In this document: piece by piece, positions 1 to 39,022 of the stretch
Numbering within the stretch: the stretch's first letter is position 1
How the letters are laid out: each line of letters opens with the position of its first letter
Assembly: GCA_012959605.1 (NCBI GenBank)
Contig: DUCU01000007.1
Location: 1-39,022 of the forward strand
Direction of reading: 5' to 3'
Length of the DNA stretch: 39,022 nucleotides
Source: Dehalococcoidia bacterium
Lineage (GTDB): Bacteria; Chloroflexota; Dehalococcoidia; Lucifugimonadales; UBA3495
Position numbers and translations under genes: made by a program
The notes under the pieces: model-generated
Database searches by the model: none
What the model was told of the DNA's origin: nothing
Seen by the model: the letters and a program-made list of their open reading frames with translations, nothing else

Positions 1-156
1 GCCGATTGAAATAGCTCTGAAAAGACGAATGAGCAGGCGTGAGGCCACTATCATGCATTAATTTGTACATTAATTTTTTACACTTTATTGCGCACAATCT
101 TGCGAACATTGATCGAGTTTCGATTATTTGGCTCAATATGTGATAAGATTTCGGTG

Positions 157-185
157 TTGACACCCAATTAGACTAGCCATATGAT
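157..185 (+). promoter_or_regulatory. Promoter of the Lrp-family regulator gene
   Basis: TTGACA at 157-162 and TATGAT at 180-185 are separated by 17 bases, a near-consensus housekeeping promoter. Predicted transcription start is about 192, leaving a leader of about 110 bases before the ATG at 303. The rest of bases 1-302 is AT-rich and holds no gene I can support. GGAG at 289-292 is the ribosome binding site. Confidence 0.6.
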
Positions 186-302
186 TGAATGAAAGCATAT
201 TGGTAAGGCAATGTGGAATTAGCCGAGTTGAACAGGGCCACTAGCCGACAACCACACGCTCAACCAAGTCAACTGGTCCTCTAACTACGGAGAAAAATAC
301 TC

Positions 303-743
303 ATGGATGAACTGGATCGTAAGATTATCGCCCTACTGCAACTAGACGGTAGGGCCTCCAACGCAAAAATCGCTCGTGAAGTTGGCGTCAGTGAAGGTAC
401 CGTACGGCGTCGCTTGCGCCGTCTGGTCACCGACGACGTGGTCAAAATCATTGCAGTGCCCAACCTGGAAAAACTGGGTTACGCCACCACCGCTCTGATC
501 GGCCTGCAGACAGGACCTGGAAAGTCTGACTCGGTTGCAGAAGCAATCGCCACTCTGAGTGAAGCCCATTATGTGGCCATCACCACGGGCGCCTATGACG
601 TATTCATCTGGGCCGGACTGGAATCCGCTGAAGGCTTGGGCACATTTTTGCGGACCAAGGTCGGCGTCATTGATGGCGTCCAGCGGACTGAAACATTCGT
701 CAACCTATCCATCAAAAAGCGCACCTACGGTTTGGTCCTCTAA
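303..743 (+). CDS. Lrp/AsnC family transcriptional regulator
   Basis: This 146-residue protein has the usual length and two-domain layout of the Lrp/AsnC (feast/famine) family. Residues 1-60 form the winged HTH: it opens MDELDRKIIALLQLDGRAS and continues with ARE-VGVSEGTVRRRLRRL, the recognition helix. Residues about 70-146 form the RAM (ligand-binding, oligomerisation) domain, with GAYDVFIWAG near residue 100. Such proteins bind amino acids or other small metabolites and regulate transport or metabolism genes as octamers. The ATG at 303 has GGAG ten bases upstream. The gene stands alone, with its own promoter and a strong terminator at 789-817, so it probably forms a one-gene transcript. Target genes cannot be told from the sequence. 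Confidence 0.92.
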   Translation: MDELDRKIIALLQLDGRASNAKIAREVGVSEGTVRRRLRRLVTDDVVKIIAVPNLEKLGYATTALIGLQTGPGKSDSVAEAIATLSEAHYVAITTGAYDVFIWAGLESAEGLGTFLRTKVGVIDGVQRTETFVNLSIKKRTYGLVL

Positions 744-788
744 ACCCTGCGTTCCAGCCCTAGCGGCGAGAATCAATTCTGAAGCTAA

Positions 789-817
789 AACCACTGCCTA
801 GTTGGCAGTGGTTTTTT
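789..817 (+). terminator. Rho-independent terminator after the Lrp-family gene
   Basis: A perfect 10-bp stem (AACCACTGCC at 789-798 with GGCAGTGGTT at 804-813) encloses a 5-base loop and runs into a T tract at 812-817. Confidence 0.85.
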
Positions 818-828
818 CCGCCGGTGCC

Positions 829-856
829 TTGCAAAGACGCGGCGCTATGCTATAAT
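829..856 (+). promoter_or_regulatory. Promoter of the ferredoxin gene
   Basis: TTGCAA (829-834) and a perfect TATAAT (851-856) are separated by 16 bases. They lie between the lrp terminator and the ferredoxin start at 943. Confidence 0.6.
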
Positions 857-942
857 TTCGTTGTCCTTTTCGCCAGCCGCAGACAGGCACACATTGCCGA
901 TGCACCTTGGTACCAATATTGAATCGGAAGGAGCCCTTCACT

Positions 943-1212
943 ATGACTTACATAATCGTCGAACCTTGCGTTGGATTAAAAGATTCGGCTTGTGTCGATG
1001 TTTGCCCGGTCGACTGTATCTACACCCGTGACCAGGACGACATGTATTACATCAGCCCTGACGAGTGCATCGACTGCGCCGCCTGTGAGCCGGTCTGCCC
1101 CGTAACGGCCATCTTTGCTGAGGACGCAGTTCCCGCCCAGTGGACCGAGTACATTGAGAAGAACTACGAGTACTTCAAGAACGTTGACCCCTCTGAGCTA
1201 AAGCGCAAGTAA
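943..1212 (+). CDS. fdxA: 7Fe-type (3Fe-4S/4Fe-4S) ferredoxin
   Basis: An 89-residue cytoplasmic electron carrier closely resembling the actinobacterial/Thermus FdxA type. Cys ligands appear as EPCVGLKDSAC-x3-CPVDC in the first half and CIDCAACEPVCP in the second. The long C-x7-C spacing of the first motif is the hallmark of 7Fe ferredoxins, in which one cluster is 3Fe-4S. The C-terminal tail (about residues 62-89), rich in Tyr, Glu and Lys, is shorter than in mycobacterial FdxA. The ATG at 943 was chosen because GGAAGGAG (926-933) sits nine bases upstream; a TTG further upstream at 907 would add 12 residues before the family's normal start. It stands alone between a promoter and a hairpin. 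Its redox partners are unknown, but flavoenzymes and 2-oxoacid oxidation elsewhere in the window are candidates. Confidence 0.93.
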   Translation: MTYIIVEPCVGLKDSACVDVCPVDCIYTRDQDDMYYISPDECIDCAACEPVCPVTAIFAEDAVPAQWTEYIEKNYEYFKNVDPSELKRK

Positions 1213-1291
1213 ACGACTCTAGGTCGCGTTTCCGTGTTCCATATCCCGTCTTCTAATTGACTGATCAACAGGGTACCTCAGTCTGGTCATG

Positions 1292-1328
1292 ATAAAACCT
1301 TTAAAGGGTGTCCCTTTAAAGGTTTTAT
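1292..1328 (+). terminator. 17-bp perfect hairpin after the ferredoxin gene
   Basis: Bases 1292-1308 pair perfectly with 1312-1328 around a 3-base TGT loop. The 3' arm ends in TTTTAT, which supplies a T-rich end. It is probably the ferredoxin terminator, and symmetric enough to work in both directions. Confidence 0.6.
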
Positions 1329-1368
1329 ATCGTCAACCGGAAACCGTTAATCCCAAGATTATTTGTGG

Positions 1369-1405
1369 TTGACGGGTCTGTTTGCCGGTGGCAAATTATT
1401 TGACA
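1369..1405 (+). promoter_or_regulatory. Candidate promoter/operator region upstream of aconitase
   Basis: The 310-base gap before aconitase holds TTGACG at 1369-1374, the short palindrome TTTGCC-ggt-GGCAAA at 1381-1395, and TTGACA at 1400-1405. No convincing -10 box follows either -35-like hexamer. The palindrome could be an operator. Nothing else is recognisable in the gap beyond the hairpin at 1292-1328. Confidence 0.25.
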
Positions 1406-1522
1406 CGTCTGAAGTCCTCTGGAAATTCCTGAGAGTAAAACCAATCCGGCCAAACTTAAGTCCGAGGCTAAAAATCCCCGTTTTGCCAAGACAGCCCCGG
1501 CTGATAGAGATAGGAGCCCCAC

Positions 1523-3796
1523 ATGAACGTAGACTCAACTCCCCTGTTCGTAGAAGAAGCCTACAAGAAAATGGAGCGCAATCTTGAGATTGTGCGTGCC
1601 AGGTTCAACCGACCGTTAACCCTGGCTGAAAAACTGCTCTTGGGCCACCTAGACGATGCAAAGGGCTCTGAACTAGACCCCGGTGAAAGCTACATAATGC
1701 TCAACCCGGACAGGGTCGTTCACCAGGATGTGACCGGCCAGATGGCCATTCTGCAATTCATGCAGTCAGGCCGCACTGAAGTTGCTGTGCCAACCACCGT
1801 CCACTGTGATCATTTGGTCCAGGCTCGGGTTGGTGCTGATTCAGACCTTCAGGACGCTCTCAACGAGAGCAGCGAGGTCTACCAATTCCTTGAGTCCTCC
1901 TGCCGCAAGTACGGCATGGGTTTCTGGAAACCTGGTTCAGGAATCATTCACCAGGTTAATCTGGAGAACTACGCCTTCCCGGGTTGCTTGGTCATTGGCA
2001 CCGACTCCCATACTCCCAACGCCGGCGGACTAGGTTGTCTGGCCATTGGTGTGGGCGGAGCCGACGCAGCTGACGTAATGGCCGGCCTGCCTTGGGAGGT
2101 TAAATACCCCACCCTAATCGGGGTAAAACTGACCGGTGAACTCAGCGGTTGGACTGCTCCCAAAGATGTAATCATCTACCTGGCCGGTGTCCTGACCGTT
2201 GCCGGCGGCACCAACGCCATCATCGAGTACTTCGGCCCCGGCGTTAACTCCATCAGCTGCACCGGCAAGGCCACCATCACCAACATGGGCGCTGAACTGG
2301 GTGCTACCGGCGATGTATTCCCCTACGACGAGCGGATGGCCACCTACCTGAAGTCCACTCGCCGCCCAAAATTGGCTGAGCTAGCCGAGAAGTACAAGCA
2401 CCTCCTCACCGCTGACCCTGAGGTTGAAGCAGACCCAAGCCAGTATTACGACCGCGTCGTGGAGATCGACCTCTCCATGCTGGAGCCCCAAATCACCGGA
2501 CCTCACTCGCCAGACCGTGCCCGTCCCATCTCTGCACTCGCCAAAGAGGTCAAAGAAGAAGGCTTCCCCGACACGGTCTCTGTGGCGTTGATTGGCAGTT
2601 GCACCAACTCATCCTACGAAGATATGAGCCGCTGCGCGGACATAGCACAACAGGCGACCGCACACGGCCTCACATCCGTCTCAGAGTTTATGGTTACACC
2701 CGGATCTGAACAGGTACGGGCAACCATCTCTCGTGACGGCCAACAAGCTGATCTCGAAGCCATCGGCGGTACCGTCTTGGCCAACGCCTGCGGTCCTTGC
2801 ATTGGCCAATGGAAGCGAGATGAAGTGGCCGAGGGCGAGCCCAACTCCATCGTGACATCCTACAACCGTAACTTCCCCAAGCGTAATGACGCCAATTCGG
2901 GCACTTTGAACTTCATTTCCAGCCCAGAACTCGCTGTGGCCATGGCTCTGGGTGGCAGTCTCAGCTTCAACCCAATGGCTGATCCGCTCACAGACTCCAA
3001 CGGCAATAAGTTCATGCTTGTGCCACCCAAACCGGCACCTGAAGTTCCGCCAAACGGCTTCGACGTCGGAGTTCACGGCTACGTTGCCCCGCCCGAAGAC
3101 GGCAGTGGCATCAATGTGAACGTTGACCCAGGCAGCACCCGGCTGCAGATTCTGGAGCCATGGCCTGCATGGGACGGCAACGATTTCGTTGACATGCCAG
3201 TGCTGGTCAAAGCTGCCGGCAAGTGCACCACCGACCACATATCTCCCGCCGGAGCATGGCTGCGGTTCCGGGGACACCTGGATAACCTGAGCGACAACAT
3301 GTTCCTTGGCGCGGTCAACTCGTTCACCGACGAGCCCGGCACCGGGAAGAACCAGCTCTCTGGTGAGCAGATTCAGCCCATACCTGAGATTGCTCGGGAG
3401 TACAAGGCCCAGGGCATGCAGTGGATTGCCATTGGCGACAACAACTACGGAGAAGGCAGCAGCCGTGAGCACGCCGCCATGTCTCCCAGGATGTTGGGCG
3501 CTGCAGCAGTAATCACCCGCAGCTTTGCTAGGATCCACGAGGCCAACCTTAAAAAGCAGGGCGTGTTGCCTCTGACCTTTGAAGACGCAGGCGACTATGA
3601 GCGCATCCGTGCCGATGACCGGCTGAGCATAGTTGGCTTGTCCAGCTTGGCTCCGGGCGTACCGTTGGTCTGCGTTGTCACCCACGAGGATGGAGAAATG
3701 GAGCACATCAACCTGCGCCACACCATGAACCTAGGCCAGATCGACTGGTTCAAAGCCGGTTCCGCCATGAACCACATGAAGAACACGGCCGGTTAA
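1523..3796 (+). CDS. acn: Aconitate hydratase, mitochondrial type
   Basis: 757 residues, matching mitochondrial-type aconitases (about 750-780 aa) rather than bacterial AcnA (about 890) or AcnB. It isomerises citrate to isocitrate in the TCA cycle using a 4Fe-4S cluster. The three cluster cysteines lie in GSCTNSSYEDM (about residue 358) and ANACGPCIGQWKR (about residues 421-424). TDSHTPNAGGLGCLAIGVGG, a conserved active-site segment, is near residues 160-180. The C-terminal swivel domain contains KCTTDHISPAG and GDNNYGEGSSREHAA, the latter with the substrate-binding Ser-Arg. The ATG at 1523 has TAGGAG at 1511-1516. The gene ends at a bidirectional terminator and faces the HemQ-like gene tail to tail. 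No other TCA-cycle gene is adjacent. Confidence 0.96.
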   Translation: MNVDSTPLFVEEAYKKMERNLEIVRARFNRPLTLAEKLLLGHLDDAKGSELDPGESYIMLNPDRVVHQDVTGQMAILQFMQSGRTEVAVPTTVHCDHLVQARVGADSDLQDALNESSEVYQFLESSCRKYGMGFWKPGSGIIHQVNLENYAFPGCLVIGTDSHTPNAGGLGCLAIGVGGADAADVMAGLPWEVKYPTLIGVKLTGELSGWTAPKDVIIYLAGVLTVAGGTNAIIEYFGPGVNSISCTGKATITNMGAELGATGDVFPYDERMATYLKSTRRPKLAELAEKYKHLLTADPEVEADPSQYYDRVVEIDLSMLEPQITGPHSPDRARPISALAKEVKEEGFPDTVSVALIGSCTNSSYEDMSRCADIAQQATAHGLTSVSEFMVTPGSEQVRATISRDGQQADLEAIGGTVLANACGPCIGQWKRDEVAEGEPNSIVTSYNRNFPKRNDANSGTLNFISSPELAVAMALGGSLSFNPMADPLTDSNGNKFMLVPPKPAPEVPPNGFDVGVHGYVAPPEDGSGINVNVDPGSTRLQILEPWPAWDGNDFVDMPVLVKAAGKCTTDHISPAGAWLRFRGHLDNLSDNMFLGAVNSFTDEPGTGKNQLSGEQIQPIPEIAREYKAQGMQWIAIGDNNYGEGSSREHAAMSPRMLGAAAVITRSFARIHEANLKKQGVLPLTFEDAGDYERIRADDRLSIVGLSSLAPGVPLVCVVTHEDGEMEHINLRHTMNLGQIDWFKAGSAMNHMKNTAG

Positions 3797-3821
3797 TCAG
3801 CCAAAGCCGAAACTAGCAGCA

Positions 3822-3865
3822 AATTAAAAAGGGCGTCCCGATGAATCGGGACGCCCTTTTTAATT
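3822..3865. terminator. Bidirectional terminator between aconitase and the HemQ-like gene
   Basis: Bases 3822-3842 are the exact reverse complement of 3845-3865, forming a long GC-rich stem (core GGGCGTCCCG) flanked by A5 on one side and T5 on the other. It can therefore terminate both convergent genes. Confidence 0.9.
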
Positions 3866-3897
3866 GCCTAGTTATTTACCTGATTATTAGCGGTTGC

Positions 3898-4596
3898 TTA
3901 GCCCAGGTCGTCCAAGCAGGCCTCAATGGGCTTGCTGAGACAGGAGAATATGGGCGTATCTATCAGCGTGAAAGGGCGGGCCTTCGACTCCCTGAGGTCC
4001 ATCACCAAGTCCAGAAAATGGGATGGGTCATCGGTCTCAAACCCAAGCACAAATTCGTGATTGTCCAGGCCGAACGAATAAGCAGTGCTGATCTTCACAT
4101 CCGGGTACTTGTGTCCAATAACGAAGTGCTCGTTCATCAAAGCCTGCCGTTCTTCTTTGGGCAATTGGTACCACTCGTGAGTCTTCACGAATGGATATAT
4201 GAAAAGGTACTTGCGGCCAATAATCCGCATCGTCGCTGAACCGGTTCCCTCTTGGCCCTCGTGGACATGGTCGTCGATGTACGGCGATCGTCGGGTCATG
4301 GCCAAGTACGAATGGGGCATGGTCAAGTACGGGGCCAAATCGGTGTGATTAACCCGTGCCATCAGCTCGTTGATGGCCTCAACCTCCTCGCTCACCTTCC
4401 AGAGCATGAAATCAACGTCGCCGCGGGTTCCCACCAGACTGTAGCTGGACATGGACACTCGGTCTGAAAACTCGTTCAAAACCTCGGCAAACTGGGCCTT
4501 ATTGTCCTGTCGATCCTTTTCGGGAAGGCGGCGCCATTCTGGGTCTACCTTAAAAAATGAGTACTTTACAAAATCTCGCCTGACTTGTTCTGTCAT
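3898..4596 (-). CDS. hemQ: Chlorite dismutase-fold heme protein, HemQ-like
   Basis: This 232-residue protein belongs to the chlorite dismutase/HemQ family. HemQ-type members act as coproheme decarboxylase, the last step of the coproporphyrin-dependent heme pathway of Gram-positive-type bacteria. Visible hallmarks are YPFVKTHEWY-QLP near residues 134-145, where the first Tyr corresponds to the tyrosine oxidised during decarboxylation; NEHFVIGHKYP, with His157 as likely proximal heme ligand; and GLDNHEFVLGFETDDP near 176-191. The distal Arg of true chlorite dismutases is not evident, so HemQ is the better label. The ATG at 4596 is used; its ribosome binding site is weak (AGGG). No other heme biosynthesis gene is adjacent. 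A related heme peroxidase role cannot be excluded. Confidence 0.82.
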   Translation of the reverse strand: MTEQVRRDFVKYSFFKVDPEWRRLPEKDRQDNKAQFAEVLNEFSDRVSMSSYSLVGTRGDVDFMLWKVSEEVEAINELMARVNHTDLAPYLTMPHSYLAMTRRSPYIDDHVHEGQEGTGSATMRIIGRKYLFIYPFVKTHEWYQLPKEERQALMNEHFVIGHKYPDVKISTAYSFGLDNHEFVLGFETDDPSHFLDLVMDLRESKARPFTLIDTPIFSCLSKPIEACLDDLG

Positions 4597-4847
4597 CTAA
4601 CCCTACTTCGCAGTTTGTTCCAAAACCCGCACGGAGTTTTGGCGTGTGTTTCCCGTAGAGTGATATTGGTACGGGGGTATCAAAACAATGATAGCAACGG
4701 CCAATAGCTTGTGGCAATGAAAAGTTTCCAGAAACTCCTTTATCTAGTTCAGAACTTTTAATTCGGCTGATATCCCTAGTTTATTCATCTAAATATTAGA
4801 ATCTCTGATTCTTTATTATTTATCAATCGGTCCTGCCTAGAACCCCG

Positions 4848-4875
4848 TTGATTCCCATCTGGGCAGTGCTACAAT
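4848..4875 (+). promoter_or_regulatory. Promoter of the NHL-repeat gene
   Basis: TTGATT (4848-4853) and TACAAT (4870-4875) are 16 bases apart, 61 bases upstream of the ATG at 4937. The gene-free stretch 4597-4936 is AT-rich and shows no other structure I can support. Confidence 0.5.
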
Positions 4876-4936
4876 CTCCGAGTGTCCCATCAGAGGCCAT
4901 AATAAATAGTCAAACGGCAAGATAGAGGTTGTAACA

Positions 4937-5884
4937 ATGGTAGTTTTAGGCACGGGTTCGTACAGCTATGAAGTAGAAGAGGGTTGGGGCAAACTCCCCA
5001 ACGGCTATTCTTTCAAAGAATGCGCCGCTGTCGGCGTGGACGGCCAGGATAATGTTTACGTTTTTAACCGTGGCGAACACCCAGTAATCGTGTTCGACAA
5101 GGACGGAAATTTCCTCCGCTCGTGGGGCGAAGGTGTCTATCCCAGGGCCCACGGCATAACCATGGGTCCCGATGACAGCATCTACCTGACCGATGACGGA
5201 GACCACACCGTCCGCAAGTGCAACATGGACGGCAGCGTCATCTTCACGCTGGGCATTCCCGGCAAACCATCGGCATTCATGGGCGGAGACCCTTTCAACC
5301 GCTGCACCCACGTCGCCCTAGATCCTCAGACCGCCGAGTTTTACGTGTCTGACGGCTACGGCAATGCCCGAGTCCATAAGTATTCGCCAGACGGCAAACT
5401 GCTCTTCTCCTGGGGCGAGTCAGGCACCGGCGAAGGCCAGTTCAACATCGCCCACAACGTCTGCACCGACAAGGACGGCTGGGTTTACGTGGCTGACCGG
5501 GAGAACCAGCGCATCCAAGTCTTTGACAAGAGTGGCAAATTTGAGACCCAGTGGAAAGACATGGCTCGCCCTTGCGGCCTGTTCATTGACACCAGCGGCG
5601 ACCAGAAGGTTTACGTTGGAGAACTTGGCGTAGCAATTGGCCCCAATGACCAAGCTTCCGGCCTAGGCCCACGAATCGGAATCATGGACACCAAGGGAAA
5701 CTACCTAGCCAAGCTGGGCGACGTTGCCGAGAGTGAGAATCCTGGCAGCTTCATCGCTCCCCACGGCGTCTGCATCAACTCCAAGGGCGACATCTTTGTC
5801 GGTGAAGTCTCGTGGACCCACACCGGCAGCCGGCTAAGCCCGCCCCGCGAGGTCCGTTCCCTACAGAAGCTCACCAAGAAGTAG
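4937..5884 (+). CDS. NHL-repeat beta-propeller protein
   Basis: 315 residues built of successive NHL repeats. Typical units are GVDGQDNVYVFNRGEHPVIV, DDSIYLTDDGDHTVRKC, AEFYVSDGYGNARVHKYSPD, DGWVYVADRENQRIQVFDKS and a last weaker one near GDIFVGEV; each blade carries a G-x-F/L-x-x-P-x-G-x-like entry. The fold is a six-bladed propeller related to the peptidyl-alpha-hydroxyglycine alpha-amidating lyase and SMP-30 groups. There is no signal peptide, so the protein is probably cytoplasmic. Substrate and function cannot be assigned: NHL propellers serve as enzymes or as binding scaffolds. AGAGG at 4924-4928 precedes the ATG at 4937. The gene has its own promoter and no operon partner. Confidence 0.88.
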   Translation: MVVLGTGSYSYEVEEGWGKLPNGYSFKECAAVGVDGQDNVYVFNRGEHPVIVFDKDGNFLRSWGEGVYPRAHGITMGPDDSIYLTDDGDHTVRKCNMDGSVIFTLGIPGKPSAFMGGDPFNRCTHVALDPQTAEFYVSDGYGNARVHKYSPDGKLLFSWGESGTGEGQFNIAHNVCTDKDGWVYVADRENQRIQVFDKSGKFETQWKDMARPCGLFIDTSGDQKVYVGELGVAIGPNDQASGLGPRIGIMDTKGNYLAKLGDVAESENPGSFIAPHGVCINSKGDIFVGEVSWTHTGSRLSPPREVRSLQKLTKK

Positions 5885-5954
5885 TTGGCTGGCTCCGGGG
5901 TAAAAACGCCCCCATCTCCGACTTTGTCGAGAGTCTCGACTTCGTCGGACTTAA

Positions 5955-6046
5955 CCTTCCCCCTTGCGAAGGGGAAGGGACTCTGTTTCTGTTCTCTAGC
6001 TAGTCGGCAAGAAATGCTAGATCCTCTCCTCTCGCAAGGGGGAGAG
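5955..6046. repeat. Pair of REP-like palindromes
   Basis: Two short palindromes sit in the 242-base gap between the NHL and comB genes. The first has CCTTCCCC at 5955-5962 pairing with GGGGAAGG at 5971-5978. The second has CTCTCC at 6024-6029 pairing with GGAGAG at 6041-6046. Both centre on TTGCGAA/TCGCAAG and look like one family of dispersed CTTGCG-type repeats in opposite orientation. Nothing else is visible in the gap. Confidence 0.5.
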
Positions 6047-6126
6047 TTAGAGAGGGGGCCGCCGCGTCCCAGCCAGTCTCATCCCTGCCGCAAGACAACT
6101 CAGACCAATTCGGAGCGAACAACCAG

Positions 6127-6816
6127 ATGGAAATAACACTCGGCAGCCTAAAAAGAGGTGCCGAAGAGGCCCAGGGTACGGCAATAATCATTGACGTGTT
6201 CAGGGCCTTCACCACGGCAGCCATCGCCTTTGACCACGGCGCAAAAGAGATTGTCCTATTCGCGGAGCCTGAAGACGCGCTAACGCTGCACAAAAAGGGC
6301 GTTGGCGATTATCTGATGGGAGAGGTCTCCGGGAAAAAGCCTGACGGCTTCGACTTTGGAAATTCGCCCTACGAGATCTCCCAGGTGGACCTGACTGACA
6401 AAACGTTGATACAGTCCACCAGGGCTGGAACAGTGGGTGTGGAAGCAGCAACCAACGCCGCAGAAATCTTTTTGGGGTCGTTCGTGGTTGCCCAGGCTAC
6501 CGTGGACGCCATCAGAGCCACCAACCCCGGCTTGGTCTCCATCATTGCCATGGGCGACCAGGGAGTTAACCGCTCGGACGAAGATGAGCAATGTGGTATC
6601 TACCTGAGAAACATCATGGAAGACCGGAAACCTGACTTTGATGCCGTAAAGAGTCTAATCCTGACCGGAGGGGCAACTCAGAAGTTCTTTGACCCGGAAC
6701 AGTCCCAGTACCATCCAGAGGACGTAACTCTGGCACTGCAGGCCGACACGTACTCGTTCGCCATGAAAATCAGCCGCGAAGATGGCCTGTTGGTGGCGCG
6801 AAAGTACGCCGGATAA
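6127..6816 (+). CDS. comB: 2-phosphosulfolactate phosphatase family protein (ComB-like)
   Basis: 229 residues matching the ComB family, whose founder hydrolyses 2-phosphosulfolactate to sulfolactate with Mg2+ in coenzyme M synthesis. Seen motifs are IIIDVFRAFTTAAIA (residues about 20-34), GEVSGKKPDGFDFGNSP (about 66-82), the STRAGTVGV equivalent of the family's T-N-G-T loop (about 97-105), and a DEDEQCGIYL segment near residue 152. Length is normal for the family. No other coenzyme M gene (comA, comC, comDE) is nearby. In bacteria the family is widespread without CoM, so the substrate here may be another sulfonate or phosphate ester. The ATG at 6127 was chosen as the only start preceding the conserved N terminus. 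The gene converges on the next one with a 22-base gap. Confidence 0.85.
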   Translation: MEITLGSLKRGAEEAQGTAIIIDVFRAFTTAAIAFDHGAKEIVLFAEPEDALTLHKKGVGDYLMGEVSGKKPDGFDFGNSPYEISQVDLTDKTLIQSTRAGTVGVEAATNAAEIFLGSFVVAQATVDAIRATNPGLVSIIAMGDQGVNRSDEDEQCGIYLRNIMEDRKPDFDAVKSLILTGGATQKFFDPEQSQYHPEDVTLALQADTYSFAMKISREDGLLVARKYAG

Positions 6817-6838
6817 TTACTTAGCTAAGAGAACCGGG

Positions 6839-7957
6839 TTAAGAGAACCGGCCCAGGGTCAGATGCTCGGCGCCGTCCACCTGGACCTTTCCGGTGTCAA
6901 TCAGATCAAACATAGCCTGGGCCATGCCGGTGCTCCAGAGAATTCCCTTCCGGCCCGCTCCGGTGGCAACAAATAGGTTGTCCCATCCGGTGACTCGGTC
7001 GACGATTGGCATGCCATCAGCCGATAGCGGCCGCAGGCAGGCGGTCTGCTGGACCAGTTCTGCGTCGTCCATACCTGGAATCATCTTCATGAAATCGGCC
7101 ATGATACTGTCTCTAGCCTCTGAGGTAGTGCTCTCTTCGAATCCGGCCTCTTCTTCAGTGGTGCCCGCCCAAATCAGACCGTCGGGCTTGGTGGCCACGT
7201 AGCTATGGGCGTAGTTGATAGCCATGTTGAGGGATTTGTTTGCGGAGCGCACGCGCAGAATCTGGCCTCGAAGTGGTGTCACCGGTATGTTGACGCCGCA
7301 CCATTCAGATGCCAGTCCTGTCCACGGCCCCATGGCTAGCACCACGATTCCGGCACTGATGGTCCCGTTCTCCAGTTCCACACCGGTGCATTTATCACCG
7401 TCGGTAATTAGGCCAACGGCACGACGCTGCACCATCTCCACACCGTACTGCTCTGCGGCGCGCATGGCGGCCAGAATGAAACGATACGGCTCCAAAGCTC
7501 CCGGACTCTGCTCAAACAGGGCTCCGATACACTCTGGACTCACCTGAGGCTCCAGTTGCAACGCTCCCGCGGTGTCTACCCACTCAACGTTGAACCCGCC
7601 GACGTCTTTCATCCATTCAATATTTTTCTTAGACTCGGCTGCCTCTTCTTCTGTGAAAGCCAGGTGTAGCCGGTCACGTAGTTCAAAGCCCACGTCAATT
7701 CCGGTGGCTTCATGCAGTTCTCTGGCCAGGCCACGGTGGCGACCGTAGCACCAGAGGCTGAACTCCAAAAGCGGCTCAGGAAGCCCAATTCCAGTAAGCG
7801 GATCCAGCCCGCCAAAGGCGAATCCGGAGGCATGGCTGCCCAGGGAATCTGCCTCTAATATCGTTACTTTGTAACCCTGTCGGCCCAGGATTAATCCGGT
7901 GAGGCAGGCAACAATCCCGCCGCCGACTATTACCACGTCTTTTGCACCAGTGGTCAA
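6839..7957 (-). CDS. FAD-dependent oxidoreductase, glycine/D-amino-acid oxidase (DAO) family
   Basis: 372 residues. The N terminus VVIVGGGIVACLTGLILGRQ (residues 8-27) is the FAD-binding Rossmann glycine motif, followed by EAD at about 37-39, which binds ribose. Further DAO features are GQILRVRS and the C-terminal FAD segment GMPIVDRVTGWDNLFVATGA (about 318-337), then GRKGILWSTGMAQAM. The family oxidises secondary or primary amines of amino acids such as glycine, sarcosine or D-amino acids; the substrate here is not determinable. There is no signal peptide or transmembrane segment. It is monocistronic on the minus strand and converges on comB. The start at 7957 places the dinucleotide motif at the usual distance from the N terminus. 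Confidence 0.9.
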   Translation of the reverse strand: MTTGAKDVVIVGGGIVACLTGLILGRQGYKVTILEADSLGSHASGFAFGGLDPLTGIGLPEPLLEFSLWCYGRHRGLARELHEATGIDVGFELRDRLHLAFTEEEAAESKKNIEWMKDVGGFNVEWVDTAGALQLEPQVSPECIGALFEQSPGALEPYRFILAAMRAAEQYGVEMVQRRAVGLITDGDKCTGVELENGTISAGIVVLAMGPWTGLASEWCGVNIPVTPLRGQILRVRSANKSLNMAINYAHSYVATKPDGLIWAGTTEEEAGFEESTTSEARDSIMADFMKMIPGMDDAELVQQTACLRPLSADGMPIVDRVTGWDNLFVATGAGRKGILWSTGMAQAMFDLIDTGKVQVDGAEHLTLGRFS

Positions 7958-8107
7958 TTTATTGCTCTCTTTATTCAGCGAATAACCAGCCGGTTTACAG
8001 GCAAGTATTCAGCCAAATTTTTATGTCTGGTATGAGCTTACCACAGGCTCGGCGCGAGATTTACATCCGGACATAAAACCTTCTCACCAGCCCGTAACCA
8101 GCCTGTT

Positions 8108-8932
8108 TTAAAGTCCCTTGAACCAGACTCCAAACTGGTCCAGAAGGGACATCTCCCCGGTAACGGCCAACCGCCCCAGATGCATGCCATCAGAAGCGGT
8201 CAGGCGTCCGTAGGTGAACAGTAAAAATTGCTCGCCGGTTGCCGACAGTGAAAGGTCCGCATCGGGCGCTGCGGCAGAGTCCATTTGGAACTCGTCACCG
8301 GACACAGTAAGACGGTATTTCTGGGAATTCGCGTTGAAGCTATAGACGACTGGCTCGGGCAACTTCTCAGAGGGACGGAAGCACATACCCAGCCATCGGG
8401 GCGTCATATCTAAAAGCACCGATACACAGTCTGAGTCCAGGCCGGCGTTTGGTTGGAATGCCGAGCGTATATCAAAGTCGTGGATCGCCAGTTCTTGGAT
8501 GCGCAGTTCCACGTACGCCGCCGCAGTCATTGCCCCACGGCGGACGTGCCAACACAGCGTGTCCCAAGAAGTCTTGGCGAACTCGTCAAACTGCAGATGC
8601 AGTTTCTCGTAACTGGCGTCAAACGACTCCAGGAAATGGCCGGACAACTGGTTGCGGCGATCAATGTCTCGCTGGGCGTTGATCGCAGAGAGTTCTGCCG
8701 GTTGGAGCGGCACAAAACCGGCTGGCGGGTTGGAATCACCGCCGAGTCCCCTTTCCATGCTCTCTCCCTGCCGTTCTGCGCCGCCGATAAGATGACTCAC
8801 CACGTCTTGAACCTGCCATTCGGCGCAAGCGCTAGGCAATTCCCACTGCTCCGGAGTCAGTTCGCCTAAGTACTCCCGTATATTGGCGGCCAATCGCTTG
8901 GCCACGGCCACGCGGTTTTCAATCTCGGTCAT
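8108..8932 (-). CDS. DinB-like / maleylpyruvate-isomerase-family protein
   Basis: 274 residues with the two-domain layout of the mycothiol-dependent maleylpyruvate isomerase (MDMPI) family. Residues 1-155 form a DinB-type four-helix bundle, and about 185-274 an SCP2-like domain. The metal-ligand pattern is intact: His47 in VVSHLIGG, then Glu147 and His151 in RIQELAIHDFDIR, matching the family's His-Glu-His set. Family members use mycothiol or another thiol. Mycothiol is an actinobacterial thiol, so in this putative Chloroflexota the cofactor is uncertain. The ATG at 8932 was chosen as it gives the usual MTE-like start. The gene diverges from the LLM monooxygenase at 9065, sharing a 132-base intergenic region that may hold promoters for both. 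Confidence 0.82.
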   Translation of the reverse strand: MTEIENRVAVAKRLAANIREYLGELTPEQWELPSACAEWQVQDVVSHLIGGAERQGESMERGLGGDSNPPAGFVPLQPAELSAINAQRDIDRRNQLSGHFLESFDASYEKLHLQFDEFAKTSWDTLCWHVRRGAMTAAAYVELRIQELAIHDFDIRSAFQPNAGLDSDCVSVLLDMTPRWLGMCFRPSEKLPEPVVYSFNANSQKYRLTVSGDEFQMDSAAAPDADLSLSATGEQFLLFTYGRLTASDGMHLGRLAVTGEMSLLDQFGVWFKGL

Positions 8933-9064
8933 TCTCAGCGCTCCCGTGTTTCTGTTTCTATTCGATCTTCAGGGGGCCGGTGGCATCAGCTTCAGCGTTC
9001 TTGTACAATTCCAGGCAACTACGCCAGGGGGCGTAAAACCACACGCCGACAAGGAAACTCAGCC

Positions 9065-10282
9065 ATGAAATTGTGCTTCTTTCACCTGATGCCCTATCAG
9101 GACTTGCCCGATAACTTCGAGAAAGATTATCACAGCGTGTGGGTGGACGCACCCAACTCCCTTTTTGACCCTAAAAAAGCCCACCACATGTACAACGATT
9201 TTCTCGATGAACTGGAATACGCCGAGAAGATGGGATTTGACGCCATCTGCGTAAATGAACACCACAACAACGCCTACGGCATGATGCCCTCGCCAAACCT
9301 GATGGCCTCGGCCATGATCAGGGCTACTTCCAAGGCTGCGGTGGTCGTGTTGGGCAACAGCCTGGCCCTCTACAACCCGCCCATCCGAGTTGCGGAGGAA
9401 ATGGCCATGATGGACGTAATGAGCGGCGGCCGCCTGATAGCAGGGTTCCCTCTGGGGACCGCCATGGACACCATCTTTGGTTACGGCCAGGTACCGGCAA
9501 CGCTACGGGAGAAATACACCGAGGCCCATGATCTGGTCATGAAAGCCTGGAAGGAACGAGAGCCTTTTGCCTTCAACGGCAAATTCACCCAACTCCGCTA
9601 CGTAAACATCTGGCCCAGGCCTTACCAGCAGCCTCACCCGCCCATCTGGGTGCCCGGCAGCGGCAGTCTGGAGACGTGGGACTGGACCATCGACAACGAC
9701 TACGTCTACTGCTACCTGAGTTATTCCGGCTACAAGGTTGGCAAGACCATCATGGACGGGTTCTGGGACGAGATGGAACGCAAGGGCAAAGAGTTCAATC
9801 CCTACCACGCCGGGTTCCTGCAGATCGTCGCGGTATCTGAGACCGACGAGCAAGCCAAGGAATACAAGGACGCCATCGAGTATTTCTTCAAAAAAAGCCT
9901 GCATATCCCCGCTGGATTCGGCAATCCGCCTGGCTACCGGTCGGTAAAGACCAACGCCTCCCAGGCAGGCTCATCAACCATCGACTCTCGCACCAAGCAA
10001 CTTAGCGATTTCACCTGGGAAGACTACCTGGAGGCCGGCAACGTCATTGTAGGCAGCCCGGAGACCGTCCGGCAGGAATTGACCCACGCCGTAAAGGAAT
10101 TGCGCGTGGGCAACCTGATGCTACTGCTCCAGTTTGGCGACATGCCCAAGGAGCTGGCTCTGAAGAACACAACCCTCTTCGCCAATGAAGTCATGCCCTA
10201 CATGAGGGATATCTGGTCTGAGTACGACACTCGCTGGTGGCCCGAGGGCGTAGATAACTCAGTTCCGACCCCCAGTCAGTAA
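9065..10282 (+). CDS. LLM-class flavin-dependent monooxygenase
   Basis: 405 residues of the bacterial luciferase-like (LLM) family, group using FMNH2 or F420H2. It has the TIM-barrel start MKLCFFHLMPYQDLP, GFDAICVNEHHNNAYGM (residues about 58-74), GGRLIAGFPLGTAMD (about 121-136) and PQQPHPPIWVPGSGS (about 185-200), all typical. The length and the opening with the EHH motif fit alkanal/alkane-type members. Substrates remain unknown. AAGGAA at 9051-9056 lies eight bases before the ATG. The gene is followed by a haloalkane dehalogenase only 15 bases downstream, so the two are probably co-transcribed and may act on the same organic compound. SAR202-type genomes are known for many such paralogs; a second, distinct member is at 18559. 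Confidence 0.93.
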   Translation: MKLCFFHLMPYQDLPDNFEKDYHSVWVDAPNSLFDPKKAHHMYNDFLDELEYAEKMGFDAICVNEHHNNAYGMMPSPNLMASAMIRATSKAAVVVLGNSLALYNPPIRVAEEMAMMDVMSGGRLIAGFPLGTAMDTIFGYGQVPATLREKYTEAHDLVMKAWKEREPFAFNGKFTQLRYVNIWPRPYQQPHPPIWVPGSGSLETWDWTIDNDYVYCYLSYSGYKVGKTIMDGFWDEMERKGKEFNPYHAGFLQIVAVSETDEQAKEYKDAIEYFFKKSLHIPAGFGNPPGYRSVKTNASQAGSSTIDSRTKQLSDFTWEDYLEAGNVIVGSPETVRQELTHAVKELRVGNLMLLLQFGDMPKELALKNTTLFANEVMPYMRDIWSEYDTRWWPEGVDNSVPTPSQ

Positions 10283-10297
10283 GAGGCCCAAACCGCT

Positions 10298-11179
10298 TTG
10301 ACACAAGAAGTTATTTCGGCCCAAGACCCACATCCACGACGTCGCATCACGACTGCTGGCGTCGGTATGTCCTACGTGGACACGGGTGAAGGCAGCCCCA
10401 TAGTGTTCTTGCACGGTAACCCAACGTCGTCCTACCTATGGCGCAACATCATCCCCCAAGTGAGCGGCTCCGGGCGATGCCTGGCGCCCGACCTGATGGG
10501 CATGGGAGATTCTGCTGGATCACCTAGTGGCTCCTACCGGTTTGCAGACCACAGCGCCGTCTTGGACCAGTGGTTCGATGATATGGGCCTGACCAGTGAT
10601 GTCACTTTGGTGGTGCACGACTGGGGTTCGGCCTTGGGCTTCCACTGGGCCAAACGACACCAAGACCGAGTTAAGGGCATCGTCTACATGGAGGCCATCG
10701 TTCGTCCCGTCACTTGGGAAGAATGGCCGGATGCGGCGCGTCCGGTGTTCCAGGGCTTCCGCTCTCCCGCCGGCGAAGACATGGTTCTAGAAAAGAATAT
10801 CTTCGTGGAACGAGTCCTCCCTGGAAGTGTGCTAAGGGGTCTCACAGATGCCGAGATGGAGGTCTACCGCCGTCCCTATCTGGAGACTGGAGAGTCCCGG
10901 CGGCCCACATTGACCTGGCCCAGAGAGATTCCCATTGAAGGCGAACCTGCCGACATGGTGGAACTGGTGGGTGAATACGCCGAGTGGCTGGCCGACAGCC
11001 AGGTGCCCAAACTGTTCATCAACGCCGAGCCGGGAGCGATACTGACCGGGCCGCAGCGGAAATTCTGCCGCACCTGGCCCAACCAAACAGAGGTGACCGT
11101 CAAAGGCGTCCACTTCATCCAAGAAGACTCGCCAACCGAGATTGGCCAGGCGATTGCTGAATGGTACGGCGGGATTTAG
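10298..11179 (+). CDS. Haloalkane dehalogenase, HLD-II (DhaA) type
   Basis: 293-residue alpha/beta hydrolase that would cleave carbon-halogen bonds of haloalkanes to alcohol, halide and proton. The full catalytic pentad of HLD-II is visible: nucleophile Asp108 in [12 protein letters not shown], acid Glu132 in YMEAIVRP (the HLD-II position), base His272 in [10 protein letters not shown], and halide-binding Asn41 (HGNPTSS) and Trp109. [16 protein letters not shown] and [14 protein letters not shown] also match DhaA. The start is TTG at 10298, with AAGAGG at 10281-10286 overlapping the stop of the upstream LLM gene. The first in-frame ATG would remove 23 residues ahead of the first beta strand. 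It is translationally close to the LLM gene and probably in one operon with it. Substrate range is unknown. Confidence 0.9.
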
Positions 11180-11214
11180 GGTTCTAATCAACACGGAAAT
11201 GCATTAATGGATTT

Positions 11215-11293
11215 CCCAACCGTTCGTGGTGATCCCGTCGAACCATCCCGACTGTGTAAAGGCCCTTCGACAAACTCAGGACGAACGGTTGGG
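11215..11293. repeat. 79-base imperfect palindromic intergenic repeat
   Basis: A perfect 13-bp inverted pair (CCCAACCGTTCGT at 11215-11227 and ACGAACGGTTGGG at 11281-11293) encloses GTCGAACCAT and CCTTCGACAAACTCAGG. A related copy sharing GTCGAACCAT and TTCGACAAGCTCAGGA lies at 23251-23310. It is a dispersed, non-coding, REP/MITE-like element, placed between two hydrolase genes. Confidence 0.7.
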
Positions 11294-11319
11294 CATGAAA
11301 TATGGAATTTGGAGTAAAC

Positions 11320-12105
11320 ATGCCGGAGACTATTGAACTATCCCTGCGGGGCGGCGATTTTGAAGCCACGGTGCTTAAAGACGGAAGCGGCCCACCACTG
11401 CTCTATCTTCACGGCGCCGTAGGGCAAAAGGGCTGGGCGCCTTTTCTGTCGGCCTTGGCTCAACAGTTCACGGTCTACGCGCCGTATCTACCCGGCTATG
11501 CAAAATCCACCGGTCTGGAGAAGCTGGACGACATTCTAGACCTGACGCTGCATCAATTTGAACTTCTCGACGCGTTGGGCGTGTCCAAAGCCCACGTGGT
11601 CGGCCATTTCTTAGGCGGCATGATCGCGGCTGAAATGGCAGCGCTATCCCCCAGTTATGTTGACCGCCTAGTTTTGGCAGCCCCGGCAGGAACCTGGCGC
11701 GATGACGCCCAGGTAGCCGATCTGCTGGCCATGACCGCCGGCGATCTACAGACCGAACTCTGGTCTTCGGCTTCCAGCTCCATGAGCCTGTCCACCGCTG
11801 ATTTTGAAGCCAACGCACGCCTAAAAGCGGAGCTCGCCGCTGACCGAATGGTCGACCTGACTGCTGCCGGGAAATTTCTCTGGCCCATCCCCGACCGAGG
11901 TCTGAAACGCCGCGCCTACCGGATCAAAGCGCCAACATTAGTTTTATGGGGCGAAAACGACCGAATCATCCCCCCGGTTTATGCCGAAGATTTTTCCAGG
12001 TTGATCCCTCAGGCTGAGGTTTCAATCATTCCCAACGCAGGGCATCTGCTGATGATTGAACGCTCAGAGGTATTCTCCGCTGCGGTCGCCGAATTCTTAA
12101 GCTAA
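11320..12105 (+). CDS. Alpha/beta hydrolase lacking the usual nucleophile serine
   Basis: 261-residue alpha/beta-hydrolase-fold protein. The oxyanion-hole segment LLYLHGAVGQKGW (about residues 27-39), acid Asp214 in LWGENDRIIPP and base His242 in NAGHLLMIE are normal. The nucleophile elbow, however, reads GHFLGG where GHSLGG is expected, so residue 97 is Phe (codon TTC at 11608-11610). A single C-to-T change from TCC would explain it. The protein is therefore either catalytically dead or altered, or the base is an error. The start at 11320 was chosen because GGAG (11311-11314) lies five bases upstream; an ATG at 11302 lacks such a site and adds six residues. The gene follows a palindromic repeat, so it is likely transcribed separately from the dehalogenase. 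Confidence 0.85.
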   Translation: MPETIELSLRGGDFEATVLKDGSGPPLLYLHGAVGQKGWAPFLSALAQQFTVYAPYLPGYAKSTGLEKLDDILDLTLHQFELLDALGVSKAHVVGHFLGGMIAAEMAALSPSYVDRLVLAAPAGTWRDDAQVADLLAMTAGDLQTELWSSASSSMSLSTADFEANARLKAELAADRMVDLTAAGKFLWPIPDRGLKRRAYRIKAPTLVLWGENDRIIPPVYAEDFSRLIPQAEVSIIPNAGHLLMIERSEVFSAAVAEFLS

Positions 12106-12221
12106 CGACGAGCAAATACGACTTTGGTGGACGCTTTAGCCCAGACACCTATATCATCCTATGACTAGATGTAGGTATTTGGCGTGCGGTGACCACCAGC
12201 ACGCGCGAATCAGAGGAAGAT

Positions 12222-13067
12222 ATGGCGTCATCAACCAATCCGAAATGGTCGGAATTGGAAAAGATATTCTCCGGTATGGAATCGGTAATCGTTGCGTTTT
12301 CGGGCGGCGTGGATAGCACCCTCGTAGCGGTTGCAGCCCATAAGGTCCTAGGATCCAAGGCTTTGGCTGTGACTGCAGTCTCGCCAGCCCTGGCCAAACG
12401 GGAGCTTGAGGAAACCATCCGGATAGCCGAGAGCTTCGGGTTTGCCCACCGGGTGATTCACACCAACGAGATGGCCCAAGAAGGCTACGTGGCCAATTCT
12501 CCGCAGCGTTGTTACTTCTGCAAGACCGAGCTTTACTCCCAACTCACGGACCTGGCTGACAAAGAGGCTTACCAGTGGGTGGCCAACGGAGCCAACACCG
12601 ACGACCTTGGCGACTACCGCCCCGGTCTGCAAGCAGCGTCTGAACACAAAGTCCGCAGCCCTCTAGTTGAGGCTGGACTCGCCAAGGCCAACGTGCGTGA
12701 AATTGCGAAGGCATTGGACATTCCCATCTGGGACAAACCAGCCCAACCCTGTCTGTCGTCGAGGATTCCCTACGGCACGCCGGTGACAATTGAGAACCTC
12801 TCCAAGATTGAACAAGCGGAAGATTATCTGCGCGGCTTGGGCCTAAAAGAAGTGAGGGCCAGGCACCACGACCGTCTGTGCCGTATTGAAGTCGGCGAAG
12901 ACGAGATGGAGTTCGCATTCGGGCACCGCCAGGAAATAGTCTCGGCCATCAAGAAGATCGGTTATTTGTGGGTGTCTTTGGACATGTCGGGGCTGCGTTC
13001 CGGGAGCCTGAACGACCAGCTGAAATTGACCGAGACCCCCCCTTTAAAAAAATTGACGTTGTGCTAA
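12222..13067 (+). CDS. larE: LarE, sulfur transferase for nickel-pincer cofactor synthesis
   Basis: 281 residues. LarE is a PP-loop ATPase that adenylates the carboxylates of pyridinium biscarboxylate mononucleotide (made by LarB) and turns them into thiocarboxylates. The PP-loop SGGVDS is at residues 27-32. Cys177 in KPAQPCLSSRIPYG corresponds to Cys176 of Lactobacillus plantarum LarE, which gives up its sulfur. Cys97 and Cys100 (RCYFCKTELY) together with Cys177 form the three-cysteine set of LarE forms that carry a 4Fe-4S cluster and act catalytically; this assignment is from the known family. The ATG at 12222 has GAGG at 12213-12216; a GTG at 12189 would add eleven unconserved residues. 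It opens the larE-larC-larB operon, 7 bases before larC. Confidence 0.93.
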   Translation: MASSTNPKWSELEKIFSGMESVIVAFSGGVDSTLVAVAAHKVLGSKALAVTAVSPALAKRELEETIRIAESFGFAHRVIHTNEMAQEGYVANSPQRCYFCKTELYSQLTDLADKEAYQWVANGANTDDLGDYRPGLQAASEHKVRSPLVEAGLAKANVREIAKALDIPIWDKPAQPCLSSRIPYGTPVTIENLSKIEQAEDYLRGLGLKEVRARHHDRLCRIEVGEDEMEFAFGHRQEIVSAIKKIGYLWVSLDMSGLRSGSLNDQLKLTETPPLKKLTLC

Positions 13068-13074
13068 AGAGCTG

Positions 13075-14283
13075 ATGCCAAACGAAAAAATTGCCTATAT
13101 CCAGTCCATCGGCGGGGCCAGTGGGGACATGATGCTGGGCGCACTCACCGACTTGGGGTTGCCCGTCGATTTCCTGGAAACCGAGCTAGCCAAGCTGAAC
13201 CTGGACGGCTATAAACTCGAGGCTCGCCAAGAGACTCGCTGCGAGATGCGCGGCACCTACTTGAACGTGGAATTGTTCGACCGGGCCAAGTATTCTCCCA
13301 AGCAATTTTTGAGATCGGTCGATTACAGCGATTTGTCCGATTCCGTGAAGGACCAGTCCTGCCTGATTCTGAAGGCGTTGTGGGCGGCTGAGTGCCGGGT
13401 CCACGGCGAAACAGAAGATGTCTTGGAGTTGGAAGAACTGGGCAGCGTAGACACGATTGTCGACGTGGTTGGCTCATGCATTGGATTTGAATACCTGGGA
13501 GTCACTGATATTCACTCCGGACCACTCGTGATTGGCAACGCCATGCCACCACGGTGGGCTGGCGGCTATTCGAATCCTGCGCCAGCCACCCTGGAGTTAA
13601 TCTCGGCTTTCGGCGCGCCAGTGGTGGGCGACAAACCGATGTACGAAGAAGCAGGTGAACTCACCACACCAACAGGTGCCGCTCTGATTACCACCTTGGC
13701 CTCATTTGGCCGCCCCGCATTCAGCGTTGACCGTGTTGGGCTTGGACTGGGCACAAAAGACCCTGCTGGTTTCCCCAACGCTCTTCGGATTTGGCTGGGC
13801 GCGATGGAGCAATCTGATGCCGTTTCAATCACGCCACAAGACCAAGTGGTGCTCCTAGAAACGAACTTGGACGATGTCTCCGGTCTAGTCCTGGGTTACG
13901 CCCAAGAAAGACTATTTGCTGTGGGCGCGCTAGACGTCTGGAACACGCCCATCCAGATGAAAAAGAACCGTCCAGGCACGCTGCTCTCAGTTCTAGTACC
14001 CGAGGACAAAGAACGCCTGGCAACGGAAGTTATTTTGCGGGAAACACCCACGCTAGGTATACGCACTCGCCTAATAGACCGGCACGTTGCTGACCGTCAG
14101 ATGGTCTCCATTGAAACCGATCTTGGCACTGTGGCCGTAAAGCTAAAGTTACTGGAAGGCCAAGCCATCAGCGCGGCACCGGAGCCCGATGATGTGCGCC
14201 GTATCGCAATGGAGACGGGAGCGCCATTCCAAGAGGTCTATCAAAAAGTCTCGGACGAGGCACGGCGGCAATTACTCAAGTAG
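13075..14283 (+). CDS. larC: LarC, nickel insertion protein (single uninterrupted frame)
   Basis: 402 residues. LarC inserts Ni into the pincer nucleotide in a CTP-dependent reaction. The N-terminal domain opens with IGGASGDMMLGALTDLG and contains VIGNAMPPRWAGGYSNPAPATLEL (read in parts) and GELTTPTGAAL. The C-terminal domain has ETNLDDVSGLVLGYAQERL, TPIQMKKNRPGTLLSVL and RETPTLGIR, all family hallmarks. In L. plantarum the gene is split into larC1/larC2 by programmed frameshift; here it is one frame. An oddity: the segment usually read as V-H-F-H-E-[VL]-G is V-L-E-L-E-E-L-G (about residues 118-126), so both histidines are replaced by Glu. The ATG at 13075 follows AAGAG. The next gene, larB, is in the same reading frame after the TAG stop. 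Confidence 0.93.
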   Translation: MPNEKIAYIQSIGGASGDMMLGALTDLGLPVDFLETELAKLNLDGYKLEARQETRCEMRGTYLNVELFDRAKYSPKQFLRSVDYSDLSDSVKDQSCLILKALWAAECRVHGETEDVLELEELGSVDTIVDVVGSCIGFEYLGVTDIHSGPLVIGNAMPPRWAGGYSNPAPATLELISAFGAPVVGDKPMYEEAGELTTPTGAALITTLASFGRPAFSVDRVGLGLGTKDPAGFPNALRIWLGAMEQSDAVSITPQDQVVLLETNLDDVSGLVLGYAQERLFAVGALDVWNTPIQMKKNRPGTLLSVLVPEDKERLATEVILRETPTLGIRTRLIDRHVADRQMVSIETDLGTVAVKLKLLEGQAISAAPEPDDVRRIAMETGAPFQEVYQKVSDEARRQLLK

Positions 14284-14328
14284 CAGTTATATCTAGTTAG
14301 GATCAATCACGGACAGGGGAGCAAAACC

Positions 14329-15114
14329 ATCGAAGAGAGTCGCCTCCGGGAACTTCTGCTCACGTTCAAAGAGAACGGCATAACTGTGGATACAGCCGTG
14401 GAGCAGTTGCGCGACCTGCCATACCAGGATCTCGGCTTTGCCAAGCTGGACCACCACCGTGCTCTGCGCACTGGTTGGCCCGAAGTTGTCTTTGGCAAGG
14501 GTAAGACGCCCGAACAGGTGGCCGAGATCGTAAAAGGGTTCAAGGGTCGTGGACACCCGGTATTGGTCACTAAAACCGACCAGGAAGCCTTCCAAGCGGT
14601 ATTGCAGGAGACTCCGGAGGCAGAATTCCACCAGCTACCCAAAGCCATCGTGGTTCCAGCACCCCAACCAAAACCGTTACAAACTGGCATCACAGTCGTC
14701 ACTGCCGGCACCTCCGACCTGCCCGTAGCAGAAGAAGCAATGCTGACGGCATCGCTCATGGGCAACGATGTCACGCTAGTTAGTGACGTAGGTGTGGCTG
14801 GTCTACACCGGCTGCTAGACCAAATGCCGGTGCTAAAAAAGGCCCGCGTGCTCATAGTCGTGGCGGGGATGGACGCCGCATTGGTCGGCGTAGTAGCGGG
14901 AATGGTGTCGGTTCCAGTCATAGCCGTGCCCACCAGCACCGGTTACGGAGCTAGCTTTGACGGTCTGGCCCCGCTGCTCAGCATGTTAAACAGTTGCGCC
15001 CCCGGCGTGTCGGTCGTCAACATCGACAACGGCTTCGGCGCCGGTCACCTAGCCGCCCTCACCAACTGCGTTGGGGCAGATAACTCTGGTGGCAACGATG
15101 AGTCCGCGCTTTGA
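14329..15114 (+). CDS. larB: LarB, pyridinium biscarboxylate synthase, with probable ATC start
   Basis: About 261 residues of the LarB (PurE-related) family, which carboxylates nicotinic acid adenine dinucleotide and cleaves its phosphoanhydride in the first step of nickel-pincer cofactor synthesis. Visible are DLGFAKLDHHRALRTGWPEV, GKGKTPEQVAEI, and the PurE-like C-terminal part VVAGMDAALVGVVAGMVSVPVIAVPTSTGYG (read in parts) with NIDNGFGAGHLAA. The first GTG in frame is at 14386 and would cut off the conserved N-terminal helix (SRLRELLLTFKENGIT). No ATG, GTG or TTG precedes it up to the larC stop. An ATC at 14329 stands where the Met is expected, seven bases after AGGGGAG (14315-14321), a very strong ribosome binding site. 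I therefore take ATC as start; CTG at 14356 is the alternative. Confidence 0.85.
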   Translation: MEESRLRELLLTFKENGITVDTAVEQLRDLPYQDLGFAKLDHHRALRTGWPEVVFGKGKTPEQVAEIVKGFKGRGHPVLVTKTDQEAFQAVLQETPEAEFHQLPKAIVVPAPQPKPLQTGITVVTAGTSDLPVAEEAMLTASLMGNDVTLVSDVGVAGLHRLLDQMPVLKKARVLIVVAGMDAALVGVVAGMVSVPVIAVPTSTGYGASFDGLAPLLSMLNSCAPGVSVVNIDNGFGAGHLAALTNCVGADNSGGNDESAL

Positions 15115-15237
15115 ACCAACGTTGGGGTTGCATGATAGCTGGGTTTTTCATTTCTGCTTTATTGCTTTTGGGGATGGTTGCCATCCGCATTGGCGGAGTG
15201 CCATTTTAGCCCACTAACGCTTCTGGCACGCCTAAGG

Positions 15238-15612
15238 CTACCCCTCCTCTCCCACTGCAATCTGGATGTGGTTTACCTCCAGTAGCTTCCCCGAATTATC
15301 CAGATGGATACTCACCACGTCGATTCGCCACGGCGCTTGTTCCAGGTCATTTTCCTGCGGGTAATCTTGCGCGGTCGCGATTAAACGCTTCGCCTTTGTC
15401 GCAGTTACTGATTCCTCCGGAGTGCCCAACGCCGTCCCCCGGCGCGTTTTGACTTCCGCAAAAACTAGTTCCAACCCGTCTTGAGCCACGATATCGACTT
15501 GGCCCCACCGACTGCGGTAGTTGATGGTTGTCACTGCGTAGCCCTTGTTTTCAAGAAATCGTTGGGCGTGTTGTTCTCCTCATTGACCCAAGCGTTCTCT
15601 AGGCGTAGCCAT
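15238..15612 (-). pseudogene. yraN: YraN (UPF0102) nuclease-fold gene interrupted by an in-frame TGA
   Basis: Read from the ATG at 15612, two bases after the rnhB stop, the frame gives MATPRERLGQ, then TGA (15582-15580), then GEQHAQRFLENKGYAVTTIN and the conserved core WGQVDIVAQDG, VFAEVKTRRGTALG and a family-like C terminus. Over 124 codons this is a full-length YraN (usual length about 120). The TGA falls at a position often occupied by Trp in the LG-x-W-GE opening, so TGG to TGA is the simple explanation. A GTG at 15534 could restart a 98-residue protein lacking the first helix. YraN has a restriction-endonuclease-like fold (the E-V-K motif here is FAEVKTRR) and unclear function. It may be a recent nonsense mutation, a tolerated N-terminal truncation, or a base error. 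Confidence 0.8.
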
Positions 15613-15614
15613 TT

Positions 15615-16253
15615 CTAACTCTGACCGGAGAACTGCATTCTTGCTTGGGCCACCGGGGCAAATGACCGGCGGTGGATCGGACAGGGACCAAGCTCGTTCA
15701 GGCACTCAATATGGGCCTTGGTGGGATAACCCTTGTGCTTGGCAAAGTTATAGCCAGGGTAGGTTTCTTCAGCCTCGACCATCAACTGGTCTCTAGTAAT
15801 CTTGGCCACGTTTGACGCTGCGGCAATGGAATAACTCTTGCTGTCGCCTTTGACGATGGTCTCGTACGTGTAGACGCACTCTCGGACGTGGATAAAATCC
15901 AGCAGCAGATGCCCTGGGTTAATCTCAAGCTGCCCTACCGCCCGGAGCATGGCCGCCAAAGAAGCGTGGCCGATGCCCATCTGGTCGATTTCTTCCGGCC
16001 CGACCATACCGACGCCAACCGCCAAAGCATGCTCGCGGACGATTTCCACGGCGCGTTCTCTTCTGGTGTGAGACAGTTTTTTGGAGTCGTCCAGAAATTG
16101 GAGCCAGGGCTCGTTTCCAGTAAGGTTTGGGGGGAAAATCACTGCGGCAGCAACCACTGGCCCCGCCAAAGGGCCACGTCCCGCCTCATCCACCCCGGCA
16201 ACAAATTGAATACCACGCCTATGAGCGCCAAATTCCAGGGAAAGGTCCGGCAT
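15615..16253 (-). CDS. rnhB: Ribonuclease HII
   Basis: 212 residues. RNase HII nicks RNA in RNA/DNA hybrids, including single ribonucleotides left in DNA. The signature GVDEAGRGPLAGPVVAAAV (residues about 20-38) supplies the first Asp and Glu of the metal site; LLLDF (about 117-121) supplies an Asp; KGDSKSYSIAAASNVAKITRD (read in parts, about 136-156) supplies the last Asp. YPGYNFAKHKGYPTKAH is also conserved. One unusual residue: AAASNVAK where AAASIVAK is common. The ATG at 16253 has GAGGTGG just upstream on its strand. It lies between mnmA (18-base gap) and yraN (2-base gap), clearly one operon. Confidence 0.96.
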   Translation of the reverse strand: MPDLSLEFGAHRRGIQFVAGVDEAGRGPLAGPVVAAAVIFPPNLTGNEPWLQFLDDSKKLSHTRRERAVEIVREHALAVGVGMVGPEEIDQMGIGHASLAAMLRAVGQLEINPGHLLLDFIHVRECVYTYETIVKGDSKSYSIAAASNVAKITRDQLMVEAEETYPGYNFAKHKGYPTKAHIECLNELGPCPIHRRSFAPVAQARMQFSGQS

Positions 16254-16271
16254 TGGCCACCTCGCTAAATG

Positions 16272-17384
16272 CTAGGTAGTGGCCGCGGGCTGGTCCTTTG
16301 GCACGCCGGAGTCGACTCCAGGTTCAATCGTCCCACCACCCAACAGCACATCACCCTGAAAGAATACCGCAGCCTGTCCAGGCGTGACCGACCTCTGGGG
16401 TCGGATAAACCGAATTACTGCGCCGTCGCCTTTGGGGTGCAGCACGGCGGCGGCTTCACTCGACTTATAGCGAATTTTTACGTTCACTTCCACTGGGCCA
16501 TCAGGTGCGACTCCCATTGGGTAATTTACAGCTGACACGCGCATCTGGTCCCGCATCAGGGCTGCTTCCGGCCCGATGACCACTCGGCGAAACTCCGGTT
16601 CAATGCGAATCACATACCTGGGTTCGCCCTCGGCCGCGCCCAGTCCGCGTCTCTGGCCAATCGTGAAAAACTCGATCCCCTCATGCTGCCCAACCGCCGT
16701 GCCATCAAGTTCAACGATGTCACCTGGTATCGTGGTCACACGCTTTTTCAGGAACGACTTATAGTCTCCTGAGGGGATGAAGCAAATGTCTTGGCTGTCC
16801 GCCTTGGCCGCAACCATTAATAGTCCGGCGTCTTCGGCCATTTGTCTGATTTCGCTCTTGGGATAGGCGCCCACTGGCATGAGCGTATGCCGCAACTGAT
16901 CTTGACCCATGCCAAACAGAACGTAAGACTGGTCTTTGGAAGCGTCCACAGCTTTTTTGAGCACCACGCCGTTCTTTGTGCGTTCAAGCTGGGCGTAATG
17001 ACCGGTGGCAACGTAATTGGCCTCCAAAACGGCCGCGCGTTCCATCAGGTGGCTGAACTTGATCTTGTCGTTGCAGGCGATGCACGGGTGAGGCGTCCGC
17101 CCTAGTTGGTACTCAGAGGTGAAATAATCCACCACCTGAGACTGAAACTCCCGCTGCGTGTTCAGTACATAGTGGGGAATTCCTAGGCGTCGGCACACAG
17201 ATCGAGCGTCTTCAACGTCGTCTAGTGTGCAGCACCCCTGGTAATTCGGCGGCAGGTCCTCGCCGTCCAGGTTGTAGAGCTTCATGGTCACGCCCACAAC
17301 GTCGTAACCCTGCTGTTGCAACAGCAGAGCGGCAACAGAGGAATCCACCCCTCCGCTCATGGCTACGACTACTTTTTCCGGCAT
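16272..17384 (-). CDS. mnmA: tRNA-specific 2-thiouridylase MnmA
   Basis: 370 residues. MnmA adds sulfur to U34 of tRNA-Lys, -Glu and -Gln using ATP. The PP-loop MSGGVDSS is at residues 9-16. Catalytic Cys101 lies in HPCIACNDKIKF and Cys201 in DSQDICFIPSGDY, the pair that handles the persulfide. FTIGQRRGLG and the C-terminal beta-barrel region, including RYKSSEA, are typical. The ATG at 17384 gives the usual MPEKVVVAMSGGVDS start; a TTG at 17402 would add six residues. It heads the mnmA-rnhB-yraN operon and diverges from the RDD protein gene. Confidence 0.95.
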   Translation of the reverse strand: MPEKVVVAMSGGVDSSVAALLLQQQGYDVVGVTMKLYNLDGEDLPPNYQGCCTLDDVEDARSVCRRLGIPHYVLNTQREFQSQVVDYFTSEYQLGRTPHPCIACNDKIKFSHLMERAAVLEANYVATGHYAQLERTKNGVVLKKAVDASKDQSYVLFGMGQDQLRHTLMPVGAYPKSEIRQMAEDAGLLMVAAKADSQDICFIPSGDYKSFLKKRVTTIPGDIVELDGTAVGQHEGIEFFTIGQRRGLGAAEGEPRYVIRIEPEFRRVVIGPEAALMRDQMRVSAVNYPMGVAPDGPVEVNVKIRYKSSEAAAVLHPKGDGAVIRFIRPQRSVTPGQAAVFFQGDVLLGGGTIEPGVDSGVPKDQPAATT

Positions 17385-17597
17385 ACCAGGAACAGCTCCC
17401 AAAAACTTTTTAGATTCTCAGACTAGCATACCCCAATCAGGCGGTACAACCGCGCCAGTTCTGGCTCGATAGCTGTCCTACCTAGCCTGCCGTGATACAT
17501 CCGAAAAATCCGATTCGTAGTAGTCTGTGTATTAGTCTCTTTTAATGGCCTGCAGGTGCATCCATCAGAGGCTAGAAAATTCTTTGCAGGACGACCG

Positions 17598-18491
17598 ATG
17601 GCGGAATCAGACTCTAGCGAATCAACTGAAAAACAATTCTGCGGCAACTGCGGAACAGCAGCGGTGCCTGGTTCTGCGACGTGCGCGCAATGTCGAACGT
17701 TCGTCGAGGCTGATGCAGACCCATTAAGCTCCATTGGAGACTACGTTCCCTATTGCCGCGCCTGTGGTGTACCAGTCGCCAAAGAAGCGGCCCTGCAGTG
17801 CACCAAATGCGGTGTTTCCCCTCTGTGCCAGGAACACTTCTATCCAACAACGCGGTCCTGCTCGCTATGCCCGCCAACCGAACAGACAGACGGGGAGCAG
17901 TCGTCCATTTCCGACAGACCAAATAGGCCTTGGGCCAGCCCAGCCGTGGTCGTTCCATGCTCCCAATGTGGGGCGCGCATCCGGCGCGGCGTGGACTATT
18001 GCCCCAACTGCGGAACCGGCCAAGCAAGCTCTGGAGCAGATGGAAAATACGCCGGATTTTTGCCTCGTCTGGGCGCGTTTATCGTCGATAACATTATTCT
18101 TTTCTTGGTTGGCGCGGCCCTCTTTGAGATTTTTGAAATGCCCGCCTTGGGCCTTTTTGTGACCATCCCTTACTATGTGGGTTTCACCTACCAGCGAGGC
18201 CAAACCCCAGGGAAAATACTCCTGAGAATCATGGTGGTGGACGATCAGGGGAACATTCCGGAATTAAAACGCATCGTGCTGCGGGAGGTGGTCATCAAAA
18301 CCGCGCCGAGCATTCTGCTACTGGCCGGTACTTACTCGATCATTTTATTCGTGGCCGGCTACGTCGCCGGGATTTTGCTGTTGATGGGCTACCTGTGGGT
18401 GATACGCGACACTGACAGACGCGGTCTGCACGACTACATAGCAGGGACATTCGTTGCCCAGAAAGACGCCATCGACAAGGAAACCGAGTAG
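17598..18491 (+). CDS. Zinc-ribbon and RDD-domain membrane protein
   Basis: 297 residues. The N-terminal half carries several Cys-x2-Cys zinc ribbons: FCGNCG with CAQC (about residues 15-32), YCRACG with CTKCG (about 53-75), CSLCP, and VPCSQCGARI with YCPNCG (about 120-140). The C-terminal half is an RDD domain with hydrophobic segments near GAFIVDNIILFLVGAALF, GLFVTIPYYVGF and LLLAGTYSIILFVAGYVAGI. It keeps the RDD features PRLGAFIVD, GQTPGKILLRIMVVD and DRRGLHDYIAGT. RDD proteins are poorly known; some are transporters, and zinc ribbons may regulate or sense. The ATG at 17598 was chosen because AGGA at 17588-17591 precedes it; an upstream ATG at 17556 has no such site. Confidence 0.85.
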   Translation: MAESDSSESTEKQFCGNCGTAAVPGSATCAQCRTFVEADADPLSSIGDYVPYCRACGVPVAKEAALQCTKCGVSPLCQEHFYPTTRSCSLCPPTEQTDGEQSSISDRPNRPWASPAVVVPCSQCGARIRRGVDYCPNCGTGQASSGADGKYAGFLPRLGAFIVDNIILFLVGAALFEIFEMPALGLFVTIPYYVGFTYQRGQTPGKILLRIMVVDDQGNIPELKRIVLREVVIKTAPSILLLAGTYSIILFVAGYVAGILLLMGYLWVIRDTDRRGLHDYIAGTFVAQKDAIDKETE

Positions 18492-18558
18492 CCCATAGAA
18501 ATCAGACACCTCAAACCATTAATATGACACACGAGCCAAACACTAAGAGAGGAATTTC

Positions 18559-19509
18559 ATGCCAGTTACTTTTGGCACTTCACTGCCCAGCCGAGGCGAG
18601 ATGGCCGGTCCGGAGCAACTTCGCACCGTGGCCCAACGAGCCGAGGACCTTGGCTACGATCACGTGTGGGTCAGCGATCACATCATCCTGCCCAAGAAGG
18701 TGGACTCTTTCTACCCTTACGCCGCCGATGGCGTAGCCACTTTCAAGCCGGACGAGCCGTATTACGAACCATTGGCGGCCCTGAACTTCATTGCCGGCTG
18801 TACCCAAAGAATCCGCCTAGGCACACACGTTTTGATCATTCCCTACCGCAACCCGGTGCTCACCGCCAAGATTCTCTCCACCCTCGATGTGTTGTCAGGT
18901 GGCCGTTTGATCCTGGGGGCAGGAGTGGGCTGGATGGAAGAGGAATTTAAGGCCATGGGACTGGACACCTACAAGGAGCGCGGCGCCGTCACCGACGAGT
19001 ACCTGCAGATTTACAAGGAACTCTGGACCAAGGAAGACGCATCCTTCGACGGCAAATACTACCAGATCTCAGATACCGGATTTGAGCCCAAGCCAGTTCA
19101 AAAACCCCATCCGCCCATCTGGATTGGTGGACACAGCGGTCCGGCTGTGCGTAGAGCCGCCAGATACGGTGATGGTTGGATGCCAATCGGCCTACGACCG
19201 CCCGCGATCCTGGAGCCTGAAGAGCTGGCCGGGAAGATTGCCCGCCTGCGTAAACTGACTGTGGAAGCTGGACGACCGGAGGATGCAGTGTCCCTGACAT
19301 TCAGCACGGGCGTTGTTTTTAATGATGCATCTGGCAGTTCGCGTGCCTGGATGCAAGGGAATCCCGAGCAAATAGCGTCAGACCTGAGACAGTATCAGGA
19401 CTTGGGCGTTTCCAACTTCATAATCAACTTCCAGGGCGGCACGGTGCCGGAACTCCAAGAGAATATGGAGCGGTTCTCCCGTGAAGTTATGACACTGATT
19501 CCTGAGTAG
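18559..19509 (+). CDS. LLM-class F420-dependent oxidoreductase
   Basis: 316 residues of the luciferase-like family, in the group annotated as F420-dependent (TIGR03619-like). Typical segments are AEDLGYDHVWVSDHIILP (residues about 31-48), LGTHVLIIPYRNPVLTAKIL (about 92-111), LSGGRLILGAGVGWMEEEF and PHPPIWIGGHSGPAVRRAA. It is shorter than and distinct from the member at 9065, so the two are paralogs from different subfamilies rather than a recent duplicate. The substrate is not predictable. GAGAGGAA at 18547-18553 is a strong ribosome binding site for the ATG at 18559. It follows the RDD gene by 67 bases on the same strand and is followed by repeats and gene remnants. Confidence 0.92.
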   Translation: MPVTFGTSLPSRGEMAGPEQLRTVAQRAEDLGYDHVWVSDHIILPKKVDSFYPYAADGVATFKPDEPYYEPLAALNFIAGCTQRIRLGTHVLIIPYRNPVLTAKILSTLDVLSGGRLILGAGVGWMEEEFKAMGLDTYKERGAVTDEYLQIYKELWTKEDASFDGKYYQISDTGFEPKPVQKPHPPIWIGGHSGPAVRRAARYGDGWMPIGLRPPAILEPEELAGKIARLRKLTVEAGRPEDAVSLTFSTGVVFNDASGSSRAWMQGNPEQIASDLRQYQDLGVSNFIINFQGGTVPELQENMERFSREVMTLIPE

Positions 19510-19544
19510 GGGTTTACTCGGGGATATTTGGTGTCTGGTTTCAC

Positions 19545-19640
19545 CCATCATTCCTGCGCAGGCAGGAAACCAGAATGCTGCCGTTTATGAACGTGGCTGT
19601 GGCAAAGTCCATGGATTCCAGCTTTCGCTGGAAAGACGGT
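19545..19640. repeat. Bipartite palindromic intergenic repeat
   Basis: Two similar hairpins, TTCCTGC-gcag-GCAGGAA (19551-19568) and TTCCAGC-tttc-GCTGGAA (19616-19633), are flanked by CACCCATCA and GACGGTGG. This resembles the well-known dispersed repeats of the form CCGTCATTCCxGCG...GGAATGACGG. It lies in the gap 19510-19735, which otherwise holds no gene. Confidence 0.6.
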
Positions 19641-19735
19641 GGTTGGGCTAAAGGACATTGCTCGCTAAAACCCGCTCGTGGTGACGACGTGTACGCAATT
19701 ACTCCGCTTCGGTTCACGCTAGAGAGGCCGCTCGT

Positions 19736-19795
19736 TCGTACATTCTGATGGATATGGACGGTACGGTGGTAGTCGGCCAACTTCCGCACCCATGA
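19736..19795 (+). pseudogene. Possible N-terminal remnant of a HAD-superfamily hydrolase
   Basis: The frame through the ATG at 19748 reads SYILMDMDGTVVVGQLPHP and stops. This matches HAD motif I (D-x-D-G-T-V/L) with the usual hydrophobic strand before it, as in NagD-type proteins. There is nothing of the rest of a HAD protein, and the remnant ends exactly where the serine-recombinase remnant begins. It could be chance, as only about 15 residues are informative. Confidence 0.3.
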
Positions 19796-20275
19796 TTAGA
19801 TTCCGAAAACACTGATGCCAGAAGGTAACAAAAGTAGGCTAACGGGAGACCGACTAGACTCCAACTCCTGGTACCCTATTTTTTGTGCCGTGACCATGGT
19901 GGCAAAAAGAGAGGCGTATTCAGGCTTAGGTTCGATATCGACGAACTCTTTCCCGGCGATGGTGATCCGCAGGAATACCTGCCGGACCAGGGCCTCCCGT
20001 TCTTCGTGGGTCACCCCGGGGTGAAGCCAGAGGGCTGGCAAGTCTTCCAGGAAGTTTGCGGCGCGCTCCAGGTTGGGCAGGTGAGTAGGCATGACGATGG
20101 TGGAGGTGTGCACCTTGAGTTGGCGCATGATGATCCCCCGCTCCCGGCGGTATTCATCATCGGATATGTCCCCCCATTGGTGCTGCTTGCGGAGGTTCTC
20201 CAGTGCCCGCCGCAGCCGTCCTCCCTGTCCCCGGTCCTTAATCATCCGGTTCGGGTTCAGGTGTAAACGCGGCAT
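19796..20275 (-). pseudogene. C-terminal remnant of a large serine recombinase
   Basis: About 160 codons give a charged coiled-coil-like stretch, LRRALENLRKQHQWGDIS then DDEYRRERGIIMRQL, followed by LERAANFLEDLPALWLHPGV, THEEREALVRQVFLRITIAG and VDIEPKPEYASLF. This is the recognisable C-terminal end of large serine recombinases (GDIS-x-x-EY and EALVRQVF motifs). The catalytic resolvase domain and zinc domain are absent; upstream on this strand the sequence passes directly into the 3' end of the MFS gene, which it overlaps in another frame. It is a relic of a former mobile element. Confidence 0.75.
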
Positions 20276-21536
20276 GTTCCCCCGAATGCGCTCGTGGGTC
20301 GGCTGCGCCACCCGCATGACGCTTAACCAGAGGTGTCAGGACCATCACCAGCAAGATCAGCAATATCCCGGCCCCGGCGTTTAAGCCGATGGCAATGCCA
20401 ATGCCGAAAGTGCTGGCGATTGCCCCAATCTCGGTCCCACCGACCAAGTGGCCCATGCCGTTGACTACACCTTGTGCTCCCATGGTCCGACCCCGCATCT
20501 CCGGAGCCGACTCCAACAACAATATGGTGCTTTGCATGGTGCTGAACCCAGCCTGCCCCAGCCCGCCCAACAGCAGTAGTGAGAAAGAAACAGCAAACCA
20601 CGGAGACCAGGCCACCAGAGTCACCATTACCGCCACCAACAACGCCCCGATGGCGAATACTCGGCCGTAATGGCCGATATTCCGCCGGACCGCCAAGATT
20701 ATCCCGCCAAGGAAATTGCCGATGCCCTCGGCGGAGCCCAACAATCCACCCAGCGTCGGCCCGACCATCAGCAGGTCACTGGCAATTACGGGAATGAAGT
20801 ACTGGATCGGGAAAACCAACGAGTTCATGATGAGCGACATGGAGAGCACGCCCAGCACCATCCGGTTGCTCATGGAGTGTCCAAGTCCTTCCCGGAGACT
20901 TCGCCTCACTTGCACCGGCGCGCCCTCGCCCAGCGGTCGGTGGGGCAGCTTGAGCCGCGAGATCATCAGGAGTGACACCGCGTCCAGAGCCAATATGACG
21001 GCGTAAGAGCCAACAAATCCGGTAGAGGCGATCAGCACGCCGCCAATCAGGGGTCCTGCAATCTTCCCACTATTGTTGTTGATCGTTTCAAGGGACATGG
21101 CGCTGGCCAAACGTTCCCGGCCGGCCAAGTCAAAAATGGCGGTGCGCCGGGAAGGGTCATCCAGCGTCTTTGCAGAGCCCTGGAGAAATATGGCAATGAA
21201 GACATGCCAAGGTTCGATGGCGCCCATGACGAGCAGCAACAAAAGGACGGTCGAAATCACAGAGTATATGGCGTGGACGCCGATCAATACCCGGCGCCGG
21301 TCCAGCCGGTCTGCGACCAACCCGGCGAAGAGGGAAAAGAAGGGCCTGGGAAGATTCAGGAAGACCGCGATCAGACCTACTTGGAACGGAGAGTCGGTCA
21401 TCCGGAGGACAAGGTAGCCCAGAGTCAACAGTTCCATTCGGCGGGAGATTTCATTTACCGCCTTGACGGTCCAGAGAGTGCGGAAGTCCCCGTTTTTGAG
21501 GACGTCAAACGCCGGCATTGTGGTCAGGTCAGGCAA
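20238..21536 (-). CDS. MFS transporter
   Basis: 432 residues with about 11-12 hydrophobic segments typical of a major facilitator of the EntS/MFS_3 type. The start FDVLKNGDFRTLWTVKAVNE is the usual N-terminal motif, followed by GLVADRLDRRRVLI, the cytoplasmic loop 2-3 motif (residues about 73-86), and SGKIAGPLIGG in helix 5. The substrate is unknown; relatives export siderophores, drugs or other small molecules. The last ~27 residues (RHAGGAADPRAHSGEHAAFT and on) are hydrophilic and encoded by DNA that in another frame encodes the serine-recombinase remnant, so the native C terminus was probably replaced at a recombination junction. The upstream gene on this strand is the MmgE/PrpD gene, 112 bases away. 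Confidence 0.9.
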   Translation of the reverse strand: MPDLTTMPAFDVLKNGDFRTLWTVKAVNEISRRMELLTLGYLVLRMTDSPFQVGLIAVFLNLPRPFFSLFAGLVADRLDRRRVLIGVHAIYSVISTVLLLLLVMGAIEPWHVFIAIFLQGSAKTLDDPSRRTAIFDLAGRERLASAMSLETINNNSGKIAGPLIGGVLIASTGFVGSYAVILALDAVSLLMISRLKLPHRPLGEGAPVQVRRSLREGLGHSMSNRMVLGVLSMSLIMNSLVFPIQYFIPVIASDLLMVGPTLGGLLGSAEGIGNFLGGIILAVRRNIGHYGRVFAIGALLVAVMVTLVAWSPWFAVSFSLLLLGGLGQAGFSTMQSTILLLESAPEMRGRTMGAQGVVNGMGHLVGGTEIGAIASTFGIGIAIGLNAGAGILLILLVMVLTPLVKRHAGGAADPRAHSGEHAAFTPEPEPDD

Positions 21537-21648
21537 AATGACGGTACTCCCATCGTCCTAAATAGCCATCTTATCCGTAGCCCAATCTGAGCAACCGGAG
21601 CCAGCGGGGTAGTCCCGCTTTCGCAGCAGTCGCATGGCGGTACCTCAC

Positions 21649-23046
21649 TTAGGGCACGAGCAGGCGTATTAATTCATCCACTGGCGACGCTTTTTCCAGT
21701 TCATCCACCAGGTTGATCAGCCGGTTCCGGTTGCTTGCTGGTAGGTGGGCGGCGCCCTCCGCCCAGCAAGCGCGAAATTTCTCCAGGTGCTGCTCCCGGC
21801 TCAGTGGTTTGTCCGGGTGGCCCAAAACCTGGTCCAGGGTCAATTCGTGCTCTGCCCCGTTTTTGAGCCGAATACGAACCCTCAGAGGAACCGAGATGTT
21901 TTCGTCCGTGATCGTTAGGTCTTGTATCACATTGATTCGTCCCGCCAATTCGTGGACCGCCGTTTCACGGAGCCGCTCTTCCCAGAAATCGGTGATGAAT
22001 ACCGTACCCCGAATCAATGCGACGGCCACTACGAAAGGAATCGACAGCTTGGCATATTGAGGAGAAGGTGCTCCGCTTTCCAATGGACGCCCTACCAAGC
22101 GGTGGACCAATGGTGGCACCAGGGCCTCAAATTCGTCGACGTCATCCGCATTGAATCGATGACGCTTTTTTAGAGTCAGTGCGGCTTCGATCACCCCATG
22201 GGTTAAACGTCCGCAAGGAAACGGCTTGTGGCCTATTTGCTCCACCTGCCAGACGTTGCCCAAGTTGGCAAGAGCTTCTTCAACGTCGTACTCGCCTTCA
22301 AAGAGCCTGAAGTATCCATACCGTCCTTCTAGCACCTCAGAGGCACCTTGGATTCCTTGGGCCGCAAGCGAGATTGCAGTGACTGCTGCCCTGGCGTTGA
22401 ACCCTGTCTGCATCGAATTCACCTGGGCGCCCTCACTATGGGGCTGCAGCGTGCCACAGATCTGGCTGTAGACGATTCCCATAGCGTTGGACAGAGTCGC
22501 CTGGTCGAAACCGGCGATCTTCCCGGCTGCAGCCACTGCGCCGAATGCCCCGGTGGTGCCTGGACGGAAATGCGCGATTGGCGATCTTGACGATATTCCG
22601 ATGGAACTGGCCACGTCCACGCCCAATGCAACTGCGATAAGAAATTCGCGGCCGGTCACACCACCTTGGGCCTCGGCCACGGCAATAGCAACGGGAAGGA
22701 CTGTCGTGAAAGCATGCACCACCGCCAGGTCGTGTACACAGTCAAATTCCTGATTGTGCATCAGGAAACTGTTCATCATGGCGGACGAAGGAGCCGGTAA
22801 TTTCTCTCCGGAAACCAGGACGGTCGACTCCCTTTTGCCTCCCCAGTCGCAGAGGACGCCCAACGTCTCGGAAACACCGGGAGCCAACGATCCGGCGATA
22901 GCCACCCCAAGAGAATCTAGAATGAAGATCTTGGTAGCGTCGACCGCCATTTCAGACATGTCCTCATAACGGGTATCAACGACGTTACGAACCAAGGCGT
23001 GGATGGCATCGGTCCGGCCGATGGGTCCGGTGGTGCTGCTGCTCAT
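21649..23046 (-). CDS. MmgE/PrpD family protein
   Basis: 465 residues, full length for the MmgE/PrpD family (2-methylcitrate dehydratase PrpD, cis-aconitate decarboxylase and relatives). Family features visible are the N-terminal helical part with DSLGVAIAGSLAPG (about residues 49-62), FLMHNQEFDCVHDLAVVHA, TGREFLIAVALGVDVASSIG (about 129-148), GAFGAVAAAGKIAG, and GHKPFPCGRLTHGVIEAAL. Such proteins dehydrate or decarboxylate tricarboxylic-acid-like substrates. No methylcitrate synthase (prpC) is nearby, so a propionate role is not supported by context, although an isocitrate-lyase-superfamily gene lies just upstream on the same strand. It starts at the ATG at 23046. Confidence 0.92.
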   Translation of the reverse strand: MSSSTTGPIGRTDAIHALVRNVVDTRYEDMSEMAVDATKIFILDSLGVAIAGSLAPGVSETLGVLCDWGGKRESTVLVSGEKLPAPSSAMMNSFLMHNQEFDCVHDLAVVHAFTTVLPVAIAVAEAQGGVTGREFLIAVALGVDVASSIGISSRSPIAHFRPGTTGAFGAVAAAGKIAGFDQATLSNAMGIVYSQICGTLQPHSEGAQVNSMQTGFNARAAVTAISLAAQGIQGASEVLEGRYGYFRLFEGEYDVEEALANLGNVWQVEQIGHKPFPCGRLTHGVIEAALTLKKRHRFNADDVDEFEALVPPLVHRLVGRPLESGAPSPQYAKLSIPFVVAVALIRGTVFITDFWEERLRETAVHELAGRINVIQDLTITDENISVPLRVRIRLKNGAEHELTLDQVLGHPDKPLSREQHLEKFRACWAEGAAHLPASNRNRLINLVDELEKASPVDELIRLLVP

Positions 23047-23169
23047 AACTGCCTGCTCCTGCCGAGTTTAACCATTCGCTATTCTACGTCATGCCCGACA
23101 CAGAGTGACCGGTGATTTTTAGCATCGGAGCCATTGGGCAACACCTGGGTGCTTGGCAACGATCGCAAC

Positions 23170-23250
23170 AGAGCGCATGGAACTGGTCAAATCAGCACCC
23201 CTCAAATCCGCCCCTCTGAGATCTGCTCCGGTCAGATTTGCCTTTCCGGT
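23170..23250 (-). pseudogene. Pentapeptide-repeat remnant
   Basis: On the minus strand this stretch reads GKANLTGADLRGADLRGADL, four consecutive A-(D/N)-L-x-G pentapeptides, then TSSMRS. No start codon or complete protein surrounds it, and its upstream side runs into the palindromic repeat at 23251-23310. It is probably a fragment of a former pentapeptide-repeat gene. The whole gap 23047-23347 holds only this and the repeat. Confidence 0.5.
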
Positions 23251-23310
23251 AAGCTTGTCGAACCATCCATTTTCGACTTTGACCAATAATTGGTCCTTCG
23301 ACAAGCTCAG
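23251..23310. repeat. Second copy of the TTCGACAAGCTCAGGA palindromic repeat
   Basis: AGCTTGTCGAA (23252-23262) pairs perfectly with TTCGACAAGCT (23297-23307). It shares GTCGAACCATCC and the CTTCGACAA-CTCAGGA arm with the repeat at 11215-11293, so it is the same dispersed family. Confidence 0.65.
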
Positions 23311-23347
23311 GATGAGCGGGTACGGGTGGTTGACCGAGTACGGGACG

Positions 23348-24202
23348 TTAAACCACTGGGACTTCGGACACTCCATATTTCTGTTCTAGCTCATAGACGG
23401 CGTCCAGGCCCATCAGTCCGGCCACGTCCCAACGGGTGCCAAAGCGTTCCGGATTCACTGCACCTTCTTCCATTAGCTCAGTGAAGGCATCTTTTAACTG
23501 CTTGTAGATCAGCCAAATGGTGCTGCCACAAATCATAATCTTGTAGCCCAGATCATCCATCTGCTTGGTGTTGGCCAGGTCTCCGTTGTACATCCGAGGC
23601 AGGTCTGCCATGTCTCGGGCGTAATTAGCTATGTCCTCTTGGCTCTTGATGCCATCCACAAACACCAGGTCGGCGCCAGCCTCCATGTAGGCGTTACAGC
23701 GCTCAATGGTGTCTTCCCAACCGGTGACTGCATAGGCGTCACAGCGGGCGATAATCACAAAATCGGGGTCGACTCGTGCGTCTAGCGCAGCCTTGATCTT
23801 TTGAACGGCTTCTTCCTGGGGGATCACTTGTTTGCCGGCGAAGAACCCGCACTTCTTGGGGAACAACTGGTCTTCAATGTGGACGCCAGCCACTCCGGCG
23901 GCCTCGTACTCCCGGATGGTCCGTTGTACGTTCAGCGGGTTTCCGTAGCCCGTGTCCGCGTCGCAGATGACTGGGATATCTACTGCACCGGCGATGTACT
24001 TGGCATTGGAAACCATCTCAGTCATGGTCAGCAGACCAACATCCGGGAATCCACGCTCTGCTGAGGTGCCAGAGCCAGTCATATAAACGGCGTTTAGCCC
24101 AACGGACTCGGCGATTTTAGCGTGGAAGGCGTTGAGTATGAACGGAGCGACAATCAAGCTATCTGATTTAAGCAATTGGCGCAGTTTGGTGGTGGTCTTC
24201 AT
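23348..24202 (-). CDS. Isocitrate lyase / PEP mutase superfamily enzyme
   Basis: 284 residues of the ICL/PEP-mutase (phosphonopyruvate/methylisocitrate lyase-like) superfamily. DADTGYGNP (residues about 81-89) gives the Mg-binding aspartates; GVHIEDQLFPKKCGFFAGK (about 107-124) contains Lys117 and Cys118 of the KKCG lyase motif, the Cys being the catalytic acid in lyases. The usual KKCGH reads KKCGFF here, so the exact reaction (2-methylisocitrate lyase, dimethylmalate lyase, oxaloacetate hydrolase or other) is open. RCDAY and VFVDGIKS are also family-typical. AAGGAG on the minus strand precedes the ATG at 24202. A MmgE/PrpD gene lies downstream on the same strand, a pairing suggestive of C3-C4 organic-acid breakdown, though 301 bases separate them. 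Confidence 0.9.
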   Translation of the reverse strand: MKTTTKLRQLLKSDSLIVAPFILNAFHAKIAESVGLNAVYMTGSGTSAERGFPDVGLLTMTEMVSNAKYIAGAVDIPVICDADTGYGNPLNVQRTIREYEAAGVAGVHIEDQLFPKKCGFFAGKQVIPQEEAVQKIKAALDARVDPDFVIIARCDAYAVTGWEDTIERCNAYMEAGADLVFVDGIKSQEDIANYARDMADLPRMYNGDLANTKQMDDLGYKIMICGSTIWLIYKQLKDAFTELMEEGAVNPERFGTRWDVAGLMGLDAVYELEQKYGVSEVPVV

Positions 24203-24360
24203 TAGCAGGTCTCCTTTTTATAAAACGGGTTCACCCAAGGGGAAACCGGGCCCGTTTGGGCGGGTTTTGTCAGTTGAGAGCATGATAACCCAGGGTAAGT
24301 TCCACTGCCAGGCTGGATTTAAGAAATCGCCTTAGTCCTCGTTCACGAACGGGATTGGCC

Positions 24361-25008
24361 TTATAAAACGTAGCTAGAGAGATACTCCCAACGCACATCC
24401 GACGACCAACTGCCGTGACTCCAGTCATCACCGGCGGCATCCGAGAGATAACGCAGCAGGACCAATCTCCAGGCGCGGGCGACCACCGGCACCCCCACGT
24501 CTATCGCAACGCCCTTGGCGAAGTCTGCGGCGTCGGCCATTACCGTGGGTGGCAGGTTGGCATACTCCATCAGGTTTATCTTGGGGTGAAATGGGCTATC
24601 GACAGTAGGGAGGCTCGCGCCGGGCAATTCTTCGATCATCGCGGCGGCTTCGCGGTGCAGGACGGCCACGGGATGGTTGATGTCGTTCTGCTTGAAATCC
24701 AGATAGAGGTTGTTGTTTTCGCCGTTCTCGCCGCTGCCGTTGCCATTTCGTCCATTGGCCACACCTAGGCAATTGATGGAAAACCTGGGACTGCGCTTGC
24801 GGCTGTCTTCAGCCAAGCGACCAACCCCGTGGGCCAAGAGGTCTACCACCGAGTCTGAACACGGGAAATAACTAATGACGCTCATGCGCAGCATATTCAT
24901 CTCAGCGGCCCATGATGCGTATTGCCCGCAGACTATGTTTCGAGTGCGGTAGGCCCTGGCAGTAAACGCCGGTTCCACAGCTAATTCGATGCCCAACCTG
25001 GTAGACAC
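24361..25008 (-). CDS. Hypothetical protein
   Basis: 215 residues, not assignable. The open frame has sensible composition and an N terminus MSTRLGIELAVEPAFTARAY. It has no signal peptide, transmembrane segment or metal-Cys motif. The middle is polar and Gly/Asn-rich (NGRNGNGSGENGENNNLYLD), probably a linker. One short motif, PFHPKINLMEYANLP (about residues 142-156), has the H-x-K-I/S-L look of a 2H-phosphoesterase (2'-5' RNA ligase-like) half-site, with no clear partner His motif, so this is only a weak guess. It lies between a haloacid dehalogenase and the ICL-type gene on the same strand, with gaps of 90 and 158 bases. Confidence 0.7.
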   Translation of the reverse strand: MSTRLGIELAVEPAFTARAYRTRNIVCGQYASWAAEMNMLRMSVISYFPCSDSVVDLLAHGVGRLAEDSRKRSPRFSINCLGVANGRNGNGSGENGENNNLYLDFKQNDINHPVAVLHREAAAMIEELPGASLPTVDSPFHPKINLMEYANLPPTVMADAADFAKGVAIDVGVPVVARAWRLVLLRYLSDAAGDDWSHGSWSSDVRWEYLSSYVL

Positions 25009-25098
25009 TGTTATCTCCTCACGTTTGGGTCAGCTTGTGCTGGCCCCATCACCACTCAAACCCTGTTTGGTTGAGTAAATTTTAGGATATTGCGCTTG

Positions 25099-25803
25099 TT
25101 ATTGCGTTAGACAGTCGGCCAGACCGGCTAAATTTGAGACTTCCAAGTCGGCCTGGGAGGCGTCTGCGTCCACGTAGGGAATGGAATAACGATTGATATA
25201 CGCCCCGGCCATGCCTGCCGCCCGGGCACCTCGGATATCCCAGGCATGGGCTGCCACGTGTAGCACTTGTTCGCTGGGCAGACCAATCTCACTAATTGCA
25301 TGTCGGTACACGCCTGAATGAGGCTTGTAAAACTCGGCCTGTTCAGCCGATATTGCCCGGTCTACCGGTATGCCCAGTCCGCTGATCGCGCGGTCCAGCG
25401 ATTCCAGGTCACCATTGGAGAGAACTGCCATCTGAAACTTGCCTTTGAGTCGAGTCAGGTGTTCTTTCACGTCCGGAAATAGTGTCGGCGTGGCCTTGGT
25501 TGTGACCAATTCCTCAATATCATCTTTTGTATGGTCGATTTTGAGTTTGAAGAACAGTTGACTCAGGGTCAGTCTACGAACAACCTCAAATGGAGTCCGA
25601 GGGCGTTCCAGGAGTGTATCCACGTTACTTTCGTGGAGGTAAGCCACTTCCCACGCCTGTACAACATCTTCGGCGCTGCCCTGGTAGCCCTTTGATTGCA
25701 GGAATTCCTCAAACCCGGCAGCAAAGCTGGCAACCAGGTCCAGCAGCGTCCCATACATGTCAAAGGTGATGGCACCAACTGGCTCTAAAGGTAATTTCTG
25801 CAT
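25099..25803 (-). CDS. Haloacid dehalogenase type II (HAD family)
   Basis: 234 residues of the L-2-haloacid dehalogenase subgroup of the HAD superfamily. Motif I is FDMYGTLLD (residues about 14-22, first Asp the nucleophile), motif II AVLSNGD, motif III EFYKPHSGVYRHA with its Lys, and the characteristic HVAAHAWDIRGARAAGMAGAY. Type II enzymes hydrolyse 2-haloacids to 2-hydroxyacids. Together with the HLD-II gene at 10298 it gives the window two dehalogenase-type enzymes. The substrate is not proven, since the family also includes phosphatases. The next gene on this strand, upstream, is the small membrane protein at 25867-26130. Confidence 0.92.
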   Translation of the reverse strand: MQKLPLEPVGAITFDMYGTLLDLVASFAAGFEEFLQSKGYQGSAEDVVQAWEVAYLHESNVDTLLERPRTPFEVVRRLTLSQLFFKLKIDHTKDDIEELVTTKATPTLFPDVKEHLTRLKGKFQMAVLSNGDLESLDRAISGLGIPVDRAISAEQAEFYKPHSGVYRHAISEIGLPSEQVLHVAAHAWDIRGARAAGMAGAYINRYSIPYVDADASQADLEVSNLAGLADCLTQ

Positions 25804-25866
25804 TTTTCACGCCTACTGATCTTCAACATCGGTTCTTAGGTACCTCTATGTAATCGGGCAATTTCA

Positions 25867-26130
25867 TTAGCGAATCGCCCGATTCGCAATCACCACGGTC
25901 AGTGCGATAAACGCCACCAAGACGAATATGGTCAAGGTGACCATCCATTGGGGCATGACAGACCTGCTGGGACTTACATTCTGTTCGTGTTCTCGCTCTG
26001 AGATCTCCCGTGGCGGTATTTCTAAGATATTCCGTGCCTGCAGCTCGTCACCCTCAAAAACCAAGAGGTCGTGGGGAAAGTTGAAGGCAGTCCCCCAAAG
26101 ACCCGGGCCGCCGCGCAAACACCGGACCAA
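25867..26130 (-). CDS. Possible small tail-anchored membrane protein
   Basis: 87 codons. The C-terminal 25 residues, MVTLTIFVLVAFIALTVV then IANRAIR, form one transmembrane segment with a positive end; the middle (EIPPREISEREHEQNVS) is charged. No family is recognised. The first dozen residues look less convincing, so the true start may be further in. Overlapping frames on both strands make this uncertain. Confidence 0.35.
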   Translation of the reverse strand: MVRCLRGGPGLWGTAFNFPHDLLVFEGDELQARNILEIPPREISEREHEQNVSPSRSVMPQWMVTLTIFVLVAFIALTVVIANRAIR

Positions 26131-26356
26131 ACACGAAATACCCTCTTGATTGAACCGTTGCTAGGCCATGCGGGCCGTAGGCTCGTTATCAAAAACCTTG
26201 AGGCTAACCTGCTTGCTTCCAGACTGCCGAGACATGGAAGCATTATAGGCGTTGGATTGTTAGGATGTTCGACGATTCAGAGCCTCTTAGGTCTCAGGCT
26301 TAAAAACAGGTGCCGCCCTGCCTAAGAGGTGATACAATACCGGCGCGCACGGCTGG

Positions 26357-26443
26357 GCCGAGGTGGTGGAACTGGTAGACACGCGGTCTTGAGGGGGCCG
26401 TGGGCGTAAGCCTGTGTGGGTTCAAATCCCACCCTCGGCACCA
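26357..26443 (+). tRNA. tRNA-Leu (GAG)
   Basis: Acceptor GCCGAGG (26357-26363) pairs with CCTCGGC (26433-26439), followed by A and an encoded CCA. The anticodon arm CGGTC-TTGAGGG-GGCCG gives anticodon GAG. It has a long variable arm and the T-loop TTCAAAT, as expected of a class II tRNA. It is the first of a three-tRNA cluster. Confidence 0.95.
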
Positions 26444-26512
26444 TTGCTCGATAGCCTATCTCGGTGTATTTCCTGCCTGCAGGTTAGACTGTCTAGATGT
26501 ACAGCATAACGA

Positions 26513-26588
26513 GGCGACGTAGCCAAGTGGTTAAGGCGGAGGTCTGCAAAACCTCTATTCGGCGGTTCGAATCCGCCCGTCGCCTCCA
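26513..26588 (+). tRNA. tRNA-Cys (GCA)
   Basis: GGCGACG (26513-26519) pairs with CGTCGCC (26578-26584); T discriminator and CCA follow. The anticodon loop in GAGGT-CTGCAAA-ACCTC gives GCA. T-loop GTTCGAATC is canonical. Confidence 0.96.
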
Positions 26589-26770
26589 TTTTCATCCCCG
26601 AAAGTTAATCTCCAACTGGCCTTTCAGGCATCACTCGTAAAAATCCTGGGGCTCGTGGCCGGCACTTCTCAAGATTATCTTCTCCAAAACTTATCCCTGT
26701 ATTTACCTCAGGTATCTCTTTAATGCCCAAGCACCTCAGAAGTTAGGCCGGTGTAACCCCAGCTTACAAA

Positions 26771-26856
26771 GCCGGGATGGCGGAATGGCAGACGCGGCGG
26801 ACTTAAAATCCGCTATCTTAACGGATGTGTGGGTTCGAGTCCCTCTCCCGGCACCA
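26771..26856 (+). tRNA. tRNA-Leu (UAA), target of an integrated element
   Basis: GCCGGGA (26771-26777) pairs with TCTCCCGGC-type 3' end; CCA is encoded at 26854-26856. The anticodon arm GCGGA-CTTAAAA-TCCGC gives TAA (UAA). A long variable arm and T-loop GTTCGAGTC are present. Its last 57 bases recur at 30237-30293, the sign of integration into this gene with restoration of an intact tRNA. Confidence 0.96.
26800..26856 (+). repeat. att-like direct repeat, left copy (inside tRNA-Leu)
   Basis: These 57 bases, from the anticodon arm to the CCA end, recur at 30237-30293 with one mismatch (C26810 versus T30247). The copies are 3,437 bases apart. Confidence 0.85.
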
Positions 26857-26869
26857 ACATTTAGTCACA

Positions 26870-26907
26870 AAAAAGCCCAGATCACTCAAATGAGATCTGG
26901 GCTTTTT
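26870..26907 (+). terminator. Terminator after tRNA-Leu (UAA)
   Basis: A perfect 14-bp stem (26870-26883 with 26894-26907, AAAAAGCCCAGATC) has a 10-base loop and ends in T5. Confidence 0.9.
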
Positions 26908-26970
26908 GTTGTAATGTCCACGGATTGGCCACGCACTATTCTTGAGCTGTGTTTTTAGGCGTAAAAAGGT

Positions 26971-27243
26971 AATTCGAAGAGCAAGAACAAGGGCCGGAAC
27001 AACGAACGCTGGTTTAGTAATCAGGTATCCGCTGTACTGGCGAGCATAGAGGCCGAATCGTTAGACGATGCGTCGGATAACGCCAACAACATACTTGGTA
27101 AGGTCAACGGCTGTAACGATAATGGCGCTCCAGACAAGAACGACAAGATTTTGACCTGCGATGACGGAGATGGAGGCGGGCAGGATGTAATATTCCCCCT
27201 CGTCGAAGATTTGATCACCGCCCTCGAAGAACAAAACGCGTAG
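26971..27243 (+). pseudogene. Open frame without a start codon, possible gene remnant
   Basis: Ninety codons between TAA and TAG read as a coherent, hydrophilic peptide: SNQVSAVLASIEAESLDD, ASDNANNILGKVNGCNDN, APDKNDKILTCDDGDGGG, then IFPLVEDLITALEEQ. The acidic Asp/Asn-rich stretch between two Cys could bind Ca2+. No ATG, GTG or TTG lies near its beginning, so it is either a 5'-truncated gene or chance. A minus-strand frame over the same bases (27061-27285) is less protein-like. It is otherwise the only content of the gap 26908-27408. Confidence 0.25.
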
Positions 27244-27408
27244 GCGATAGCATTTTTTGGAATCTAAGCACGCGCTGGTTTTCATTTATAAATTTTCAGA
27301 TACTCCATTGCCAACAGGACGTGGTGTATGATTGTTCCGATGTGAGCACTTATCTGTAATTGCGCTCCAAGTCGACCCTAAATCCGACTCAACAATGAGG
27401 CATTGGCC

Positions 27409-28848
27409 ATGGTCCGCTGGGCAGACATACATCCAAGTGAACGGGCAAGTTTTACCGAACGATTATCGGGACGGTACAAGCAGCCCTTTGAAAAGACCCC
27501 CTGGGTTGACGCGCCGAACTTGGTCGACGCCCGGGTTGGCATAGTCACCACTGCCGCGATTCACCGGTTTGATGACCGTCCGTTCACCGGACACGCGGGA
27601 GATTACCGGATTATCCCCGGCGACATCGACTACAAAGATTTGTCGATGTCCCATTCCAGCACCAATTTTGACCGCAGCGCCTACCAACAAGACGTCAATG
27701 TCTGCTTCCCATTAGACCACCTGAGAACCCTGGTCCAATTGGGAGAGATTAAGTCTGTGTCAGACTGGCACTACTCATTCATGGGATCCACTGCTCCTGA
27801 ATTGATGGAACCGGCCGCGCGAGAGGTATCAAAACTTCTGCTCGGAGACAACGTCAATCTGGTGCTATTAATACCTGTATGACCCGGTTGTTCCTACGCC
27901 GTGAGCATACTTTCTCAGTACATTGAACGACCCGTTAGCGAAGGCGGCGCCGGTATCGCAACCGTTGCCCTGAACCTAATCCGGCCAGTTGCCGAGGCAA
28001 TCAAGCCTCCCCGCGCACTTTGGGTTCCTTTCCCATTTGGCCGTCCACTGGGGCCGCCAAACCGTCCCGATATACAAATAGACGTTCTGCGTCAGACTTT
28101 GGCGTTGGTAGACCAACCCGCCGCCCCAGCGTTAGTCGACTACCCCGATACATTTGAAGAAGAGATTCCTCCCGAAGAGGGTTGGTCGTGTCCCGTATCT
28201 TTCCCCAACCCAGAACCCAAAACAGAATTAGATGCATTAAGGGCCCAACTTAACTCTGAAGCCGAGCTACTACGACCCTGGTTTGACGAAGGGATTAGAG
28301 CCCGAGGCCGCACCACCATTGGAATCAGCGGCAAAGGGGTTGATTCCATCGGCGAGATGCTTGGCATCATGGCCTCGTTCTCCCTGGACGGAGAAATGGT
28401 AGTTCCAGACGGTTACGAGCAGCCGATGCCCCAATTGCTGCGTTATCTAACCGCTGATATCAGGGCTTTTTACTCTGAGGCTGCCATCTCAAAACCAGGG
28501 GTTCAGTTCCCCTCTCCAGATGACTTGGAAGAGTGGTTTTTCTTGGAGACCGTTGCCGGCGATGTCTTATACCAAGTCCGCGAGCGACTCTTGAACACAG
28601 ATATGCTCATCCTTTTGGCCAATGGTCTGGGTGATGATGCGATTGACACTCAGCTGATCCTGGTGCCGGGTTCCACTGCAAACGCAGCGGATGAACTTGT
28701 CCGAAACCCTGGGATGAGTCGAGAACTGCTACAAAAATCTGCTGACGGTTCCACCGGGTATCCCGTGGGTCGGTTCTCCAGGACTATCGTGCCAACCACT
28801 ATGCAGGACCGAAGGAGTGAACGAGCCGAGTTTGCCAACGCTTCTTGA
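27409..28848 (+). CDS. Selenoprotein of the glycine/sarcosine/betaine/D-proline reductase B family
   Basis: The frame opens at the ATG at 27409 (TGAGG at 27396-27400) and is open to 28848 except for one TGA at 27880-27882. Just before it stands NLVLLIPV and after it PGC, so reading TGA as selenocysteine gives Sec158 in a U-x-x-C motif, the redox motif of GrdB/PrdB-like selenoproteins. The sequence on both sides fits one protein: HSSTNFDRSAYQQDVNVCFP (about 82-101) and DWHYSFMGST before the TGA, RALWVPFPFGRPLGPPNRPD and VDYPDTFEEE after it. The last ~200 residues (ELLRPWFDEG, RGRTTIGISGKG, LRYLTADIRAFYSEAA) form an additional helical domain. The family's founders reduce glycine, betaine or proline with a catalytic Sec; the substrate here is unknown. 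It lies within the tRNA-Leu-bounded element. Confidence 0.85.
27884..27934 (+). promoter_or_regulatory. Candidate bacterial SECIS stem-loop
   Basis: Beginning just after the TGA, GGTTGTTC (27886-27893) pairs with GAACGACC (27925-27932), eight pairs with one G-U. Inside it TGAG (27902-27905) pairs with CTCA (27914-27917), with an 8-base apical loop about 23-30 bases from the TGA. Distance fits bacterial SECIS elements, but the loop lacks an obvious leading G, and the structure is drawn by eye only. Confidence 0.35.
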
Positions 28849-29098
28849 GATAGCTGGGCAAACTCGATTGCCGCCTATGTCTCCTTCAGCGGCCACTGTT
28901 GTCTCGACCCCAGCCGCAACAGTGGCAACGAGTAATAAGGAAGTATAGGAGCGCGACATATTCAGGATATATAACGGAGACACGTACGGGGTGCGTGATT
29001 AACTAAAAACCCTTTGGTCTGTAAATTGGTCTGTGTTTTACAATTTGGCCCTGGGTCGCTCCCGGGGCCTGTTTTAATTGACCGTGTAGACTACCGCC

Positions 29099-29212
29099 AT
29101 GCGCTACCTATCTTCCATATCACTAGCACTTATCGTGCATGTCCTGCTGTCCATTGTCATGCTGATGACGTTTGCCTGTACTGCGACGCCTGCTTGGAAG
29201 GCTGTATTGTGA
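29099..29212 (+). CDS. Possible short secreted or lipid-anchored peptide
   Basis: 37 codons from an ATG: a positively charged start (MRYLSS), a long hydrophobic core (ISLALIVHVLLSIVMLM) and TFACTATPAW, which is loosely lipobox-like. There is no clear ribosome binding site, so it may not be translated. The remainder of the gene-free gap 28849-29301 shows nothing I can support. Confidence 0.25.
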   Translation: MRYLSSISLALIVHVLLSIVMLMTFACTATPAWKAVL

Positions 29213-29301
29213 TTGCTGGGATTTCTGGGTTCGACGATTAGGCTTCTTTCCGCTAGTATCCTCCAATCTGAGATTTTGAACTTACCAGCGGGAGATCTGC
29301 C

Positions 29302-29592
29302 ATGCCCGGTTACATAATAGCAACGTTAAATAGCATCAATGACCCGGATGCCTTCGCCGCGTATCAGAAGTCTGCGAGCGCCTCTTTCACCCAGTACGGA
29401 GCCAAGTTCCTACTCAATAGCCGGAATGTTGAAACCCTAGACGGTGATTGGCAACCTTCCGGCGTGGTCGTCGTGGAATTCGAGAGCTATGAACAGGCCA
29501 AGAAGTTCTACGATTCGCCCGAATATCAGGCTGTGATCAAGCAGCGATTCGATTCCGCTGACAGCGCAGTAATCATCGCAGACGGTGACTAG
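29302..29592 (+). CDS. DUF1330 family protein
   Basis: 96 residues matching the small ferredoxin-like alpha/beta barrel family DUF1330. It starts MPGYIIATLNSINDPDAFAA and has YGAKFLLNSRNVETLDGDW, VVVEFESYEQAKKFYDSPEY and a final VKQR-like FDSADSAVIIADG. Length is normal (about 95). Function unknown; members are dimeric cytoplasmic proteins often near metabolic enzymes. GGGAG at about 29289 precedes the ATG. It lies within the element bounded by the tRNA-Leu repeats, alone on its strand. Confidence 0.88.
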   Translation: MPGYIIATLNSINDPDAFAAYQKSASASFTQYGAKFLLNSRNVETLDGDWQPSGVVVVEFESYEQAKKFYDSPEYQAVIKQRFDSADSAVIIADGD

Positions 29593-29822
29593 CCGCTTTC
29601 GTCCCCCAACCTTCCGGCGATTGTACCCAACTATATGGACGCACATGCCATTAAGGATAATGAGCGGGATTGGCGGACACCCTCTCTCGCTACTCAGTCC
29701 CGACCTGAAACCAACGATGCTGGCGACCTACCGTTCTAGCATTTAGCGTAACGCCAATTGGCATCACTTCTAGGGAATCTGAAATGAGTTAACATATTAG
29801 ATGGACGATAGTAAATGAACCT

Positions 29823-30134
29823 TTAACCTTGAGGTGGAGTTGATGACTTCAGTTCGCAGGCATTCAACAATCTGGGTATATCGCCAATCTTTACCATTGG
29901 CCTCAGCGGTTTAGGCACTTTAATCCGAAGTCCCTGACTCGGATTCCCAGCTACAAACCCACGTTCTTTGGCCCAGAAATAGAATGCCTTCAAAGCTCGC
30001 AAATAGGCTTGTCTCCCACCAGGACCGCAGGGGAGGATCCGCAGTGCGGCTGCCACTTCATCACTTGTAAAATTTAATAACGGGCGTCTTGCCGATGCAA
30101 CGAATCGAGTCAGGTGCCAGCATAAAATTCGCAC
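29823..30134 (-). pseudogene. Truncated tyrosine recombinase (integrase), core-binding domain only
   Basis: About 100 codons match the N-terminal SAM-like core-binding domain of phage/XerC-type integrases: CWHLTRFVASARRPLLNFTS, DEVAAALRILPCG, GGRQAYLRALKAFYFWAKER and GFVAGNPSQGLRIKVPKPL. The frame stops after LLNACELKS, so the whole catalytic domain (R-H-R-Y) is missing, and a TAG lies just upstream of the GTG at 30134. It is adjacent to the att-like repeat at 30237, exactly where an integrase gene sits in a tRNA-integrated element. It is non-functional. Confidence 0.8.
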
Positions 30135-30236
30135 GTTCTATGACTGAGGCCGCGTGCCTGTCGGTTGTTAACAAAGCCAGCTATGAGCTCTTCATTTCCC
30201 AGGCCGTGACTTGTGCCTGAATCGCCTGATTGGCGC

Positions 30237-30293
30237 GACTTAAAATTCGCTATCTTAACGGATGTGTGGGTTCGAGTCCCTCTCCCGGCACCA
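30237..30293 (+). repeat. att-like direct repeat, right copy (partial tRNA-Leu)
   Basis: The 3' 57 bases of tRNA-Leu(UAA) with one mismatch (T30247, in the anticodon stem). The 5' half of a tRNA is not present upstream, so this is not a functional gene; it marks the right end of the integrated segment. Confidence 0.85.
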
Positions 30294-30309
30294 CCTTAAC
30301 AAATAGCAA

Positions 30310-30334
30310 AAGGCCCCTGATATTTAGGGGCCTT
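30310..30334 (+). terminator. Hairpin after the right att copy
   Basis: AAGGCCCCT (30310-30318) pairs with AGGGGCCTT (30326-30334) around a 7-base loop; the downstream sequence is only weakly T-rich. It may be the original terminator of tRNA-Leu before integration. Confidence 0.6.
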
Positions 30335-30413
30335 CCTATTGATTATTGACGTTTTTAACTGGCGCTAATCCAGGCTTTTACCTGTCCGTTTTAGTAGCCT
30401 GAAAGTCTCTGTA

Positions 30414-30701
30414 TTAAAGCTCACAATCGTGTTGGATCACGTCATGGATTTGAGGTTTGAGACGCTTCAGGACGCGGTGACCGGAGTCGCCGCGAATGGG
30501 TAACCCGTTTTCACGACAAAGCTTAGCCCAGTTGATTCTTGTTCGGTCACCGGTCCCGCTTTCTGATGGTGAAATGCCCAGCAGGGCATTAATATGCTGG
30601 AGCCGAAGCTCCACTTTCACAAATTCGTCAACAATTGGTTGAAGTTTGGTAATCATCTCCTCCAGTGAGTTTTTTTCTTCCTGGAGAGCGTTGTTAAGCA
30701 C
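30414..30701 (-). CDS. Hypothetical protein with coiled-coil start
   Basis: 95 residues starting at a GTG. The N-terminal half (LQEEKNSLEEMITKLQPIVD, then EFVKVELRLQHINALLGI) is a probable coiled coil; the C-terminal half has NWAKLCRENGLPIRGDSGHR, then VLKRLKPQIHDVIQ, which looks like a small basic nucleic-acid-binding domain. No family is recognised. It lies just outside the right att copy. Confidence 0.5.
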   Translation of the reverse strand: MLNNALQEEKNSLEEMITKLQPIVDEFVKVELRLQHINALLGISPSESGTGDRTRINWAKLCRENGLPIRGDSGHRVLKRLKPQIHDVIQHDCEL

Positions 30702-30912
30702 TCATACCACGTACTTCTTCTGAATATCACTTCTTATATTTATAGTTAAACAGAAGGCACGGGTTTGATTCAATGGAAAATACTCGCCGATTAAGCCAAA
30801 ATATTGTAAAACTTGCCAGATCGATCACCCAGGCTTGAGCTGGCGCCTGCTGATCCACCGCCGGGCTGAGTGTTCAATACCTCATCCCTAAAACTGACGT
30901 GCCGTTCGGCCC

Positions 30913-30942
30913 TTCGTATTTACTGAAGGGTTGCGCTATAAT
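30913..30942 (+). promoter_or_regulatory. Promoter giving a leaderless mRNA for the His-rich membrane protein
   Basis: TATAAT at 30937-30942 lies seven bases before the ATG at 30950, so the predicted transcription start coincides with the start codon. A weak -35 (TTCGTA) is at 30913-30918, 18 bases upstream. Confidence 0.45.
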
Positions 30943-30949
30943 CGAACTA

Positions 30950-31399
30950 ATGCGGTTTTTTTCGGCACATCAGGCAACAAGTTCAGGCTCTGACAGTCTA
31001 GCTTTAAGAGGTCTTTTAGTAGGCCTTGTTGTCGCATTGCTATTGGTTTTTATAGTGCCGACGTTCGATCATCACTATACTGAGCGTCAACATGACCACT
31101 CCCACCTGTTCTTAACCGCCTCCGCGTTTAGCCAGGGCCATCCAGACCTACACCCCTTTGAGCAAACCCATTCTCACACTGGCTTTGGTGAGCAAGAGTC
31201 TGAAGGCGATGGAATCATATACCAAACATCCAACGACATGTTTGGCGAATCCGGCTCAGTTTCCTTCACTGCTTTAATCGGCGACGGCTTAACCTACACT
31301 ACGCACAGTAACGAAATACTCTCATTTGCTATCGCAGCCCGTGGGAGCATCTTATCTGAAAACAGTTCCGCGCCGCCCACTAGACCGCCTCTAGCGTAG
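30950..31399 (+). CDS. His-rich single-pass membrane protein
   Basis: 149 residues, no family recognised. Residues about 19-38 (LRGLLVGLVVALLLVFIVPT) form one transmembrane segment. It is followed by a histidine-rich tract FDHHYTERQHDHSHLFLT (about 39-56), and further His residues at GHPDLHPFEQTHSHTG (about 63-78), a likely metal-binding region on the outer side. The C-terminal part is ordinary. The ATG at 30950 was chosen over a GTG at 30899 because it matches the TATAAT box (leaderless start). It is the first gene of the metal-like group extending to 35656, and resembles a metal-binding accessory protein. Confidence 0.7.
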   Translation: MRFFSAHQATSSGSDSLALRGLLVGLVVALLLVFIVPTFDHHYTERQHDHSHLFLTASAFSQGHPDLHPFEQTHSHTGFGEQESEGDGIIYQTSNDMFGESGSVSFTALIGDGLTYTTHSNEILSFAIAARGSILSENSSAPPTRPPLA

Positions 31400-31542
31400 T
31401 CCCCAACTCCTCACGCGATTTGTCTTCCCTGTCAGTCCTCACTATTGGACGGAATCGCGCCTCGAACTAAGCGCATCTGCCTATCGCCTGATGATTCGTT
31501 CAAGTCACGCTGCCAACAATAGTTATTTGGAGAATAAATCAC

Positions 31543-32082
31543 GTGGCAACAAGAATATGGACCCTCATAGGCATTATCTTGCTGATATCCGCCGTTGTGG
31601 CCTCACCTCTTTGGTCTGACCCAGCATCGGCGCATGGAACAACTCGTGTCATTGTTGACGACGTACAAGAGGGGCCATACCTCTTCAGAGTAGGAATAAT
31701 TCCAGGCAGTCCCAAAATTGGAAACCTACACCTGAGCGTACTCATCCAAGCTGCAGAGGGAGATGAAGCCATAACCGACGGTCGGATAACAGTGATGGCA
31801 ACCGGTCCTGGTCCGGGAATGATCGCCGGACCGGTAGAAGCGGCTAACGAACCCTTGAACCCCCAGGTTTATAGCGCTGACCTGTCAATAACCGGCCTAG
31901 GTACCTGGAGCATGACATTGGAGACTACGAGCGCCTTAGGCGAAGCCACTTTAGTTGTGCCTCTCCAAGTCACGGAGTTAGGGGGATTTAATCTGCTATA
32001 CGTGATCGTTATCGCCGTAGTAGTAATGTCTGTAGCCGTAGTGGCTTGGTCACAGATACAACGGCGTAGACATTCAACCTAA
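31543..32082 (+). CDS. Membrane-anchored extracytoplasmic protein, metal cluster
   Basis: 179 residues from a GTG with TTGGAGA upstream. An N-terminal signal sequence (WTLIGIILLISAVVASPLW, cleavage after about SAHG at residue 31) is followed by a beta-rich region with VDDVQEGPYLFRVGIIPG (about 38-55) and YSADLSITGLGTWSMTLET, resembling YtkA/FixH-like domains seen beside copper and cytochrome-oxidase genes. A C-terminal transmembrane segment (LLYVIVIAVVVMSVAVVAW) precedes a basic tail. Function is not known; position before a cupredoxin-like lipoprotein, with a 15-base gap, suggests one operon handling metal in the envelope. Confidence 0.8.
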   Translation: MATRIWTLIGIILLISAVVASPLWSDPASAHGTTRVIVDDVQEGPYLFRVGIIPGSPKIGNLHLSVLIQAAEGDEAITDGRITVMATGPGPGMIAGPVEAANEPLNPQVYSADLSITGLGTWSMTLETTSALGEATLVVPLQVTELGGFNLLYVIVIAVVVMSVAVVAWSQIQRRRHST

Positions 32083-32097
32083 AAAACGGAGTAACTT

Positions 32098-32865
32098 TTG
32101 AATATCAAGAAACCAAAGCTCATCGGCATGGTTATTGCTATGAGTCTATTTGCCATGGTGGCTGCGGCAGGCTGCGGAGGCGGCGACCCGGAAGAACTGG
32201 ATATTCCAGTTAACATCGAGGCTGGGAAAATGAGCCCCGAAACCATCAAGGTCCAACAGGGCGACATGGTTACACTCAAGATTAAGGCTGATGAAGGCGG
32301 AGAATTCCACCTACACACCTACGATATAGAAGCTGAAATTGAAGCCAACATTCAGACGGACTTCTATTTTGTAGCCGAAGCAACCGGTCGATTCAAAATC
32401 ACTTATCACCCTGTAGGTGAAGGTGAGCACGATGAAGGCAAGCACGACGAAGATGGCCATGGCGGCATCTTCAAATCCCACGAGCTAGCCCCTGGCGCAA
32501 CCTTCAGCTACGAGATTGAACACCATCAAGCCGATGAGACCATCCCTTTCCACAGCCATCTCCGGCCAGCGTTGAACGGAAACATAATCGTCTCCAAAGA
32601 TGAGGGCCAGATTGACGCTGTTGCCATCGAATACACCGACGAAGGTACCACTCCCCACGAAATTCACGTTGGATTAGGCACAGTAATTACATGGACAAAT
32701 AACAGTTCCGTTCCTCAAACCGTTATCAGTGGCCTCCACGCTGACATGGTCATGAACGCCAACGGGGGCATAGACAAAGACATGGATATGGATATGGACG
32801 AAGACGAACACGATGACGAAGAGGCAGAGATTGAAATCGGATTCGTAGAGGTGCAACCGAGGTAA
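32098..32865 (+). CDS. Cupredoxin-like lipoprotein with His/Met/Asp-rich tracts
   Basis: 255 residues from a TTG with ACGGAG upstream (32086-32091). The N-terminal lipobox is LFAMVAAAGC, with Cys26 as lipidation site, so the protein is probably anchored to the outer face of the membrane. Two cupredoxin-like regions follow: one with MSPETIKVQQGDMVTLKIKA and EFHLHTYDIEAE (about residues 42-80), the second with EYTDEGTTPHEIHVGLGTVI then TWTNNSSVPQTVISG (about 180-215). Between them lies a His/Asp-rich insert (GEHDEGKHDEDGHGG). The end is an unusual acidic and Met-rich tail (DKDMDMDMDEDEHDD). Such composition suggests copper, or another divalent metal, binding. It lies 35 bases before the polytopic membrane protein. 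Confidence 0.85.
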   Translation: MNIKKPKLIGMVIAMSLFAMVAAAGCGGGDPEELDIPVNIEAGKMSPETIKVQQGDMVTLKIKADEGGEFHLHTYDIEAEIEANIQTDFYFVAEATGRFKITYHPVGEGEHDEGKHDEDGHGGIFKSHELAPGATFSYEIEHHQADETIPFHSHLRPALNGNIIVSKDEGQIDAVAIEYTDEGTTPHEIHVGLGTVITWTNNSSVPQTVISGLHADMVMNANGGIDKDMDMDMDEDEHDDEEAEIEIGFVEVQPR

Positions 32866-32900
32866 CGGCTAAAACCTGAAGCCTTGGTTGCAGTGCCAAC

Positions 32901-34442
32901 ATGAAAAATCTGAAAATTATCCTCCCCGCTGTGGCCGCAGCGGGGAGTCTGATGGTCTGGCCAGCCTACGCCCATGGATTCGGTGAGCGTACAGAGTTAC
33001 CCGTTCCGCTGGGGTATTTCCTAATTGGCGCAGGCTTTGCGGTAGCTCTTTCATTCCTTTTTATCAGCGTATTCGTTAAGGCGAGCGGGGAATCGTCATA
33101 TCGGCGATTTAATCTACTTGGCAGCCGTTGGTCTCAAGCGACTCTCACGTCTCCCATTCTGATGACTCCAATCAAACTGTTCTCCGTGTTTCTGCTTGGA
33201 CTGGTGATTGCGACTGGGTACGCCGGAGAATCGGAGTCGTTGCTCAATTTCAGCCCCACGTTTGTCTGGATCATTTGGTGGGTGGGTATGTCCATTTTCA
33301 TCGCCTTGATTGGCAATATTTGGGCTTTGGTCAACCCCTGGAAAATAATTTTTAGTTGGGCAGAGTGGTTTTACCAAATCGTCCGCCCCGGTCGAGGCTT
33401 ATCGCTGAGCCGGGATTACCCAGCCAAATTTGGCATCTGGCCGGCTTTGATGTTATTCGTCCTCTACACTTGGATTCAAGACGCCTATACCAAGGGTGAT
33501 ATTCCGTCCCAGATCGCAACAATGGCAGTCGTCTACTCGATAATCACTCTGGGTGGGATGTTTATATTCGGCAGGTACCAATGGCTACGCCATGGCGAAG
33601 TGTTCTCCGTCGTATTTGGGGTGTTGTCTCGCTTCTCAGTCACGGAAATCCGCATCAGGAGCCAAGATTCATGCCCGGTATGCTCAGTGGATTGCCGGAA
33701 CCTCTCCGGAGAATGCATCGATTGCTACGAGTGCTTTCAGAGGTCTTCCGACCGAGAGCTAAACCTAAGACCATTCGCTATCGGACTAAGCCGGAACGAA
33801 AAGGTCACCAACGACATTCTAGCGCTGGTGGTCTTGATGCTGGCCACGGTAACTTTTGATGGGTTTAGCGCTACCCCAGCGTGGGCCGAGTTCCAGACCT
33901 TCATCCTAGATACGTTTGGGAATGGTGGAAGTGAGGTCTTTAACAGCCTGGTACTAGCTGACACCATGGGAGTGATCTTGTTTCCGTTGGGTTTCTTCAT
34001 GGTCTATCTGTTCTTTTCCAAGCTCATGGCAATCTCAGTCGAGGGCGAAGTAAGCACGTTGGAAATGGCCCGGATATTTGGGTATTCATTAATCCCCATT
34101 GCCCTGGCCTACAATATTGCCCACTTCATAACCCTGCTCCTCATACAGGGCCAGTTGATTGTCCCATTGGCTTCTGACCCCTTCGGCTCAGGGTGGAATA
34201 TTTTTGGGACGGTTGATTACTCGATAAATATCGCAATCATTAACGCCCGCATCCTTTGGTTCTTATCCGTAGGATTGATCGTATTGGGGCATATGTTAGC
34301 CGTATACCTGGCCCACCTAGTGGCCATTCGTACGTTCAGCAATCGGGCAATGGTCTTAAAGAGCCAATACCCCATGCTCACTCTGATGGTGGTTTACACC
34401 CTAATCAGTCTTTGGATCCTAGCCCAACCAATCGTTCAATAA
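32901..34442 (+). CDS. Polytopic membrane protein with six-cysteine loop
   Basis: 513 residues; signal-like start ending AYAHGFGE, then about nine or ten transmembrane segments. The opening GFGERTELPVPLGYFLIGAG matches an uncharacterised family that databases often label 'fenitrothion hydrolase'; the role of the label here is unproven. A soluble loop about residues 255-280 carries C-x2-C-x3-C-x6-C-x2-C-x2-C (Cys258, 261, 265, 272, 275, 278), which could bind zinc, iron-sulfur or copper. Other conserved-looking segments are VNPWKIIFSWAEWF and ALAYNIAHFITLLL. It is transcribed with the upstream lipoprotein. The combination points to redox or metal handling at the membrane rather than hydrolase activity. 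Confidence 0.85.
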   Translation: MKNLKIILPAVAAAGSLMVWPAYAHGFGERTELPVPLGYFLIGAGFAVALSFLFISVFVKASGESSYRRFNLLGSRWSQATLTSPILMTPIKLFSVFLLGLVIATGYAGESESLLNFSPTFVWIIWWVGMSIFIALIGNIWALVNPWKIIFSWAEWFYQIVRPGRGLSLSRDYPAKFGIWPALMLFVLYTWIQDAYTKGDIPSQIATMAVVYSIITLGGMFIFGRYQWLRHGEVFSVVFGVLSRFSVTEIRIRSQDSCPVCSVDCRNLSGECIDCYECFQRSSDRELNLRPFAIGLSRNEKVTNDILALVVLMLATVTFDGFSATPAWAEFQTFILDTFGNGGSEVFNSLVLADTMGVILFPLGFFMVYLFFSKLMAISVEGEVSTLEMARIFGYSLIPIALAYNIAHFITLLLIQGQLIVPLASDPFGSGWNIFGTVDYSINIAIINARILWFLSVGLIVLGHMLAVYLAHLVAIRTFSNRAMVLKSQYPMLTLMVVYTLISLWILAQPIVQ

Positions 34443-34661
34443 GTTGGATGGCCGGTTGGTCTCGCAAAAAGACTAGCTGGCCGATCTTACAAACATAGGC
34501 CCCACTTCAGCCCCGCCAATTACTATTTACTCAAACTGAAATACCGATTAAATTGACTCGGCGTCCAGTTACTGTTAAATTTGCCCGCCTTGACTCTGGA
34601 TACAGCGGTCTTTAGAGTTAAGCAAGATTAAGTATTGCTAACTGGGACATGCAGGTGAATC

Positions 34662-34787
34662 ATGCGTAGATTTCTGGTTCCATTGGTGTTTGTGGCTTTG
34701 TTGACCATTGCTGCAGTAGTACCCGTTGCTGCCAGCGCCCCGGATGCCGCCCCTTCTCACTCCAGCGAAGAATGCAGCAGCATCTAA
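34662..34787 (+). CDS. 41-residue secreted peptide
   Basis: Reads MRRFLVPLVFVALLTIAAVV, then PVAASAPDAAPSHSSEECSS and I. A basic start and a hydrophobic core end in an AxA signal cleavage site (about ASA at residue 26), leaving a mature peptide of about 15 residues with one His and one Cys. AGGTGA (34653-34658) precedes the ATG and a terminator (34876) follows. It sits in the metal-like group and might bind metal, but its size leaves this as inference. Confidence 0.5.
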   Translation: MRRFLVPLVFVALLTIAAVVPVAASAPDAAPSHSSEECSSI

Positions 34788-34875
34788 ATTAGGCTGACAC
34801 CTGCGGGTTAATTCCGCATCTACTGGTATTCGCCTCGTGCGCAGACCACATAACTTAAAATAAACTCGGCTATTC

Positions 34876-34909
34876 GGCCCCGGTTCATCACTTTGGACCG
34901 GGCCTTTTT
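34876..34909 (+). terminator. Terminator before the TauE/SafE gene
   Basis: GGCCCCGGT (34876-34884) pairs with ACCGGGCC (34897-34904), one bulged C, followed by T5 (34905-34909). Confidence 0.75.
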
Positions 34910-34924
34910 ATTGGCGATTTAATC

Positions 34925-35656
34925 TTGGAAGAAGAAATAATAAAAATAGCGATCGTCGTGCTTGCCACGGCGGTTGGGTTTACCATTGCCGGGGTTGCTG
35001 GCTTTGGTGGCGGAGTGGTCGCACTACCGGTATTGGTTTGGGCGTTTGGCGTGCGCGAGGCCATCCCCATCTTGACCATCTCTCAGCTTTTCAGCACTGC
35101 TTCCCGTGTCTGGCTGCACCGGGCGGCAATGGACTGGCAAGTCATCCGCAATTTCTCAATTGGGTCGGTGCCGTTTGCCCTGCTGGGCAGTTTATTTTTC
35201 GTTTCCATAGATACTGCGGTGCTGGTACGAATCTTGGGCGTAATGATGCTCTTGTTCGTGGTCTACACCCGAATGCCCATTGGACGAAATTTCAAGATGA
35301 AACTCTGGGGGTTCATACCACTTGGGTCTGCCACCGGTTTCGCTTCCGCGTTCCTGGGAATTCCCGGCCCTTTCTCCTCAGTGTTCTATCTGGCTTACGG
35401 GTTGTCTGCCAGTGCCTATATAGGCACGTCTGCGCTGGGAATGAGCGTGATACAAATCCCAAAGTTAGTGGTATTCAGCACCAATGACCTGTTCGTATTT
35501 CGGGTCTTGGCGATGGGTGTTGGTCTGGGTTTACTCGCTGGTGCATCGGCTTTTCTGGGAAAGGTAATTCTTGGGCGAATCCCAGAAGCGGTGTTCCCCA
35601 GAATAATCACTGCCATGCTGCTGATCTCAGGCGTGGTACTGTTGGTTCGTGGGTAA
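34925..35656 (+). CDS. TauE/SafE family membrane transporter
   Basis: 243 residues with about eight hydrophobic segments, the layout of the TauE/SafE (sulfite exporter-like) family: AGVAGFGGGVVALPVLVWAF (residues about 23-42) and its repeat ATGFASAFLGIPGPFSS (about 136-152). The family exports sulfite, sulfoacetate or related anions, and some members are linked to metals; the substrate is not visible. A TTG at 34925 is taken as start; no ribosome binding site stands out and an in-frame later start is possible. The terminator immediately upstream means it needs its own promoter, which I cannot identify. Confidence 0.88.
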   Translation: MEEEIIKIAIVVLATAVGFTIAGVAGFGGGVVALPVLVWAFGVREAIPILTISQLFSTASRVWLHRAAMDWQVIRNFSIGSVPFALLGSLFFVSIDTAVLVRILGVMMLLFVVYTRMPIGRNFKMKLWGFIPLGSATGFASAFLGIPGPFSSVFYLAYGLSASAYIGTSALGMSVIQIPKLVVFSTNDLFVFRVLAMGVGLGLLAGASAFLGKVILGRIPEAVFPRIITAMLLISGVVLLVRG

Positions 35657-35777
35657 GCCATCCCTCAACCCCAGCCAATACTCCCGTAATTCTTCAGTAA
35701 TTCTCGCGACTGTAAGGTGTGCCGACCGGAGCAAGTTACGAGCCAAACTTGCCTTAATTGGTTGAGGAAAAACGACT

Positions 35778-36200
35778 TTGACTGTACAACGCACAGTTGA
35801 TGGTTCCGCTGCAGCGGCCAACCCACTCAAATCGACAGTGATTTCTGAGTCGACTTTGAAGCGTCGAAGCCGTGATAGACAATTGTTTACGCCTGAGCCA
35901 GTGATGGTAACGGTATTTTGGTGGCAGACCGACAATGGTCGAACAGCCTGCATGGAGAACCAGTTTTCGCCCGCAGCAGCCACTCCGCTCCGGTTTCGTT
36001 GTCTTGGCACCAACAGCAGCAAGTATCCCAAACGCTTCCGGATCGATTTGGCCCAGGCGTTGGATCCGATGCCCGAGCTCGACCGACGCGAGCTAAAAGC
36101 CCTGGGAGGCGCAATCGCCACCACGCTCAGCCGTCAGCTAGGTGTGGAAGTGGCAGCGTGCTCTCCGGACGTAATCGATACAGTCCTAGGCAGCGTCTAA
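35778..36200 (+). CDS. Hypothetical protein
   Basis: 140 codons from a TTG with GAGG at 35764-35767. The C-terminal 45 residues (PELDRRELKALGGAIATTLS, then RQLGVEVAACSPDVIDTVLG) look like a genuine helix-rich end, the rest is uninformative. No family recognised. A minus-strand frame (35627-36124) overlaps but is less protein-like. Existence is uncertain. Confidence 0.4.
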   Translation: MTVQRTVDGSAAAANPLKSTVISESTLKRRSRDRQLFTPEPVMVTVFWWQTDNGRTACMENQFSPAAATPLRFRCLGTNSSKYPKRFRIDLAQALDPMPELDRRELKALGGAIATTLSRQLGVEVAACSPDVIDTVLGSV

Positions 36201-36301
36201 CCGTCACTAAAATTAGTTCTTTTGGATAAAAAGACCCTGCCCCTTGGTTCCGGTCGGGGTCTCTTTGTATCTATGGCTAATCTTGGTTGTCTCTCGTCAG
36301 A

Positions 36302-36751
36302 TTATTTGCCGGCGGCCAACACCCGGCTAAACACCTTCTCCATTACTGCCGCTTCCTCTTTCGTCACATGCCCCAAAAAAGACTCCCAGGCGTCTTTGGA
36401 GTGGTCCGGGCCTACTTTTTCTATGGTCTCCAACCCCAGCTGGGTTATTACGGCGTAATAGCCCCGACGGTCGCCCGGACATGCTTCCCGCACAACCAGG
36501 CCTGCAGTGATCATCCGGTCGAGCAACCGTGTCACGCCGCTGCGTGTGAGCAGTACCGATTCTGCAAGCTCTCCCATGCGCAGTCGCCCGTCTTCGCCGT
36601 CGGACAGCTGCTGTAATACATCCCACCAGGGCAGGGGCAGGCTGTGCTGTTCCTGCATCCGCCGCTCCAGGTATTTAGTTACTGTGGAATGTGTCTCTAA
36701 GAATGCCCGCCACATAGCCAGATGGTCGGTAGAATAACCTGATGTTGTCAT
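36302..36751 (-). CDS. MarR family transcriptional regulator
   Basis: 149 residues of the MarR family. The winged HTH region is clear: LPLPWWDVLQQLSDG, RMGELAESVLLTRSGVTRLL (residues about 58-77), DRMITAGLVVREACPGDRRG (about 78-97) with the wing ending YYAVITQLG. MarR dimers bind palindromic operators and release on ligand binding or oxidation. It diverges from the 2-oxoacid dehydrogenase genes; the shared 149-base region holds a palindrome at 36766-36791, so it may regulate itself and that operon. Confidence 0.92.
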   Translation of the reverse strand: MTTSGYSTDHLAMWRAFLETHSTVTKYLERRMQEQHSLPLPWWDVLQQLSDGEDGRLRMGELAESVLLTRSGVTRLLDRMITAGLVVREACPGDRRGYYAVITQLGLETIEKVGPDHSKDAWESFLGHVTKEEAAVMEKVFSRVLAAGK

Positions 36752-36765
36752 ATGCCGATTATAGA

Positions 36766-36791
36766 ATTAGTTATTTTTACAATCAACTAAT
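36766..36791. promoter_or_regulatory. Candidate MarR operator
   Basis: A 7-bp perfect inverted repeat, ATTAGTT (36766-36772) and AACTAAT (36785-36791), with a 12-base AT-rich spacer, directly upstream of the MarR start. Confidence 0.4.
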
Positions 36792-36900
36792 GACTCTGCA
36801 AATTATTGGCCATAGACGACGGCTCAGGCGTGATATTATGGATTTAGGCTCAATCGGTACCCGATGACGAACAACAGCAGGATCTGCGGGAGGGGGCCAA

Positions 36901-37896
36901 ATGCCAATCAACAGCCGTCTTAACGAATCCGGACTGGACCAAAAAGACGCCCAATCCATCTACCGGTACATGCTATTGGCGCGGTCCATCTCGGAAAAAA
37001 GCTGGCTGCTCACCCGGCAGGGACGCGTGTTGTTCTCCATGCCCTGCGACGGTCAGGAAGCCGCAGATGTTGCCAGCGCTTACGCTCTGGACACAGTTAC
37101 GGACTTTATTGTCCCGTACGCACGCAGCCTGGGCGCCATGCTGGTCAAGGGCATGACTACCCAAGAGGTCATGCTGAACATGTTTGGCAAAGCGGCAGAC
37201 CCCAACAGCGGCGGTCGTCAGATGCCAATGCACTGGGGACACAAGCAATTAGGAATCATCTCCATGGGAAGCTCGGTGGGGACAACTATTCCCAGGGCTT
37301 CAGGCGTGGCTCTGGCCTCCAAACTGAGGGGCCAAAACGCCGTGACCATGGTCTATTTTGGCGAGGGTTCAGCCAGCGAGGGCGATTTTCACGAAGGACT
37401 GGGCTTCGCAGGGGTTCACCGCCTGCCCGTAGTGTTCTTTTGCAACAACAACGGCTGGGCCACTTCAGTGCCGGTCAGCCTGCAAAACGCCGAGCCTCAA
37501 GTGGCCAAACGAGCCCAGGGGTACGGCTTCCCAGGCGTCACTGTAGACGGTTCTGACCCATTGGCGATCTATCAGGCGGTGAAAGCTGCCGTCCACCGAG
37601 CACGCTCTGGCGGTGGCCCCACGCTGGTAGAAGCGAACACGATCCGCATGATGCCGCATTCCAGCTCCGACGACCATCTCCGCTACCGCACTCAAGAAGA
37701 CCTCGAAAACGAACGCAAGCTAGACCCGATACCCCTCTTCAGAGATTTTCTTATCACCACAGGCATTCTCGACGAGACATCAGATCAGGAATTACAGGAA
37801 TTCGTGGATCTAGAGGTTGAAGAGGCCATCGAGTTGGCTGATGCTGCACCTTCTGCCGCCGCTGAGACAGCGTTTAACGGGGTCTACGCCCCGTAG
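36901..37896 (+). CDS. Branched-chain-type 2-oxoacid dehydrogenase E1 alpha subunit
   Basis: 331 residues of the thiamine-diphosphate E1 alpha family. The ThDP/Mg motif is GEGSASEGDFHEG (residues 154-166) and ends in CNNN (181-184), a slight variant of the usual GDG. HSSSDDHLRYRT (about 252-263) is the loop characteristic of branched-chain 2-oxoacid dehydrogenases (HSTSDD in homologues), which argues for BCKDH-like over pyruvate dehydrogenase, but acetoin or pyruvate remain possible. PNSGGRQMPMHWG is another family segment. GGGAGGGGG (36888-36896) is an unusually strong ribosome binding site. It is co-transcribed with E1 beta, 14 bases downstream; the E2 gene is not seen within the window. 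Confidence 0.9.
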   Translation: MPINSRLNESGLDQKDAQSIYRYMLLARSISEKSWLLTRQGRVLFSMPCDGQEAADVASAYALDTVTDFIVPYARSLGAMLVKGMTTQEVMLNMFGKAADPNSGGRQMPMHWGHKQLGIISMGSSVGTTIPRASGVALASKLRGQNAVTMVYFGEGSASEGDFHEGLGFAGVHRLPVVFFCNNNGWATSVPVSLQNAEPQVAKRAQGYGFPGVTVDGSDPLAIYQAVKAAVHRARSGGGPTLVEANTIRMMPHSSSDDHLRYRTQEDLENERKLDPIPLFRDFLITTGILDETSDQELQEFVDLEVEEAIELADAAPSAAAETAFNGVYAP

Positions 37897-37910
37897 GCGG
37901 ATCCATTATA

Positions 37911-38894
37911 ATGTCTGAGAAACGGTTCATCGACGCTATAAGGGACGGGCTGCGCGAAGAAATGGCCGCAGATGCAGCGGTTTTTCTGATTGGTCAAGAC
38001 ATCGGCGTCAACGGTGGCGTGTTTCGAGTGACCGACGGCCTGCTTGAAAAATTTGAAGCAGGCCGGATTATAGACTCGCCGCTAGCTGAATCAGGCATGG
38101 TCGGGGTGGCGATCGGTGCGGCGATGAATGGTATGCGTCCGGTGGTGGAGATCCAGTTCGCCGATTTCATATTCCCGGCGTTCAACCAGGTCGTGAGCGA
38201 AGCTGCGAGGATGTATTACCGCACCAACGGCGACTTCACGGTGCCCATGGTCATTCGCGCACCCTACGGCGGCGGCGCCCGGGGCGGCCTGTACCACTCT
38301 CAGAGCGTGGAGGCCTATTTTGCCCACGTACCTGGCCTCAAGGTCGTCGTCCCGTCCAATCCCCATGATGCCAAGGGTCTTTTAAAATCAGCCATCCGTG
38401 ACGATAACCCGGTGCTGTTCTTCGAGCACAAACTCGCCTACAACACGGTTCGGGGTGAAATTTCAGATGGTGATTACACCGTGCCGATCGGCGAGGCTGT
38501 GGTCAGCCGGGAAGGTCAGCACATTTCTCTGATCTCCTATGGGCTGTCGGTGCACCATTGCTTAGAGGCTGCTGAGACATTGTCAGCCGAGGGAATCAGC
38601 TGTGAGGTGGTGGATCTACGCACGGTCCGCCCTCTGGACACGGTGACAATACTGGAATCAGTCAAGAAGACGGGGCGGGTGTGTATCGTCCACGAGGACA
38701 ACCTTACGGGAGGAGTGGGCGCGGAGGTGGCGGCGATTATCGCCAAGGATGGGTTCGAGTTCCTAGACGCCCCTGTGCAGCGGGTGGCCGCGCCGGACGT
38801 GCCGTCTTTTCCTTACAACCCAGGCTTGGAAGACGTACTTTTGCCCGGCCCAACAGACATTGTCCGAGCGGCCAAAGAGTTAGCTGCTTACTAG
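37911..38894 (+). CDS. Branched-chain-type 2-oxoacid dehydrogenase E1 beta subunit
   Basis: 327 residues of the E1 beta family. Features are VFLIGQDIGVNGGVFRVTDG (about residues 24-43), PLAESGMVGVAIGAAMNGM, VVEIQFADFIFPAFNQVVSE (about 83-102), RAPYGGGARGGLYHSQSVEA and a C-terminal transketolase domain with EGISCEVVDLRTVRPLD and VHEDNLTGGVGAEVAA. Together with E1 alpha it forms the decarboxylating heterotetramer acting on a 2-oxoacid, feeding an acyl group to the E2 lipoyl domain. No E2 or E3 is present before the end of the window; about 130 bases of apparently empty DNA follow. Confidence 0.92.
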   Translation: MSEKRFIDAIRDGLREEMAADAAVFLIGQDIGVNGGVFRVTDGLLEKFEAGRIIDSPLAESGMVGVAIGAAMNGMRPVVEIQFADFIFPAFNQVVSEAARMYYRTNGDFTVPMVIRAPYGGGARGGLYHSQSVEAYFAHVPGLKVVVPSNPHDAKGLLKSAIRDDNPVLFFEHKLAYNTVRGEISDGDYTVPIGEAVVSREGQHISLISYGLSVHHCLEAAETLSAEGISCEVVDLRTVRPLDTVTILESVKKTGRVCIVHEDNLTGGVGAEVAAIIAKDGFEFLDAPVQRVAAPDVPSFPYNPGLEDVLLPGPTDIVRAAKELAAY

Positions 38895-39022
38895 CATTGG
38901 GTCTCCGGAATTTTTGTCGAAGCTTGGCCTAGGGTTAAGTGAACTACATCCAAGAGAGTCCACACTTGACTAGAGACTCCATTGGCAACCAGCCAGTCTT
39001 GACCAAAAATTCCAACTCCCTG

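Follow-up and report, generated by a model that had tools for sequence, protein, structure and literature searches.

Selenoproteins with a UxxC motif (U, selenocysteine) that are annotated as proline reductase PrdB form the third most abundant known selenoprotein family in the Sargasso Sea data, with 42 genes (PMC1088965), and PrdB is among the major selenoprotein families of the GOS metagenomes, with 235 Sec and 110 Cys forms (PMC2398784). PrdB is listed as a recognised selenoprotein family in reviews of 2022 and 2026 (PMC9312934, PMC13188914), and enrichment of SelA/SelB has been described for sponge symbionts (PMC5649159). The closest described systems are PrdB of Clostridia, the Sec subunit of D-proline reductase (TIGR04483), and GrdB/GrdF/GrdH, selenoprotein B of glycine, sarcosine and betaine reductase (PF07355, TIGR01918). 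Here we describe a gene in a 39,022-nt window, by which we mean the whole stretch of DNA analysed, on contig C7 of a draft MAG of what is most likely a SAR202-like member of the Dehalococcoidia (Chloroflexota; 2.81 Mb, 91.7% complete, 3.9% estimated contamination). The Sargasso and GOS proteins are, like the product of this gene, marine UxxC selenoproteins of PF07355, and they very probably belong with it to the same broad family. Because ocean metagenomes have yielded UxxC 'PrdB' selenoproteins from 2005 onwards, the window gene belongs to a known kind.

Gene structure and the in-frame TGA

The gene starts with an ATG at 27409 and ends with a terminal TGA at 28846-28848, and its sole internal stop is the TGA at 27880-27882. 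Reading this codon as selenocysteine places Sec at residue 158 in the context LLIPV-U-P-G-C. The first-pass annotation of this DNA had described a frame open but for one TGA, in which Sec would create a U-x-x-C motif; reading the letters bears out both statements, the motif being U158-P-G-C161. The features of the locus are as follows.

27409..28848, + strand: full predicted selenoprotein gene, 479 aa, Sec158, with a PrdB/GrdB-like N-terminal part and a helical C-terminal domain (frame, profile matches, relatives)
27394..27401, + strand: putative ribosome-binding site, GAGG inside, with the ATG about 8 nt downstream (sequence)
27517..28116, + strand: PrdB/GrdB-like domain, residues 37-236, across the TGA (TIGR04483, E 9.5e-27; Pfam GRDB)
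27880..27882, + strand: codon of U158, in-frame TGA predicted to be decoded as selenocysteine (homologue comparison)
27889..27891, + strand: TGT codon of Cys161, partner of U158 in U-P-G-C, invariably Cys in alignment A1 (sequence, alignment)
27890..27914, + strand: bacterial SECIS-like hairpin, stem 27895-27899/27905-27909, loop 27900-27904, conserved G 27901 (position-fixed hairpin test)
28132..28845, + strand: C-terminal domain, residues 242-479, helical in the model, containing Cys261 at 28189-28191 (model, alignment)

Judged by base composition, the 321 codons that follow the TGA would remain open by chance with p ~2e-6. The part downstream of the TGA is conserved in relatives, with an identity of 63-75% over the whole protein, and in homologues the last ~240 residues are conserved along with the N-terminal part. 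In NG86 comparisons of the window gene with eleven close family members, dN was 0.11-0.24 upstream of the TGA, 0.12-0.22 in the 79 codons after it and 0.20-0.38 in the C-terminal domain, in each case far below dS, which on either side of the TGA exceeded 1 or was saturated.

As had been expected of a standard gene caller, a mechanical ORF caller returns two ORFs, 27403-27882 and 27901-28848. This split, together with a start codon only 18 nt past the TGA, is what would be seen if the UGA did end translation and the GTG at 27901 started a second, separate protein. We consider such a pair of proteins very unlikely, given that the Cys homologues in other Chloroflexota are single continuous proteins, that the PrdB domain would be severed in mid-fold just ahead of the motif helix, that conservation starts right at the UGA and includes C161, and that the hairpin described below is conserved in Sec members only.

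Predicted selenocysteine decoding in the family and in the genome

The family is carried by 36 of 60 related genomes, and nearly all matches contain one internal TGA. Every one of the 57 extracted sequences, taken from this genome (the window copy included) and from its relatives, has the TGA at the same place within a U-P-x-C motif. A wider contig scan with one 10-residue pattern gave 409 relatives, and the best 80 of these 409, a set that partly overlaps the 57 sequences (some genes are the same), all have the TGA; these best 80 lie in records titled Chloroflexi, Alpha-, Beta- and Gammaproteobacteria, Desulfobacterales, Acidimicrobiales and, once, a Clostridiales MAG. In a sample of the phylum, homologues were present in 67 of 301 genomes. 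All ten stop-free homologues examined carry TGC or TGT (Cys) at the Sec column, with the motif C-P-L-C, and a clostridial prdB locus of Acetoanaerobium, unannotated in the sequence used, has a TGA at the equivalent place (U-G-T-C). Positions 158 (Sec), P159 and C161 are among those invariant in the alignment. Alignment to family members, a check proposed with the first-pass annotation, therefore puts TGA or Cys codons exactly at the column of the window TGA; the close relatives have TGA there, and not the TGG/TGC that had been named as refuting. Degenerate C-terminal fragments of the family with TAA stops were also observed, at G006:C43:17107-17349, about 7 kb from an intact family copy, and at G010:C97:178-498.

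The shared column bears directly on the possibility that the gene has decayed, or that the TGA is a sequencing or assembly error, with the downstream half as a remnant. Family remnants are indeed known in relatives (the TAA-stop fragments of G006 and G010), and the window copy lacks one pair of the SECIS stem; nevertheless, the same TGA recurs in all 57 + 80 (partly overlapping) sequences, which come from independent assemblies, the codons after the TGA show a dN far below dS, and the gene contains no further stop or frameshift, so that we regard decay or error as extremely unlikely.

The first-pass annotation had also suggested looking for a SECIS element after the TGA. Because an Rfam search of 27850-27990 gave no SECIS match and minimum-energy folding of 60 nt gave inconsistent structures, we adopted a position-fixed hairpin (counting the TGA as 1-3: stem 16-20/26-30, loop 21-25, loop G at 22) and compared it with a null of 1000 resamplings, in which synonymous codons were resampled with the protein kept and sequences were treated without correction for kinship. 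In 132 distinct Sec sequences, the proportion of paired cells was 0.929 vs 0.616 under the null (maximum 0.656 of 1000), all five stem pairs were formed in 86 sequences vs at most 22, and the loop G was present in 130. In ten Cys homologues, by contrast, pairing equalled their own null (0.48 and 0.476, respectively). Exchanges among G-C, C-G, A-U and U-A occur at columns 16/30, 18/28 and 19/27. Neither the Cys control nor the compensatory exchanges between distant subfamilies depend on relatedness. At the family level the hairpin is therefore conserved beyond coding constraint, and its small apical loop, which contains a G, is as described for bacterial SECIS elements (PMC1088965).

The window copy keeps four of the five core pairs and the loop G (27901); its central pair, 27897/27907, is a C-A mismatch, produced by a Val-to-Ile change in codon 27907-27909. 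As this pair is broken in only 2 of the 132 Sec sequences, the mismatch may lower the efficiency with which the window copy is decoded.

Decoding of UGA as Sec had been said to need selA, selB, selC and selD elsewhere in the genome, and all four were found: selA (563 bits), selB (350 bits, cut-off 242), selD (375 bits, with its own in-frame TGA) and a tRNA-Sec with anticodon UCA. They are located on contigs other than that of the window, selD lying on C133 together with one paralogue of the window gene. From this machinery and the hairpin, both observed, we infer that the organism decodes UGA as Sec. The selD gene (C133:12395-13318) is itself a predicted selenoprotein gene with an HCAGU motif, and the PrdB-like paralogue is situated about 8 kb away. 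In a six-frame protein search, four further family members were detected in the same genome, making five in all, each of the four with exactly one TGA; a more distant paralogue on contig C28 is without C261, and the fifth member, on contig C54, misses the C-terminal domain entirely.

Stop usage in 31 selected window genes was TAA 18, TAG 11 and TGA 2, and the rarity of TGA as a stop would fit a genome-wide reassignment of UGA, for example to Trp or Gly, instead of site-specific Sec. This explanation has a vanishingly small probability in our view, considering the full Sec machinery and tRNA-Sec, homologues with TGA at the catalytic position only and one TGA per gene, a replacement residue that is Cys and neither Trp nor Gly, and the termination of two window genes, this gene among them, in TGA. 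The proposal of an unannotated selenoprotein is supported by the Sec genes, the shared TGA/Cys column and the conserved hairpin. We are highly confident that the gene encodes one 479-residue selenoprotein with a redox role, a confidence that applies to the role in general and not to any substrate.

Domain architecture and relation to PrdB and GrdB

Clostridial PrdB is homologous to the window protein over residues 37-236, with Sec in the same UxxC column and UGA/Sec decoding common to both. Whereas PrdB of Clostridia measures ~240 aa, the window protein adds a C-terminal domain of ~240 residues; and unlike the PrdB system, the window gene has no prd operon around it and its PrdA partner was not found. 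Homology to GrdB/GrdF/GrdH lies around the UxxC, at residues 84-215, where the alignment takes in no more than the last third of GrdB; the N-terminal part of GrdB is missing from the window protein, and GrdA/GrdE were not found. The scores reach 94 bits for TIGR04483 (PrdB equivalog; cut-off 300), 34.1 bits for TIGR01918 (GrdB; cut-off 65.45) and 24-27 bits for PF07355 (Pfam GRDB; cut-off 22), the last of these in the stretch before Sec. The earlier statement that both flanks of the TGA match one family holds for residues 37-236, which TIGR04483 covers across the TGA, and fails for the C-terminal ~240 residues, which match no Pfam or NCBIfam model.

In the genome (91.7% complete), there was no match to PF09338 (PrdA/GrdE), for which the same search gave matches in 4 of 25 other genomes carrying the family, and none to PF04723 (GrdA), for which the control genomes of that search were also without a match. 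The first-pass annotation had placed the gene in the family of glycine/sarcosine/betaine/D-proline reductase selenoprotein B; a functional identity with these reductases is not supported, as the scores do not reach the curated cut-offs and searches for the partner subunits gave none. Were the gene to encode a genuine subunit of D-proline (or glycine/betaine/sarcosine) reductase, this would account for PrdB being the best profile match (E 9.5e-27) and for the UxxC position shared with clostridial PrdB. However, the 94 bits fall well short of 300, PF09338 and GrdA are unmatched here and PF09338 is matched in only 4 of the 25 other family-carrying genomes, the protein has an extra ~240-residue domain, and no prd/grd genes were recognised nearby; we thus judge it very unlikely that the window gene is such a subunit.

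The AlphaFold model of the full protein (mean pLDDT 83.5, pTM 0.81) shows two domains, the N-terminal one alpha/beta and the C-terminal one helical, and the latter, modelled alone, has a mean pLDDT of 77.9. In the model, the U-P-G-C motif would lie at the start of a helix that follows a beta strand of the alpha/beta domain. Cys261 is invariant in the 41 aligned members of the long-form branch. Sequence searches of the PDB gave nothing meaningful, and no clear PDB match to the C-terminal domain. With Foldseek/VIA-align, the full model matched generic alpha/beta folds (best Z 8.3, rmsd 3.9, 154 residues), and the C-terminal domain had no match above Z 4.9, which is no evidence for a new fold.

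Gene neighbourhoods and proposed function

The neighbours of the family differ between lineages. A GMC oxidoreductase is encoded near 8 of 11 close-subfamily loci, and none was seen in the 39,022-nt window; selD lies near 13 homologues, and in Proteobacteria the neighbouring SelD is fused to a pyridine-nucleotide oxidoreductase domain. Neither of these two syntenies fixes a function. An AhpC/TSA peroxiredoxin gene is located near 7 of 10 Cys-type homologue loci of other Chloroflexota.

Elsewhere in the window, three adjacent genes at 12189-15114 (+) resemble larE, larC (PF01969 Ni_insertion, E 1.1e-106) and larB (AIR carboxylase-like), a trio resembling that of nickel-pincer cofactor synthesis. 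Genes at 32098-35656 (+) encode a cupredoxin-like protein, a 513-aa membrane-like protein without a Pfam match and a TauE/SafE permease. Two short ORFs, at 29823-30134 (-) and 19796-20317 (-), look like recombinase fragments by eye, with no match for either in a Pfam search; the former is situated ~3 kb downstream of three tRNA genes (26357-26856).

A role as a thiol/selenol reductase is likely for the window protein because of its Sec-Cys pair and its homology to PrdB/GrdB. In the mechanism that we propose, SelB with Sec-tRNA(Sec) would bind the hairpin just past the UGA at 27880, and selenocysteine would then be inserted at residue 158. By analogy with the family, the selenol would most likely attack an electrophilic small-molecule or disulfide-like substrate, Cys161 would most likely resolve the selenenyl adduct, and a thioredoxin-type donor would most likely re-reduce the Sec-Cys pair. 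The helical C-terminal domain with Cys261 would probably, at a guess, make contacts with substrate, partner or oligomer, and the protein would work without PrdA/GrdE, the partner in the classical reductases, for which the genome gave no match. More broadly, we give about an even chance to the view that this large PrdB-like branch, found in several phyla, is a stand-alone reductase with its own C-terminal domain, a third conserved Cys and a new substrate, acting without pyruvoyl partners and obscured by gene callers that end the ORF at the UGA.

The literature searched contained no paper on SAR202 selenoproteins and no description of the C-terminal domain or of a SAR202-type genome with five members of the family, and both the domain and the five-member set seem not to have been described before. 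This SAR202-like Chloroflexota genome would thus encode five Sec-containing PrdB-like proteins and a Sec-containing SelD, and a Sec-unaware gene caller would truncate or split all six genes. Proteins of the long form, with its C-terminal domain, occur in several phyla and always have Sec where examined; therefore, assaying one such enzyme would give a function to hundreds of genes.
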